Assembly (NCBI GenBank): GCA_027365345.1
Contig: DAHXNO010000105.1
Coordinates: forward strand, 1-64,000
Direction: 5' to 3'
DNA: 64,000 nucleotides
Source of the DNA: Granulicella sp.
Lineage (GTDB): Bacteria > Acidobacteriota > Terriglobia > Terriglobales > Acidobacteriaceae
In this document: in pieces, positions 1-64,000 of the stretch
How positions within the stretch are numbered: position 1 is the stretch's first letter
How the letters are laid out: the number at the start of each line of letters is the position of its first letter
Notes under the pieces: generated by a model
Database searches by the model: none
What the model was told of the DNA's origin: nothing
The model's input: only the letters and a program-made list of their open reading frames with translations
Translations under genes and position numbers: made by a program

Positions 1-2343
1 CACGCGATACCGCCTCTCTCCGCCGCTGGTCTGAACCGTCAGTTTTGGCTGCTTCAGCTTCAACTCCTTCGGCTGGACGAAGAGCAGCGTGTTTCTGGCC
101 ACGGTCCGGCCCTCGACGAGCACTTCAGGAAAGACCAGCAGATTCGCCGCTCCGTGGGTATGGACCAGATCGGCAAGATCGAGTTGCTCGGCTTGACGGC
201 TGGTTCGCGCTGGAATCTCTATTTGTTTGGAACCTTGACGGAGTACATCGCCGGCCAGGTTGGTCACCATCCACTGCAACTCGCCGCTTTCATCCTGCTG
301 ACCGTCGCTGGTGATGTAGATCGCGGCCTGTCCGGTCTCCGCATCCGGCAAGCCGCTGACCAGAATGGGAGCGAAAAAATGCTTTGCCTGATAGAGCACG
401 GCCTTTGCGCGACGGTAATAGTCCACCATGGACCAGGTTGAGTCAGGCCAGCAGTCGTTGTACTGCCAGATGGTCGCAGCCATGGACTTGGGCATGTTGC
501 GCCGCCAATGCTCGACGCCGAAACGCATGGCCCATGCCTGGTTGACCTGGGTCAACCACAGCGTGTCGTCAAACGATTGCGGCGCCTTGCCGAAGTCAGC
601 CTCGGTGTAGTGCATGATGATGCCGATGCCATGGCCACTGCCGTCCTGCTCGTGGTAACGCATCATCTGGGAGTGGACGCTTTGGCGGTTGGCCGCGTCG
701 GTATAACCGCGCACGGTCATGGGAACCGGTGTGGATTGCATGCCGAACTCCGTCACAAAGCCTTGGACCTTGCGGTAGGACTGCACTGGCTGCATTCCAT
801 GCCAGACGCCCCAGGTATGGATATCTCCGCTTCCGGCAGCTCCACTGCCCACCTCATAAAACGCGCCCGGTGCCAGTTGGTGAACGATGTCGCCCATCAC
901 GTCCTTGAACAGGTGGTTGTACCCTTTGAAGTATTCAATTTCATTGTTGCCGCTCCAGATCACGATGGAAGGATGGTTGCGGCATCGGCGTGTCTGCTGC
1001 TCGATTTCCGTCTTTAGATTCTCGATCCAGTTTGAATCATGGACGGGATAACTAGCGTTGGCGAACTTGAACTCAAACTGCAGCATCAGGCCCATTTCGT
1101 CGCAAAGATCGAACAGGTCGTCTTCTTCGTAATAGCCGCCACCCCAAAGCCGGATGAAGTTGAAGTTGCATTCCACCGCCTTGGTCATATACCAGCGCAA
1201 GATGGCCGGGGTGACGCGGGTCGGCATATTGTCAGCGGGAATCCAGTCCGCACCCTTGGCAAATACCGGCACGCCGTTCACCTGCATGTGCATAGCGACG
1301 TCGCCGGATGGAGGCAGTACCGCAACCGTTCGCAGGCCGATCCGCCGGCTGGCTCTGTCCAGGATATGGCCTTTTGCATCCGTCAATTGAGCCGTGACGG
1401 TGTAGAGAGGTTGGTTGCCCATGCCGTTGGGCCACCAGAGTTGGGGTTTGGGGACGGTGGCGTGAAGAACGGTGGCTCCTTGAGCGACTGGCCCCGTGGC
1501 TTCTGCAACGATGTCGCCGGCCAGGAGAACCCGCGCCTTGACGCTGGAATCCTTAGCCGAACCGTCAACCGTGGTGTGGATCTCCAGTTGAACGCTGCCA
1601 TCCGGCTGATGGCTTTGCACCACATTCAAATCCTCGATACGGGCGTCGTAGCCGAGAATCTCTATCTTTTTCCAGATGCCCTGCGTGAGCACGGGGAGGC
1701 ACCAGTCCCAACCCCACATGTACGGTGCTTTCCGCACCCAGGAACGCGGATTCGGGAGGTCGATGCCGTATTGCTGCTTATACGCAGCCCGTTGCCTCTC
1801 TACGTACGGGGTTAGCGTGTCAAACCGGATGCGGATGTGATTCCCTCCCTTTCGGAGGTGCGGTTTGATGTCAAACCTCCAAGTGCGGAACATGTTGTCC
1901 GCGCTGCCGATCTGGCGGTCGTTCAACCAGATGGTAGCCAGCGTGTCCAAACCGTGACAGGCTAGCTCCACGTGCTGTTTGTCATGCATCTCCGCGGGGA
2001 GTTCAAAGGTACGTTCGAAGAACCAGTTTTTCTCCGCCACCCATTGGACCTTGGCATTGTTCTCTCCGTAGAAGGGATCGGGTATCTTTCCCGCGTTTAA
2101 TAAATTGGTGTAGGTGCTGCCGGGCACCAAGGCGGGAATGGTTCCCGATTTACCCTCGTCTTCCATGGTCCACCGATCGCCGCCCAAATCGAGCGACAAC
2201 AGACTGGTCCGCTCCTCCTGCTCTGCCCAAGCCATGCCAGACCTGTTTAGCACCAGTCCAGCGCCCAGTCCCGCCGCGGCGTGAAGCATCTCCCGTCGCG
2301 TCAGATGCGGTGTCAGTGTTTGTTGCAAGATGATTCTGCGCAT
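1..2343 (-). CDS. GH2-family beta-mannosidase-like glycoside hydrolase, Tat-type signal, C-terminus off left edge
   Basis: Continuous minus frame from ATG at 2343 (MRRIILQQTLTPHLTRREMLHAAAGLGAGLVLNRSGMAWAEQ...) to base 1; motifs FNFIRLWGGGYYE, NHPSIVIWSGNNEIEYF, VTEFGMQS, WQYNDCWPDSTWSMVDYY typical of GH2 beta-mannosidases. Missing from the ORF track, probably because it is open at the edge. Confidence 0.9.
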   Translation of the reverse strand, partial: MRRIILQQTLTPHLTRREMLHAAAGLGAGLVLNRSGMAWAEQEERTSLLSLDLGGDRWTMEDEGKSGTIPALVPGSTYTNLLNAGKIPDPFYGENNAKVQWVAEKNWFFERTFELPAEMHDKQHVELACHGLDTLATIWLNDRQIGSADNMFRTWRFDIKPHLRKGGNHIRIRFDTLTPYVERQRAAYKQQYGIDLPNPRSWVRKAPYMWGWDWCLPVLTQGIWKKIEILGYDARIEDLNVVQSHQPDGSVQLEIHTTVDGSAKDSSVKARVLLAGDIVAEATGPVAQGATVLHATVPKPQLWWPNGMGNQPLYTVTAQLTDAKGHILDRASRRIGLRTVAVLPPSGDVAMHMQVNGVPVFAKGADWIPADNMPTRVTPAILRWYMTKAVECNFNFIRLWGGGYYEEDDLFDLCDEMGLMLQFEFKFANASYPVHDSNWIENLKTEIEQQTRRCRNHPSIVIWSGNNEIEYFKGYNHLFKDVMGDIVHQLAPGAFYEVGSGAAGSGDIHTWGVWHGMQPVQSYRKVQGFVTEFGMQSTPVPMTVRGYTDAANRQSVHSQMMRYHEQDGSGHGIGIIMHYTEADFGKAPQSFDDTLWLTQVNQAWAMRFGVEHWRRNMPKSMAATIWQYNDCWPDSTWSMVDYYRRAKAVLYQAKHFFAPILVSGLPDAETGQAAIYITSDGQQDESGELQWMVTNLAGDVLRQGSKQIEIPARTSRQAEQLDLADLVHTHGAANLLVFPEVLVEGRTVARNTLLFVQPKELKLKQPKLTVQTSGGERRYRV

Positions 2344-2605
2344 GTGTAGGCTCCCTGGAGCATGTTTGGCTGCCATTTGAAACGTTGGCGGCAGTGGTCA
2401 GGTTCATGGTAGTACGCTACCCTCTTGCTGGCGGTCTTCCCGTACGTCCTTCTTCCCATCCAGGCTGCTCCGTGATTTTCGCCGATGGAGCATTTTATGG
2501 CAACGCACGGTAGGATGCCGAGCCACCTTCTCTTGGGATGGGAGGTATGATCGGATAGAAAAAGTTCTGCTTGAACGGGCTTAGAGAGAAGGAGGGTGAC
2601 CATCG

Positions 2606-3619
2606 ATGGCGAGGCCGATTATTGTGACCGGAGGTGCTGGATTCATTGGGCGCAATACCGTTGCAGAACTGAACGCGCGCGGGGAGGATGAGATCATCCT
2701 GGTGGATGAGCTGGGCATGGATGAGAAGTGGAAGAATCTGGCCGGCTTGCGCTACGAGGATATCGTCTCACCGGAGGAGTTTCTCGGGCTGATTGAAGAG
2801 GACGCCTACAGCGATGCGCGTGCGGTGATTCATCTGGGAGCGTGCAGTTCGACCACGGAGCGGGATGCCGGCTTTCTGCTGCGCAACAACTACCAGTACA
2901 CGCGGGTGCTGTGCAACTGGTCGCTGGCTCACCAGATCCGCTTTGTGTATGCCTCAAGCGCGGCGACTTACGGAGATGGGAGCCATGGGTATGATGACTC
3001 CGACGAGGTAACCGGTTTGTTGCGGCCGTTGAATATGTACGGCTACTCGAAACATATGTTTGATCTGTGGGGGTTGAAGCAGGGTCTGTTCCATGCGGGG
3101 CCGAACCGGACCGATGAGAGCGGAGCAGGGAACATCGTCGGGTTGAAGTACTTCAACGTCTATGGACCGTATGAAGATCACAAGGGCGATATGCGCTCTG
3201 TAGTCTCCAAGAGCTACCGGCAGATTCGAGAAGATGGGGTGGTGAGGCTGTTCAAGAGCTATCGGCCGGAGTACGAGGACGGCGGGCAGAAGCGCGATTT
3301 TATCTATGTGAAGGATGCGGTGGATGTGACGCTGCACTTCGCGTTGCAGCCGGCGGATGCTCCCGGAGGTCTGTTCAACTGTGGAACAGGTATGGCGCGG
3401 ACCTGGGCCGATCTGGCGCGAGCCGTCTTCAGCGCCATGGGAGAAGCTCAACGGATCGAGTTTATTGAGATGCCCCAGGCATTGCAGGGCAAGTACCAGT
3501 ACTTTACCCAAGCCGACGAGCGGAGGCTGCGTGCGGCGGGATATACCCGGCCCTTTACCAGCCTGGAGGACGGGGTGCGCGATTATATTACTGGATACTA
3601 TCTGCCCCAGGAACGATAG
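2606..3619 (+). CDS. rfaD: ADP-L-glycero-D-manno-heptose 6-epimerase
   Basis: IIVTGGAGFIGRNTVAELNARG, YASSAATYGDG, MYGYSKHMFD, GLKYFNVYGPYEDHKGDMRSV. Confidence 0.93.
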   Translation: MARPIIVTGGAGFIGRNTVAELNARGEDEIILVDELGMDEKWKNLAGLRYEDIVSPEEFLGLIEEDAYSDARAVIHLGACSSTTERDAGFLLRNNYQYTRVLCNWSLAHQIRFVYASSAATYGDGSHGYDDSDEVTGLLRPLNMYGYSKHMFDLWGLKQGLFHAGPNRTDESGAGNIVGLKYFNVYGPYEDHKGDMRSVVSKSYRQIREDGVVRLFKSYRPEYEDGGQKRDFIYVKDAVDVTLHFALQPADAPGGLFNCGTGMARTWADLARAVFSAMGEAQRIEFIEMPQALQGKYQYFTQADERRLRAAGYTRPFTSLEDGVRDYITGYYLPQER

Positions 3620-3658
3620 ATATGCTTGCCCATTTTCTCTGCACCGCTGGGACGGGGT

Positions 3659-4192
3659 ATGCTGGGCAATGTGATAGAGACAGGGAAGAAGACCAAGGTC
3701 ATCTATCCGGGGACGTTCGATCCGCTGACGAACGGGCACCTGGATCTGATTGCGCGTGCCGCCAAGATTGTGGATGAACTGGTGGTTGCGGTGCACCGCA
3801 ACTCCGAACGCGGCGGATCGGAAAAAGGCGAACCCCTGTTTACGTATCTGGAGCGGGAGGAGATGCTGCGCGAGGCCACCACGGAGATTGCGAATGTGTG
3901 CGTGACCACCTTCGACGGTCTTCTGGTGAACTTTGCCAAGGGATTGGGGGCGAAGGCTGTGCTGCGCGGTATTCGTGCCGTCTCCGACTATGAGTATGAG
4001 CTGCAGATGGCCATGATGAACCGCAAGCTCAATCCAGAGATCGAGACCCTGTTTATGATTCCCGGCGAGCGTTATACGTATGTCAGCTCGCGGCTGGTAA
4101 AGGGAGTCTTTGAGCTGGGCGGAGATATTAGCAGTATGGTGCCTCCCAACGTGGTTGAGCGGCTGAAGCACAAGGCGCTGGAGAGGCAGTGA
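3659..4192 (+). CDS. coaD: phosphopantetheine adenylyltransferase
   Basis: KVIYPGTFDPLTNGHLDLIARA, VLRGIRAVSDYEYELQMAMMNRKL, YVSSRLVKGV. Confidence 0.95.
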   Translation: MLGNVIETGKKTKVIYPGTFDPLTNGHLDLIARAAKIVDELVVAVHRNSERGGSEKGEPLFTYLEREEMLREATTEIANVCVTTFDGLLVNFAKGLGAKAVLRGIRAVSDYEYELQMAMMNRKLNPEIETLFMIPGERYTYVSSRLVKGVFELGGDISSMVPPNVVERLKHKALERQ

Positions 4193-4425
4193 GAGATTAC
4201 ACGGCGGCCTGGAAGCCGGAGAGGACGGAGAGAAGGCGGGTCCACGGTGACGAAGACGGAGGAACTCGCTGGGTTAGAGCGTAGTACAGGCTTCTATGGA
4301 GGCAGGTTTACCGGGCGCACTGCCGGGCGGCGGGAGATGGAGGCCGATACGGGTCTCACCGGTGTGGACCGGGTCTTTGGCGAAGAACCCTTTTCCTTCC
4401 CGTCGAAATCTGAAAGACTTGGAGT

Positions 4426-5631
4426 ATGACAACAGCCACAGCCGCAAAAGTTCTGACCGATCGAATCAACCGCATTGAAGTATCCGCTACCATGGCCATC
4501 ACTGCCGAGGCGCTCAAGCTGAAGGCGCAGGGGATTGATATGGCGGACTTTGGCGCTGGAGAGCCGCACTTCTCCACGCCGCAGCACATTAAAGCGGCGG
4601 CCATTGAGGCCATTGAACAGAACTTTACCCGCTACACGGCGGTAGCCGGCACGCCGGAGGTACGCAAGGCGATTATCGATCGCCATGCGGCGGACTTTGG
4701 CAGCAACTACTCCGTAGAGGAGTGCGTGTTTACGACCGGCGGAAAGCTGGCGCTGTTCAACGCGATCCAGGTGCTGGTGGATCATGGCGACGAGGTGATT
4801 CTGCCTGTGCCGTACTGGGTGAGCTTCAAGGACATCATTGAGTACGCCGGGGGTAAGGTGGTTTACGTCGAGAGCGACGAGCAGCAGAACTTCCGCATTA
4901 CGGCGCGGATGATCGAGCAGGCGATTACGCCACGGACCAAGGCCATCATTCTGAATACGCCGTCGAACCCGTCCGGAGCGGTGGTAAGTCCGGAGGATCT
5001 GGAGGCTATTGTCCGCCTGGCCCATCAGAGGGGCATCTATCTGCTGCTGGATGAGTGTTACGTGTATTTGAACTTTACCGGCAAGATTGTGAGCGGCGCA
5101 TCCTTCACGGAGTGCAAAGAACATGTGGTGGTGCTGGGGTCGCTCTCCAAGACCTATGCGATGACGGGGTGGCGCGCTGGTTTTGCGCTGGGCCCCAAGC
5201 AGGTGATTGGGGCGATGAGCAAGCTGCAGTCGCAGAGCACCTCGAACGCGGCGAGCATGGTGCAACGCGCTTCGATTGCGGCGCTGCGTGGTTCTCAGGA
5301 GTGCGTGGCTGAGATGCGCGCCGATTACATCCAGTTGCGTGACCGCATTCTGGATGGCCTGCGGACCATTCCAGGGGTGACGTGCACCGTGCCGGAGGGG
5401 GCGTTTTATGTCTATCCGAACGTGAGCGCCTTCCTGGGCAAGGGCGGCATTCAATCGGCCAGTGACCTGGCGGCGAAGCTGTTGAAGGAGGCGCATGTGG
5501 TGGTGGTGCCGGGCGAGGCGTTCGGTACAGGAGAGCACATTCGGCTCTGCTACGCGGTCTCCGGCCAAGTGATCGACAAGGGAGTGGAGCGCTTGCGCGG
5601 CTATCTTTCACAACTTTCAAGCCTAAGCTAA
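4426..5631 (+). CDS. pyridoxal-phosphate class I/II aminotransferase (aspartate aminotransferase-like)
   Basis: ADFGAGEPHFSTPQHIK, NTPSNPSGAV, GSLSKTYAMTGWRAGF. Confidence 0.93.
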   Translation: MTTATAAKVLTDRINRIEVSATMAITAEALKLKAQGIDMADFGAGEPHFSTPQHIKAAAIEAIEQNFTRYTAVAGTPEVRKAIIDRHAADFGSNYSVEECVFTTGGKLALFNAIQVLVDHGDEVILPVPYWVSFKDIIEYAGGKVVYVESDEQQNFRITARMIEQAITPRTKAIILNTPSNPSGAVVSPEDLEAIVRLAHQRGIYLLLDECYVYLNFTGKIVSGASFTECKEHVVVLGSLSKTYAMTGWRAGFALGPKQVIGAMSKLQSQSTSNAASMVQRASIAALRGSQECVAEMRADYIQLRDRILDGLRTIPGVTCTVPEGAFYVYPNVSAFLGKGGIQSASDLAAKLLKEAHVVVVPGEAFGTGEHIRLCYAVSGQVIDKGVERLRGYLSQLSSLS

Positions 5632-5699
5632 GGACAGCTTGCCAGGATGGTCCGGCTGGGATGATGCCGGACGGCCTTGGCGATTACGGATGGAGGTCC

Positions 5700-6848
5700 A
5701 TGTCTTCAGGGACGACGAAGATCCACCATCCCTTTGCGGCCGTGGTGCTGGCTGGCGGGAGTGGGACCAGGTTCTGGCCGCGCAGCCGCAAGGCTCGGGC
5801 CAAGCAGGTTCTGCAACTGGATGGCGAACGAAGCATGATTCAGCAGACGGTTGCGCGTCTGGAAGACGTGGTGCAGAACGATTCGGTGTGGGTGATCACC
5901 AACGATCTGCTGAAAGATACCATTCAGCAGCAGATGCCGGATCTTGCGAGCGAGCGCATCTTATGCGAGCCTGAGGCGCGCAACACGGCCCCAGCCTGTG
6001 CGCTGGCGGCGTTTCTGCTGGAACGTGAGGATCCAGAGAGCGTGATCGGCGTCTTTCCGTCCGATCATACGATTGGGGATGTAGCGCGCTTCCATATGAT
6101 TCTGCGCGCCGGCATCAAGCTGGCGTCCTCAGGCGCGAAGATAGTGGTGCTGGGCGTACCGCCGACCCGGGATGAGACAGGTTATGGGTACATCGAGCTG
6201 GGTGCAGCGGTGACGCCGATGACGGTGGGCGGCGAGGCGATCCCGGTGCGGAGGGTGCGGCGGTTCACGGAGAAGCCGGATCGAGCGCGCGCCAGGGCGT
6301 TTTTACGCTCTGGGAACTATGCCTGGAACAGCGGCATGTTTTTGTGGAGTGCAAAGACGCTGGCCGATGCCATCCGAGAACATGCCGCGGAGATGGCGCC
6401 TCTGCTGGAGAAGATCGCCGCGGCGTGGAGAACTCCAGAGTTTGAGCGGGTGTACGGGGAGTGTTATCCGCAGTGTGAATCGATCTCGATTGACTACGCA
6501 GTGATGGAGCCGCGCTCGGCCAAGGGCGAGGTAGCGTCTGAACTTTACTGCCTGCCGGCGGACTTTGCGTGGAACGATCTGGGGAGCTGGGCGGCGCTGC
6601 ACGAGTTTCTGGCGGAAAACCACGAGTGCCCAGAGCAGAACGTGATCGAGTCCGGGGGTAGCGTTTTGATTGATTCAACTGGTTGTTACGTCTTTGCGCC
6701 AGGAAAGACGGTGGCGCTGGTGGGGGTGAAGGATATTGTGGCGGTGGAGACCGACGATGCGTTGTTGATCACCACCCGCGAAGGTTCGCAGGATGTGGGC
6801 AAAGTGGTGAAGGAGCTTAATCGCCTGGGTAGGACGGATCTGATTTGA
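5700..6848 (+). CDS. manC: mannose-1-phosphate guanylyltransferase
   Basis: AAVVLAGGSGTRFWPRSRKARAKQVLQL, EPEARNTAPACALAA, FPSDHTI, FTEKPD, NSGMFLW; start could be 5661. Confidence 0.9.
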   Translation: MSSGTTKIHHPFAAVVLAGGSGTRFWPRSRKARAKQVLQLDGERSMIQQTVARLEDVVQNDSVWVITNDLLKDTIQQQMPDLASERILCEPEARNTAPACALAAFLLEREDPESVIGVFPSDHTIGDVARFHMILRAGIKLASSGAKIVVLGVPPTRDETGYGYIELGAAVTPMTVGGEAIPVRRVRRFTEKPDRARARAFLRSGNYAWNSGMFLWSAKTLADAIREHAAEMAPLLEKIAAAWRTPEFERVYGECYPQCESISIDYAVMEPRSAKGEVASELYCLPADFAWNDLGSWAALHEFLAENHECPEQNVIESGGSVLIDSTGCYVFAPGKTVALVGVKDIVAVETDDALLITTREGSQDVGKVVKELNRLGRTDLI

Positions 6849-8278
6849 AGACAGTGGTGAAGTTCGGAACCGACGGGTGGCGAGGCATCATCGCCGATGA
6901 TTTTACCTATGAGAACGTGCGGGTGGCGGCCAGGGCGATTGCGCTCTACGTGCTGAAGCACGAGAGGGCAGAGGCAGGGGTCTGCGTAGGCTATGACACG
7001 CGTTTCGGTTCACGATCCTTTGCGCGGGTGGTGGCGGAGGTGCTGGCCGGGGCGGGCATTCCGGTGGCGCTCTCCAGCAAGGTGACGCCAACGCCGGAGC
7101 TCTCGTTCGCGGTGCGCGGCCGCAAGGCTGCGGGAGGGGTGATGATCACCTCCAGCCACAATCCGGCAGAATGGAATGGAGTGAAGTACAAGGCCAGCTA
7201 TGGGGGCTCGGGGAGTCCTGCGATCATCGCAGCGATTGAGAGCTATCTGCTGCATGATCTGCCTTTAGACGCGAAGCCGGCGCGGATTGAGGAGGTGGAT
7301 TTTTCGGCCCCCTATATCGCCGCACTGGAGTCCTTTGTTGATCTGGAGGCGATCCGACGGTCTGGCTATCGCTTTCTGATCGACACGATGTATGGCGCAG
7401 GCAAGGGCTATGTGGCGGGGATTCTGACGCGGGCGGGGATACCGTGCGTTGAGTTTCGCAGTGAGATGAATCCGGCGTTTCCGGGGATCAATCCAGAGCC
7501 TATTTTGCCCCACATCGCCGCGACGCAGAGGGCGGTGGTTGCCGAGCATTGCGATGCCGGCCTGATCACCGATGGCGACGCCGACCGGATTGGGGCGGTG
7601 GACGAGCGGGGAAACGTGGTGGACGCGCACAAGATCTATGCGGTGATTCTGGAGTGGCTGCTGCGGCGCAAGCAGTGGCCGGGCGCGGTGACGCGCGCCT
7701 TCAATACCACCCGGATGCTGGATCGCATTGCCGCCCGCTATGGGCGCAGGCTGCTGGAGCACGGCATTGGATTCAAGTATGTAGTGGATCTGATGCTGGC
7801 GCAGGAGATTCTTATCGGCGGGGAGGAATCTGGCGGGATTGGCATCAGCTGCCATTTACCGGAGCGCGATGGGCTTTTGAACAGTCTGTTGATCGCCAAC
7901 GTGATGGCGGACGAGGGGAAGACGCTGGGAGAACTGGTTGCCACGCTACAGGCGGAGTACGGAGAGCATCAGTACGGGCGGATCGACATGCATATTCCGG
8001 AGGAGGTGAAGCAGTCGGCGATTGGCCGCGCAGGTTCTGGACTGAGCCAGATTGCGGGGCTGAAGGTGCTGCGCACGGAGAGGCTGGATGGGATCAAGTT
8101 CTTTCTGGAGAATCCGGACTGCGCGGACAGGCCGAATGCCGCAGAGACCTGGCTGCTGTTGCGCGCCAGTGGAACCGAGCCGCTGCTGCGCGTCTACTGC
8201 GAGAGCTGCAGCACCGGGAGCGTGGAGCGGATTCTGCAGGCGGCGAAGGAGTTTGTACTGGTGGAGGAGAGAGCTTGA
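6845..8278 (+). CDS. phosphoglucomutase/phosphomannomutase family protein
   Basis: VKFGTDGWRGIIADDFTYENVR, GGVMITSSHNPAEWNGVKYK, DGDADRIGAVDERG, GGEESGGIG, RASGTEPLLRVY; TTG start overlaps manC stop. Confidence 0.92.
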   Translation: MKTVVKFGTDGWRGIIADDFTYENVRVAARAIALYVLKHERAEAGVCVGYDTRFGSRSFARVVAEVLAGAGIPVALSSKVTPTPELSFAVRGRKAAGGVMITSSHNPAEWNGVKYKASYGGSGSPAIIAAIESYLLHDLPLDAKPARIEEVDFSAPYIAALESFVDLEAIRRSGYRFLIDTMYGAGKGYVAGILTRAGIPCVEFRSEMNPAFPGINPEPILPHIAATQRAVVAEHCDAGLITDGDADRIGAVDERGNVVDAHKIYAVILEWLLRRKQWPGAVTRAFNTTRMLDRIAARYGRRLLEHGIGFKYVVDLMLAQEILIGGEESGGIGISCHLPERDGLLNSLLIANVMADEGKTLGELVATLQAEYGEHQYGRIDMHIPEEVKQSAIGRAGSGLSQIAGLKVLRTERLDGIKFFLENPDCADRPNAAETWLLLRASGTEPLLRVYCESCSTGSVERILQAAKEFVLVEERA

Positions 8279-8946
8279 GCGATGCGATGCGGGTGGAAGC
8301 GGCCGGAGTCCTGTTCGATATGGATGGAGTGCTGATCAGTTCCATCGGGAGTGTGACGCGCTCCTGGCGGCGGTGGGCGAAGCACTATGGTCTGCCGGAT
8401 GCTGCTTCGCTGGATGTACCCCATGGGACGCGAGCGATCGATATTGTTGCCCGTCTGAAACCGGATCTGGATGTTGCGGAAGGACTGCGGTTGATTGAGC
8501 AGATGGAGATCGAGGATGGGGAGGGCGTCGAGGCTCTGCCAGGAGCGCGCTCCCTGCTGGAGCGGTTGCCTGGGCAGCGCTGGGCGATTGTGACCTCAGC
8601 GACCCTGCGGCTGGCGTTGGTGCGGTTGCAGGAGGCGGATCTGCCGATTCCAGAGCGCTTGATCAGTGCGGAGTCTGTGGAGCGGGGCAAGCCGGACCCA
8701 GAGCCGTATCGCCGCGGAGCGGAGCTGATCCATGCAGCTCCGGGTGATTGCATTGTCGTAGAGGATGCGCCGAGCGGAGTGGCTGCGGGAGTCGCCGCCG
8801 GCTGCCGCGTGCTGGGGGTGCTGGGGACCCATACTGAGGCGGAGTTGCGGGCCGTGGGCGCGAGGTGGGTGGTCCGGTCGCTGCAGGATGTCCGCAGTGT
8901 TGCGGGCTCCAAGGGCGTGGCTCTGGATGTCTGTTTGCAGAGCTGA
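8275..8946 (+). CDS. HAD-family hydrolase (beta-phosphoglucomutase/phosphatase-like)
   Basis: GVLFDMDGVLISSIGSV, IVTSATLRLAL, GKPDPEPYRRGAELI, CIVVEDAPSGVAAGVAAGCRVLGV; start TTG 8275 or ATG 8287. Confidence 0.88.
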   Translation: MSDAMRVEAAGVLFDMDGVLISSIGSVTRSWRRWAKHYGLPDAASLDVPHGTRAIDIVARLKPDLDVAEGLRLIEQMEIEDGEGVEALPGARSLLERLPGQRWAIVTSATLRLALVRLQEADLPIPERLISAESVERGKPDPEPYRRGAELIHAAPGDCIVVEDAPSGVAAGVAAGCRVLGVLGTHTEAELRAVGARWVVRSLQDVRSVAGSKGVALDVCLQS

Positions 8947-9030
8947 GGGCTGGAGTTTCAAGATGTTCGACGGGGAGCCGGGGAAATATGCCTGGCCGAC
9001 GTAGGCCCTGTGTCTCCCAGAGGATCAGGA

Positions 9031-9783
9031 TCAGGATCGGTTGGCGATGCGTTCGAGCAGGATCTTCTCGACGCGCCGTAGATCGTCTTCTGTATCCACG
9101 CCGATGGTGTCGTACTGAGTTTCCGCGACGTAGAGGTCAATGCCGTTTTCGAGCAGCCGGAGCTGCTCAAGCCGTTCGGAGATCTCCAATTGGCTGGGGC
9201 GGAGAGCGGCAAAGCGTTCAAGGGCTGCCTTGCGATAGGCGTAGAGTCCCAGGTGCTTCCAGTAGGTGGAGTTGCCGGCCGCATCGCGATCGAAGGGGAT
9301 GGAGGCGCGCGAAAAATAGAGCGCGCGGCCGTCCAGCGCGGTGACGACCTTCACCGAGTTGGGGTTGGCAATCTCGCCGGGAGGGCAGCGAACCTTAGGA
9401 GTGGTCACCTGCACCTGCGGAGATGTGAACAGGGCCAGGATCGCGTCGATGTGGCTGGGCAGGAGCAGCGGTTCGTCCCCCTGTATGTTGACATAGATAT
9501 CGGCGTCCACCAGGCGGGAGACCGCGTGCAGGCGGTCGGTGCCGCTGGGCAGTTCCGGCGAGGTCATCAGGCAGCGCCAGCCCCGCTGGGAGCACTCCTG
9601 CAACACCTCGGCCGAATCGGTGGCGACGATGACCTGATCCAGGGCTGTGCATTGCTGGGCGGCGCGGTAGACCCAGGCGAGCATGGGTTCGCCGGCCATG
9701 GTGCGTAGCACCTTGCCGGGCAGGCGGGTGGAGGCCAGGCGTGCCGGAATGACGCCTACGATGCGCGTAGAGGTAGAGCTCAT
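9031..9783 (-). CDS. kdsB: 3-deoxy-manno-octulosonate cytidylyltransferase
   Basis: VIPARLASTRLPGKVLRTMAGEPMLAWVY, IYVNIQGDEPLL, KHLGLYAYRKAALERF. Confidence 0.95.
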   Translation of the reverse strand: MSSTSTRIVGVIPARLASTRLPGKVLRTMAGEPMLAWVYRAAQQCTALDQVIVATDSAEVLQECSQRGWRCLMTSPELPSGTDRLHAVSRLVDADIYVNIQGDEPLLLPSHIDAILALFTSPQVQVTTPKVRCPPGEIANPNSVKVVTALDGRALYFSRASIPFDRDAAGNSTYWKHLGLYAYRKAALERFAALRPSQLEISERLEQLRLLENGIDLYVAETQYDTIGVDTEDDLRRVEKILLERIANRS

Positions 9784-10061
9784 GGACCAACTTTCAGATC
9801 GGCTTTCTTTTTAAGATAGCTCCGGATGGCCAGAGCGACGACCAGCACCAGGATGACACCCAGCAGGATGGCGAGAAAGGAGAGGAGGTAGAGGATCCAG
9901 GAAAGGTAGCACGGCCAGCCGCCGGCGGATTGGCAGGCAGGGGTGGGTAACCAGATGCCGAGCATGGCCAGCGCGGAAGCCGGGGAGGGCAGAGGGGTTG
10001 GTTGTGGGCCGCTTTTTCTCTCTGCCGGGGTGCGGATGGAAGGGAAGATGTTCTGGATCAT
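9780..10061 (-). CDS. small putative membrane protein
   Basis: Hydrophobic stretch YLSWILYLLSFLAILLGVILVLVVALAI; stop overlaps kdsB start (ATGA). Confidence 0.45.
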   Translation of the reverse strand: MIQNIFPSIRTPAERKSGPQPTPLPSPASALAMLGIWLPTPACQSAGGWPCYLSWILYLLSFLAILLGVILVLVVALAIRSYLKKKADLKVGP

Positions 10062-10151
10062 GTTTGACCTGCGAAGTATGGAAACTTATGATGAAGAGGC
10101 GACTGGCGTCGCGGCCGGGTCTCTCCCTCCGCTGGATGCAGTCTTCCAGGC

Positions 10152-10228
10152 GGCGGTGTAGCTCAGATGGTTAGAGCGACGGACTCATAACCCGTAGGTC
10201 AGTGGTTCGATTCCACTCACCGCCACCA
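10152..10228 (+). tRNA. tRNA-Met (anticodon CAT)
   Basis: GGCGGTG...CACCGCC acceptor pair, encoded ACCA end, CTCATAA anticodon loop, GGTTCGATTCC T-arm. Confidence 0.95.
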
Positions 10229-10415
10229 GTCTCCCCCTGCGGGCCTGGGGATTTCGTCGGCACGAATTGGGCCGCAATGGGGAGTTCAACTTTCGTGGAT
10301 CGCAACTTCCTCCGTTGAGAGTATCATTCGGCTATCAGACTGCGTCTAAACTATAGCAAGGTCGATAGCCGTTCATCTCAGCTTTTCAAGCGACTCCGGA
10401 GTTCGTCACCGCACT

Positions 10416-11687
10416 ATGCCCAAGAGCCTCAAGATCTCACTGCTGGCCGTTTCGGTAGCCCTTATTCTTTGTATCTTTGCCGGAGTGAACGCGCACCCCG
10501 TGGCTGCGGCTGGTGATCCAGCGCCGCAAGACGCTTACAAGCAGATCAACGTCTATGGAGAGGTGCTGCAGCACATCCAGGCCGATTACGTGGAGGTACC
10601 CAACATTCCCAAGGTGACCAACGGCGCCCTGCGTGGCCTGCTGGAGAGCCTGGACGCGGACTCCAGTTACCTGACTCCGGCTGACTTCAAGGCCTACCAG
10701 GCGGATCAAGGCGGTAAGGCGCAGGTGGGAATCAACGTCTCCAAGCGTTATGGCTATGCGATTGTGGTCTCCGTGGTTCCTGGCTCGCCGGCAGACAAGG
10801 CCGGCCTGGGCGATGGTGACATCATTGAGGCGATTGGCAACGAGGATACAGGCAATCTTTCTCTGGCGATGATCCGCATGATGCTGGAGGGCGCTCCGGG
10901 GAGCCAGTTGCAGCTTGCCGTAGTGGGCCATCGCAGCGCCTCTTCCACGCCGCAGAAGATGACTCTGACACGCGTGCTGGTTTCAGAACCGCCAGTTTCC
11001 ACAGCCGTTTACGACAACAACTCGGTTCTTTACCTGAAGCCGATGATCATTGACCACCAGCATGTGCAAGAGGTGGAGTCGCATCTGAAGGCAATGAAGA
11101 AAGATGGGGCCACCAGGATTCTGCTGGACCTGCGCGACGTCTCTGCGGGCGACATGGACGAGGCTGTGCGCATGGCGAACCTCTTTATAGGAAACGGAAC
11201 CCTGGCCAGCCTGAAGGGACAGAAGTATCCCGAGCAGATCTTCAGCGCCAAGCCCTCCAAGGCGGTGAACACGAGCGCTCCGATGGTCGTGCTGGTTAAT
11301 CAGGGCACGGCCGGCCCGGCGGAGTTGGTGGCCGGCGCGCTGCAGGATGACGGCCGCGCCCAGTTGGTGGGGGAGAAGACGTTTGGAGAGGGATCGCTGC
11401 AGAAGACCTTTGTTCTGCCCGATGGAAGCGCAGTGATTCTCTCCATCGCAAAGTATGCTTCTCCATCTGGAAAGCAATTTGAGGACGCTGCGGTGACGCC
11501 GGGCACGGTGGTTCCTGCCAGCAGCGACATGCTGGACGAGTATCTGGACGAATCCGGCGGCGCGGCCCCGGCCAACAACGCCACGCCGAGCGGCAATGGC
11601 GGGCGAACGGAGAAGACGCCTCCTCCACCGGATGATCAACTGAAGAAGGCGCTGGAGATGTTGAAGGCCAAGGCTGCGGCTGCCTGA
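10416..11687 (+). CDS. S41-family C-terminal processing peptidase with PDZ domain
   Basis: GINVSKRYGYAIVVSVVPGSPADKAGLGDGDIIEAIG, VLVNQGTAGPAELVAGALQDDGRAQLVGEKTFGEGSLQ. Confidence 0.9.
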   Translation: MPKSLKISLLAVSVALILCIFAGVNAHPVAAAGDPAPQDAYKQINVYGEVLQHIQADYVEVPNIPKVTNGALRGLLESLDADSSYLTPADFKAYQADQGGKAQVGINVSKRYGYAIVVSVVPGSPADKAGLGDGDIIEAIGNEDTGNLSLAMIRMMLEGAPGSQLQLAVVGHRSASSTPQKMTLTRVLVSEPPVSTAVYDNNSVLYLKPMIIDHQHVQEVESHLKAMKKDGATRILLDLRDVSAGDMDEAVRMANLFIGNGTLASLKGQKYPEQIFSAKPSKAVNTSAPMVVLVNQGTAGPAELVAGALQDDGRAQLVGEKTFGEGSLQKTFVLPDGSAVILSIAKYASPSGKQFEDAAVTPGTVVPASSDMLDEYLDESGGAAPANNATPSGNGGRTEKTPPPPDDQLKKALEMLKAKAAAA

Positions 11688-11837
11688 GCCTGGCTTGGGT
11701 CGGATCCCATTCGAGACGAGTGAACAGCGTTCTGGGATGGGTGAGTATCGAAGGCGCCGGATGCTGATGGTCTGTTCTTTCATCGCGAGCCGTCGATCGA
11801 GGATCTGAAGAGATCTTCTGCAACTCCTAAGGTTGAA

Positions 11838-14402
11838 TTGGACGTGCCTACGCCCCTGAGCGCTCACGATAGCAAGGCTCACAATAGACGGTCGATCCTG
11901 TGGCGCGCCGTGAGCCGGTTCCCCTTCCGGGATGCCGAGATTCGCAACCGCCGTCTGGCGGCGCGGGCTGGGGTGTTGGCGTTGCTGCTGGCCTCCGCGC
12001 TGTTTGGGGTGATGCTGGGCCTGGTGCTGGTCTACTCGATCAACCTGCCGGAGATCTCTGAACTGGAGCGCTACCACCCCAGCGCCACCACGGAGCTGTA
12101 CGACATTCATGGGCGCATCTTTGGCTCTTTCGCCGAACAGCGCCGCATCGTGGAGCCCTACTCGGCGTTTCCGCCGGTACTGCGCAACGCGATTCTTTCG
12201 ATTGAGGATAAGAACTTTGAGCACAACACGGGGATCAACCTGGTGCGGATGGTTGAAGCGGCTTATGAGGATGTTCACTCGCACGGCAAGGTACAGGGCG
12301 CCTCAACGCTGACGATGCAACTGGCTCGCAACTTGTTTTTGTCCTCGGAGAAGACGTACAGCCGCAAGTTGCAGGAGATTCTTCTGGCCCTGGAGATCGA
12401 GCGCCGCTTTACCAAAGCTCAGATCTTTACGCTGTACGCGAATCAGATTTACCTGGGCGCAGGCGCCTATGGCTTTGAGGCCGGCTCAGAGTACTACTTT
12501 AGCAAGCATGCCCGCGACCTGACGCTGCCGGAGGCGGCGCTGCTGGCCGCACTGCCTAAGGGGCCGGAGTATTACTCACCACTCCATTTCCCAGCGAGGG
12601 CGTTGCAGCGCAGGAACCTGGTGCTGGAGGAGATGCTGAACAACCACAAAATCAGCCGGCAGGAGGAGGAGGAGGCCAAGGCAGCTCCGCTGGGGTTGCA
12701 TCTGGAGTCGGCTCCCAACAGCGAAGCTCCTTACTTTGTGGATGAGGTGCGGCGGCAACTGGAGAGCAAGTATGGCGCCGACGAGGTTCAGGCCGCCGGA
12801 CTGCGGGTTGATACTACGCTCGATCTGGACCTGCAGCGCGCGGCGAACCAGGCGGTGCTGGATGGTACGGCTGCTTATGAACGCAGGCGTGGTTGGCAAG
12901 GGGGCCTGAAGAACGTACTGGTGGAGGGTGAGACGCTGGACGGGTACAAGCATCCGGACTGGTCGCAGGCGATTGTGGACCATGGATACGTGCATGCGCT
13001 GGTGATCGGTGTTTCTGCGTCGCGCCTGACGGTGAAGGTGGGCAAGCGGGAGGCCACGATGGTTCCGGCCGACTGGGCGTGGACGGGAGCGGCACGGGCC
13101 ACGGACCTGGCCCAGGTAGGGGATATTGTCTATGTCAAGGTGGTGAGCGGGGCCGAGGCAGCCGGGACGGATGGATCGCTGCATGTGACCCTGGAGCAGG
13201 ACAGTGGCGCGCAGGCGGCGCTGATGGCCGTGGATAACGCCAACGGCGAGGTGCTGGCGATGGTTGGTGGGCGCGACTTCCAACTCTCGCAGTACAACCG
13301 AGCCACACAGGCCGAGCGTCAGGTGGGATCTTCCTTTAAGCCCTATGTGTACACGGCGGCGATGGAGGCCGGCATGCAGCCGTATGATACGGTGCTGGAT
13401 GAGCCGACCACCTTCTTTACCGCCGGTGGGCCCTACTCTCCGCATGACTATGAGCACAACTATCTGGGCCCTATCTCCTTAGTCGAGGCCTTTGCGGAGT
13501 CGCGCAACATCCCCGCGCTGCGGCTGGCGGACAAGGTGGGCATCCGTCGCGTGATCGCCGTGGCTCATCGCTTTGGCGTGAGCAGTGATATTCCGCCGTT
13601 TCTGCCGGTGGCGATTGGCGCAGCAGACATTACCCTGGCCGAACAGGTGGGAGCGTACAGCGTCTTTCCCAACGATGGCGTTCTGATCTCTCCGCACTAT
13701 ATCCGCCGGGTACTGCGGCCCGATGGCGAGCCCTTGCAGCAGCCGCAGACGCCGGTGAGCGAGGTGATTCCCGCCCACATTGCGCAAGAGATGCTGGTGC
13801 TGCTGGAGGCCGTGATTCAGCACGGAACAGGAGCCGCGGCAGCGCAACTGGACCATGCCCTGGGTGGCAAGACGGGAACGACCAATAACTACACGGATGC
13901 CTGGTTTGTCGGCTTTTCCCCTTCAGTTACCTGTGGCGTCTGGGTTGGTTTTGACAACCGGCAGACCCTGGGGAAGCGGGAGACGGGCGCTCGCGCGGCG
14001 TTGCCGATCTGGATGCAGTTCATGAAGGTGGCCCTGGCCGAGAGGCCGCAGGGGTCCCTGCCCGGGCTCAACGCTCCGCAACCCAGAATCCCGGGGCCAA
14101 GGGAGGGAGTTGCCAGCGAGGTGCAGACGGGGGTGGCTCCGGTTCCTGCACCAGCGGCGGTGTCTGCGGCAGGGCCGACTGGTGCAGCGCAGGCCGGTTT
14201 GAAGCGCTCTTCAGCGCACAGCGGGTCGCCTGTTCCGGTCAGAAGCGATAAGCCGCAGCTGGTGCGCTTGCAGCCCGGCGAGCGGCGTTACCCGCCTTCG
14301 TTCGTGGGATCCAGATCGGCGCACCAGGCGCATGTTGCAGGGAAGGGATCGAAAGTCACCCCAGCGGGGCTAGCGTCTGGGGTTCGCCGCGGGCCAGGAT
14401 AA
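11838..14402 (+). CDS. penicillin-binding protein 1A (transglycosylase/transpeptidase)
   Basis: AILSIEDKNFEHNTGINLVRMV, GASTLTMQLARNLFLS, QVGSSFKPYVYTAAME, GGKTGTTNNYTDAWFVGFSP. Confidence 0.95.
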   Translation: MDVPTPLSAHDSKAHNRRSILWRAVSRFPFRDAEIRNRRLAARAGVLALLLASALFGVMLGLVLVYSINLPEISELERYHPSATTELYDIHGRIFGSFAEQRRIVEPYSAFPPVLRNAILSIEDKNFEHNTGINLVRMVEAAYEDVHSHGKVQGASTLTMQLARNLFLSSEKTYSRKLQEILLALEIERRFTKAQIFTLYANQIYLGAGAYGFEAGSEYYFSKHARDLTLPEAALLAALPKGPEYYSPLHFPARALQRRNLVLEEMLNNHKISRQEEEEAKAAPLGLHLESAPNSEAPYFVDEVRRQLESKYGADEVQAAGLRVDTTLDLDLQRAANQAVLDGTAAYERRRGWQGGLKNVLVEGETLDGYKHPDWSQAIVDHGYVHALVIGVSASRLTVKVGKREATMVPADWAWTGAARATDLAQVGDIVYVKVVSGAEAAGTDGSLHVTLEQDSGAQAALMAVDNANGEVLAMVGGRDFQLSQYNRATQAERQVGSSFKPYVYTAAMEAGMQPYDTVLDEPTTFFTAGGPYSPHDYEHNYLGPISLVEAFAESRNIPALRLADKVGIRRVIAVAHRFGVSSDIPPFLPVAIGAADITLAEQVGAYSVFPNDGVLISPHYIRRVLRPDGEPLQQPQTPVSEVIPAHIAQEMLVLLEAVIQHGTGAAAAQLDHALGGKTGTTNNYTDAWFVGFSPSVTCGVWVGFDNRQTLGKRETGARAALPIWMQFMKVALAERPQGSLPGLNAPQPRIPGPREGVASEVQTGVAPVPAPAAVSAAGPTGAAQAGLKRSSAHSGSPVPVRSDKPQLVRLQPGERRYPPSFVGSRSAHQAHVAGKGSKVTPAGLASGVRRGPG

Positions 14403-14557
14403 AGATTTTGCTGACGCCCTATGAGCCTGAAAGGGCGCGCCTGCGGAATGAATAGGCTGCTGTGGGACTGCGCCGGAACGGCATCGACCGGGGGGCGCCA
14501 TGGAGCGCATCGACGTGGAGTGCGCACGTAGGATGCGCCGTGCGTGGGTGCTGGAAT

Positions 14558-15523
14558 CTACTTTGGCAGGATGGGCAGGCGCAAGGCTTCAGCCAGCGAG
14601 AAGTAGCGGAGCGCCCGCTGCACGTCGAGATGGATCTGATCGCGTAAGGCCGCCGGGGAGGCAAAATGGCGCTCGTCCCGCAGTTTACGGAGAAAGGTCA
14701 TCTGCAGCGGTGTGGCCTCATTCAGCTCCATCGGCTGGTAGTCCAGCAGATGCGACTCGACGGCGAAGGAGTCCGCGCCAAAGGTGGGGCGGTTGCCGAC
14801 GTTGGTTACACCGCGGAAGATGCGCTGGGTTCCGATGCGCAGGGTGGTGATGTAGACGCCATTGGCCGGGAGCAGATCCGCGTAGGGGGCAAGATTGATG
14901 GTGGGTACGGCGTAGCGCGAGCCGTAGCCACGGCCGGGCGCCGGCGTGCTGTCCACGGAGAAGGGACGGCCCAGCAGGGCGCGCGCCTCCTGCAACCTGC
15001 CCGCGGCGATGGCTGCGCGGATGCGGCTGGAGGAGATGGGCGCTCCACGAGCGATGCGGGGAACGTAGGAGCGCACAGCGAAGCCCAGCTTCTGGCCCAT
15101 CTCAGCCAGACCGGCGACGTCGCTCTCTGCCTGATAACCGAAGCGGAAGGTCTCTCCTTCGTGAACCTCCAAGGCATAGAAGCCTTGATGCAAGACATAT
15201 TGGGCGAAGTGGAATGCTGTCCAATGGCGAACCTCGTTGGTGAAGGGAAGCACAAGGACGCTGTCCAGCCCAGTTTCCGCCAGTAGTTTGAGCTTCTGCT
15301 CTAAGGGCGTGATGAGCCGCAGAGGAGAGTCAGGGCGCAGGACTTGCGCCGGATGAGGGTGAAACGTTATGGCGCAGGCGCGCGCCTGGTGGGCGCGCGC
15401 CCGCTCCAGCAGCGACGCAATGACCATCTGGTGCCCGCGGTGCACCCCGTCGAAGTTGCCAACGGTGACCACCGACGGTGAAGGTGAGGAGCCGAGTTCA
15501 GTGAGGGAGCGATAGATCTGCAT
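14558..15523 (-). CDS. ribF: bifunctional riboflavin kinase/FAD synthetase
   Basis: VVTVGNFDGVHRGHQMVIASLLERA, ISSSRIRAAIAAGRLQEARALLGRPF, YGSRYAVPTINLAP, GVTNVGNRPTF. Confidence 0.95.
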   Translation of the reverse strand: MQIYRSLTELGSSPSPSVVTVGNFDGVHRGHQMVIASLLERARAHQARACAITFHPHPAQVLRPDSPLRLITPLEQKLKLLAETGLDSVLVLPFTNEVRHWTAFHFAQYVLHQGFYALEVHEGETFRFGYQAESDVAGLAEMGQKLGFAVRSYVPRIARGAPISSSRIRAAIAAGRLQEARALLGRPFSVDSTPAPGRGYGSRYAVPTINLAPYADLLPANGVYITTLRIGTQRIFRGVTNVGNRPTFGADSFAVESHLLDYQPMELNEATPLQMTFLRKLRDERHFASPAALRDQIHLDVQRALRYFSLAEALRLPILPK

Positions 15524-15614
15524 CGGAGAAGAGAGCCAACCGGGTAACGTGAGGCATAGCAAAGGTGAACCCTGGCGCAGGGCGCCGGTTAGGGGCGCCG
15601 GCTAAGGAAGTTTG

Positions 15615-16412
15615 TCATGCCGCAATCTGAAAGGTCAGTTTAAGGCCATCGTGAGCCAGACGTATGTGACTTGGCAACGCCGCATTGGTGCTCTCGTGGT
15701 CCAATCCGTGGCTGATGTGCGTGAAGAATGCCCGGCGCGGCCGGATCTTGCCCACCAGTTCCACGGACTTGGCCAGGTGGGCGTGGCTGGGGTGGGGTTC
15801 AGGTCGAAGGGCGTCCAGCACCAGGATGTCCAGATCCTGAAGCAGAGGGAAGCTCTCCTCTGGAATATCGCTCAGGTCGGTAAGGTAAGCGGCGCTACCG
15901 AAGCGGTAGCCGGCGATGGTGCTTGGCCCATGGATGATCGGGATACGGACGAAGATGGCGCCGAAGAGGGGAATTTGAAAGCCGGCGACGGCCGGAATGC
16001 GATGCAGCGTGACGCGTGCCCGAGTGGGATATTGGTCAGTCTCACTGAAGGTGTAGGCGAAGATTCGTTCGATCACGCTCGCCGTCGCATCGTCGGCGTA
16101 GAGAGGAAGTTCTTCAGGACGTAGGAAGCTGAGCGGGCGAAGGTCGTCCATCCCCAGGACGTGATCGGCGTGACCATGGGTGTAGAGCACGGCATCGACG
16201 GAGGTCAGCGTCTCCCGGACGGCCTGGACATGGAAGTCCTGACCGGTATCGATGACCACGTTGTGGCCTCCATAAGTGATGAGCACTGAGGGCCGGGTGC
16301 GCCGGTTGGGCGAGCCCGGCAGATAGGCGGATGCGCAGACCGCGCAGGGGCAGCCGAGAGTGGGAACCGCCATGGAGGTTCCGCTTCCGAGAAAGGTGAG
16401 TGTGGCTTGCAT
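15615..16412 (-). CDS. MBL-fold metallo-hydrolase (PhnP-like)
   Basis: FLGSGTSMAVPTLGCPCAVC, VLYTHGHADHVLGMDDLRPL, HPSHAHLAKSVEL. Confidence 0.9.
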   Translation of the reverse strand: MQATLTFLGSGTSMAVPTLGCPCAVCASAYLPGSPNRRTRPSVLITYGGHNVVIDTGQDFHVQAVRETLTSVDAVLYTHGHADHVLGMDDLRPLSFLRPEELPLYADDATASVIERIFAYTFSETDQYPTRARVTLHRIPAVAGFQIPLFGAIFVRIPIIHGPSTIAGYRFGSAAYLTDLSDIPEESFPLLQDLDILVLDALRPEPHPSHAHLAKSVELVGKIRPRRAFFTHISHGLDHESTNAALPSHIRLAHDGLKLTFQIAA

Positions 16413-16545
16413 AGCGTTGTTCGTACCTGATGTGCCGGCTTTACGCTCAGGAGACAGGATCTGCGCCTCCTGAGCGCCGGACGGAGCGTTGGAGAAGAGG
16501 CTCGTCGATGCTGCGGCGCTGCGTTGGCGCCCAGACGCGGAGACG

Positions 16546-17259
16546 CTAACGAACGATACGCGGCCCCATGCCAGGAGTAGCCGGGCCTATTGGAGGGCCT
16601 GCGTTCTGAGGCTGCCGGGCCGCCGAGCGGGAGAGCGCCTGGGTGACCTCCAGGAACTCGATGCGCAGTTCAAAGAGCGCCGCATCCAGGAGTTTGGTTT
16701 CGGCCGTGGTGCAGTTTCCCTTGGTCTTCTCGTAAAGAATGCCGAGCATGTCGATGGTCTGCCGTGCGCCAAGAAGATCTACCTGTGGTTGTTGGCCGGG
16801 AGCGGCAGCGCCACCGAGTTGCATCAGCGCCTGCATGTAGAGGGACTGGACGAAGCGTTGCAAGGTGATCTCTGGCGGCCGCTCCATGCCCGGGTTGGTG
16901 GCGCGGATGGCCGTGTCCAGGCGATCGACGGTGGCCTCATAGGCGCGCTTGGCTTGTTCTGCTTGTTCGGCGGTTGGGGCGGTTGGAATGAGACTCTCGT
17001 CGTCGTCCTGGCTGGGGGTGGCGGCGTCGGTTGAGGCCGACTCGGGGCGGCTTCCCGGCTCAGGGCTGCTCGTCAGCTTTGCGCTACTTTCCCACTCGGG
17101 GCTGCTCGCTGGCTCAGGGCTGCTCGCTGGCTCAGGGCTGATTCTTCGCTCAGGGCTGTCCTGCTGCGCCGCCTTGGCGGCCTGGGCCTCGGGGCGCAAC
17201 TCGCCCTCAGCGGTGAACTTGCGACGGTCATTGATGACGAACTCTTTGATTTCAGCCAT
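16546..17259 (-). CDS. DUF1844 domain-containing protein with low-complexity SPEPAS linker
   Basis: C-terminal FVQSLYMQALMQLGG...ARQTIDMLGILYEKTKGNCTTAETKLLDAALFELRIEFLEV, typical of DUF1844. Confidence 0.8.
   Translation of the reverse strand: MAEIKEFVINDRRKFTAEGELRPEAQAAKAAQQDSPERRISPEPASSPEPASSPEWESSAKLTSSPEPGSRPESASTDAATPSQDDDESLIPTAPTAEQAEQAKRAYEATVDRLDTAIRATNPGMERPPEITLQRFVQSLYMQALMQLGGAAAPGQQPQVDLLGARQTIDMLGILYEKTKGNCTTAETKLLDAALFELRIEFLEVTQALSRSAARQPQNAGPPIGPATPGMGPRIVR
17063..17158. repeat. imperfect 18-bp in-frame tandem repeats encoding SPEPAS-type hexapeptides
   Basis: GGGCTGCTCGCTGGCTCA at 17099-17116 and 17117-17134, diverged unit 17135-17152, degenerate copies upstream. Confidence 0.85.
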
Positions 17260-17309
17260 ACGCTCAACTTTCTATGTATCTCTTTTGATGCTAACTCGCT
17301 GGAATGGAG

Positions 17310-18317
17310 TCAGGTGCGTGGAATCGCCCGGCCGCCTGGGTAGGTAAGCTCTTGTCCGCCGCCTGGCGCACCGTGGCGAAGGCGAGCGTCAAGCGCCTCC
17401 TGGCGAAGGTAGCCTAGACCCAGCAGCACCGGACCTTCAGGCAAAGGCACGAGCCCGGCGCTGGTCAGCTCCCCGACGAGTTTGCCGGCCATCTCGATGG
17501 GCGCCGGGAGTTCTGCGGGAGGCTCGCCCTGGAGGCGGAACGCAGTGAAGCTGCGATGCACCTGTCCGCGTGATCGGATACGCTCGACGATCTCCTGACC
17601 CAGATAACACCCCTTGGCAAAGTGCAGAGCGTGGGTCTGGCCAGTCTCCTGCGGAAGGTCATGGGCGGTTTCGATGTTCCGGATGTCCTTTCCAAACAGT
17701 GGTCGGGCTTCCAGCAGGCGCAGGCACTCAAGGGCGTCGGCAGAGACCTGTGGGACCTGCAGCCGTTGCAGGGCGCTGCCTAGGGCTTCGATGGCGGTCG
17801 GCGTGGAGCGCAACTCGTAGACCGGCGTCTCTCCACAAGTTGGGGTGAGGAGCAGCAGATGGCCGTGAGGGGTATCGGCAAGGGCGAGCCGCAAGGGTTC
17901 CATGGCAGGGAGGCCGAGGTTTTCGAGCACTGTGGCCGCCTGGCGGCCCAGGATGATCAACCCGGCAGGATGGCCGCCGGATTCCTGAAGCTCGACGTCA
18001 TCCATGATGATGAAGCGGTCCAGATGGCTGCGGATGGCTTCCATCTGTGAGGCAGAGGTGGCCAGCAGAAACGTGGCGGGCTCCGTACCGGTTTCACGAT
18101 AGATCGTCGCATCTCCCTGGATGCGTCCTTGCGCGTTGAGCAGAAAGTTGTAGTTGCCCTCGCCAGGTTGGAGTGACTTTACGGAGTTACTCACCATCCC
18201 ATTGAGCCAGCGTGTGGCATCCGAGCCGGTAATGCGCAGAAAGGCGCGATTCTCGGCCGGTGCAAATCCAGCGGCCTGTTGCAGTAGGGAGAGTTCCTGG
18301 CGATCGGGCGTGGGCAT
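17310..18317 (-). CDS. ygfZ: YgfZ/GcvT-domain folate-binding protein
   Basis: RITGSDATRWLNGMVSNSVKSLQPGEGNYNFLLNAQGRIQGD, HFAKGCYLGQEIVERIRSRGQVHR (K-GC-x-GQE motif). Confidence 0.9.
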   Translation of the reverse strand: MPTPDRQELSLLQQAAGFAPAENRAFLRITGSDATRWLNGMVSNSVKSLQPGEGNYNFLLNAQGRIQGDATIYRETGTEPATFLLATSASQMEAIRSHLDRFIIMDDVELQESGGHPAGLIILGRQAATVLENLGLPAMEPLRLALADTPHGHLLLLTPTCGETPVYELRSTPTAIEALGSALQRLQVPQVSADALECLRLLEARPLFGKDIRNIETAHDLPQETGQTHALHFAKGCYLGQEIVERIRSRGQVHRSFTAFRLQGEPPAELPAPIEMAGKLVGELTSAGLVPLPEGPVLLGLGYLRQEALDARLRHGAPGGGQELTYPGGRAIPRT

Positions 18318-18643
18318 GGATCGGTTGTGAGCTCCTTGTTTGCTGCCATCTTCGGAGATGAGCAGGATGGGGCGCTCTACCGCTCGCCTCTCATTCCTTC
18401 TTCTTAAGATAGTCTTGTTCCTGCAGATCATGCTGACTGCGGCCGTGCTGCCGGAGAGATCCAGAGACACGGAACTCCGGGCATGGTCCCTGCGTGGCCA
18501 AGTGGCAAAGGTCTTCAGCCGGGAGCTGTTTCAACCTCTGTGGGCGGCGCGGCGGAGCCTTGCTGGGCGACGCGCTACGGTTTCCGTCGCTGAGGTCCCC
18601 TGCGTACACTAAGACATACAGGCATGGCTTGTCTGGAGGCGGT

Positions 18644-20200
18644 TTGACCTGGCATAGAGTGTTGGCAGTTTGGGTTGGGGTGGGCATCGGCGTGGGGATG
18701 GCGGCCGCGCAGGCCAGCGACGGCGCACCGAAGGGAGCGCCTGCAAAGACGCAGGAGAGTTCTGCCGCAGCCTCAGACACGCTCTTGACCCCGAAGCAGG
18801 AGCAGACGCTGCTGGATGATGAAGGGCAGATCCTGCACTTTGTCAGTAGGGTGACGCAGTTACCCATCAAGTCTCCGGTAAAGTGCCGCTTTGTCACCCG
18901 CGAGCAGGTAAATGCCGAGTTGCGGAAGAAGTTTGACGAGGACAAGGACACGCGGCGCATGGAGCGCAGTGAGTTAGTGCTGAAGAAGTTTGGTCTGCTG
19001 GACCAGGACTTCCAGATGCGGCCCTTTCTGCTGCGGCTGCTCACCGAACAGATCGCCGGATTTTACGACGACAAGACGGGGCAGATGACGCTGCTCAACT
19101 GGGTTCCCATTGAGGAGCAGAAGCCGGTGATGGCCCATGAACTTACGCACGCATTGCAGGACCAGACCGTGGGCCTGAAGCGGTGGGAAGACCAGGAGAT
19201 TGAAGGAACAGCAAAGAATGTGAGGCAGGATAACCGGCACATTGCCAACGATGATACCGATACCGCGCGCGAGGCCGTGCTGGAGGGGCAGGCCATGGTG
19301 AGCTTTGGAGATTACATGCTGGCCGAGGCTGGTCACCCGGACCGCACCCTGAAGGACGCCCCGGCCCTGGCCCAGGCGTTGGAGTCCAACGCGGGTGACA
19401 TGTCCGGTTCTCCGGTGCTGGCCCGGGCCCCGCTGGTGCTGCAAGAGTCTCTGTTGTTTCCTTACACCTATGGTCTAGCGTTCGAGGACGCGATTCTGGT
19501 GAAGGGTGGAACCGAAAGAGCCTTCGCCGGCGTGCTCGATGCACCGCCCAGTTCCAGCTTCCAGATTATGACCCCCTCGGCTTACCTGCGGGACCGGCCG
19601 GTTCCGCTGTTGAAGTTGCCCGATATCCATCCGCTACTGAAGAGTGCAGGGTACGTGCCGTACGATGTGGGCGTGATGGGCGAGCTGGATGTGAGCATGA
19701 CCACGGAGCTGTTTGGCGGCCAGCCACTAGCTCGGGCGCTGGCGCCCGAGTGGGACGGTGGCGTGTACTATGCAGCGCAGCGCAAAGATGTGTCCCCAGC
19801 AGAGAAGAACACCACGGCCTCGCTGGCTATCTTTTATCTTTCCGAGTGGAAGCAGAGCGACTCGGCGCGCAGTTTTTTTCACGTGTTTGAGGAAGAGCTG
19901 CCTCGGCAGTATGACAGCTTGAAGCGCCGCCGGGACGAGGAGACGGATCCAGATGAGCGAGTTTACTCCACCTCTGAGGGCGACGTTCTACTGAGCGTGA
20001 AGGGCAAGAGCGTGTGGGTGAGCGAGGGCTTCGATCTCTCCATGGCCCGGAAGCTGAGAGCGTCCGTTGAGCGGGCCAATGTACCCTTAGGCGCCGGTCC
20101 CATGATGCAGGCACGTGTGGCGCCCGCGGATCATGATCTAGTGGGTGACTTGGTGGACGGCATCAGCCGGCTTGGCGTGATGAAAGCCGCGCTGCGCTAA
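18644..20200 (+). CDS. secreted putative zinc metallopeptidase (HExxH)
   Basis: Hydrophobic N-terminus VLAVWVGVGIGVGMAAAQA; MAHELTHALQDQ and downstream EAVLEGQAMV; start TTG 18644 is an estimate. Confidence 0.6.
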   Translation: MTWHRVLAVWVGVGIGVGMAAAQASDGAPKGAPAKTQESSAAASDTLLTPKQEQTLLDDEGQILHFVSRVTQLPIKSPVKCRFVTREQVNAELRKKFDEDKDTRRMERSELVLKKFGLLDQDFQMRPFLLRLLTEQIAGFYDDKTGQMTLLNWVPIEEQKPVMAHELTHALQDQTVGLKRWEDQEIEGTAKNVRQDNRHIANDDTDTAREAVLEGQAMVSFGDYMLAEAGHPDRTLKDAPALAQALESNAGDMSGSPVLARAPLVLQESLLFPYTYGLAFEDAILVKGGTERAFAGVLDAPPSSSFQIMTPSAYLRDRPVPLLKLPDIHPLLKSAGYVPYDVGVMGELDVSMTTELFGGQPLARALAPEWDGGVYYAAQRKDVSPAEKNTTASLAIFYLSEWKQSDSARSFFHVFEEELPRQYDSLKRRRDEETDPDERVYSTSEGDVLLSVKGKSVWVSEGFDLSMARKLRASVERANVPLGAGPMMQARVAPADHDLVGDLVDGISRLGVMKAALR

Positions 20201-20269
20201 CAAGGGGAGTCCGAGGGGCAGTTTGGCCATCGATCTGCCTGGGCGCTGGGCGGCTTCGGTGCGAGCCGC

Positions 20270-20869
20270 CTACTTCTGTGGCTCCAGTGACATGACCGAG
20301 ACGCCCATCAGACCGTGTACCCAGCGCGCCGGTTTGGCTCCGTCTGTGTTGATCAGCTCGATATCGCCGCCGCCCGAGTCCGGAAGTCCATTCTTCATCA
20401 CTGCGACAATCACCTTGCTGAGGGAGAAGGATGGTTCCACTTCTGCCGCGGAGTAGAGGACGTAGTAGTGGTCCGTGCCGGTGGCGATGATGACGCTGTG
20501 CAGAATGAGCGGCTGCGTCTGGCGGGTGGCCGTGAAGCCGATCTTAGCTAGCACAGAAGAGAGCAGCGGGCCGCTGTAGGTCTCTGGCATTCCACCCCGG
20601 TGCGCATTGTTGACCTGCACGGTGACCTGGGGAAGGTTGAGCAGATCGGATACGGACAAGCTCATGCTCTTGCCCTGGAACTCCAGCGCGACAGATGTAG
20701 ACGGAGGCACAGGCGGTTTGGTGGCCTGAGCCTTGGGCTGGGTCCCGGTTTGTGCGTGAGCGTTGAGGGCGATAGGCGAAAGGGCGAACAGCAGGGCGAG
20801 CGCCAAGCGGGGCAGGCCGCTGGGCCGCGACGTGGGCGAGATGCCGCAGAGAAGTTTCTTCATGTTCAA
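20270..20869 (-). CDS. secreted protein with sulfite-oxidase/molybdopterin-binding-like fold
   Basis: Signal peptide then VSDLLNLPQVTVQVNNAHRGGMPETYSGPLLSSVLAKIG...GLPDSGGGDIELINTDGAKPARWVHGL. Confidence 0.5.
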   Translation of the reverse strand: MNMKKLLCGISPTSRPSGLPRLALALLFALSPIALNAHAQTGTQPKAQATKPPVPPSTSVALEFQGKSMSLSVSDLLNLPQVTVQVNNAHRGGMPETYSGPLLSSVLAKIGFTATRQTQPLILHSVIIATGTDHYYVLYSAAEVEPSFSLSKVIVAVMKNGLPDSGGGDIELINTDGAKPARWVHGLMGVSVMSLEPQK

Positions 20870-20931
20870 AAGATTAGCCCCCTGAGCCCGGGGCGTATAT
20901 AGCTTTCCTGAAACCGAAGTATACTTGGAGC

Positions 20932-21435
20932 ATGTCGATTGTTCGCAATGTCGCCGCTATCGCCAAAGGAATGAGCATCACTCTACGGGAAGGCTTCCAG
21001 CCTAGCCAGGTGGAGAACTACCCGGACGGCAAGGGGCCCATGCGCGGCGCGCAGTTCCAGGAGCGCTTCCGCGGGAAGCATCAGTTGCAGCGCGATGAAG
21101 ATGGCCTGGAGAAGTGCGTGGCCTGCTTCCTGTGCGCGGCAGCCTGCCCCTCCAACTGCATCTACATTGAGGCCGCCGATAATACCAGCGAGACTCGCAT
21201 CTCCTCCGCCGATCGCTACGCCAAGGTCTATAACATCGACTACAACCGTTGCATCTTCTGCGGATACTGTGTAGAGGCCTGCCCCACCGATGCGATTACC
21301 CACGGGCACGGATTTGAGCTGGCTAGCCTGAACGCCACCAGCATGGTGATGCGTAAGGAAGACCTGCTGGTTCCCCTGGCTACCGGGAACGGAGCGCTCT
21401 CCGCTGCTAAAGAAGAGGTTGAAGCGCTCGCGTAG
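20932..21435 (+). CDS. nuoI: NADH-quinone oxidoreductase subunit I (2x4Fe-4S ferredoxin)
   Basis: CVACFLCAAACPSNCIYI and CIFCGYCVEACPTDAI; no other nuo genes adjacent. Confidence 0.9.
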   Translation: MSIVRNVAAIAKGMSITLREGFQPSQVENYPDGKGPMRGAQFQERFRGKHQLQRDEDGLEKCVACFLCAAACPSNCIYIEAADNTSETRISSADRYAKVYNIDYNRCIFCGYCVEACPTDAITHGHGFELASLNATSMVMRKEDLLVPLATGNGALSAAKEEVEALA

Positions 21436-21565
21436 GACTTAAAGCTTTCCATTCAAGGATCTCGGCGAGCGGATAGGGCTCGCCGTTGGCTGATAAGGGC
21501 TCGCAGCCAGGGGCGGATCTACGAGGACGCCTCTCGGTGAAGCGGGACGGCCCTGGGAGAAAGAG

Positions 21566-22705
21566 ATGGCAAGGGTGTATCGTCATCCGCTTGAAGTGTT
21601 GCTTGAAGACCGGATTGCCATCCTTGACGGCGCCATGGGCACGACGATCCGCACCTACGGCATGCAAGAGGCCGATATTCGAGCGGATCGATTTCAGGAT
21701 GCGAGCAAGGATCTGCTGAATAACGGCGATCTGTTTTCGCTGACCCAGCCAAAGATGATTGGGGACATTCACCGCCGCTTTCTGGAGGCTGGGGCGGACA
21801 TCATTGAGACCAACACGTTTGGGGCGACCAGCATTGCGCAGAGCGAGTTTTTTGTTGAGGATCCGCGCGAGCGAGGTGGGCGCAAAGACCCAGCGTTCTA
21901 TCAGAAGATCATTGAGGACGCGTCGCTCCAGCAACTGGCCTGGGATATCAATGAGGCTTCTGCGCGACAGTGCCGCGAGTGGGCTGATCGCATTGCCGAG
22001 GATACCGGGCGCGCGCGCTATGTGGCTGGATCTCTCGGCCCCCTGACGGTCTCCCTCTCCAACTCGCCGGATGCGGACGATCCGGGTTTTCGGGTGGTGA
22101 CCTTCGATCAGGTGAAGACGGCCTACGCCCAGCAGGTGCGCGCCTTGATCGCCGGGGGAGTGGACCTGCTGCTGGTGGAGACCATCTTCGATTCGCTTAA
22201 CGCCAAGGCGGCGCTGGTGGCTATCCGTGAGGTCTTCGACGAGCAAGGCTTATCGGCAGCAGGCAAGCAGTTGCCCATTATGATCTCCGCGGCTGTCGGG
22301 CGGGGTGGAGAGACGTTGATCTCCGCGCAGACGATGGAGGCGTTCTGGAACGCGGTGAAGCATGTGAAGCCGCTTTCGGTGGGGCTGAACTGCTCGCTGG
22401 GGCCGGATCTGATGCATCCATTTTTGAGTGAGCTGGCAGAGAAAGCGGAGGTGGCGATCTCCTGCTATCCGAATGCCGGTTTGCCGAACCCGCTCTCTCC
22501 CACCGGATTTGACCTGGGTCCGGAGGATATGGCTCGCTCGCTGCGAGGTTTTGCGGGGGAGGGCCTGATCAACATCGCTGGCGGCTGCTGTGGCAATACG
22601 CCGGAGCACATTGCGGCGATTGCGAAGGCTTTGGAGGGCGTGCATCCGAGAGAGCTTCGCGAACGGACGCAGCGCAAGGCCGCAGAGCGCGAGGTGAGCG
22701 CTTGA
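21566..22705 (+). CDS. homocysteine S-methyltransferase module (N-terminal MetH equivalent)
   Basis: [64 protein letters not shown]. Confidence 0.93.
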
Positions 22706-25476
22706 GTTCGTCGGTTACTGCACAGACATCGCACAGCCGAGAGTTCCGGCCACTGCGACTCTCCGGCAGCCAGCCCTTTACCCAGCAGGATGGGGTCTTC
22801 ATCATGATCGGCGAACGGACCAATGTGGCCGGCTCGCCGAAGTTCGCGCGTCTGGTGAAGGAGGGCAAGTTTGAAGAGGCAGTGAGTATCGCGCAGCAGC
22901 AGGTGGAGAACGGCGCGAACATTCTGGACATCTGCATGGATGAGGGCATGATCGACGGAGTTGCGGCCATGACCCGGTATCTGCAACTGCTGGCCAGCGA
23001 ACCGGAGGTGGCCAAGGTTCCTTTTATGGTTGACTCCTCGAAGTGGGAGGTGATTGAGGCCGGTCTGAAGTGCTTGCAAGGTAAGGGGATTGTCAACTCC
23101 ATCTCACTAAAGGAGGGCGAGCAGAGGTTTCTGCAGCGAGCTGACAGCATCTTGAAGTACGGTGCTGCCGCGGTGGTGATGGCGTTTGATGAGCAGGGAC
23201 AGGCGGCCAGCTACGAGGAGAAGATTCGAATCTGTGAGAGGGCTTACAGGCTGTTGGTGGAAGAGAGCGGCTTTGCCCCTGAGGATGTGGTCTTTGATCC
23301 GAACATTCTCACCGTGGCCACCGGCATGGAAGAGCACAACAACTATGCGGTGGACTTTCTCAATGCTACGCGCTGGATCAAGGCGAACCTGCCGCACGCC
23401 AAGGTAAGCGGCGGCGTCTCCAACATCTCCTTCAGCTTTCGCGGCAATAACAAGGTGCGGGAAGCGATGCATTCGGCCTTTCTGTACCATGCCATTCAAG
23501 CCGGCATGGATATGGGAATCGTCAACGCCGGGATGCTGGAGGTCTATGAAGAGATTGAGCCGGGGCTCAAGGAGCTGGTGGAAGATGTTCTGCTGAACCG
23601 CCGGGGGGATGCTACGGAGCGGCTGGTGGAGTACGGCGAGACCCTGAAGGGTGCTGCGCGTATCGGTAGCCCGGAGGAGAAGAAGACCGAGCAGTGGCGC
23701 CTGGGGAGCGTGGAGGAGCGCCTTTCCCACGCACTGGTGAAGGGAATCGATAGCTATATCGAGGAGGACACGGAAGAGGCGCGGGTGAAGCTGGGCCGCC
23801 CACTGCTGGTGATTGAGGGTCCGCTCATGGCCGGGATGGGCGTGGTGGGCGATCTGTTCGGGGCGGGCAAGATGTTTCTGCCGCAGGTGGTGAAGTCGGC
23901 GCGGGTGATGAAGAAGGCGGTGGCCTATCTGACGCCGTACATGGAGGACGAGAAGCGCGCTCTGGAGGCCTCTGGCCAGGTGGTGAAGGCGCAGGGGAAG
24001 ATCGTGCTGGCCACCGTGAAGGGCGACGTGCATGATATTGGCAAAAATATTGTGGGGGTGGTGCTGGCCTGCAACAACTATGAGGTGATCGACCTGGGCG
24101 TGATGGTGGCCTGTGAGAAGATTCTGGAGCGGGCGCGCGAGGTGAAGGCCGACATTATTGGCCTGAGTGGTCTGATTACGCCCTCGCTGGATGAGATGGT
24201 TCATGTGGCCAGGGAGATGGAGCGGCTGGGGTTCCAGACGCCTCTGCTGATCGGCGGCGCAACGACCAGCAAAGCGCATACGGCGATCAAGATCGCTCCG
24301 CATTACAGTCGGCCGGTGGTGCATGTACTGGATGCCAGCCGCGCGGTTCCGGTGACCACCAGTCTGCTGAGTGAGAGCAGCCCGGAGTTCATCCGCCAAC
24401 ACCAAACCGAGTATGAGGCACTACGCAAGAGACACGCTGCTCCGCCACAGCCAGTGATCTCCATTGAGGCCGCGCGAGAGCGCCGCACGCCGATCGTGTG
24501 GCGTGCGGAGGATATTCCTGCGCCGGAGCGGCTGGGTGTTCAGGTTTTGAAGAGCTTTCCCCTGGAGACGCTGCGCGAGTACATCGATTGGACACCCTTC
24601 TTCCATGCCTGGGGATTGAAGGGGATTTACCCGCGCATTCTGGAGCAGGGGGGGAAGGGTGAAGAGGATGGGCAAGGCGCGGAGGCGCGCCGGATCTTCG
24701 CCGACGGCAACAGGCTGCTGGACCGTATTGTTGGAGAGAAGTTGCTGACGGCGAACGGTGTGTATGGGCTGTTTCCGGCCGGCGCGGTTGGCGATGATGT
24801 GGAGATGTATTCCGACGAGCAGCGTCGGCAGGTGACGGAGCGATTCTACTTTCTGCGTCAACAGGCCAATCGCGAGGGGAGTGAGCCCTGCCGCTGCCTG
24901 GCCGACTTTATCGCTCCCGTTCCCAGCGGACTGGGTGACCACCTGGGGGCCTTTGCCGTCACCAGCGGGATTGGGCTCAAGGAGTTGTGTGACGGCTTCC
25001 GCGCGGACCACGATGATTACAACGCCATTATGGCGGAGGCCCTTGCGGACCGGCTGGCAGAGGCCTTTGCGGAGTGCCTGCACAAGCGAGTTCGCGAGGA
25101 ATGGGGGTACGGACGCGCGGAGAAGCTGACCCCGGCCGAACTCATCCATGAGGGGTATCGAGGGATTCGTCCTGCTCCGGGGTATCCTGCCTGCCCGGAT
25201 CACACGGAAAAGGGTACGATCTGGCGGTTGCTGGATGTGGAGGCCAACACCGGGATGAAGATAACCGAGTCTTTCGCCATGTGGCCTGGGTCCAGCGTCA
25301 GCGGGCTGTACTTTGCGCATCCGGAGGCACGGTACTTCAGTCTGGGCAAGATCGGTCGCGACCAGGTGAGGGATTATGCGGCACGGAAGCAGTGCAGCGT
25401 GGCAGAGGTAGAACGCTGGCTGGAGCCAAACCTGAACTATGACAGGGAGACGGGCTCCGGGAACGGGAATCCCTGA
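22702..25476 (+). CDS. metH: methionine synthase, pterin-binding/cobalamin-binding/AdoMet-activation modules
   Basis: [48 protein letters not shown], activation domain [15 protein letters not shown]...[38 protein letters not shown]. Confidence 0.95.
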
Positions 25477-25534
25477 GCCTGCGTGACGAGCTTGCAACCT
25501 GCAGCTGCTTGGGCGGCAGACTTCCCGCGGAAAG

Positions 25535-25987
25535 CTAAGACTTGGGAGCGACGGCGGCTATATCGCCAGTGGGGGCGGCACCTGGCTTGGCCGGAGCGTA
25601 CTTGCTGGCGCACTTGGCCTGCAGTTGAGTTGCATGGAAGGTTCCATCCCTTCCATAGGTCCCGACCGCCAAGGTTTGCGCTCCATCCTTGAACTCGTCC
25701 GGCGGAGGTTCGGCTCCATCGTAGTCGACGCGCAATAACTTGCCCTGCTCCGTGAGGACAAAGTTGGCCGAAGGTCCATTACGCGTGATGCTGCCGGGCA
25801 GGACGTTGCCGGCGACGCGAAGATTGACCTGGTAGGCCTTGTTCCCCATTGCTTGCAACTCTCCCACCGTGACGTAGTAGCTCTTCGCGTTCCCGGCAGC
25901 CGAGACAGAAAGCCAAGCCACCGTGCCCAGGACGATGGCTCCCGCGACAACAAACTTTACGATCGAGTTGGGTTTTTGCTTTGCCAT
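25535..25987 (-). CDS. CcmE-like cytochrome c maturation heme chaperone (CxxxY variant)
   Basis: N-terminal TM anchor, YYVTVGELQAMGNKAYQVNLRVAGNVLPGSITR..., C-terminal LQAKCASKYAP in place of the usual HxxxY. Confidence 0.75.
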   Translation of the reverse strand: MAKQKPNSIVKFVVAGAIVLGTVAWLSVSAAGNAKSYYVTVGELQAMGNKAYQVNLRVAGNVLPGSITRNGPSANFVLTEQGKLLRVDYDGAEPPPDEFKDGAQTLAVGTYGRDGTFHATQLQAKCASKYAPAKPGAAPTGDIAAVAPKS

Positions 25988-25999
25988 ACAAGCATCAGT

Positions 26000-27115
26000 C
26001 TACATCGTGAAGTCCACTGCCAGCCTGTGACCGTGGTCACTAGATTCGAGTGCCAGTTCGAGCAGGCGAATGGTCCGGAAAGCATCCTGGCCTGTGACCG
26101 CCAAGGGTGCCTGGCCGCGAATCGCGTCACGCACATTGGCGTAAAAATGACGATAGTCGCCAGTCTCGGTGGCAAGTTTGCTCCGTTGCAACTGGATCGG
26201 ATCCGCAGTGCTTACTGCCGTGGTCAGCGTTCCCCAGCAGGCTTCCGCCTCTGGCAGCCACGGTTCCGGAGATCCCAGTTGCTTCGGTCTGGCTCCGCCA
26301 AGAAGCGCAGATTCTTGAGGATCCAGGCCAAACTTCACGTAGCTTCCAAGGGTTCCATTCACCCGGAAGCGGGGCGCCGCTTCCGGCGCAAGCATGGTGG
26401 CATGGCACTCATAGCGCAGACGATGGCCTTGGGGAAGTTCGAACTCCAACACGATATCGAACGCATCGTCAATGGCAGTGACATCCCGTTCGTGGCGGAC
26501 GCTGGCGCAGATTGTTTTGGGAGCGCCGAACAATGCGAGGGACTGGTCCACAAGATGCGGTCCCAGGTCAAAGAGGATTCCATTGGCAACTCCGCCTGCT
26601 TCTTTCCAGGTGTTGGCGCGCTGCACGGGGCGGAAGCGGTCGAAGTGCGAGTCTACCAGCGTGATTCTTCCCAGGCGGCCCTCTTCTTTCAACCTCTTCA
26701 CGGTGAGAAAATCACCATCCCAGCGCCGATTGTGGAAGGGCGCCAGAAGCTTGCCCTGGCGGCTGGCCAGATCCAGGAGCGATTGCACCTGGGCCGAGGA
26801 TCCGGCCACCGGTTTGTCGACGACGACATGCTTGCCGCTCTCCAGAGCGCGCTGAGCGATCTCCACGTGCGAGTCGTTGGGCGTGGCCACGACGATGAGC
26901 TCGATGTCCGGGTCGGCAAAGGCCTCTTCGGGAGAGCGCAGCAGGCGGACCGAGGGGTAATCCGCCGCGGCGGAATCGCTGTTGCGCTGCACGATGGCCG
27001 TGAGTTCCAGCCCCGGAACCGTATGCACAAAGGGCGAGTGGAAGATACGTCCGGCGAATCCATATCCGACAACGGCGGTGCGAATGGGGGCGGTCTGTTT
27101 TGTCTCGGTTGACAC
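26000..27115 (-). CDS. Gfo/Idh/MocA-family oxidoreductase
   Basis: IRTAVVGYGFAGRIFHSPFVHTVPGLELTAIVQR, GKHVVVDKPVAGS; GTG start. Confidence 0.93.
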   Translation of the reverse strand: MSTETKQTAPIRTAVVGYGFAGRIFHSPFVHTVPGLELTAIVQRNSDSAAADYPSVRLLRSPEEAFADPDIELIVVATPNDSHVEIAQRALESGKHVVVDKPVAGSSAQVQSLLDLASRQGKLLAPFHNRRWDGDFLTVKRLKEEGRLGRITLVDSHFDRFRPVQRANTWKEAGGVANGILFDLGPHLVDQSLALFGAPKTICASVRHERDVTAIDDAFDIVLEFELPQGHRLRYECHATMLAPEAAPRFRVNGTLGSYVKFGLDPQESALLGGARPKQLGSPEPWLPEAEACWGTLTTAVSTADPIQLQRSKLATETGDYRHFYANVRDAIRGQAPLAVTGQDAFRTIRLLELALESSDHGHRLAVDFTM

Positions 27116-27224
27116 GGTTCTCTCCTTCTCTGAAGACCAAGGTATCGCAGTTCTTGCCACGATGGACTGCGGCGCTCGGGGTGACAGTTCGGAAATTGGC
27201 TCCGGAACGCCGAGTGCCGGGATC

Positions 27225-28082
27225 TCAGGGATGTTCTGGCAGAGGCAGAGGCGCCGGCGAGGGCTTAATCGGGGTATCGCCCATCAGCCGCGCTACCGCT
27301 GGTTCAATGGCCGACGCCATCATCCGCTGCCCCAAGGTGTTGGGGTGCAGCGCAGGGCGCGGCGGCGAAAGAGTGGGATCGTAAAACAAGCGGGTATCCA
27401 ACTGCCCAAAGGCATAGAAGACCGCACTGACGTCGATGTAGGAGACAAGAGGATCTTCTCCTCCAGCATAGTGAAGGCTCAGGTAATCATTGACGTCGAA
27501 GTTGGCCTCTCGGGAGGGTAGAGCGGAGGGCAGTAACCCCATGAGCAGGATTTGGGTGTGAGGCAAGCGGTGCTCGAGGTCTTTGATTACCGCGTCAATC
27601 CCTTCTTCAGTCTGCTCGGCCGTCTGTCCAAAGTACGTGTTGTTGGTCCCAATGAGCAATATGGCTAGCCTGGGGTGCAGACCTGCCACCTCTCCGTGAT
27701 CCAGCCGCCAGAGCACATTGGCAGTGGTGTCGCCGCTGAAGCCCAGATTCAAGGCCTTGCGGGGAGCGTAGTACTGCTTCCAGATGGGTTGAAAGTTTTG
27801 ATTGGGAGGGTCCGCCTTGTCGTAGTTGTTGGTGATGGAGTCGCCGATGAGCAGCAATTGCGTATCGGGATGAGCCGCGAGTTCGGCGAGGATCTGCTTG
27901 TGCCGGGCCGCCCACCATCCCTCCGACAGCCGGTCCGTGGGCACAATGGCAGGGTCTTGCGTGGCGGGAGCCTTGGCTCCAGGGCTGGAGGCTGTGGCAG
28001 CCTGTGCGCCTGCCGGCGCCGGCAGAGACAAGAGCGCGGCCAGTGCGGGGGTGGCCAAGAGAGGCAGGAGAAAGAATCTCAT
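27225..28082 (-). CDS. secreted GDSL/SGNH hydrolase (PAF-acetylhydrolase-like)
   Basis: Signal peptide MRFFLLPLLATPALAALL; LLLIGDSITNNY, LNLGFSGDTTANVLWRLDHGE, ILLIGTNNT, HPNTLGQRMMA. Confidence 0.88.
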   Translation of the reverse strand: MRFFLLPLLATPALAALLSLPAPAGAQAATASSPGAKAPATQDPAIVPTDRLSEGWWAARHKQILAELAAHPDTQLLLIGDSITNNYDKADPPNQNFQPIWKQYYAPRKALNLGFSGDTTANVLWRLDHGEVAGLHPRLAILLIGTNNTYFGQTAEQTEEGIDAVIKDLEHRLPHTQILLMGLLPSALPSREANFDVNDYLSLHYAGGEDPLVSYIDVSAVFYAFGQLDTRLFYDPTLSPPRPALHPNTLGQRMMASAIEPAVARLMGDTPIKPSPAPLPLPEHP

Positions 28083-28369
28083 GAATTTGATGCTACGACG
28101 GAGGCCGAGGAGATGGTTGGAGGCGTCGTCCTGGGTAAAGCTTTTGCGGGACGAAGGGTGGATGGTGGTTGAGGTCCAGGCTCGCCGTGCCTGTGGCCGG
28201 AAAGACGATTGCGGGCAAAGCCGGGCGCGGCAGGCGGCATGGAAGGGTAAGAGAAGGCGATCCAAAGATTGCGATACAGACAGCGCGGGATCGCCGCATG
28301 GTTAGGCGTGCTGCAGGGTTTGGCTTGCCGCAGGGCCCGGCCTGGCGAGCGGTTTGATTCGCCGCAACG

Positions 28370-29839
28370 TCAGACCTGGCGCAGTGCTGGATAGAGTTTG
28401 CGATACCGTGCGTAGGCTTGCGCCATGGCCGCGGCGTGGAGCGGCTGGATAGTCTGCGCCGGCCGGACAGCCGCCTGGCAGGCCGCTGCTACCGATGGCC
28501 ACGCGCCCACGCCTGCGCCGGCCAGCAGGGCTGCTCCAAACGCTCCTCCCTCTTCGGCCTCCAGGATCTGCACTGCGGAACCGTAGACGTCGGCTTGGAT
28601 CTGCCGCCACAGTGGGCTGCGCGCGCCGCCGCCACCCAGGCGAAGGCTTTCCACAGGGATTCCTAGCTCCGCAAAGAGCGTAAAAGTGTCCTGAAGGGAG
28701 AACGCCACACCCTCCAGAACGGCGCGGACGTAGTGGGCCGCGGTGGTGGAGGCGGTGATGCCCACGAACGCTGCGCGCGCGTTGGGATCCAGATGCGGCG
28801 TGCGCTCGCCGAAGAGGTAGGGCGCCCACAGCAGTCCATCGCTGCCGGGAGGGATGGATGCAGCCGGAGCAGTCATCTCGTCGTAGGAGCGAGAGGCGAA
28901 GAAGGTGTCGCGCAGATAGCGGAGGCTGAGGCCGGCTCCATTGGTTACGCCCATCACATGCCAGATTCCCGGGGCCGCATGGCAGAAGGTGTGTAGCCGG
29001 CCCTTGGGATCCAGGGTGGGTTGCGCGGTAGCGGCAAAGACGACGCCGGAGGTTCCGATGGTGGCTGAGACGGATCCGGGAGTGAGGATGCCCATCCCAA
29101 TCGCACCGGCGCCTTGATCGCCGGCCCCGGCGGCTACCGGAGTTCCAGCCTGGAGTCCGGTGGCGGCGGCTCCGGTCTGGCTGATGCGCGCGCAGATCTC
29201 CGGCCCTTCAAATAAGCGAGGCAGCCAGCCGAGAGGGATGCCGGTGCGTTCCGCCATCTCTGTGGACCAGCGGCGATGGACGACATCCAGCAGGAGGGTT
29301 CCGGAGGCCTCCTGCAGATCCATGGCATACTCCCCCGTGAGCCGCAGCCGGACGAAGTCCTTGGGGCAGAGGACATGGGCGATTCTGGCGAAGATCTCCG
29401 GCTGATGCTCGCGCACCCACAGAAGCTTGGTGAGGGTGAAGTTGGGCAGGGCAGGGTTGGCGGTAAGCTCGATGAGCCGCTCATAGCCGATCGTGCTGGT
29501 GAGCCAGTCGCACTGGGGCTGTGTCCGTTGGTCGCACCAGATGAGGGCGGGGCGCAGCACCTCTCCGGAGGCGTCGAGCATGACGCACCCATGCATCTGT
29601 CCGGTGAGCCCCACTGCCCGGACGGCAGCGGTGTGTCCGGCGGTTGTGGCAGCCCGCAGAACTCCCGCGATGGCCTCCTGGGCCGCTCTCCACCAGTCTT
29701 CCGGATCCTGTTCGGCCCAGCCGATGTGATCCGAGCGGATGGGGGCATGTTCGGCGGAGTGCGAGGCCAGCACCACTCCGGCGCGATCGATCAGGATCGC
29801 GCGTGTACCACCTGTACCTACATCGATGCCTAGTAACAT
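28370..29839 (-). CDS. xylB: xylulokinase (FGGY carbohydrate kinase)
   Basis: LLGIDVGTGGTRAILID, VGLTGQMHGCVMLDASGE, WCDQRT, GAGDQGAGAIGMGI, LRLGGGGARSPLWRQIQADV. Confidence 0.93.
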   Translation of the reverse strand: MLLGIDVGTGGTRAILIDRAGVVLASHSAEHAPIRSDHIGWAEQDPEDWWRAAQEAIAGVLRAATTAGHTAAVRAVGLTGQMHGCVMLDASGEVLRPALIWCDQRTQPQCDWLTSTIGYERLIELTANPALPNFTLTKLLWVREHQPEIFARIAHVLCPKDFVRLRLTGEYAMDLQEASGTLLLDVVHRRWSTEMAERTGIPLGWLPRLFEGPEICARISQTGAAATGLQAGTPVAAGAGDQGAGAIGMGILTPGSVSATIGTSGVVFAATAQPTLDPKGRLHTFCHAAPGIWHVMGVTNGAGLSLRYLRDTFFASRSYDEMTAPAASIPPGSDGLLWAPYLFGERTPHLDPNARAAFVGITASTTAAHYVRAVLEGVAFSLQDTFTLFAELGIPVESLRLGGGGARSPLWRQIQADVYGSAVQILEAEEGGAFGAALLAGAGVGAWPSVAAACQAAVRPAQTIQPLHAAAMAQAYARYRKLYPALRQV

Positions 29840-30156
29840 GGAACTCCCTCTGGTTCGCTGCGGTTTGGCCGCGGCGGCTCTGTGCGGCATGGCCGGTTTG
29901 GTTGGCTCGCCGGCCGGGCTTGCGCCGACGAGGTATCACCCAAAGTGTAAAGGGTGGGAGCACTCCGTTATAGCGATTTAACCAGGAATTCGTACTTGCT
30001 TGCTCTGGGCCTGGTGACGGCTTGCGGAGGCGCGCGCGGAATCGTCTGTGGATTTTCCGCGAACTTTTGCATACATCCCGGCCGTTCGAGCATCTGGAAG
30101 TAGGAAAGATCGTGCGGAAGAAGTAGATAGCCGGCGGGTTCTACCGGCGATATAGC

Positions 30157-31689
30157 ATGAAAGTTATGATTCGATTGCATCGAGACGCGTCACGTGACGC
30201 GATGAGGGGAGTTGTGGCTTTGCTGGCGCTGGCGTTGGCTACTCCAGTGGCCGGTGCGCAGTCCACCGGGACCAGCTCCAACGGCGGATCGTCGGAGCTG
30301 GGAGTTGCGCTGCAGACCCAGCAGCAGCTTGCTGCGCCGGGGCCGGCGCTGAATCCCTCCAGCAGCAGTTCGCAGAGCGGCATGGATCCCAGCTTTCGGG
30401 GAAGCCTGGTGCGCGGGAGGGCGAACGGGCAGGTTCTGCCGCTGGGCATCGACGAGGCGATTCACATGGGGCTGCAGAATAATCTTGGATTGATTTTGCA
30501 GGCCTCCAACCAGCGCCAGGCGGGAGGAGAGCGGCTGCAGAACCTGCAAACGCTGCTACCTACGGTGACGGCAGGGGCATCGATAACGGTGCAGCAGATC
30601 GATCTGGCGGCGTTTGGCCTGAAGATTCCGGGAATTAACCCGATTATCGGGCCGTTTCAGGTGGAGGACTTCCGCGCGTATCTTACGCAAAACCTGCTGA
30701 ATCTGAATTCGCTGCAGACGTATCTGGCATCGAAGCACAACTTTGAGGCGGCCCAGCTCACAGCACAGGATGCACGGGACCTGGTGGTGCTGACCGTGGG
30801 CAACGCCTATTTGCTGTGTATTGCGGACCGGAGCCGGATTGAAGCGGTGGAGGCCGAGTTGGCCAGTTCCAAGCTCTCCTTCGATCAGGCCAAGGACGCG
30901 CATGAGGCCGGCACTAGCCCTCGTCTGGATGTACTGCGCGCGCAGGTGGACTATCAGAGTGAGCAGCAATCCCTGATCTCTGCCCGGAATGAGTTGGCCG
31001 AGGACAAGATCGCTTTGGCTCGCGCCATCGGGTTGCCGCTCGACCAGAGGTTTCAACTCACGGACAGCGCTCCCTTTGCGGCGCTGGAGACGCCCGATCC
31101 CGAGGCCGCCTTCCAGGAGGCGCTGAAACAGCGCAAGGATCTTGCCGCAGCCGCGGAACAGGTAAAGGCCGCTGAGGCGAACCGAAAGGCTGCCGGCGAC
31201 GATCAGCTTCCGACGGTAAGTGTGAACGGCAACTTTGGCGATTTGGGGCAGACCATGGCCCACTCCCACGGCACCTATACGGCGGAGGCTTCGATCTCCG
31301 CACCGATACTGCAGATTGCCAAGGTGCATGGAGAGGAAGAGGCGGCCGACGCAGAACTCGATCAGGCCAAGGCCAAGCTCTCTGACCAGACGCAGCAGGT
31401 AAATGCCGATATCCGTGACGCCATTCTTGATATTCACACCGCTGCCAAGTTGGTAGAGGCCACCAGGAGCAACGTGGATCTGGCTCGAGAGGCCCTTGTG
31501 GAGGCGCAGGAGCGGTTCAAAGCCGGTGTCGACTCGAGTCTGGCTGTCTCTCAGGCGCTGGCCACCGATCGCCAGGCGGAAGATCAATACATTAGCGCGC
31601 TCTACCAGCACAACGTCGCCAAGCTCTCCCTGGCGCGGGCGCTGGGAGTGGCGTCGACCAACTACAAAGAGTATCTCGGAGGAAAGTAA
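30157..31689 (+). CDS. TolC-family outer-membrane efflux protein
   Basis: LGIDEAIHMGLQNNLGL, repeated coiled-coil pattern, EAQERFKAGVDSSLAVSQALATDRQAEDQYISALYQHNVAKLSLARALG. Confidence 0.9.
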   Translation: MKVMIRLHRDASRDAMRGVVALLALALATPVAGAQSTGTSSNGGSSELGVALQTQQQLAAPGPALNPSSSSSQSGMDPSFRGSLVRGRANGQVLPLGIDEAIHMGLQNNLGLILQASNQRQAGGERLQNLQTLLPTVTAGASITVQQIDLAAFGLKIPGINPIIGPFQVEDFRAYLTQNLLNLNSLQTYLASKHNFEAAQLTAQDARDLVVLTVGNAYLLCIADRSRIEAVEAELASSKLSFDQAKDAHEAGTSPRLDVLRAQVDYQSEQQSLISARNELAEDKIALARAIGLPLDQRFQLTDSAPFAALETPDPEAAFQEALKQRKDLAAAAEQVKAAEANRKAAGDDQLPTVSVNGNFGDLGQTMAHSHGTYTAEASISAPILQIAKVHGEEEAADAELDQAKAKLSDQTQQVNADIRDAILDIHTAAKLVEATRSNVDLAREALVEAQERFKAGVDSSLAVSQALATDRQAEDQYISALYQHNVAKLSLARALGVASTNYKEYLGGK

Positions 31690-31691
31690 GC

Positions 31692-32924
31692 GTGGCCGAT
31701 CAGAACGAACGTTCGCAGCAGCCGGAGCCGACGGAGGCTTCGCCCAAGGATAATTCGAAGAGAAAGCTCATCGGTTTCTTTGTGATTGCGGTGCTGATCC
31801 TTGGAGCCGGGCTCTTTTACTGGCGCTCAACCTACACCGAAGACACAGATGACGCCCAGGTGGATGGCAACCTCTACCAGGTGAGTTCGCGCGTCGCCGG
31901 GCAGGTGATCCACGTGGATGTTAGCGAGGAGCAGTTTGTCCATAAGGGAGACAGCATCGCTGAGATCGATCCCAAGGACTTTCAGGTTGCCCTGGAGCAG
32001 GCGCAGGCCGACCTGGCCAACGCCCAGGCCGCCTATCAGGAGGCTTTGGTCAACGTACCGATTACTCATGTTCAGACATTTACAACCCTGCGGACCTCCA
32101 CATCGGACGTAGCGGGCAGCGAGGCGTCGGTGCAGCAGGCGGAGGCCCAGGTTGAGGCGGATAAAGCCAAGGTAGCCGCGGCCAAGGCGGAGGCTATTAA
32201 GTCGGAGCTTGACGTGCAGCGTTACACGCCATTGGTAGCCAAAGATGTGATCTCCAAGCAGCAGTATGATGCAGCGGTGGCCCAGGCGGCCGCCGATCAG
32301 GGCAACCTACGGGCGGCCCGGCGCGATGTAACGGCCGAGGAAGCCTTTGTGCACACAGCGGAAGAGCGGCTGAACGAGGCGCGGTCGCAGCGGTTCCAAA
32401 GCCAGAAGAATGGCCCCAAACAGGTTGCCGCTCAGGAGGCGCTGGCCGCGGCAGCTTTGGCGGCTATCAAGGTAGCCCAGGCCAAGGTGGATCAGGCGGC
32501 GCTGAACCTGAGCTACACCCATATCGTCTCGCCTATTACTGGAATTGTGAGCAACAAGAGCGTAGCCGTTGGGGAAAACCTGAGCGTAGGCCAGTCCCTG
32601 ATGACCATTGTGCCCCTGACCGATCTGTGGGTTACCGCCAACTTCAAAGAGACGCAGCTCACGCACATGCATCCCGGTCAGCGTGTGGACATCTCCGTGG
32701 ATGCCCTGGGTGGGCGGAAGTTCACCGGGGTAGTGGCGCAGATTGGCGGGGCTACGGGTAGTTCGCTGAGTCTCTTTCCGCCCGAGAACGCTACCGGTAA
32801 CTATGTGAAGGTGGTGCAGCGTATTCCTGTTCGGATCAACTTCAGCAACCTGGACCAGGAGAACAAGGACTACGCTCTACGTATCGGAATGTCAGTGGAG
32901 CCGACGGTTCGCATCAAGAATTAG
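31692..32924 (+). CDS. HlyD/EmrA-family membrane fusion protein
   Basis: TEDTDDAQVDGNLYQVSSRVAGQVIHVDVSEEQFVHKGDSIAEIDPKDFQVALEQAQADLANAQ, LSYTHIVSPITGIVSNKSVAVGENLSVGQSL. Confidence 0.93.
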   Translation: MADQNERSQQPEPTEASPKDNSKRKLIGFFVIAVLILGAGLFYWRSTYTEDTDDAQVDGNLYQVSSRVAGQVIHVDVSEEQFVHKGDSIAEIDPKDFQVALEQAQADLANAQAAYQEALVNVPITHVQTFTTLRTSTSDVAGSEASVQQAEAQVEADKAKVAAAKAEAIKSELDVQRYTPLVAKDVISKQQYDAAVAQAAADQGNLRAARRDVTAEEAFVHTAEERLNEARSQRFQSQKNGPKQVAAQEALAAAALAAIKVAQAKVDQAALNLSYTHIVSPITGIVSNKSVAVGENLSVGQSLMTIVPLTDLWVTANFKETQLTHMHPGQRVDISVDALGGRKFTGVVAQIGGATGSSLSLFPPENATGNYVKVVQRIPVRINFSNLDQENKDYALRIGMSVEPTVRIKN

Positions 32925-33326
32925 AGTCGGCTTCGCGCGGATGCCGACGATTGGCCTTCCGAGCCGGCAAGATGCGTTTTTCGGCGAGAATGGAGACGCT
33001 TTGGCTCTGGAGGGTTCACTGAGAATGCGGTATGGTTCGGGTGCTGCGGCTTGCACCGGGCTGGCCCGGCAACCTGCGTTGCAGGCGATCGATATCAGGA
33101 GATCTGTTGCCGGGAGTTCTTGGGCGAGACCGTCGAAATGCGGCGTCAACCGTTCGGGGCCGGAGGCGAAGTTGGCGGGTTGAGCGTGTCTCCTGTTGCC
33201 GGCCGGACGAAACCAGCTTTTGCGCTCCGCAATGATTGACGCACCGCGTGAAGGCAACCATCATCTACTGTAGAGGATAAAGGGTTCTGTTCCAGGATTT
33301 GGAGAGAGCGGAAGGGGGTGAGGTGT

Positions 33327-34283
33327 ATGACTTCGGTTCTGAGCATGCTGGCACATCATACCTACGCCCTGCTCTTTGGCTGGGTGCTGGTGGAGCAAGG
33401 CGGCATACCGATCCCCACGGTTCCCTTATTGATTGCTGCCGGCGCCATGAGCGCAGCCCACAAACTCCACGTAGCCTATGCGCTGCCAGTGATTCTGCTG
33501 GCGTGCCTGCTGTCGGATTCCGCCTGGTACTTTCTGGGGAAGCGTTATGGCGCGCGGATCTTGAATGCTCTCTGCCACCTGTCGTTGGAGGCAGCTACCT
33601 GTGTGGAGCGAACCCACGGGACGGTGAACAGACGCGGAGCTTTCACCTTACTGTTTGCCAAATTTGTTCCGGGTCTGAGCACGGTGGCCGCTCCGATTGT
33701 TGGCCAGGTCCGCATTCCGTATCTCACCTTTGCACTCTACGACCTCTCCGGCTCGCTGGTATGGGGTGGTGCATGGCTGTTCGCCGGCCGCTTCTTCGGG
33801 GATCTTGCCAAACAGAGCAGCGAGTTCTTCGCGATGCTCCGCCACTTTGGCATTGCGCTGGTTCTGCTGGCCGTGGTCAGCGTGCTGATCTATCGAGTGC
33901 TGAAGCGCCGGCAGTTTCTGGACCAATTGGAGGGCCTGCGCCTGGAACCTGAGCAACTGATGGAGCTGATTCGGAAGGCGGAGAGCGATGGCCTGGAACG
34001 GCCCTTCATTGTTGATCTTCGCCATCCCCTGGATGTTCTTACTGACCCGCTGGTGCTCCCCGGCGCTCTGCGAATCAGTCCGGATGAACTGAAACAGCGG
34101 CGGGAAATTATTCCTTCCGACCGCGATATCGTCCTCTACTGCACCTGCCCCAGCGAAGAGACCAGCGCGAAGGTAGCTCTGGATCTGCGCCGTCTGGGCA
34201 TTCGCCGGGTGCGCCCTCTGCGCGGAGGGTTGCAGGGTTGGAAGGATGCGGGTTATCCCGTGGACGAGATCGTATCTATCTAA
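33327..34283 (+). CDS. DedA/VTT-domain membrane protein fused to C-terminal rhodanese domain
   Basis: LAHHTYALLFGWVLVEQGGIPIPTVPLLIAAGA, FVPGLSTVAAPIVG; rhodanese DLRHPLDVLTDPLVLPGALRISPDEL...DIVLYCTCPSEETSAKVALDLRRLGIRRVRPLRGGLQGWKDAGYPV. Confidence 0.9.
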   Translation: MTSVLSMLAHHTYALLFGWVLVEQGGIPIPTVPLLIAAGAMSAAHKLHVAYALPVILLACLLSDSAWYFLGKRYGARILNALCHLSLEAATCVERTHGTVNRRGAFTLLFAKFVPGLSTVAAPIVGQVRIPYLTFALYDLSGSLVWGGAWLFAGRFFGDLAKQSSEFFAMLRHFGIALVLLAVVSVLIYRVLKRRQFLDQLEGLRLEPEQLMELIRKAESDGLERPFIVDLRHPLDVLTDPLVLPGALRISPDELKQRREIIPSDRDIVLYCTCPSEETSAKVALDLRRLGIRRVRPLRGGLQGWKDAGYPVDEIVSI

Positions 34284-34463
34284 ACTGCTGGGGCGTTCCA
34301 CTCTTTGGAAGCATTCCGGGCAGCTGCACGCTGGAAGCGGTGATGGCCTATCGCCTTCGGGCGACGTGCCATGCAGGTTCTCCGCCACCGCCAAGGCAGA
34401 CAAGGGAGCTTGCCCGGCGGGGCGATTCACGCGATTTTCAGTGGAACATGGGACAATCGAGGG

Positions 34464-36122
34464 ATGATCTCTCCAACGGAGTTGAAGGCAGCTCCAGTCT
34501 TTGCGTGTCTTGACGATTCTGAACTCCGGCGATTGGCGGAGCGGGCGGCTGACGTGCGCCTGCAGCCCGAGGAATGGCTGATTCGGGAAGGGGAGATGGC
34601 CTGCTTTTACGTGATATTGGAGGGTGATCTCCAACTGGTGAAGGATGTATTGGGACAGCCGACGGAGTTGCGCAGCTACAAGGCCGGCGATTTTTTTGGA
34701 GAAGTTCCGATTTTGCTCGGTGGGGCGGCGTTGGTCTCCATTCAGGCTACCGCCAGGGCGAGGGTCGCTCGGTTTGATCCGCAGGTACTGTTCCACTTGA
34801 TCCAGAGTTCAGCGGCCTGTAGCGCCTTGATCTTGCAGACAATGACAGATCGCCTGACGTCTGTGCAACAGTTTGCCGCCAAGCTGCCGAGCTCGCGGGT
34901 GCTCGTGGTGGGTACGCGGTATGACAGTGATTGCCAGGAGATCCGCCAGTTTCTCTCCGCGAATCGGATTCCGTACGAGTGGGTAGATGCGGAGCGTGAG
35001 CCGGAGAGGTTGCCGGCTTGCATGACCGAGGGGTACCGGGGGCCAGAGGTGATTGTGGACCGGGCCTACTGCGTGGCGCAGCCCACAGTGCGCAGCGTGG
35101 CTGAGGCGCTGGGCATACGTACCCGGCCACGCCATGAGGAGTATGACGTGGTGATCGTCGGGGCGGGGCCGGCGGGTCTGGCGGCTGGAGTGTATGGAGC
35201 CTCGGAGGGTTTGAAGGTCTTAGTGGTGGAGCGGTCCGCAGCGGGTGGGCAGGCGGGAGCTTCCTCGCGAATTGAGAACTACCTGGGCTTTCCGAATGGA
35301 ATCTCGGGAGATGAACTGAGCGACCGGGCGCAAAAGCAGGCGGTTCGATTTGGGGCGGAGATGGTGATGACGCGCTGCGTGGAGCGCATGGCGATGCTCA
35401 GCGATGGACGCTACTGCGTGGAATTGGATGGAGGGCAGAGAGTCTCCGCCTGCGTGGTGCTGCTGGCGACCGGGGTGGAGTGGAGACTTTTGCAGGCTGA
35501 AGGAGTGGAACGATTCCAGGGCCGGGGCGTACTCTATGGCGCTTCACGCCAGGAGGCGGGCAATGTGATTGGAAAGAAGGTGTTCGTGGTGGGTGGTGGA
35601 AACTCCGCCGGCCAGGCGGCGATGTTCTTTTCCAACTACGCGGCACAGGTGACGATGCTGGTGCGTGGTAAAGGCTTGCAGTTGACGATGTCCCATTATC
35701 TGATTGAGCAGCTTGCCGCTAAGGGAAACGTGAAGGTAGAGCCCAATACCGAGGTGGTACGCGCTGAAGGCGAGGATCATCTGCAACGCATTGTGACCCG
35801 CACCCAGGCCGAAGGCGGTGCGGAGATGGTTCAGACGCGGGAAGCCGATGCCCTCTTTGTCATGATCGGCGCCAATGCCAGCACAGCGTGGCTGCCGGAG
35901 AGCCTGGAGAGGGATGAGAGTGGGTATATCTGTACGGGGCGCGATTTGACGACGTGGCCGCTGCCGGACCGCGAGCCATTTCCGCTAGAGACGAACCTGC
36001 CGGGCGTCTTCTGCGCCGGAGATGTGCGCCATGACTCCATTAAGCGCGTCTCCAGCGGAGTGGGTGAGGGCAGCATGGCGATTGCCTTCATCCATCAGTA
36101 TCTGGCGCTGCAGAATTTTTAG
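34464..36122 (+). CDS. cyclic nucleotide-binding domain + glutaredoxin-like domain + thioredoxin reductase-like FAD oxidoreductase fusion
   Basis: cNMP-like GEMACFYVILEGDLQLVKD...YKAGDFFGEVPILLGGAALVSIQATA; Grx-like RVLVVGTRYDSDCQEIRQFLSANRIPYEWVDAE; VVIVGAGPAGLAAGVYGASEGLKVLVVE, VFVVGGGNSAGQAAMFF, GVFCAGDVRHDSIKRVSSGVGEGSMAI. Confidence 0.9.
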   Translation: MISPTELKAAPVFACLDDSELRRLAERAADVRLQPEEWLIREGEMACFYVILEGDLQLVKDVLGQPTELRSYKAGDFFGEVPILLGGAALVSIQATARARVARFDPQVLFHLIQSSAACSALILQTMTDRLTSVQQFAAKLPSSRVLVVGTRYDSDCQEIRQFLSANRIPYEWVDAEREPERLPACMTEGYRGPEVIVDRAYCVAQPTVRSVAEALGIRTRPRHEEYDVVIVGAGPAGLAAGVYGASEGLKVLVVERSAAGGQAGASSRIENYLGFPNGISGDELSDRAQKQAVRFGAEMVMTRCVERMAMLSDGRYCVELDGGQRVSACVVLLATGVEWRLLQAEGVERFQGRGVLYGASRQEAGNVIGKKVFVVGGGNSAGQAAMFFSNYAAQVTMLVRGKGLQLTMSHYLIEQLAAKGNVKVEPNTEVVRAEGEDHLQRIVTRTQAEGGAEMVQTREADALFVMIGANASTAWLPESLERDESGYICTGRDLTTWPLPDREPFPLETNLPGVFCAGDVRHDSIKRVSSGVGEGSMAIAFIHQYLALQNF

Positions 36123-36139
36123 ATAGCTTTAGATAGCCC

Positions 36140-38002
36140 TCAGAGATACCACGGGATGTTGATGACGGAGATCTTCTCATTGCGGCGCATGAGCAGGAGA
36201 AGTTTGAGGAGTTCGGCGCGCTGATTGTGCAGCGGGGTCTGCCACCAGTGCTTGACGACCAGTTCGGGAACGAGAACGGTTATCTGGCGATCTGGAAACC
36301 GATTTTCAAGCTGGAGGATGTAATCCACCAGAGGCACCAGGACGAACCGATAGGGCGACGGGAGATTGACCAGCGTGGGAACGGGAAGGCCGGCCTGGGC
36401 GATGGGGTCGGCGACGTTGCGCTTCCAGAGTTGCTCGAGTTTGCTGCTCTCCTCCCCGGTCTCGATGTGCACGCCTTCTACTTGAGCGTTGAGCTTCAAG
36501 GCGAAGCGCAGTCCTTTTTCTGTCATCCGCGACCAGCGGTCGATGGGGATGACGAACAGCGGGGGGTGAATGTCTTCGAGGCTGATCGGCCGATCGAGTT
36601 GGGTCGCACGGGCGACGCCATCGTAGTGGCGCCGGACGGCGATCATCAGGAAGATGATCGTAGGGATCATGAGGGTGGTGATCCATGCCCCATCCACAAA
36701 TTTCGTGACCAGAACGACGAGGAGAGTGATTCCCGTGGCGAAGGCCCCGATGCCATTGATCAGGATGCGGTGCATGGAGCGCGGCCCGGGCTTGCGCAGC
36801 CAGTGCATCACCATGCCGGCCTGGGAGAGGGTGAAGGCCATGAAGGCGCCGATGGCAAACAGGGGAATCAGGTGGTCCGTGATGCCGCCGAAGGCGATCA
36901 AAAGCACGGCGGAGAGGCCGACCAAAGCATAGATGCCGTAGGAGTAAAGCAGACGCCGGCCGCGAATCAAAAAGACATGGGGAAGGTAGTTGTCCTGGGC
37001 GATGGCGCGGGTGAGGCGAGGAAAGTCTGCAAAGGAAGTGTTGGCGGAGAGAGCCAGGACCAGAAGGATGGAGCCTATGCCGACGTAGTAGAACCATCCC
37101 CGGCCCAGCACAGCGCAGATGAGTTGAGACAGGACGCTCTGATAGCCCGGGCCATTGGGATCGGTGGCGCCGATGTGGTAGACCCGGCAGAGAATGGCGA
37201 TTCCACCCAGGAAGATCGCCAGCAGAACGATGATGATGGTGAGGGTGCGCTTGGCGTTCGCCTGGGTGGGTTCGCGGAAGGCCCCCACTCCGTTGGAGAC
37301 AGCCTCCACGCCGGTCATGGCGGTGCAGCCGCTGGAGAAGACCTTCAGCAGCAGCCAGGGGGTAAACAGAACGGTTGCGCTGGGCAGGCGCGGGGGAGCA
37401 ATAACGGGTATGGGGTGGCCGTGGGCCAGAACCGCGCGAACTGCACCCACCAGGATGACCACCAGCAGGGTGCCAATGAACAGGTACGTGGGAATCAGGA
37501 AGGCGTTGCCCGTGTCCCGAACGCCACGCATGTTGATGACGGTGAGCAGGAAGAGGATGAGCAGGCAGAGGGCGAGGGTGTGCGGTTGCAGGGAGGGAAA
37601 GGCCGAAACCAAAGCGCCGACGCCGGCGGAGATACCTACGGCTACGTTCAGAATGTAGTCGATCATCAGCGCCGCGGCGGCCAGCAGACCAGCGTGGGCG
37701 CCCAGGTTTTCAGAAGCCACGGTGAAACTGCCGCCGCCATGGGGATAGACATCGATTGTCTGGCGGTAAGAGAAGTAGACGATGGTCAGCAGAAGGATGA
37801 TGGCCAGGGTGATCGGAATGATGTGCGCCAGACCGGCCAGCCCCAAGGGGATCAGCAGGGTGAGAGCGGCTTCCGGGCCGTAGGCTGCGGAGCTGAGCGC
37901 ATCCAGGCCAAAGATAGGAATGCCGGCGACGGGGCCGATGTGTTCGGCGCGCTCCTCTGAGGTGGCGAGAGGTTGACCAACCAGAAGGTCATAAAGAGAC
38001 AT
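36140..38002 (-). CDS. APC-superfamily permease
   Basis: IPIFGLDALSSAAYGPEAALTLLIPLG, many TM segments, VEAVSNGVGAFREPTQANAKRT. Confidence 0.88.
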   Translation of the reverse strand: MSLYDLLVGQPLATSEERAEHIGPVAGIPIFGLDALSSAAYGPEAALTLLIPLGLAGLAHIIPITLAIILLLTIVYFSYRQTIDVYPHGGGSFTVASENLGAHAGLLAAAALMIDYILNVAVGISAGVGALVSAFPSLQPHTLALCLLILFLLTVINMRGVRDTGNAFLIPTYLFIGTLLVVILVGAVRAVLAHGHPIPVIAPPRLPSATVLFTPWLLLKVFSSGCTAMTGVEAVSNGVGAFREPTQANAKRTLTIIIVLLAIFLGGIAILCRVYHIGATDPNGPGYQSVLSQLICAVLGRGWFYYVGIGSILLVLALSANTSFADFPRLTRAIAQDNYLPHVFLIRGRRLLYSYGIYALVGLSAVLLIAFGGITDHLIPLFAIGAFMAFTLSQAGMVMHWLRKPGPRSMHRILINGIGAFATGITLLVVLVTKFVDGAWITTLMIPTIIFLMIAVRRHYDGVARATQLDRPISLEDIHPPLFVIPIDRWSRMTEKGLRFALKLNAQVEGVHIETGEESSKLEQLWKRNVADPIAQAGLPVPTLVNLPSPYRFVLVPLVDYILQLENRFPDRQITVLVPELVVKHWWQTPLHNQRAELLKLLLLMRRNEKISVINIPWYL

Positions 38003-38137
38003 GCACACTTCCTGAAGTGAGGTTCGATGAAGCCCGTTGCAGGGATTGACGGAAGGACACAGGGTGTCCCGAAGATCTGATCATTCTTTCTTTGCTGCCT
38101 GGAGATGGTTGCTTTTGGAAGCGAAGCAAAAAGAGTC

Positions 38138-38617
38138 CTAGTGGGCAAAAAGTTGAGAGATGTCAGCGAAGGATTTGAACTCCAGGGCATTGCCGGCAGG
38201 GTCCAGGAAGAACATGGTGGACTGCTCGCCTACCTGACCTTCAAAGCGGGTGTACGGCTCGATGACGAAGGAGATCCCGGCAGCGCGCACGCGCGCAGCG
38301 AGTTCTTTCCATTCTGGCGGCGAGAGGACGACGCCGAAGTGTGGGATGGGAACCTGATGGCCGTCGACCAGGTTTCCAGGGGATGGAACAGGGGCGCCTG
38401 CGGCGGAGAGCTGCGTGGGCGCCTCGGGCCGGAGGTGGGCGACGATCTGATGGCCGTAAAGGTTGAAGTCAATCCATTGGTCTGAGCTTCGGCCCTCGGA
38501 GCAGCCCAGGACCGTTCCGTAGAAGTGGCGGGCGGCCTGCAGATCGTTAACGGGAAAGGCGATGTGAAAGGGCTGCATAAAGGGTAGAGAGTAGCGTGCA
38601 GGAACATGGACATCCAT
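38138..38617 (-). CDS. VOC-family (glyoxalase/dioxygenase-fold) protein
   Basis: [63 protein letters not shown]. Confidence 0.9.
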
Positions 38618-38750
38618 GGTTCCCGACGCTCTCTCTACACTGTAGAGCAATTTTCCTTTGCAGGGGAGCCCCCGAAGTCGGCGGGCCGTGGCGGTTTCTT
38701 TGAGGAACGCCACTCTGCATCGACGGCTCCAGGGACCAACGGCATGCGTT

Positions 38751-39083
38751 TTAGCGGTAGTAGCCCTTGCGGTAGCCGTTGAGATAGGCACGCCGGAAGG
38801 CATTGCGATAGACATCGTAGGGGCCCATCTGCGGGTCGTATCCCGGGGTGACTCGGAAGGCTCGGGTGTGGCGAGCGTGAAAGAGTTGACCTAACTGTGC
38901 GGCCCGCGCACCGTCCTGGCGGCCCATAGAGAAGCCATTCCTCTCAGCTATTTCAACGATGGTGGGAGCGGCAGAAACCTGTGGCGGCGGAGGCGGAGGC
39001 GGCGGATAGTAGGCACGGGCGCAGCCCAGGGAAGAGAGGACCAGAGTGGAGGCGAGCGCGAGCTTGCTGACAATTCGTTGCAT
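38751..39083 (-). CDS. small secreted protein/putative lipoprotein with polyproline tract
   Basis: [37 protein letters not shown] then short R/Y-rich C-terminus. Confidence 0.6.
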
Positions 39084-39486
39084 AGGGTTCTCCTGACGCC
39101 TGGGGGTAACCCCGGCGATGTCTTGAGGCTGTCTATTCTTGCCCCAGGGGCAATTGGCGGTACGGTCTCTTGAACACGAATTCCCCAAGACAGTTGCTGA
39201 GGATCTCTCCGTGCGTGGGGTACAGGGATGATCATTCCTGGGTTCCGCAAATGCAACGCGCCTATGGGGATCTTTGGGGAGCGGAGTTGATGTAATCCCG
39301 GAGTGTTGTCCGAAGAGACAACACTCCTTGAATTAGCCTCCACTGCCGATAAAGGCAATGTAAGGATGGCGCCGTGCTCTGCATCCAGGATGCTTCGTTC
39401 GGGCGTACATCCTTTGGCGCGCTGTTTGGCGGGTTAGCCAGCGAGGTTCTCTGGAGTGGCAACCGGTTACGCCGTGATCAAAAGGA

Positions 39487-40149
39487 GTGTTTGAGGGGAT
39501 GCGGGTTATTTTGGCGGACAATCAAGCGATCTATTGTTCTGGACTGGCGCGTGTGTTGCGATCTGAGCTAGATGTTGAGGTTGTGGCGCAGTGCGGCAAC
39601 CTGACCGGGTTGCAGAAGGCGATCCGCAACTGGCGCGGTGCGATCGTGATCTTTCCTTCGAGCTTTACGACGGAGATCGCTGCGCTGCTGGACGATGTGG
39701 AGGCGTGCGGCAGCCGAGCGGTGATGATTCTGGAGCCGAAGATCGTGCTGGAATCCTGGTTGGTGGACCGGCTTGATGGAGTGCTGCTGCGATCAGTTGC
39801 TGAGCCTCAGTTGCTGGACTGCGTCTATCGGGTTCAAGCGGGAGAGCGCTACGCGCAGCGGGCGGTGGTTCAGACGATGGTTGCACCGGATCCATCTGCT
39901 TCAAGGGTGTTGCAACGCCTGACGGAGCGGGAGTTGAAGATAGTGGCGTTGATCTGTGAGGGTCTAAAGAACAAGGAGATTGCGCAACGGCTCAACACCA
40001 AGGAGCAGTCGATCAAAAACTATCTGCGCAGCATTTACTCCAAGATGGAGGTGTGTGACAGGCTTGAGTTGGCGATCTTTGCCATGCATCACCAAACGCT
40101 GGCGCAGATGGTGCAGACGGTACGGATGGAGATGGCGCGCACGGCATAA
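39487..40149 (+). CDS. response-regulator-like protein, LuxR-type HTH output, degenerate receiver
   Basis: MRVILADNQAIYCSGLARVLRSE; LTERELKIVALICEGLKNKEIAQRLNTKEQSIKNYLRSIYSKMEVCDRLELAIFA. Confidence 0.88.
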   Translation: MFEGMRVILADNQAIYCSGLARVLRSELDVEVVAQCGNLTGLQKAIRNWRGAIVIFPSSFTTEIAALLDDVEACGSRAVMILEPKIVLESWLVDRLDGVLLRSVAEPQLLDCVYRVQAGERYAQRAVVQTMVAPDPSASRVLQRLTERELKIVALICEGLKNKEIAQRLNTKEQSIKNYLRSIYSKMEVCDRLELAIFAMHHQTLAQMVQTVRMEMARTA

Positions 40150-40278
40150 GCTACGGTTTCAACGGAAGTGGATCCAGAGATGAGAAGAACCGGAGGAAAC
40201 CGTGGAGTGGTGGATCGTACGCAGCCTTGGATGGAGAGGGCTGTGGTTCCGCAGACTTGTAGTCATCGCGATCCGGGG

Positions 40279-41850
40279 TTACACGAGCTTCTCCGCTATG
40301 GACTTGGCCTGCGTGAAGAGCGTCAGATAATCGGGTCCGCCGGCTTTGGAGTCTGTGCCGCTCATGTTGAAACCTCCAAAGGGATGAGCCCCGACCATGG
40401 CGCCGGTGCACTTGCGGTTGAAGTAGAGATTGCCTACGTGGAACTCTTCGCCGGCCCGATCGAGTTTTTCGCGGGAGTGAGAATAGATAGAGCCGGTGAG
40501 GCCGTACTGGGTGTTGTTGGCGATGGCTAAAGCCTCTTCAAAGCTGTGGGACTTGATGACGGCCAATACTGGCCCGAAGATCTCCTCCTGGGCAATGCGG
40601 GCGGTGGGAGCCACATCCGCAAAGACGGTAGGAGCTATGTAGTAGCCCTTACCGGGGAGATCGACTTCAGCGCCGCCGGTGAGGAGGCGGCCTTCGTTCC
40701 GTCCGATCGCGATGTAGTCCAGAACGCGCTTTTTGGCTGTTGGGTTGATAACCGGGCCGGTCTGGAGGTTGTCAGCGGGTGGCCCTTGGGTGAGCGCTTC
40801 GGCGGCTTCCTTGATGCGGTCGCAGAAGATATCGTAGATGGCGGCGTCGACGATGACACGGGAGCAGGCCGAACACTTTTGCCCGTTGAAGCCAAAGGCC
40901 GAGGCGGTGACGCCAGCGACAGCCTGGTCCAGATCGCAGTCTGAGTCGACGAGAATCGCGTCCTTGCCGCCTAGTTCGAGGATGGTGCGCTTGAGGAAGT
41001 GCTGGTTGGGTTGGATCTGGGCGGCACGTTCATGGATCTCCAGACCAACCTTTCTGGAGCCGGTAAAGGCGATAAAGCGCACCTGAGGATGCTCGACGAT
41101 GGCGCGTCCCACCTCCGGACCGCCTTGGATGAGGTTGATGACTCCGTCGGGAAGGCCCGCCTCCTCCATCAGGGAGAGGAAATGCGCCGCGATGGTGGGA
41201 GCATCCGGACTGGGTTTGAGCACCACCGTATTGCCGCAGACGATGGAGGCCGCAGTCATGCCGGCCATGATGGCCAGAGGAAAGTTCCAGGGAGGGATTA
41301 CGGCGCCCACCCCGAGTGGAAGGTAGCGCAGCAGGTTGCGTTCGCCAGGGTACTGGATGGGAGGGGTGGCGGCATCCAGGCGCAGTGCTTCACGGGCGTA
41401 AAACTCCAGGAAGTCGATGCATTCGCCTACATCGGCATCGGCCTCACCCCAGTTCTTGCCGACCTCCAGGACTAGCCAGGCACAGAACTCGAGGTGACGC
41501 TGGCGGATGAGGCTGGCGGCGCGCAGCAGCAGGGCTGCACGGTCCGCGGCGGATGTCTTTCGCCAGGTGGCGAAGGCTAGTTGTGCAGCTTCGACCGCAT
41601 GGCCGGCCTCGCGGGTAGTCGCCTGGTAGTGGATGCCGACGACCTCAGACGGGTTGGCGGGATTGAGCGATTGGAAAGTGGCGGAGGTCTGTAGATCGCT
41701 GCCGCCGATGATCAGATCATAGGTGCGGCCCAGTTCCACGCGGATGCGGTCGAGCGCCTGACGCATGGCGCGCTTGTTTTCCGCGCTGGAGAAGTCGGTA
41801 AAGGGCTCGTTCCGAAAGGGAGGCAGAGGGATGGGCGTCGTTGAACTCAT
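40279..41850 (-). CDS. 1-pyrroline-5-carboxylate/L-glutamate gamma-semialdehyde dehydrogenase
   Basis: PPWNFPLAIMAGMTAASIVCGNTVVLKPSPDAPT, FTGSRKVG, LELGGKDAILVDSDCDLDQA, FNGQKCSACSRVIV, EEIFGPVLAVI. Confidence 0.93.
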   Translation of the reverse strand: MSSTTPIPLPPFRNEPFTDFSSAENKRAMRQALDRIRVELGRTYDLIIGGSDLQTSATFQSLNPANPSEVVGIHYQATTREAGHAVEAAQLAFATWRKTSAADRAALLLRAASLIRQRHLEFCAWLVLEVGKNWGEADADVGECIDFLEFYAREALRLDAATPPIQYPGERNLLRYLPLGVGAVIPPWNFPLAIMAGMTAASIVCGNTVVLKPSPDAPTIAAHFLSLMEEAGLPDGVINLIQGGPEVGRAIVEHPQVRFIAFTGSRKVGLEIHERAAQIQPNQHFLKRTILELGGKDAILVDSDCDLDQAVAGVTASAFGFNGQKCSACSRVIVDAAIYDIFCDRIKEAAEALTQGPPADNLQTGPVINPTAKKRVLDYIAIGRNEGRLLTGGAEVDLPGKGYYIAPTVFADVAPTARIAQEEIFGPVLAVIKSHSFEEALAIANNTQYGLTGSIYSHSREKLDRAGEEFHVGNLYFNRKCTGAMVGAHPFGGFNMSGTDSKAGGPDYLTLFTQAKSIAEKLV

Positions 41851-42129
41851 AGAAACCTCTAGACATAGTTTACGGCGGCGGCGGGGACGCTGTCCTTTTG
41901 ATTCCGCATGCGGAGCGCAAGTTGGGCAAGGATGTCAGGTCAGTTTAAGCCGGGGATACGGCTTTGGCCCGTCTCAGAGCTGACGTCTCCTTTTCGAGTG
42001 CCGGGTATCCATCCGGTGAGTGTTCTGTGCGCACGATGGCTGCGGAGCCGGCAGGCTCGACGGGCGCTGTTTGCCTTGGTTGGGAAGGAAGATGTATGCC
42101 AGCGGCAAGGCAGCGATGACGAGCGAGAG

Positions 42130-45100
42130 CTAGCGAGGGTCCTGGAGAAACTTCTCTGCATTCTTGGACATGAGTGCCGTACGTTCCAGCTTGTCCCAGT
42201 TGAAGCTTCGGCCATCAATGGCGCGCTTGACTGTGCGGATGAGTACCCAGGAGAAGAGCTGGCGGTAGGTGAACCGCTGGATCCAGATGTGAACCAGCAG
42301 CCATGCGTCTCCCTTGCTGGCGGGGTGTTTACGTTCCAGCATAAAAGCCAGGGCAGAGGTGGCAAAGTCAATGAGAAGGAAGGCGGCGAAGAAGCTGATG
42401 AGCTTATAGAGATCCGAGGGATTGGTGGTGCTGGGGTGGAAGTGCTTGTCGATGAAGTAATGAATGACCCCGGCGACGAACATAAGGTCGATCAGCGGAG
42501 AGACCAAAGGCAGAAGGATCTGAAAGACGACGATATTGGGCAGGGCGAAGAGTCCCATGGCGAGACGGTTTGCGATGGCCCCGCGGTGCTTGAAGACGGC
42601 TTGCAGAATGCCGAAGGACCAACGGAATCGTTGGCGAGCCAAGTCATTGGCGTTGGCTGGAGCTTCGGTGAAGGCCAGCGCCCGATCCTCGTAGATGACG
42701 GCGTAGCCCTGCTCGAGCAGGTTCATGGTGAGATCGGCGTCTTCCGCTACGGTATCGGGGTGGTAGCCGCCGCCGGCTTTGACAGACGAGGTGCGCCATG
42801 CGCCGATGGCTCCGGGAACGACGGTGACGACATCGAAGAGGTCCAGGGCGCGGCGCTCAAAGTTCTGGCTGGTGATGTACTCGAGCGCCTGCCAGCGCGT
42901 CCAGAGGTTTACCCGGTTGCCGACCTTCGCGTTACCCGCTACTGCGCCGATCCGGGGGTTGGCAAAATGGGTGACCAGGCGGCTGATGGCATCGTGAGCT
43001 ATCACGCCGTCGGCGTCGATGCCGATGTAGACTTCCTCATCGTCGCGTATCTGGACGAGCCCGAAGTTGAGCGCGTCGGCCTTGCCGCCGTTCGGCTTGC
43101 TGAGGACTGTCAGGCGGCCGGCAGCGATCTCTTTGGCATAGGTATCGGTGGCGATCTTTGCGGTGCCGTCGGTGGAACCATCGTCGATGACGATGATGCG
43201 GATGTTCTTATAGTTGGACATCAGCACGGAGCGGATAGTGCGGGCGATCACCTTGGCTTCGTTGAAGGCCGGGATCAGGACGGCGACGCGGGGTTGGTAG
43301 GCCGGGGTGGCGAAGTCTTTGCGTTTGCGGAAACGGTCAATGGTGGCAAACAGGCCGATGATGACCAGGCGGACGCTCATCAGCACGTCGCCGATGAAAA
43401 AGACGCTAATGACGAAGTGGTTGAAGAAAGAGATGAGGGCGAAGGCAATGGAGTCGACAAAGGCGTAGTAGCGCTGGCGGCCTTTGATGGGGGGCATGAC
43501 CTCAGCGGAGGTCTTGCCGATCAGGGCGGAGACGGGAACGATGGCATAGCCGTGGGCGCGAAGGGCTTGAATGAGCACTGGAAGCGCGGCTACGGTGGCC
43601 GAGCGATCACCACCGCCATCGTGCATCAGGATCACGGAGCCGCGTGTCCAAGGCTTGGTATTGAACTCTGAGATCTGCTGGAAGACGCTGTTGACGATCT
43701 CCTGAGGCGTCTTACGCGGATGCACGTCCCAGTCGTTGGTGTCGATTTTATCGCCGACGATTACGTAGCCGAGACGCTGGATGGCCTGTACCGGAGCAGC
43801 CTGGTCGTTGGTGTCCGGTTCCTGATCAATGGAGTACGGAGGACGGAAGTAGACCGGCTGAACGCCCAGTTCGGCGGCGAAGAGGCGTTCGGTGAGATTG
43901 AGCTGGAGCACCACCTGGCGCTGTGAGATCTCAGAGATATCCGGATGGGAGTACGTGTGGTTGCCCACCTCGTTTCCATCGCGGTAGACACGCTTCATCA
44001 GGCCGATGTTGTCCTGAGCCTCATCTCCGATCATGAAGAACGTGCCGACGACGTGATACTTTTTGAGGACCGCGAGAATCTTCGGCGTCCATTCGGGGTC
44101 TGGGCCGTCGTCAAAGCTGAGTGCGACCTCTTTGGGGTGGTAGCCGTATTGGTTGAGCGTGTAGGGGAGAGGGTAGGAGTCCATGGTCTCGGCTACGACG
44201 CTCAGGAACGGTTTGGGGATCGTCGGGTCGTCGTCCATGGTGAGGGTGCGGTGACCGTTTTGGGGAGGACTAGTGACACGTAGAATGTCGCCGTCCCCTT
44301 CGGTATCCACATCCTGCCCGGGCGCAACCTGAGCCAGATCCTTCACCGGATCGGCCTTGAGCGGGTGGTCCCAGATCTTCCACAGGGAGTCGTCTTCCAG
44401 GCCGAGGCGCTGAATGGCGAAGGTCTGGATGCCGAGAGCTTCAGCGACCCGCATCTGATTGAGGGCAGTCACAGCGTCCAGGAACCAGACGTTGTGCTTT
44501 ACCCTGGCGTCCTCGTCGATGTAGGAGAAGTGAGGGTTAAGCGAGTTGGGGTCAAGGCTGATGGTGGCGTCAGCGTCTGATGCAGCCTGCCATGCCTCCT
44601 GGGTGGAGAGCATGGTGGTGGTGTAGACGGTCTGCGCCGACTGGGCATCCTGACGAACCGGTCGCCCGCGGCGGTTGTTTGCGGGCGGAGGCAGGGGGTT
44701 GGTCCAGTCGTATCCGTATCCGCCGATGGAGCAGATGATCTTCTGCAGCGGAACGGCCTTCATCAGAGCGCGCAGATTGTTTTCAAACTGGTCCTGGCCG
44801 GCGATGGGTCCGGGATCGGTGCCCCACTGATGCTCGCCGTAGTTCATCAGGACCAGACCGTCGGAGTGGGCTGCGAGGTACTTGAGATCCAGGCTGCCGG
44901 GATCCACAGGGACGTTGATGTACAGGCGCAGGTTTCGGGAGTGCAAGTCGGCGTAGAGAGCTCCCACCAACTGGCTGTAAGCTACCTGGGCGTCGTCCGG
45001 GAGGGCCTGAAAGCCGAGGTCCAGGCCGCGGTAGCGGGTGTTGGTGTTCAGAAACAGATCGATCTGGTGAATGAATCGGGCGCGCGCCTGAGGGCTCAGC

Positions 45101-45696
45101 AAGAACTGCTCGACGTTGGGCTCAAAGATGCCCTGCGTCGGGCTGTAGTTGTTTACCATCGGGAAGATCTCAGTGTCTTCCCGGGCGTCCTGGATGGTGC
45201 GGAGGATCTTGTTCTGATGGTCAACGCCGTGGACGCCGGAGGAGTCAACGACGGCGAAGGGGGTCTCATCCGAGGTGTAGGCGGTGAGCGATCCGTCCGG
45301 AGTGAGGACGTGGAGCCACTCGGGAAAGAGGATATCGATCTGTTTTACGTGCTCCTTGAAGGAGGCGTAGCTGCCCGGGTCAAGATCTGTATAAAAGGCG
45401 GCGCGTAGACCTTCGCCGTGGTTCAGAATAACGTCAGAGGGCTTGAGGTTCGTCTTTCGATGAGCCGAGCGGTTCAGCTTTTCACGGGAACGCAGTTCGG
45501 GGGCCGGAGGGTTGGAGAGAGCCCGGTAACGCCGAGTGACCGAATGAAAATTCAAGCCATGCATGGGCTTCATTCTGACCAGGCCCACCACGAAGACGAT
45601 CCCGACGGCGGCGCCTAGAAGAGCCAGCACGTCAAGTATGCGCCGCAATCGTTTCCAGCGTTTGCGTTGCGGATCGTAGAAGACTTGGTTTCTCAT
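42130..45696 (-). CDS. large GH18-like / polysaccharide deacetylase (NodB) / family-2 glycosyltransferase fusion
   Basis: GH18-like YRGLDLGFQALPDDAQVAYSQLVGALYADLH...SDGLVLMNYGEHQWGTDPGPIAGQDQFE; NodB VALSFDDGPDPEWTPKILAVLKKYHVVGTFFMIGDEA...NHTYSHPDIS; GT2 VAVLIPAFNEAKVIARTIRSVL...IIVIDDGSTDGT...RQRFRWSFG. Confidence 0.92.
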   Translation of the reverse strand: MRNQVFYDPQRKRWKRLRRILDVLALLGAAVGIVFVVGLVRMKPMHGLNFHSVTRRYRALSNPPAPELRSREKLNRSAHRKTNLKPSDVILNHGEGLRAAFYTDLDPGSYASFKEHVKQIDILFPEWLHVLTPDGSLTAYTSDETPFAVVDSSGVHGVDHQNKILRTIQDAREDTEIFPMVNNYSPTQGIFEPNVEQFLLSPQARARFIHQIDLFLNTNTRYRGLDLGFQALPDDAQVAYSQLVGALYADLHSRNLRLYINVPVDPGSLDLKYLAAHSDGLVLMNYGEHQWGTDPGPIAGQDQFENNLRALMKAVPLQKIICSIGGYGYDWTNPLPPPANNRRGRPVRQDAQSAQTVYTTTMLSTQEAWQAASDADATISLDPNSLNPHFSYIDEDARVKHNVWFLDAVTALNQMRVAEALGIQTFAIQRLGLEDDSLWKIWDHPLKADPVKDLAQVAPGQDVDTEGDGDILRVTSPPQNGHRTLTMDDDPTIPKPFLSVVAETMDSYPLPYTLNQYGYHPKEVALSFDDGPDPEWTPKILAVLKKYHVVGTFFMIGDEAQDNIGLMKRVYRDGNEVGNHTYSHPDISEISQRQVVLQLNLTERLFAAELGVQPVYFRPPYSIDQEPDTNDQAAPVQAIQRLGYVIVGDKIDTNDWDVHPRKTPQEIVNSVFQQISEFNTKPWTRGSVILMHDGGGDRSATVAALPVLIQALRAHGYAIVPVSALIGKTSAEVMPPIKGRQRYYAFVDSIAFALISFFNHFVISVFFIGDVLMSVRLVIIGLFATIDRFRKRKDFATPAYQPRVAVLIPAFNEAKVIARTIRSVLMSNYKNIRIIVIDDGSTDGTAKIATDTYAKEIAAGRLTVLSKPNGGKADALNFGLVQIRDDEEVYIGIDADGVIAHDAISRLVTHFANPRIGAVAGNAKVGNRVNLWTRWQALEYITSQNFERRALDLFDVVTVVPGAIGAWRTSSVKAGGGYHPDTVAEDADLTMNLLEQGYAVIYEDRALAFTEAPANANDLARQRFRWSFGILQAVFKHRGAIANRLAMGLFALPNIVVFQILLPLVSPLIDLMFVAGVIHYFIDKHFHPSTTNPSDLYKLISFFAAFLLIDFATSALAFMLERKHPASKGDAWLLVHIWIQRFTYRQLFSWVLIRTVKRAIDGRSFNWDKLERTALMSKNAEKFLQDPR

Positions 45697-45800
45697 CGAT
45701 TGAAAAGGAGCTCTTCTTAAGATAATACGCATTCCAGACGGAACAGAACCGCAGGAGCGGAATCCTGCCTTCGGCTCGAATGTAGATAGGATGCAGAGAA

Positions 45801-47261
45801 GTGGGCGAACGGAGACCGAGATACGGCTGGGGTGCGGCGCTGGCGGCAGGCGGATTGCTGCGTCTGCTGTTCTTCTATCGTCTGCGTCCGATGATCGGCG
45901 GGGATTCGCTCATCTACAGCGAACTGGCGCGTGATCTGTTGCGGCGCCATATCTATGCTTTCTCCGGAACGCCGCTTCAGCCTACGCTGATCCGTCTGCC
46001 TGGGTATCCGCTGTTTCTTGCCGCGTGTGATGCGGTCGGCGGCGGGGCGCACCCTGCGTTGGCGCTGTGGGTACAGATGCTTTTGGATCTGCTGGGATGC
46101 GCTGTGCTGGGATTACTGGCTGCGCGGCTGGCGGCAAGGGCGGGTGGAGATGCGGGAGCAGATGCAGAGCGGCGTGGGGCGACCCCTGCCCGAGTTGGCC
46201 TGGCGGCGGTGTGGCTCTCCGCGCTGTGCCCGTTTACGGCCAACTACGCGGTTGCCCTGATGCCTGAGTCCTTGAGTGTCTTTTGCGTGGTGACCACGCT
46301 CTTCGCTCTGGAGAGATGGGAGGCTTGTTGGAACGGCGGGGACGGGGCTCGCAGAGGAGAGGCCAAGGTTTGGACGGTGGTGATCGGGTGCTCTCTGGCC
46401 TGGGCCGTGTTGCTCAGGCCGGATGAGGGGTTGTTGGCGGCCGCGGTGTTGCCGGCGATGCTGTGGGCCGGATGGCGCGCCGGCGCGCGGGAAGGGCTGG
46501 GTTTGGCCAGACGCGTTCTTCCAGCGACGGCGGCTGGGCTGCTGGTTCTGCTGCCGATGCTGGCTTGGGGCGTGCGCAACTGGAGGGTCTTCCATTTGGT
46601 CCAGCCGTTGGCGCCGCGTTATGCAGAGGATCCGGATGAGACCCCGCCGCTGGGATTTTATTGCTGGTACCGGAGTTGGGCAATTGAGTACAAATCGAAC
46701 CTGGATATCTACTGGAGGTACGACGATGACCCGATCAGGCTCAGCGACCTGCCCGCGCGAGCGTTCGATAACGCGCAACAGAGATTACAGACCGAGGCGG
46801 TTTTCGATCGCTACAACAACTTACTGACGGCAACTCCGGAGTTGGACGCGGCCTTCGCTCAGATTGCGGATGAGCGGATTACAGAACATCCGCTGCGCTA
46901 TTACGTGGTTTTGCCCGTGGCGCGAGAGTTGGACATGTGGCTGCGGCCACGGCTGGCGTTTATGGCGATGCCGGTGGACTGGTGGGAGTTTGGCCGCCAT
47001 CCGAGAGAGTCTGCGGAGGAGACGGCCTATGCGCTGCTGAACGCGGGCTACCTGGCGTTGGCGCTGGTAGGCTTGCTGCGTTGGGAGCGGAGACGCTGGA
47101 ATGGCAGGGGGGTGGTGGCCTTTGCGATGCTTGGGTTTGTGGCGCTTCGCGTAGCCTTGCTGCTGACCCTGGACAACTCTGAGCCGCGCTACACGCTGGA
47201 GTGCTTTCCAGTGGTGATTGTGCTGGCGGCGCTGGCGCTGTTACCCCAGTTCAATGGTTGA
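45801..47261 (+). CDS. GT39/ArnT-like multi-TM glycosyltransferase
   Basis: LRPMIGGDSLIYSELARDLLRRHIY...PTLIRLPGYPLFLA; many TM helices; C-terminal SEPRYTLECFPVVIVLAALALL. Confidence 0.75.
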   Translation: MGERRPRYGWGAALAAGGLLRLLFFYRLRPMIGGDSLIYSELARDLLRRHIYAFSGTPLQPTLIRLPGYPLFLAACDAVGGGAHPALALWVQMLLDLLGCAVLGLLAARLAARAGGDAGADAERRGATPARVGLAAVWLSALCPFTANYAVALMPESLSVFCVVTTLFALERWEACWNGGDGARRGEAKVWTVVIGCSLAWAVLLRPDEGLLAAAVLPAMLWAGWRAGAREGLGLARRVLPATAAGLLVLLPMLAWGVRNWRVFHLVQPLAPRYAEDPDETPPLGFYCWYRSWAIEYKSNLDIYWRYDDDPIRLSDLPARAFDNAQQRLQTEAVFDRYNNLLTATPELDAAFAQIADERITEHPLRYYVVLPVARELDMWLRPRLAFMAMPVDWWEFGRHPRESAEETAYALLNAGYLALALVGLLRWERRRWNGRGVVAFAMLGFVALRVALLLTLDNSEPRYTLECFPVVIVLAALALLPQFNG

Positions 47262-47958
47262 CGATGCTGGTGTGGGAGTTCTTTTTGATCTCAAAGGTCT
47301 TCATGTCAATGTGGCTGTTGTACTTGATATCAGCATAGTTGCAGGTGCGGCGATCGTCGTTGCTGAGGTAGAAGATCTGGCGCAAGGAGAGAGCACGGGT
47401 GGGATCCACCCAGATGGTGATGTGGGTGAAGTTTTTTTCGCCAGGATCTTTGCTGGTGAGGTCTAGTTTCTCGGTTCGGATCTGCCTGGCGCCCTGAGGG
47501 AGGGTCTCTGTGCCCAGATCCTGAATATTCCAGGATTTTGCCAGATCCGTGCCACTGCCTCCGAAGCCGAGCGTGATGTAGCGCTCTTCCTGCGCCTGGT
47601 TGGAACCGGCGTGCAGCAGCGTGAGCTGATTGACGCCAGGGTCGAAGAGTTCCAGCAGCCCATCCTTGTATTCCACGACCTTTTGCGGTTTACCGCCTGG
47701 ACCATCGATGACCACGCCCATCTGAATAGCTTTGTCTTTGCGCAGGAAGTAGATGGAGCCGGTCTGGGAGGTAGTGTCGCGAATGACGCGCTCGTAATAC
47801 TGGCAGTCCATTTGGGCGCGGGCGCTGCGGAACTCCGCGCTGGCCTGATTCATTTGCTGCAGAATCGTGCTGAGATGGGAGGAGTTGGACTGCGCAGAGA
47901 GTGCAAGGGGAAGGCTGGTTAGGGCCAGGGCTGCGGTGAGCATCGGGCGGCGAAACAT
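47251..47958 (-). CDS. LolA-like / outer-membrane lipoprotein-sorting-like periplasmic protein
   Basis: Signal peptide; HLSTILQQMNQASAEFRSARAQMDCQYYERVIRDTTSQTGSIYFLRKDKAIQMGV...YKDGLLELFDPGVNQLTLL. Confidence 0.65.
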   Translation of the reverse strand: MFRRPMLTAALALTSLPLALSAQSNSSHLSTILQQMNQASAEFRSARAQMDCQYYERVIRDTTSQTGSIYFLRKDKAIQMGVVIDGPGGKPQKVVEYKDGLLELFDPGVNQLTLLHAGSNQAQEERYITLGFGGSGTDLAKSWNIQDLGTETLPQGARQIRTEKLDLTSKDPGEKNFTHITIWVDPTRALSLRQIFYLSNDDRRTCNYADIKYNSHIDMKTFEIKKNSHTSIVNH

Positions 47959-48152
47959 GGACGTTAGACTCCTGCAACGGCTGCTGGGGTTGGATCGGTT
48001 CAGCACGGGCGAACTCTGGATTGCTGCTGCACGCTTGGAAATACCGGGTTGGGCAGCGTCGCTATAAATCTCTTTGTACCGGCTCCAGGCCCAGGCTATG
48101 GTGGGCTGTCTGGTAAGTGGTTCAGGGCCAGAGCGCGCGCAGCATGCGTAAT

Positions 48153-48530
48153 CTAGCGGACGATGGTGGCGTCATAGGCGACGACGTGACCTTTGGCATC
48201 GACTACGGGGGAGTACTTTTCGACAGTAACTTCGCCGGAGATAGGCTCGACGACATTGAGGATCGCCTGGCGCAGGGCAGCGTCGGATTTTGCGCCGCGC
48301 AGGTCATCGACACGGATCTCATAGACGAAGGTTGGCTCTTCGTCGGCCCCGCGCGCCGCCTTTACCAGCACCTCACTGTGCTGCAGCGGAACCTGCTGGA
48401 CGGGTCTGTCCTTGAAGTCAATGAAGCGCGGAGAGAGAAAGAGGAAGAGCAGAATCAGGGTGACCATCACGTCATAGTGAAAGCTGCCGCGCTCGTAGGT
48501 CCAAAAGATGTAGCTGCGCAGGGTATTCAT
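48153..48530 (-). CDS. single-TM hypothetical protein
   Basis: TM segment [19 protein letters not shown]; start overlaps serS stop (ATGA). Confidence 0.65.
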
Positions 48531-49858
48531 AGTGCACGTCCGAAGGATTGGCGGGTGATGACGGTTTCTCCGTTCATATAAGGAACCAGGGCCTGGGGAA
48601 TGCGGACCGAGCCGTCGGCCTGCTGATAGTTCTCCAGGATGGCGAGGTAGGTGCGGCCAATGGCCAGGCCGCTTCCGTTGAGGGTGTGGACGAACTCAGC
48701 TTTACTGGCTCCGGCGGGGCGGTAACGAATGTTGGCGCGGCGAGCCTGGAAGCTCTCAAAGTTGGAGCAAGAGGAGATCTCACGGTAGGTTTGCTGGCCA
48801 GGAAGCCATACCTCCAGGTCGTAGGTCTTGGCGGAGCTGAAGCCCATATCCCCGGTGCAGAGAAGCATGCGCCGGTAGGGAAGGCCGAGGCGTTCGAGGA
48901 CCGTTTCGGCGTGGCGGGTGAGCGCCTCATGCTCGGCGTAGGAGTCTTCTGGACGGGTGAACTTGACCAGTTCGACTTTTTGGAACTGATGCTGGCGGAT
49001 CATGCCGCGCGTGTCCTTGCCGTAGGAGCCGGCCTCAGAGCGGAAGCAGGGCGTGTACGCTGTGAAGCTGATGGAGCCGCAGGAGAGATCGATGGCCTCA
49101 TCACGGAAGATGTTGGTCACCGGGACCTCGGCGGTCGGGATCAACCAATGGTCGCTCTCCTGCAACTCGCCTGGGATGTACGGGCCTCTGTCGTCGCAGT
49201 GAAACAGGTCCACGGCGAACTTGGGGAGTTGGCCGGTGCCGAAGAGCGAGCAGGAGTTGACCAGGCTGGGAGGCAGAACTTCGACGTAGCCGTGCTCCTG
49301 GGTGTGCAGGTCCAGCATGAAGTTGGCCAGGGCGCGCTCCAGGCGAGCGCCAGAGCCGAGTTGCAGGACGAAGCGCGCTCCGGAGATCTTGGCCGCCCGC
49401 TCGAAGTCCAGGATGCCGAGCTGCTCGCCGATCTCCCAGTGAGGCCTGGCTGGGAAGTCAAAGTTGGGGATCTCTCCCCAGGTCTTCTGACAGATGTTTT
49501 CGTGCTCAGAGGCTCCGACAGGCACGGAGGGGTGGGGAAGGTTGGGCAAGGACTCCAGCAGCGTGCGTAATTTCTGGTCAGCCTGGGCTGCGAGCGCCTC
49601 CAGTTGCTCGGTTTTCTCTTTGAGCGCGGAGGTCTGGGCAGCGATCAGAGAAGTGTCCGCGCCCTCTCGCTTCAGACGGCCGAACTCCGCGGAGAGGGCG
49701 TTGCGCTGGGCTTTGAGTGTCTCCGCTTCGGTGATGGCCGAACGGCGCTCGGCGTCCAGAGTGGAGAATCCACGCAGAAGGGAAGGGTCTATGCCGCGCC
49801 GTCCCAACCTCTCTTCGACCAGCGGAAGGTTGCCTCGCACAAATGCCAAATCATACAT
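48527..49858 (-). CDS. serS: seryl-tRNA synthetase
   Basis: [89 protein letters not shown]. Confidence 0.97.
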
Positions 49859-49979
49859 ATTGCTCTATTTTATCGTGCATTCGTCGCGTGTTGGGGAGTG
49901 CGAAACCGTCCACTTGGCGCCTTCCGCGCCTGGAGCGCTGTTCGGCATCCACAGAAGATGCGCTTAGAATTTAAAGCGT

Positions 49980-51590
49980 ATGAACGATCTGGAGATGGAA
50001 AAGACGGCTGGCAAGAAGGCCGTACGGCGTGCCCTGTTCTCAGTAACCGATAAGACAGGGGTTGTGGAGTTCGCTCGAACTTTGGCGGACCTGGGAGTGG
50101 AACTGGTATCCACGGGAGGAACCTCCAAGGCGCTGCGGGACGCCGGGCTGGCGGTGAAGGACGTCGCCGAACTGACCGGCTTTCCGGAGATGCTGGATGG
50201 GCGGGTGAAGACGCTGCACCCGGGCGTGCATGGAGGGATTCTGCATCGCAGAGATCTTCCCGAGCATGTGGCGGCGGTGACCAGGCACGGGATTGCGCCG
50301 ATCGATATGGTAGTGGTCAACTTGTATGCGTTTGAGAAGACCGCGGCGCGGCCCGGCGTGACCACACCGGAGCTGATTGAGAATATCGATATTGGAGGCC
50401 CGTCCATGCTGCGCTCCGCAGCGAAGAACTTTGCGGATGTGGCCGTGGTGAGCGACGTTGCCGACTACGCGATATTGAGCGAGGAGCTGCGCGCTAACGC
50501 CGGCAGCCTTGGGCTTGCCACGCGCTGGCGGCTGGCGCGCAAGGCCTTTGCCACCACCGCGGCCTATGACGCTGCGATTGCCACTACGCTGGAGACGCTG
50601 CCGGACGATCCTGGCGCGGAGAAAACCACGGCTGCCAAGGCGGAGCTGCCGCCGGTGCTGAGGCTCTCCGCCAGATTGAAAAATCCGCTGCGTTATGGGG
50701 AGAATCCGCACCAGACGGCGGGTGTGTACAGTGACGGCTCCGGGAAGGGGATTGCCAACGCCGAGCAGTTGCAAGGCAAGGAGCTGAGCTACAACAACCT
50801 GGTGGACCTGGATGCCTGCTGGGCGATGGCGAGCGAGTTTGAGCATCCGGCCGTGATTATTGTGAAGCACACCAACCCCTGCGGCATAGCCATGGGGCCA
50901 ACCGTGGAACAGGCCTATCTTCGCGCACTGGCTGCGGACCCGGTATCCGCCTTTGGCGGAGTGATTGGCGTGAACAGGGTGGTGGATGGAGCCGCCGCAT
51001 CAGAGATGGCCAAACTGTTTGTAGAGGCGATTGTGGCGCCCGGGTTTACGGCGGAGGCGCTGGAACGGTTTGCGGTGAAGAAGAATCTGCGCCTGCTGAA
51101 GATTGAGCCGCCGGCTCTGGGACGCGTGATCAAACAGATCTCCGGAGGCTATCTGTTGCAGGACGAAGACCGGGCGCTGGTAACGGCCGGCAGCCTGACC
51201 TTCCCCACCGAGCGCAAGCCAAGCGCGGACGAGGTTCAGGCGATGCTGTTCTCCTGGAAGGTGTGCAAACACGTCAAGTCGAATGCCATTGTGTATGCGC
51301 GGTTGGATGGCGGATTTGGGCAGACCGTGGGGATTGGCGCCGGGCAGATGAGCCGCGTGGATGCGGCCCGCTTTGGAGCGATGAAGGCCGTGCTGCCGCT
51401 AGAGGGTACGGTTGCGGCCTCTGACGCGTTCTTTCCCTTCCCGGATGGTGTTGAAACCATTGCACATGCCGGTGCAACTGCGATTATCCAGCCAGGCGGC
51501 TCGGTGCGCGACGCGGAGGTGATTGAAGCTGCCAACCGGCTTGGCTTGGCCATGGCATTTACAGGAATCCGCCATTTCCTGCACGGGTAG
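49980..51590 (+). CDS. purH: bifunctional AICAR transformylase/IMP cyclohydrolase
   Basis: ALFSVTDKTGVVEFARTLADLGVELVSTGGTSKALRDAG, GGPSMLRSAAKNFADVAVV, LRYGENPHQTAGVY, VKHTNPCGIA, GAGQMSRVDAARFG. Confidence 0.97.
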   Translation: MNDLEMEKTAGKKAVRRALFSVTDKTGVVEFARTLADLGVELVSTGGTSKALRDAGLAVKDVAELTGFPEMLDGRVKTLHPGVHGGILHRRDLPEHVAAVTRHGIAPIDMVVVNLYAFEKTAARPGVTTPELIENIDIGGPSMLRSAAKNFADVAVVSDVADYAILSEELRANAGSLGLATRWRLARKAFATTAAYDAAIATTLETLPDDPGAEKTTAAKAELPPVLRLSARLKNPLRYGENPHQTAGVYSDGSGKGIANAEQLQGKELSYNNLVDLDACWAMASEFEHPAVIIVKHTNPCGIAMGPTVEQAYLRALAADPVSAFGGVIGVNRVVDGAAASEMAKLFVEAIVAPGFTAEALERFAVKKNLRLLKIEPPALGRVIKQISGGYLLQDEDRALVTAGSLTFPTERKPSADEVQAMLFSWKVCKHVKSNAIVYARLDGGFGQTVGIGAGQMSRVDAARFGAMKAVLPLEGTVAASDAFFPFPDGVETIAHAGATAIIQPGGSVRDAEVIEAANRLGLAMAFTGIRHFLHG

Positions 51591-51750
51591 CGGCGGGAAG
51601 ATGGCGGAAAAGGAGGAACGCGATCGGGAACTGGTGCAATCGCATCCAAACCTTGTAATGTACCGTCTAAGGGAGAGATAGAGCGAAGCCCGACGTGTCT
51701 CGCCAAATGCCCAGGGTTTTCCCTTGGGATTCCGAAGTTCAGGATTCTTC

Positions 51751-53832
51751 ATGAGCCGATTTGTTATCCGCACCACTCTCGCCTCTTTTGCCGTTGCGGT
51801 CTTCGGCTCGCCTCTCTTTGTCTGCGCGCAGGCCTCCAGCGCTGCGGCGAATGCTGCGGCCAAGAGTACGCAGCCGGTGGATTACGCCGAGTCTTACTAT
51901 CACTACGGCATGGCCAAGCTTTATGAAAATGATGCGGTAGCCACGGGCCGGCAGGATCTGGCCACCCAGGCGATCGAACAGTACAAGCTGGCTCTGGATG
52001 CCGATCCTAACTCACGCATTCTGCAGGATGGAGTGGCTAACCTGTACTTCCGGCTGGGCAGAATCCGTGAGGCGGTGGCGGCGGCGCAAGACCAGATTGC
52101 CAAGCATCCAGACGATATTGATGCCCACCTCCTGCTGGGTCACGTCTATCTGCGGTCCATTGGGGATGGGCAGGGGCCCGAGACCCAGCAGATGTTGCAG
52201 GCCGCCATCAAGGAGTATGAAACCATTGTTTCCCTTAAGCCGGGAGACTTGGAGAACCGGCTGTTATTGGGGCAGTTGTATAACCTGAATCACCAGACAT
52301 TGAAGGCCGATGAGCAATACAAGGCTGCGCAGAAGATCGATCCGACCAATGAGGATGTCGTGCTGGACATTGCGCGTCAGTATTCCGAACAGGGCGATCT
52401 GAACCATGCTGCGAAGGTGATTGAGGCCGTGCCCCAGAGTGACAGAACCGCACGGATGGACTTTGCGCTGGCCGGTCTTTACGACCAGTTGAAGCGCCCC
52501 AAGGATGCTGCCACGGCGTATCAGGCCGCGCTGGAGCAAGACCCAGGAAACACGAGTGCGGAGCGCGGGCTGGCTACCGCGCTGACCCGAGCCGGCGAGA
52601 CGGCTGAGGCAGCGAAGGTGAATGCAGAGATTCTGGCATCCAATCCGGACGACCCCCAGGCCCTGATGCGTGAGGGAGAGATGCAGCGTCAGAAGGGTGA
52701 GTTCGCCCAGGCGCTGGCCACCTTCAAGAAGGTGGAGGCTCAGATCTCCAATGGAACCGATCCTGAACTGATCTATAACGAGGCGCTGACCTACGACGGG
52801 CTGGGCCGTTTTCCAGAGGCGATCAAGGCTGTGAAGCTGTTGCTGAGTGTTACTGCGTCTCCGGACGGCCAGTACAGCGGCGATTCGGAGCAGAATCGTG
52901 CGGCGTTGTTGCAGTTGCTGGGTAGCGTGGAGCGCGAGGCCGGCGATGAAGATGGCGCCCTCAGCGCCTATCAGCAGATGGCGGCGCTGGGCGGAAGCTT
53001 TGCGGCCCAGGGGTATGACTCTCAGGTGGATGCCTACCGCGATGCTCACCAATGGGCCAAAGCCTTGCAGGTAGCAGCGGAGGCGGCCAAAGCCATGCCG
53101 GCCAACCATGATGTGCAACTTACCTACGCTTTACAACTGGCCGACGCGGGCAAGCTTGCGGAGGCGGTGAAACTGGCGCGCGCACAGTTGACCGGGACGC
53201 CGGATGATCGCGACGTGTACTACGACCTGGCTGAAATGTATGTGCGCGCCAAGCGCTGGAAGGATGCATCCAGCGCCTTTGATCAGGCGGCCGTGCTGGC
53301 GACCAAGCCTGATGACAAAGTGATCCTGTATTACTTCCGGGGCGATGCGGAGCTGCGCGAGAAGGCTTACGATGACGCGGAAGCGGACTTCCGCAAGGGC
53401 CTGGCGATCTCGCCTGACAATGCATCCATCGAGAATGATCTGGGGTATATGTATGCCGACCGCGGCATCAAGCTGGACCAGGCGGTCGCCATGCTAAAGA
53501 AGGCGGTGGCCTCCGATCCGCAAAACTACGCCTTTCTCGATTCGCTCGCCTGGGCTTACTACAAGCAGGGCATGTATGCGTTAGCCGAAAACTATGAGCG
53601 CAGGGCAGTGCAGCGGATGCCTGACGATCCGACGGTTCTCGCGCATCTGGGCGATATAGAGGCGAAGAACGGCAAGCTGCAATTGGCGATCGACGATTGG
53701 CAGAAGTCGCTGCAGGAGTTCCAAACCTCGCTGGCGCCCGACATTGATTCGGCCGATGTGACGGCGGTGCGGCACGATCTGGAGAGTGCGCGGATTCGTC
53801 TGGCGCATCTGGGTGAGGCTCCTGCCAAGTAA
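51751..53832 (+). CDS. tetratricopeptide-repeat protein, secreted
   Basis: Signal peptide; repeated TPR units, e.g. AQDQIAKHPDDIDAHLLLGHVYL, AEADFRKGLAISPDNASIENDLGYMYADRGIKLDQAVAMLKKAVASDPQNYAFLDSLAWAYYKQG. Confidence 0.9.
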   Translation: MSRFVIRTTLASFAVAVFGSPLFVCAQASSAAANAAAKSTQPVDYAESYYHYGMAKLYENDAVATGRQDLATQAIEQYKLALDADPNSRILQDGVANLYFRLGRIREAVAAAQDQIAKHPDDIDAHLLLGHVYLRSIGDGQGPETQQMLQAAIKEYETIVSLKPGDLENRLLLGQLYNLNHQTLKADEQYKAAQKIDPTNEDVVLDIARQYSEQGDLNHAAKVIEAVPQSDRTARMDFALAGLYDQLKRPKDAATAYQAALEQDPGNTSAERGLATALTRAGETAEAAKVNAEILASNPDDPQALMREGEMQRQKGEFAQALATFKKVEAQISNGTDPELIYNEALTYDGLGRFPEAIKAVKLLLSVTASPDGQYSGDSEQNRAALLQLLGSVEREAGDEDGALSAYQQMAALGGSFAAQGYDSQVDAYRDAHQWAKALQVAAEAAKAMPANHDVQLTYALQLADAGKLAEAVKLARAQLTGTPDDRDVYYDLAEMYVRAKRWKDASSAFDQAAVLATKPDDKVILYYFRGDAELREKAYDDAEADFRKGLAISPDNASIENDLGYMYADRGIKLDQAVAMLKKAVASDPQNYAFLDSLAWAYYKQGMYALAENYERRAVQRMPDDPTVLAHLGDIEAKNGKLQLAIDDWQKSLQEFQTSLAPDIDSADVTAVRHDLESARIRLAHLGEAPAK

Positions 53833-53882
53833 GGGCGTTCGCTGCCGGATGCAGGCGATGCTCGCGCTACACTTGGTACAGA

Positions 53883-55073
53883 ATGATCTACAATCTGCAC
53901 GCCTGCGGTATCTTTGGAGAGGAAGAGCGCGCCTTGTCGGCGCGCGCCTTTCCAGCTCCTCCCAGCGACGGCAGAACCGCTTTTGAGCGGGATCGGGACC
54001 GCATTGTTCAGGCGCGCGCCTTTCGACGCCTGGCGGGCAAGACGCAGGTATTCACCAGCCGGGCTTCCGACCACTTTCGCAGCCGCCTGACCCACACCAT
54101 TGAAGTTGCTCAGGTAGCGCGCCAGGTGGCTGGAGCGCTCAACCTGAATGCGGACATGGCTGAGACGCTGGCGTTGGTGCATGATATCGGCCATCCTCCC
54201 TTTGGCCACGCAGGGGAGCGTGCTCTTGACGCCTGTCTGAAAGAGCATGGCCTGCGCTTTGACCACAACCTGCACGCGCTGCGCATTGTAGAGAGCTTCG
54301 AGCAGCGATATGCAGGCCATCGCGGCTTGAATCTTACGCTGGGAACGCGCGAAGGGATCATCAAACACTCGCGCGACTACATCATCCAGGAGCATCCCGA
54401 GCTGGCCGAGTACTTTCCCGGCCAGAGGCCGCCGATTGAGGCGCAACTGATTGATCTGGCCGATGAGATCGCTTACCTGACAGCGGACCTGGATGACGGG
54501 GTGGAGTCTGGTCTGCTGGAGATCGGCCACATCCGGGAGCAGGTGGAGATTTTGCGGCAAAGCTATCTCGCCGTAGAGCGCGCCCATCCGGAGGCAGAGG
54601 AGAAGTACATCTTCCATGACGCGCTGCAGGCGATGCAGAAGACGCTGATTCTGGACCTGATCCGCAACACGGCGGAGAATGTCGTGCTGTCGGGGGCCAA
54701 GTCGCTTCAAGAGGTCCGAGCGCTCGATCATCGTGTAGCGGTTCTTTCGCCTGCGGCGGAGGAGCTGCGGCAGCAAGAGAAGCGCTACCTGTATGACAAC
54801 CTCTACACCTGCCCAGCGATGGAGCTGGAACATAAAAAGGCTGAGGAGGTGATCCAGGAGATGTTTGCCTTCTGGGTGAACTTTCCCGAAGAGCTGCCGG
54901 AGTCCTATGCGGAGGAGGTACGATCCGAGGGTCTGGCTCGGGTAGTAGCCGACTACATTGCAGGCATGACGGACCACTTCATCCTGTTGCAGTATGCCGA
55001 GGTGCGGCGCAAGATCCGGCTGGGGTACAGGTCAGTGAAGGGGCATCCAAGCTCTGCGGGCGACTCACTGTAA
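53883..55073 (+). CDS. dgt: deoxyguanosinetriphosphate triphosphohydrolase-like HD protein
   Basis: FRRLAGKTQVF, RSRLTHTIEVAQVARQVA, LVHDIGHPPFGHAGERALD, DLADEIAYLTADLDDGVESG. Confidence 0.93.
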   Translation: MIYNLHACGIFGEEERALSARAFPAPPSDGRTAFERDRDRIVQARAFRRLAGKTQVFTSRASDHFRSRLTHTIEVAQVARQVAGALNLNADMAETLALVHDIGHPPFGHAGERALDACLKEHGLRFDHNLHALRIVESFEQRYAGHRGLNLTLGTREGIIKHSRDYIIQEHPELAEYFPGQRPPIEAQLIDLADEIAYLTADLDDGVESGLLEIGHIREQVEILRQSYLAVERAHPEAEEKYIFHDALQAMQKTLILDLIRNTAENVVLSGAKSLQEVRALDHRVAVLSPAAEELRQQEKRYLYDNLYTCPAMELEHKKAEEVIQEMFAFWVNFPEELPESYAEEVRSEGLARVVADYIAGMTDHFILLQYAEVRRKIRLGYRSVKGHPSSAGDSL

Positions 55074-55187
55074 GGTCTCAAGAAGGGGCGCAGATTCGAG
55101 CCTCCGGAGGCGCTTGCGCCGTCTTTGACACACACCCCGGGTGTTGTTAGCGTTAGAGAGGAGTCTATTCCTCGAAATAGATGCAGC

Positions 55188-55262
55188 GTCCCCGTCGTCC
55201 AGTGGTTAGGACATCGCCCTTTCACGGCGGTAACACGGGTTCGAATCCCGTCGGGGACGCCA
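55188..55262 (+). tRNA. tRNA-Glu (anticodon TTC)
   Basis: GTCCCCG...CGGGGAC acceptor pair, G discriminator + CCA, anticodon loop CCTTTCAC, GGTTCGAATCC T-arm. Confidence 0.95.
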
Positions 55263-55269
55263 AATCTTT

Positions 55270-56508
55270 TCAAGCACTTACAGAACTTGGCTCCGAATTC
55301 TTGGGTACACTCTCGGGTACACAATTTCTCCCACTTTCCGGTCGAATCATGGCAATGACCTTGCTTTGCGCCTGACGCTTGGCCAAGGTCACCGCCTGCG
55401 TATAGACATCCAGCGTGATCCTCGTGGAAGCATGCCGCAGAAGTTCCTGTACCGTCTTCACATCTTCTCCATTTGCCTTGAGCAACGTAGAGAAGGTGTG
55501 GCGAAAGGTATGCCAGGACAACTTCTTTGTGATGCCAGCGCGAAGGGCCGCTGGCTGGATGTAATACCGCATCAGCGAGGACAAATAGAGAGGATGTTGT
55601 CCGCGATTTCTGTCCGCACGATTGCTAGTGCTGGCAAAAATCCAGTCCTCCGGTTGAACACAAAGAGCATGTTGATACCACTCCATCAGGTCTTGCGCCA
55701 AATACTCGTCGAGTGGGACCGGTTTTTTGGATGCTTCCGTTTTACATTTGCCCACGACCAAATCGACGACTGAGCGCTCCACCCGCAGCAGATGGTTTTG
55801 GAAATCGACATCCCTCCATTGCAAGCCCGCAAGCTCTCCCCGACGCAGGCCGGTAGCCATGTCGAGAAACAGCAACACCCGCTCCCGCAATGCCAATTCT
55901 GACAGCAACGCACGCATTTCTTCGACCTCAAGGACCTCAGGAATGCGCTCCCGCTTACTGCTCTGCCGCACGCCGGATCCACGCACCGGTCCGGTGATCG
56001 GGTTACGGTCTGTGAACTCCCAACGAATGGCATGATTGAACAAAGCGCTCATCAGGTTTCGGATGCGAGCTTTCGTGGCGTTGGCGCGATCAATCTGCCG
56101 CAGCCATTGCTCCACGGCGATGGTTTTTATGTCCCCCAGCTTATGGTTGCCCCACCGGGGTGTGATCCATCGGTTGAGACAACTATCGTACCGGTCCCGC
56201 GTCGAATAGGCCTTGCCCTCTTCGCCGTTATCGACCAGTTCCGTCTCCCGGTAATGCTGGACCAGTATTTCCATCGTGATTGGCTTGTGATTGCCTGGGC
56301 CGTCGGCGTTGATTGCCAATCGCAGTCCGGCCACTGCTTTTTCTGCAGCGGTCTTGGATGGATACCGCTCAACCAGGCCAATTTGCTTTTTGCGTAAGAT
56401 ACGCTTTCCATCTGGCAGCGTTTCCCGCCATCGAAAAATCCAAACTGGTTCTCTGCTCCCGTTCATCGAAAGAGAGACACAGCCTTTTTGATACCGCGCC
56501 TTTCTCAT
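55270..56508 (-). CDS. tyrosine-type site-specific integrase
   Basis: Phage_integrase-like: ATGLRRGELAGLQWRDVDF, LSWHTFRHTFSTLLKANGEDVKTVQELLRHASTRITLDVYTQA. Confidence 0.95.
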   Translation of the reverse strand: MRKARYQKGCVSLSMNGSREPVWIFRWRETLPDGKRILRKKQIGLVERYPSKTAAEKAVAGLRLAINADGPGNHKPITMEILVQHYRETELVDNGEEGKAYSTRDRYDSCLNRWITPRWGNHKLGDIKTIAVEQWLRQIDRANATKARIRNLMSALFNHAIRWEFTDRNPITGPVRGSGVRQSSKRERIPEVLEVEEMRALLSELALRERVLLFLDMATGLRRGELAGLQWRDVDFQNHLLRVERSVVDLVVGKCKTEASKKPVPLDEYLAQDLMEWYQHALCVQPEDWIFASTSNRADRNRGQHPLYLSSLMRYYIQPAALRAGITKKLSWHTFRHTFSTLLKANGEDVKTVQELLRHASTRITLDVYTQAVTLAKRQAQSKVIAMIRPESGRNCVPESVPKNSEPSSVSA

Positions 56509-56587
56509 AACGCCTCCTTTGCGTGAGGCGCGGACCGTACTGGTATTACGAATGTACCTCTGGAAACGACCATAGGCCAGTATTGAA

Positions 56588-56845
56588 TCATTGGGTATGT
56601 CCTTTGCGCGCGCGGAGCCATGTGTCCAGCTCTGAAGTCAGGAACCGCCAACGCTTCCGTTGGTCCCCCTCCCCGATCGGGTGCCCTGGAACTGTCCCCT
56701 TTCTTGCCAGCCGTTCCAGTGTTTTGGGGTGCATGCCTACAAGCTGCGCACCAGTCACGGCATCGACATATCTTTCTGGAATGCAACTTGAATTCAATAA
56801 CGCCCGCTCAAGCATTGTATTCATACGTTGCTCCAGTCTGCGCAT
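56588..56845 (-). CDS. helix-turn-helix (excisionase/MerR-like) DNA-binding protein
   Basis: YVDAVTGAQLVGMHPKTLERLARKGTVPGHPIGEGDQRKRWRFLTSELDTWLRAR. Confidence 0.75.
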   Translation of the reverse strand: MRRLEQRMNTMLERALLNSSCIPERYVDAVTGAQLVGMHPKTLERLARKGTVPGHPIGEGDQRKRWRFLTSELDTWLRARKGHTQ

Positions 56846-56911
56846 CTGATTTCTTTTCGTGAATGTGCTTCGTCCATGTGCCCAGAGTAGGCACTGGCCA
56901 GGCGGTCCCCT

Positions 56912-56946
56912 CGGAAAATTTTTCCGCGGAGTTTCCTAAAAGGAAA
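56912..56946. repeat. 35-bp double-dyad element, copy 1
   Basis: CGGAAAATTTTTCCG (7-bp arms) + 5-nt spacer + TTTCCTAAAAGGAAA (6-bp arms); inverted counterpart at 59860-59894. Confidence 0.9.
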
Positions 56947-57312
56947 ACCGCACAATTTGCGGTGCATTGGCGCGATGGACGCAGTCGGTCGCTGTGTCCA
57001 CGGAAGGCAATGTTCATGCGGGTATGCATGTTTTACGCATGGCGGAAGTGGATTGTCTCCCATCCAGCATTTTCCGGTCTTTTGCGCTCTCCGGCACTGC
57101 TGCGGGTCAAAATCCGGCGCCCTGGCGGCACGGCAGGTCTCTGCTTTTCCGGTTCCTCCCAAAACAAATTTGCCGCCCACTCCAGCGTCAAATTTCTTTT
57201 GGTTGCCCTCCCAAAAAGCGACCTTTGGCCTGGGGAGCCGGGACCCTTGCATGGCTGCGCCAGATGTGCCCGGAGAGCTTCAAAGACCCGGGCAGAAAAT
57301 GGAGATCAAGAC

Positions 57313-58029
57313 ATGACAACCACAACCATCCGCGAAGAACAGCACCTCGCAACCAACACCATCCTGCACGGCGACTGCATCGACGTGATGCAGCAGATGC
57401 CCGCCGCAAGCGTCGATTTCATCCTCACTGATCCGCCGTATCTGGTGAACTACCGCGACCGCACGGGCCGCACGCTGCCGAACGATTGCGATGCCGAGTG
57501 GCTCAAACCAGCCATGGCAGCGGCGTTTCGCGTGTTGAAGCAAGACCGCCTGATGGCGTGTTTCTATGGCTGGCCGCGCGCCGATGATTTTCTCGATGCG
57601 TGGCGCAGCGCTGGCTTCCGCCCCGTGGGGCACTTCGTCTTCCGCAAGAGTTACACGTCGAGCGCGCGGTATATGAAGTGCCAGCACGAGCAGGCGTACC
57701 TGCTGGCCAAGGGCAGGCCGCCGCTGCCGAAGTGTCCGCTGCCCGACGTGCAGCGGCTGATCTACACCGGCAACCCGCTGCATCCCACGCAGAAGGCCGT
57801 CCTGTCGCTGGCGCGGCTGGTGCGCACTTTCACGCTGCCGGGCGAGCTGGTGCTCGATCCCTTCTGCGGCTCGGCATCGAGCTGCGCGGCGGCGCTGCTG
57901 ACGGGGCGCAAGTACATTGGCGTGGAGATGGACCGTGTTTACCACGCTGCGGCCAGCGCCCGCATGACGCGCATTCATGGGAGGATCGCGCGCAAGCGGT
58001 CCTCCTGCGGCATCCCCACGGCTGCTTGA
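57313..58029 (+). CDS. DNA adenine/cytosine-N4 methyltransferase, beta-class motif order
   Basis: ILHGDCIDVMQQMPAASVDFILTDPPYLVNY, HPTQKAVLSLARLV, ELVLDPFCGSASSCAAALLTGRKYIGVEMD. Confidence 0.92.
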   Translation: MTTTTIREEQHLATNTILHGDCIDVMQQMPAASVDFILTDPPYLVNYRDRTGRTLPNDCDAEWLKPAMAAAFRVLKQDRLMACFYGWPRADDFLDAWRSAGFRPVGHFVFRKSYTSSARYMKCQHEQAYLLAKGRPPLPKCPLPDVQRLIYTGNPLHPTQKAVLSLARLVRTFTLPGELVLDPFCGSASSCAAALLTGRKYIGVEMDRVYHAAASARMTRIHGRIARKRSSCGIPTAA

Positions 58030-58307
58030 TTTTGGCCACGTTGCGGACGCGCGTCAAGACGTCCGCATCCTTCCCCCTGCACGGCATCGCGTCTTGACCC
58101 GCGCCCGCCCGTGGCCCCGCCTGCTGGCTGCCGTGAGAATGCCCATGCTGTGCGCTTTTCTCGCCACTGCAATTACAAAAGTGTCCGATCATGTTCCAAT
58201 AGCCATCCGCGTCCGTGAGTGCATTGGCGATTTACCACTTGTTGTAAGTTCCCCAAGTGTGCCGCTGCGCATGCCGGGCACGAGTAAATTTAACTGCTGC
58301 GTGTGCA

Positions 58308-59000
58308 TTATCCCAGGAGGAATCCGATGGCGTCCGTGAGCAGATGGGCGATTATATTAGCGCCAAGATCGCGCTGCCATAAGTAAAGACCGGTGAGAAT
58401 AGCTCCTCCGAATCCTGCAATCATAAGGTGCGCCCACCCCCAATAGCCCAGATGTTCGAAGGTAAACGCCGCGCATGAGATTGCCGCCGCTCCCCATTGC
58501 GACCCGAGAATTTCTGTGAGGCGTTCTATCGCAAACCCTCGAAAATATATCTCCTCAAAGACGGCAGCGCGCACGACGATCAGGACTCGAAGCCGAAGCG
58601 GCAAAGCAGTGACAGCAGCCATTCCGGGTTCGCGGGGGGAAAGTCCTAATGCCGGATAGATGACCAAGTAGATAAAGGCCATGCCTCCAACCATGATCAG
58701 GGCTCCCAGAACCCCAAAAACAGCCGTCTTCCAATTTGGCCGTTTCAGTCCGATGGAAGAGAGCGGACGGCGCTCGACTAGAAGGACATAGGCAAGCAGG
58801 ACGAGAGTGAGCACCCAAAATACAACTTCGCGCCACCCTTGCGCAGACAGGCTTTCTCCATGAACCAGCCAGCCGGGAATAGGCAGGGAGAGGATCACTA
58901 GCAGCGCGACGGTACCCACCAATCTCGCCAGAGATGGTCGGACAGGATGGCGGTCAGAGATTGTGGCCGCGGCTTGTGGCGCGAACTCTTTGGCTGACAT
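58308..59000 (-). CDS. CPBP-family intramembrane metalloprotease (CAAX protease-like)
   Basis: AAVFEEIYFRGFAIERLTEILGSQWGAAAISCAAFTFEHLGYWGWAHLMIAGFGGAILTGLYLWQRDLGANIIAHLLTDAIGF. Confidence 0.9.
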   Translation of the reverse strand: MSAKEFAPQAAATISDRHPVRPSLARLVGTVALLVILSLPIPGWLVHGESLSAQGWREVVFWVLTLVLLAYVLLVERRPLSSIGLKRPNWKTAVFGVLGALIMVGGMAFIYLVIYPALGLSPREPGMAAVTALPLRLRVLIVVRAAVFEEIYFRGFAIERLTEILGSQWGAAAISCAAFTFEHLGYWGWAHLMIAGFGGAILTGLYLWQRDLGANIIAHLLTDAIGFLLG

Positions 59001-59080
59001 GAGTGCTCCTTGGAGTGGATCGATCTCCACTATCCCAAAAAAGATTGACTGTAACGACCGTAACATGTAACGATAGTGTC

Positions 59081-59680
59081 ATGTCAAGTAGAAAGATCGA
59101 ACTGCTGGATGCCTCGCTCCGGTATCTGGTCAAGCACGGCGTGGCGAACATTTCTCTGCGGCCCATGGCCGCTGCGCTTGGCACCAGTCCGCGAATCTTG
59201 ATGTTTCACTTCAAATCGAAGGAAGCCTTGCTCCAGGACGTTTTTGGGGAGCTGAATTCTCGTCTACAGGCTTCGTTGCGAACGATGACTCCCACTGATT
59301 TCGATCCTTTGCGTGTTCCTCCTCTGAAACGCTTTTGGCAATGGGCCACCAGAAAAGACAATTTTCCGTATTTTCGCCTGCTCTACGAAGCCCAGATTGT
59401 TGCCCTGCAAAATCCAAAGGAATATGGCCGCTATCTGGAGAAAGCCTCCGGTGATTGGCAGGCGGTGGTCTTTGACTCGATGTCTGCCTCACTGAAAAGC
59501 AAGGCGATGGCCTCCCTCTGCATTGCCGTCTTCGACGGACTGATGTTGGAGCGGATGAGCACCGGAAACAGTTCCCGCCTGACGGAATCTTTGGACCTCT
59601 TCATTGCAATGGCCACCAAGCCTTCACCGTCTGGCAAATCGCGCCGATTGGATCGCAGACGAGACCGAGCAGTGCAGTAA
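59081..59680 (+). CDS. TetR/AcrR-family transcriptional regulator
   Basis: LLDASLRYLVKHGVANISLRPMAAALGTSPRILMFHFKSKEALLQDVF; divergent to the CPBP gene. Confidence 0.88.
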   Translation: MSSRKIELLDASLRYLVKHGVANISLRPMAAALGTSPRILMFHFKSKEALLQDVFGELNSRLQASLRTMTPTDFDPLRVPPLKRFWQWATRKDNFPYFRLLYEAQIVALQNPKEYGRYLEKASGDWQAVVFDSMSASLKSKAMASLCIAVFDGLMLERMSTGNSSRLTESLDLFIAMATKPSPSGKSRRLDRRRDRAVQ

Positions 59681-59859
59681 TCTCAGCAAGGACGTAGTTG
59701 TCAGACGCACCGCAAAAAGAAGCGCAAGATTTTGCGCGAGTTGTCGCCTACAGGCCAATGCACTCGCCCAACACCGTGTAATGCTCTCATAGCGATCTGA
59801 CCTCGGTAGCTTCCCACCCGAAAATCTTCCTTCCATATCACAAGAATTGAAACTCCCGA

Positions 59860-59894
59860 TTTCCTTTTAGGAAATTGCGCGGAAAAGTTTTCCG
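59860..59894. repeat. 35-bp double-dyad element, copy 2 (inverted relative to copy 1)
   Basis: TTTCCTTTTAGGAAA + TTGCG + CGGAAAAGTTTTCCG; reverse complement matches 56912-56946 at nearly every position. Confidence 0.9.
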
Positions 59895-59985
59895 ACTGGC
59901 AGTGGTTTCTGCGGCCTTACTTTCGCTGAAGACGCGGAGTTCACGATCTCCGCAAATCATCGAGCGAAGGAAGGGAGAGCCGTCC

Positions 59986-60318
59986 GTGTCCAACCATATC
60001 AGGAAGCTTTTTGCCAACCCTCATCGCCCGCAATGGAAGCGGGCCGCATCCATTGCCGCCATTGCCATAGCCGTGACCACACCGCTATACGCTCAACAGG
60101 CCGGGGGCGGCAGCCCGTGGGAGAACGCGGTCGGCGTCCTCGAACAGGCCTTTACCGGACCGATCGCCACGGGACTGAGCCTGGTGGCCATCGTGGTGGG
60201 CGGCCTGATGTTCGCCTACGGCGACGGCCAGTCGAAACGCATGTTGGCCGGGATCGTCTTCGGCATCGGCATGGCCATCGGCGCGGTCAACTTTATGGCC
60301 TGGCTCTTTCCGGGGTAG
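59986..60318 (+). CDS. VirB2/TrbC-like conjugative pilin
   Basis: Long leader, then two hydrophobic segments ATGLSLVAIVVGGLMFAYGDGQSKRMLAGIVFGIGMAIGAVNFMAWLFPG; GTG start. Confidence 0.85.
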   Translation: MSNHIRKLFANPHRPQWKRAASIAAIAIAVTTPLYAQQAGGGSPWENAVGVLEQAFTGPIATGLSLVAIVVGGLMFAYGDGQSKRMLAGIVFGIGMAIGAVNFMAWLFPG

Positions 60319-60426
60319 CTGCGTAGGCAAAACGGAACAGCAGGGCGCATGCAGACAGCGGTTGCAGAAAACAACGACAGCGCAACAACACAACGACATA
60401 TAAGGATGGGCAGAAAGGAGGGGCAG

Positions 60427-60738
60427 ATGGCGGCAGGCGGTCCTCGGCGGAACAAAGTGCACAAGGCGATGAATCGCCCGCTGACCATTCTGGGCGCGGA
60501 GCGGCGGCTGTTCTTCGTGGCGCTGATTGCAGGCGGGGCCGTCTTTTCGCTGATGCACAGCTTGCTGGGCGGCATTCTGTTGTTCGTTGTCGGGGTCGTC
60601 ATCGCGCGGATTGCGACCAAGCACGATGTTGAGATTCTCAGGATACTTTTCAACTCGGCAAAGTTCCGCAGGAGGTACGACCCCATGCAGTGGGAAGCAA
60701 CGGCAATCACCATAAGGAAACACCATGTTCAAGATTGA
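60427..60738 (+). CDS. VirB3/TrbD-like T4SS protein
   Basis: KVHKAMNRPLTILGAERRLFFVALIAGGAVFSLMHSLLGGILLFVVGVVIARIATKHDVEILRIL. Confidence 0.85.
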   Translation: MAAGGPRRNKVHKAMNRPLTILGAERRLFFVALIAGGAVFSLMHSLLGGILLFVVGVVIARIATKHDVEILRILFNSAKFRRRYDPMQWEATAITIRKHHVQD

Positions 60739-61472
60739 GCAAATCACGAAGGAGTGGAAGGAGGCCGGCGCCTTCATGGCGCAGGTGGACCCGTATGGCT
60801 TTTGGGACGAGCACTGCTTCCTGACGAAGTCCGGCGACCTGGGCTGCGCGCTGCAGGTTGGCGGCATCGATGCCGAGGGCCTCGACCATGCCGGACGGGA
60901 CCACGTGGTCAAACGCTTCGAAGCAGCACTGCGGACACTGGACGAAACGACGCGGCTGTATCAAATTCTCTTCCGCCACAACCGGCCAGAGATACCGCAC
61001 GAGGAGTACACGAACTCGCTGGTGCGCGCAACGGTGGAACAGCGCGCGGAGTTCCTCGCAGCCAAGGCAGACCGGCTGTACACCATCGAGATTTTCTGGA
61101 TCGTGATGGTCGATGGCAGCTACGCCAAGGCAGGCCTGCTCAACGCGTTATCGCAGTTGCCCAAATCGCCGCGTGCTTCGTTGCAGCAATTGCGCGCGCT
61201 GTTTTCCGCCAGCAAGGAACGAACGCTGCTGTACGAGCAGATCGAACGCGACCGGCTGCGGCTGGAGCAAAAGGTAAAGAGCTTGAGTGGGCAGATGAGC
61301 GACCTGACGACGGTCACCCTGCCAGGGGCGGAGGAGACATTCCGCATATTGCGGCGTCTCGTAAACTTCCGCCCCTTGAAGATTGAGCAGAGGAAACTGC
61401 ACGGGATGCGGCATCTCGACTGGCAGGTGTGCGACTCGGAACTGGAGGCGTATCGGGGCCACCTGCGCATTG
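60725..61472 (+). pseudogene. truncated VirB4/TrbE-like T4SS ATPase, N-terminal part only
   Basis: MFKIEQITKEWKEAGAFMAQVDPYGFWDEHCFLTKSGDLGCALQVGGID...LVNFRPLKIEQRKLHGMRHLDWQVCDSELEAYRGHLRI; no Walker motifs before the frame changes and stops. Confidence 0.8.
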
Positions 61473-61739
61473 CGCGACATGGTCTGCCGGGGACTGCTGC
61501 TGATGCTCCATCGTGCTGGGGCCATCGAGCTTCCCAAGGTGCGCTGGGTCAACCCCAACCCCTTTGTGCGCCGCCAGTGTCTGGGACAACGCAGAATCGG
61601 TGACCTGCCTGCACTGTGCGGTGAAGTTTATGCCTGGCGGCGTCCCATCAACCGCGACCGTACCACCATCGACTGGAAGTTCACGCGCAAACATGCCCGC
61701 CGGAAACTGCATTACTCAATCACACGGACACGGTACTAG
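61464..61739 (+). pseudogene. mosaic of transposon-type scraps: DruA/DUF4338-like stretch then IS630-like transposase C-terminus
   Basis: In one frame: ALRDMVCRGLLLMLHRAGAIELPKVRWVNPNPFVRRQ, then ALCGEVYAWRRPINRDRTTIDWKFTRKHARRKLHY; assignment from remembered family patterns. Confidence 0.4.
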
Positions 61740-64000
61740 AATGAGAACTTAGCTGCAGCCTGCAATATGCGTGGCGGTGCGGCGCTCACGACATTCCCAA
61801 ACGTCGTGCTGCCGATGTTGCCGTCAACCGCCGTGGGACTGTTGAATTGGGTATGGTTGAAGACGTTAAATCCCTCGATGCGCAGCAGCAAGGATTCCAT
61901 TTCTGACAATTTCACAACCTTGGCTAGCGCCATATCGGAATTGTCCGTGCCCGGTCCGTAGAAGAATCGCCGCTTTGCCGTACCGAGCGTGCCCAGCGCA
62001 TTCATGCTGAAGTCCGCGGTGTGGAAGTAATTGTTTCCGCTGGAGCGCGGATTGCGATTCAGAGATAGCGGTTTGCCGTTGTAGTCGGGCTCGTCGATAC
62101 CGCTGTTGTTCACCCCATTGGGATTGCTCCCAATCAGCGAGTTGTCCCCGTTATTGACGAGAGTTACCGGGAAGCCGCTGGCCATCCGCGCGATACCGGA
62201 GAGCATCCAGCCCCGGCTGAGACCATTCGCGTGAAGGAAGCGGTCGAAGGGCAGCTCATATTCGTAGCTGAGAACGAAATTCTGTCGTACGTCGAATGAG
62301 GAAATGGCGTAGCTCAGCGAAGGTTCGAATGGATTCACCTCTTCGCCGAGATTTGAGGCATCGTCCAGCGATTTGCTCCAGGTGTAAGCTCCGAAGAACT
62401 CCAAGGGACCGCTGCGGTGGCGCACGCTCAGTTCCAGCGCGTTGTAATTAGCGAAGCCGACATTCGTCTGCAGCGCGTCGCTCCCGAAGCTCGGTCCCAG
62501 CGGACCCCGCGTTCCGTTCACCACGCCGCCAGAGACGGGATAGTAGAGCGTGTTTTCGCCGTAGGGGCCGCAGGTCAGCGTTCCGGGTTTCACCTCATTC
62601 GGTTGGCTGAGGCTCAGGCAGAGCGCGGCATTGCCTGGATTGGCCTCCACCAGCACGGGCTGGGCATGACTGGCGTTTCCGGTGTAGCTCGCACTCAGCA
62701 CCGTATCCGGGCCGGCCGTCCGCTCGATCGAAAACATCCACTCCTCGGTATACGGCGTGCGGTTATGGATGTCGTAGCCGGGAATACCGCTGATCGGCTC
62801 GTACGCGCTCCAGTCGATATTCGCATCGGGATGGCTTCGCGAGGCATTCAGAGGAGCCAGTTTGTAGGGAAACGGCTGTCCCAAATTCTCGCCGCTGGCC
62901 GCTGATACAAACGGCGTAGCAAACAGCGGCGAAGCCGGACTGCTGTAGGTCGTGCCATACGGGGCATTCGCCGCCAGCACGCTGATGGAAAGCGCCTGAA
63001 TCGCGGAATAGAAGGTTCCGAAGCTCGCCCGAAAGCTCGTGGTTCCTGGCGCGCCCACCAGTTTGCCGGCGAAGCCGTGCGACTGTACCTGCGGCGACCA
63101 GGCCACGCCCACGCGCGGAGAGAATTGCATATTGCTCACCGGAGCCAGCGTTTTCGGCACGCCCGGATCGCCCGGGTACAGAATGCCTTGCGGTGCGCCC
63201 GGGAACACCACCGACTGCCTGCCGGGAACAAAGGTCGAGATCTGGTTGTACTTCTCCGACCACGGAGCTATGCGATCCCAGCGCACTCCGTAGTTGAGCA
63301 CGAGCCCGGGACGCGCCTGCCAGCTATCCTGCGCGAACAGGCCCACATACTTGTTGCGGGCGTAGAACGGGTTCAGTTGGCTTTGGTTGTATTGGCTCGG
63401 CACCCCGATCAGAAAATCGGCGAAGTCGTCACCGGTTTCCGTTCCCGAAAATACGAAGTTGCCGTTGAACTGCGCGATGGCGTGGGCGTTCACTTGATCA
63501 TCGTGGAGCTCCGCGCCGAACTTCAGCGTGTGGCTGCCCTGCACCTTCGAGAATGTGTCGGTTAGCTGCGCAGTATTGTTGGTTTGAATCAGTTGATTGG
63601 CCGCGGCCCCGATCGAGTACGCATTGAAGTTGATATTCTCCACGCTTTGGCCCTTCGGATCGAGAGCCACAATGCTGTCGCTGCCGTTGGCGTTCACGAA
63701 TCCCTGCGAAGCGAGGCTCACATTCGTCCCGCCCACCGGCTGGCCGAGATTCGTGGTGTCGCGCATGAAGCTCACGTGGAGCTCGTTCACCGCCGCGGCG
63801 TTCAGCACCTTGGCGTCGCCCAGTGACGCCAGTTGCGCTCGGCCCGTGGTGAGAGCGTCGAACCCCGGCAGGCTCGCCCCACTCTGTGCGACGGGATAGG
63901 GATTGTCCAGCCGGTAGCCGTCCAGAAAATAGTAGCCCGTCAGCAGTCCCCAGCGTGTGTTGGCGTCCAGGCGCACCGATCCCTTGTCGTCACCAAGCGT
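61736..64000 (-). CDS. TonB-dependent (Oar-like) outer-membrane receptor, N-terminus off right edge
   Basis: Open to the window edge; GSHTLKFGAELHDDQVN, KYVGLFAQDSWQARPGLVLNYGVRWD, MQFSPRVGVAWSPQ, LELSVRHRSGPLEFFGAYTWSKSLDDASN, C-terminal AAKFSF. Confidence 0.88.
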   Translation of the reverse strand, partial: TLGDDKGSVRLDANTRWGLLTGYYFLDGYRLDNPYPVAQSGASLPGFDALTTGRAQLASLGDAKVLNAAAVNELHVSFMRDTTNLGQPVGGTNVSLASQGFVNANGSDSIVALDPKGQSVENINFNAYSIGAAANQLIQTNNTAQLTDTFSKVQGSHTLKFGAELHDDQVNAHAIAQFNGNFVFSGTETGDDFADFLIGVPSQYNQSQLNPFYARNKYVGLFAQDSWQARPGLVLNYGVRWDRIAPWSEKYNQISTFVPGRQSVVFPGAPQGILYPGDPGVPKTLAPVSNMQFSPRVGVAWSPQVQSHGFAGKLVGAPGTTSFRASFGTFYSAIQALSISVLAANAPYGTTYSSPASPLFATPFVSAASGENLGQPFPYKLAPLNASRSHPDANIDWSAYEPISGIPGYDIHNRTPYTEEWMFSIERTAGPDTVLSASYTGNASHAQPVLVEANPGNAALCLSLSQPNEVKPGTLTCGPYGENTLYYPVSGGVVNGTRGPLGPSFGSDALQTNVGFANYNALELSVRHRSGPLEFFGAYTWSKSLDDASNLGEEVNPFEPSLSYAISSFDVRQNFVLSYEYELPFDRFLHANGLSRGWMLSGIARMASGFPVTLVNNGDNSLIGSNPNGVNNSGIDEPDYNGKPLSLNRNPRSSGNNYFHTADFSMNALGTLGTAKRRFFYGPGTDNSDMALAKVVKLSEMESLLLRIEGFNVFNHTQFNSPTAVDGNIGSTTFGNVVSAAPPRILQAAAKFSF

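Follow-up and report, generated by a model that had tools for sequence, protein, structure and literature searches.

Among described systems, the closest to the one examined here is TraR, the LysR-type regulator (LTTR) of the Tn4371 family of conjugative elements (ICEs). In the excerpts of its description on which we draw, the LTTR gene, conserved in this place, follows the mating genes and reads against them, overexpression of TraR in ICEKKS102Tn4677 raises xis 80-fold and traG 3-fold, and a T-N11-A inverted repeat is proposed next to the -35 element of the xis promoter (Matsumoto 2024, PMC11448139). An LTTR gene downstream of the mpf genes, in reverse orientation, is likewise found in the acidobacterial ICEs described below. 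The differences concern the sites and their diversity: in the same excerpts traG has a half site only, whereas acidobacterial virB2 and xis/int have full matched sites, and no diversity of operator types is reported there, whereas the acidobacterial ICEs show about ten types that change with the LTTR (PMC11448139). Moreover, the element studied here lies at tRNA-Glu, whereas the Tn4371 att site consists of 9-bp repeats near tRNA-Gly. The window element is not filed here as a member of the Tn4371 family.

Two other systems provide further parallels. TciR of ICEclc is also an ICE-encoded LTTR needed for the activation of excision and transfer (Pradervand 2014, PMC4063739; eLife 2020, PMC7423338). 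It activates only PbisR, not Pint directly, and the signal is relayed by BisR and BisDC (PMC7423338), whereas the acidobacterial sites point to both promoters being controlled directly. In canonical LTTR promoters (RBS/ABS; for example BenM, CbnR, BsrA), a dyad near -65 that includes T-N11-A is the recognition site and a second site adjoins the -35 (PMC8407307); the acidobacterial promoters resemble them in the place and motif of the distal dyad. However, the acidobacterial operator types I and II consist of two almost perfect dyads side by side, with centres 20 bp apart, and these ICEs have two target promoters facing apart. None of the papers searched describes a control system for ICEs of Acidobacteria.

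A decayed ICE with two double-dyad sites

The window analysed is a 64,000-nt stretch of a Granulicella sp. draft genome (contig DAHXNO010000105.1). From left to right, the element comprises tRNA-Glu, genes for a tyrosine integrase and an xis-like protein (both on the reverse strand), copy 1 of a double dyad, genes for a DNA methyltransferase (MTase, forward), a CPBP protein (reverse) and a TetR-type protein (forward), copy 2 of the double dyad, and then virB2, virB3 and virB4 (Table 1). The integrase gene starts 8 bp from tRNA-Glu.

Table 1. Features of the element and of its two double-dyad sites (window coordinates)
Feature	Position	Strand	Basis or remark
tRNA-Glu(TTC), likely ICE integration target, left end of the element	55188..55262	+	ARAGORN and Rfam
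Tyrosine integrase	55270..56508	-	Pfam PF00589, E=1.5e-26
HTH_17 xis-like gene, served by copy 1	56588..56845	-	Pfam PF12728, E=4e-9; relatives arranged alike
-10-like box TACTCT, xis promoter	56884..56889	-	Fixed distance from dyads, conserved
Copy 1 promoter-proximal dyad CGGAAAAnTTTTCCG	56912..56926	-	Centre 30 bp before -10 box, about -42
Copy 1 distal dyad TTTCC-N5-GGAAA with T-N11-A, RBS-like	56932..56946	-	Centre 50 bp before -10 box, about -62
N6/N4 DNA methyltransferase	57313..58029	+	Profile match; homologue in type II ICEs
CPBP/Rce1-like membrane protease, cargo	58308..58997	-	Pfam PF02517
TetR-type regulator, cargo	59081..59680	+	Pfam PF00440
Copy 2 distal dyad TTTCC-N5-GGAAA, RBS-like	59860..59874	+	Centre 51 bp before -10 box, about -63
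Copy 2 promoter-proximal dyad CGGAAAAnTTTTCCG	59880..59894	+	Centre 31 bp before -10 box, about -43
-10-like box TACTTT, virB2 promoter	59918..59923	+	Fixed spacing to dyads
virB2/trbC pilin gene	59986..60318	+	Pfam PF04956, E=6.6e-17; relatives
virB3	60349..60738	+	Pfam PF05101
virB4, truncated after residue 249 of about 825	60725..61471	+	tblastn with relatives' VirB4

The two 35-mers (56912-56946 and 59860-59894) lie in opposite orientation and match CGGAAAANTTTTCCG-N5-TTTCCTAAAAGGAAA without mismatch, a pattern found in 0 of 100 dinucleotide shuffles. Their coordinates and sequence, with dyads 5 nt apart and perfect arms, are as the initial annotation gave them (the arms measure 7+7 and 6+6), and its observation that the copies differ only in the centre of the first dyad and in the 5-nt spacer also holds. 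The 13-bp core GGAAAANTTTTCC has exact matches only at these two sites in the 4.2-Mb draft genome; no Rfam family matched at the dyads, and a literature search for TTTCCTAAAAGGAAA gave no match. In each copy the dyad centres are 20 bp apart and the distal dyad includes T-N11-A. Relative to the gene it serves, each copy points the same way, and 22-23 nt separate it from a downstream TAnnnT box (at 56889 on the reverse and 59918 on the forward strand). Taking this box as the -10 element, the dyad centres fall near -43 and -63.

Copy 2 indeed lies upstream of virB2, as first annotated. The pairing of copy 1 with the MTase gene does not stand: the site is 366 bp from the MTase start versus 66 bp upstream of the xis-like gene on the other strand, and it is the xis-like gene that is its constant partner in relatives, two of which (L036 and L039) have another gene in place of the MTase. 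A homologue of this MTase, 64-68% identical to the window copy, is found immediately 5' of virB2 in type II ICEs of three genomes (G409, G405 and G408).

VirB4 homology ends at 61471, and VirD4 was not found in the window's own genome; therefore the window holds the left end of an ICE, the rest of which has been lost. It retains the integrase, the xis-like gene, virB2-virB3 and the 5' part of virB4, whereas relatives also carry VirD4 and VirB11. An attR-like repeat, taken as at least 12 bp of the 3' end of tRNA-Glu, was looked for and not found elsewhere in the window. At the broken end of virB4, an ORF of 118 aa (61383-61739), with no Pfam match and adjoining a large TonB/Oar-like receptor gene on the reverse strand, may mark the deletion junction. 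The type I LTTR described below was not found in the window's own genome either. The best LTTR match there is an 87-residue HTH (G000:C110:467-727, 36% identical) within a 107-aa open frame; at this locus (L257, 404-727, reverse strand) the LTTR HTH fragment (PF00126), which resembles the ICE regulators, is followed by what looks like transposase sequence. It is possibly the wreck of an ICE regulator, though, at 36% identity, not of type I. The window element is thus a decayed ICE in tRNA-Glu, without its own LTTR, VirD4 and most of VirB4, and its two promoters are probably orphan fossils, unless another regulator took them over.

Placement of the sites in relatives

A VirB2 search retrieved 64 loci, nearly all of them from Acidobacteria; among plasmid records, only distant TrbC matches (32-44%) were seen. 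In the relatives the virB2 match is preceded, at about 120-230 bp, by a double dyad that keeps the 15-5-15 geometry and comes in two sequence versions. Type I (TTTCC-N5-GGAAA / CGGAA-N5-TTCCG) is that of the window and of L008-L011 and L013; type II (TGTCC-N5-GGACA / TGGAA-N5-TTCCA) is that of L024, L036, L039, L041 and L044. Between the two types, the arms of both dyads change together.

When whole genomes were searched with the type I+II consensus, exact matches were mostly face-to-face pairs 2-8 kb apart, or singles on broken contigs. Matches with at most one mismatch occur in 17 of 301 family genomes, compared with one match for the backwards control. Exact matches across the 301 genomes amount to a few sites each, always adjoining these genes in the cases inspected; neither genome-wide scatter nor a REP or IS family, the outcomes that the initial annotation named as refuting it, was seen. 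A phylum-wide search with the window's consensus returned only a chance-level match with three mismatches (G004), because the operator types differ in sequence.

In the exact type I/II pairs inspected, one site precedes virB2 and the other the HTH_17 xis-like gene; in L111/L112 the partner site precedes a small ORF and then a serine recombinase gene instead. Paired sites have the same orientation relative to their own genes. Read toward the gene, a TKTCC dyad is followed by a YGGAA dyad, about 22 nt and the TAnnnT box, mostly as GCC(C/T)TAnnnT, with no conserved -35. More generally, an inverted second copy of the virB2 operator beats all 50 shuffles in 26 of 37 loci, against 1 of 37 for the direct-orientation control. 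No second copy was detected in the other 11 of the 37, some of which are at contig ends; L032 is among the others. The partner copy in those 26 loci precedes a recombination gene. The suggestion of co-regulatory operators is supported for the transfer (virB) and excision (xis/int) genes, and not for the MTase.

Some other features of these loci may be mentioned. In G404:C259/C160 (L112, L111) and in L029, a serine recombinase replaces the tyrosine integrase while the paired-operator layout is kept. The ICEs of G409, G405 and G408 carry a Dcm-like cytosine MTase (named by eye) in the transfer region downstream of virB4. In three complete ICEs it is directly preceded by a conserved protein of 126-130 aa (for example in the G408:C6 ICE, L129:11598-11975, reverse strand), which has no Pfam match and recurs in many related loci.

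Operator types and the LTTR gene

ICEs without type I or II dyads have other sequences at the equivalent spot before the same virB2 core promoter, for example GGATTATTG..GTAATAATCG in type III and GGGTATGC-N7-GCATACCC in type IV. In most of these further types, an inverted second copy again precedes the xis-like or recombinase gene. A distal dyad centred 50-52 bp before the -10 box (about -63) is found in types I, II, III (G412), IV, IVb, X and, weakly, IX; types VII-VIII have no clear dyad at -63. The symmetric T-N11-A is present in the distal dyad of types I, III (G412), IV, IVb and X, and type II has T-N9-A in its place. About ten operator sequence types occur on one ICE backbone, strongly variable between ICEs and matched within each.

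The right ends of three complete type II ICEs have in common not only VirD4 and VirB11 but also a LysR-type gene that runs in the opposite direction. The TetR-type regulator of the window was rejected as a candidate, not being seen among the genes common to the three complete ICEs compared. Among the ICEs read to their right end, most have an LTTR gene (PF00126+PF03466) 0.03-2.6 kb from virB11, generally on the other strand, and about 18-30 kb from the paired sites; in a few ICEs no LTTR was found in the stretch read. In type I, only G404:C30 has the operator and the LTTR together on one contig; the other type I LTTR (G396:C31, 92% identical) comes from a genome with a type I operator, which lies on a different contig.

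The co-variation of the two was assessed by a Mantel test on 19 ICEs with operator and LTTR both known; the type III operator of G411 was taken from L247. The more alike the LTTRs, the more alike the operators (r=0.855, p=2e-4), also after removal of VirD4 similarity (partial r 0.832, p=2e-4). One ICE, G413, has two adjacent LTTRs, of which the type III-matching one was chosen after the match was seen; if the nearest LTTR is always taken (18 ICEs), r falls to 0.81 and partial r to 0.775. In the LTTR tree, types I, II, III and IV each form one branch with 100% bootstrap. The ICEs of G413 and G408:C10 have VirD4 proteins 92% identical, LTTRs only 26% identical and unrelated operators, which is what a joint exchange of regulator and operators would produce.

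Alternative readings and a proposed mechanism

The sites, the promoter geometry, the paired placement and the operator-LTTR co-variation can be read directly from the sequence. That the paired sites are shared promoter operators is, in our view, very probable, and the LTTR is quite likely their regulator. The strongest competing explanation, although still improbable, is that another regulator (the HTH_17 xis-like protein, a host factor or a repressor encoded elsewhere) uses the sites and that the LTTR is associated with them as a passenger of linkage. Palindromes by themselves name no protein, and the sites stand at both promoters whatever the binder. However, the xis-like proteins do not track operator type in sequence comparisons: they are 78% identical between types VII and I and 67% between VIII and II, and some pairs within type I or type V cannot be aligned. 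A host factor would stay constant across the ICEs of one genome; G405 and G408, however, contain ICEs of more than one operator type each. As to linkage, VirD4 is also near the LTTR, yet it shows no co-variation with the operators once the LTTR is removed (partial r -0.067, p=0.74).

It is far less probable that the sites are an oriT (as initially proposed), a replication origin, recombination sites of an invertible segment, or hairpins in ssDNA or RNA. Dyad pairs are known at such sites, and the arms co-vary, as in hairpins. However, an RNA hairpin would have to be transcribed, whereas the sites are upstream of the -10 box, and no Rfam family was matched; types VII and IX have weak or no perfect dyads at the operator position; and there are two promoter-proximal copies in many unrelated sequence types, wholly different between close ICEs, unlike the nick site of a conserved relaxase. 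Least credible is the earlier idea of a small mobile cassette with MTase, CPBP and TetR genes, which would fit the inverted terminal placement and the matching of sequence within an element: between constant flanking genes, the interval can be as short as 1.3 or as long as 9.6 kb and its cargo is unrelated, no transposase was recognised in it in the window, the position relative to the -10 box is fixed, and the sequence type goes with a regulator gene at a distance of about 18-30 kb.

The best explanation of the sequence data, and a likely one, is that an element-encoded LTTR co-activates excision and transfer via both sites. Each 35-bp double dyad would be the region where an activator binds upstream of the promoter that depends on it. 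The LTTR, encoded just past virB11 in intact relatives, may bind both dyads as a tetramer, the distal 15-bp dyad (about -63) serving as the recognition site and the proximal one (about -43) adjoining the position where a -35 box would be, and the bound LTTR would recruit RNA polymerase to the -10 box that has no conserved -35. Thereby the copy before xis/int would drive excision and the copy before virB2 and the following genes the mating apparatus, in a joint switch-on. Binding by the LTTR, activation rather than repression, and an inducer are what we infer; activation is the likely sign by analogy, because Tn4371 TraR raises xis and traG in the excerpts cited (PMC11448139).

The new part is the matched, swappable sets of LTTR and operators. 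The LTTR and its two operators would evolve, and be exchanged, as a matched set. There is about an even chance that the ICEs form interchangeable "control groups", in which such a set is swapped between almost identical transfer backbones. If so, several ICEs in one cell could be under separate control, comparable to phage heteroimmunity groups. The matched LTTR-operator pairs on one promoter backbone offer the LTTR family a ready-made panel of specificities, and exemplify how regulator and operator co-evolve while modules are exchanged among conjugative elements. With the switch, its two target promoters, a probable regulator and about ten specificities named, ICE activation in an abundant soil phylum becomes testable. 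Given the matched site versions in related elements, each with an LTTR gene of its own, excision and transfer to a new cell seem to be switched on jointly.
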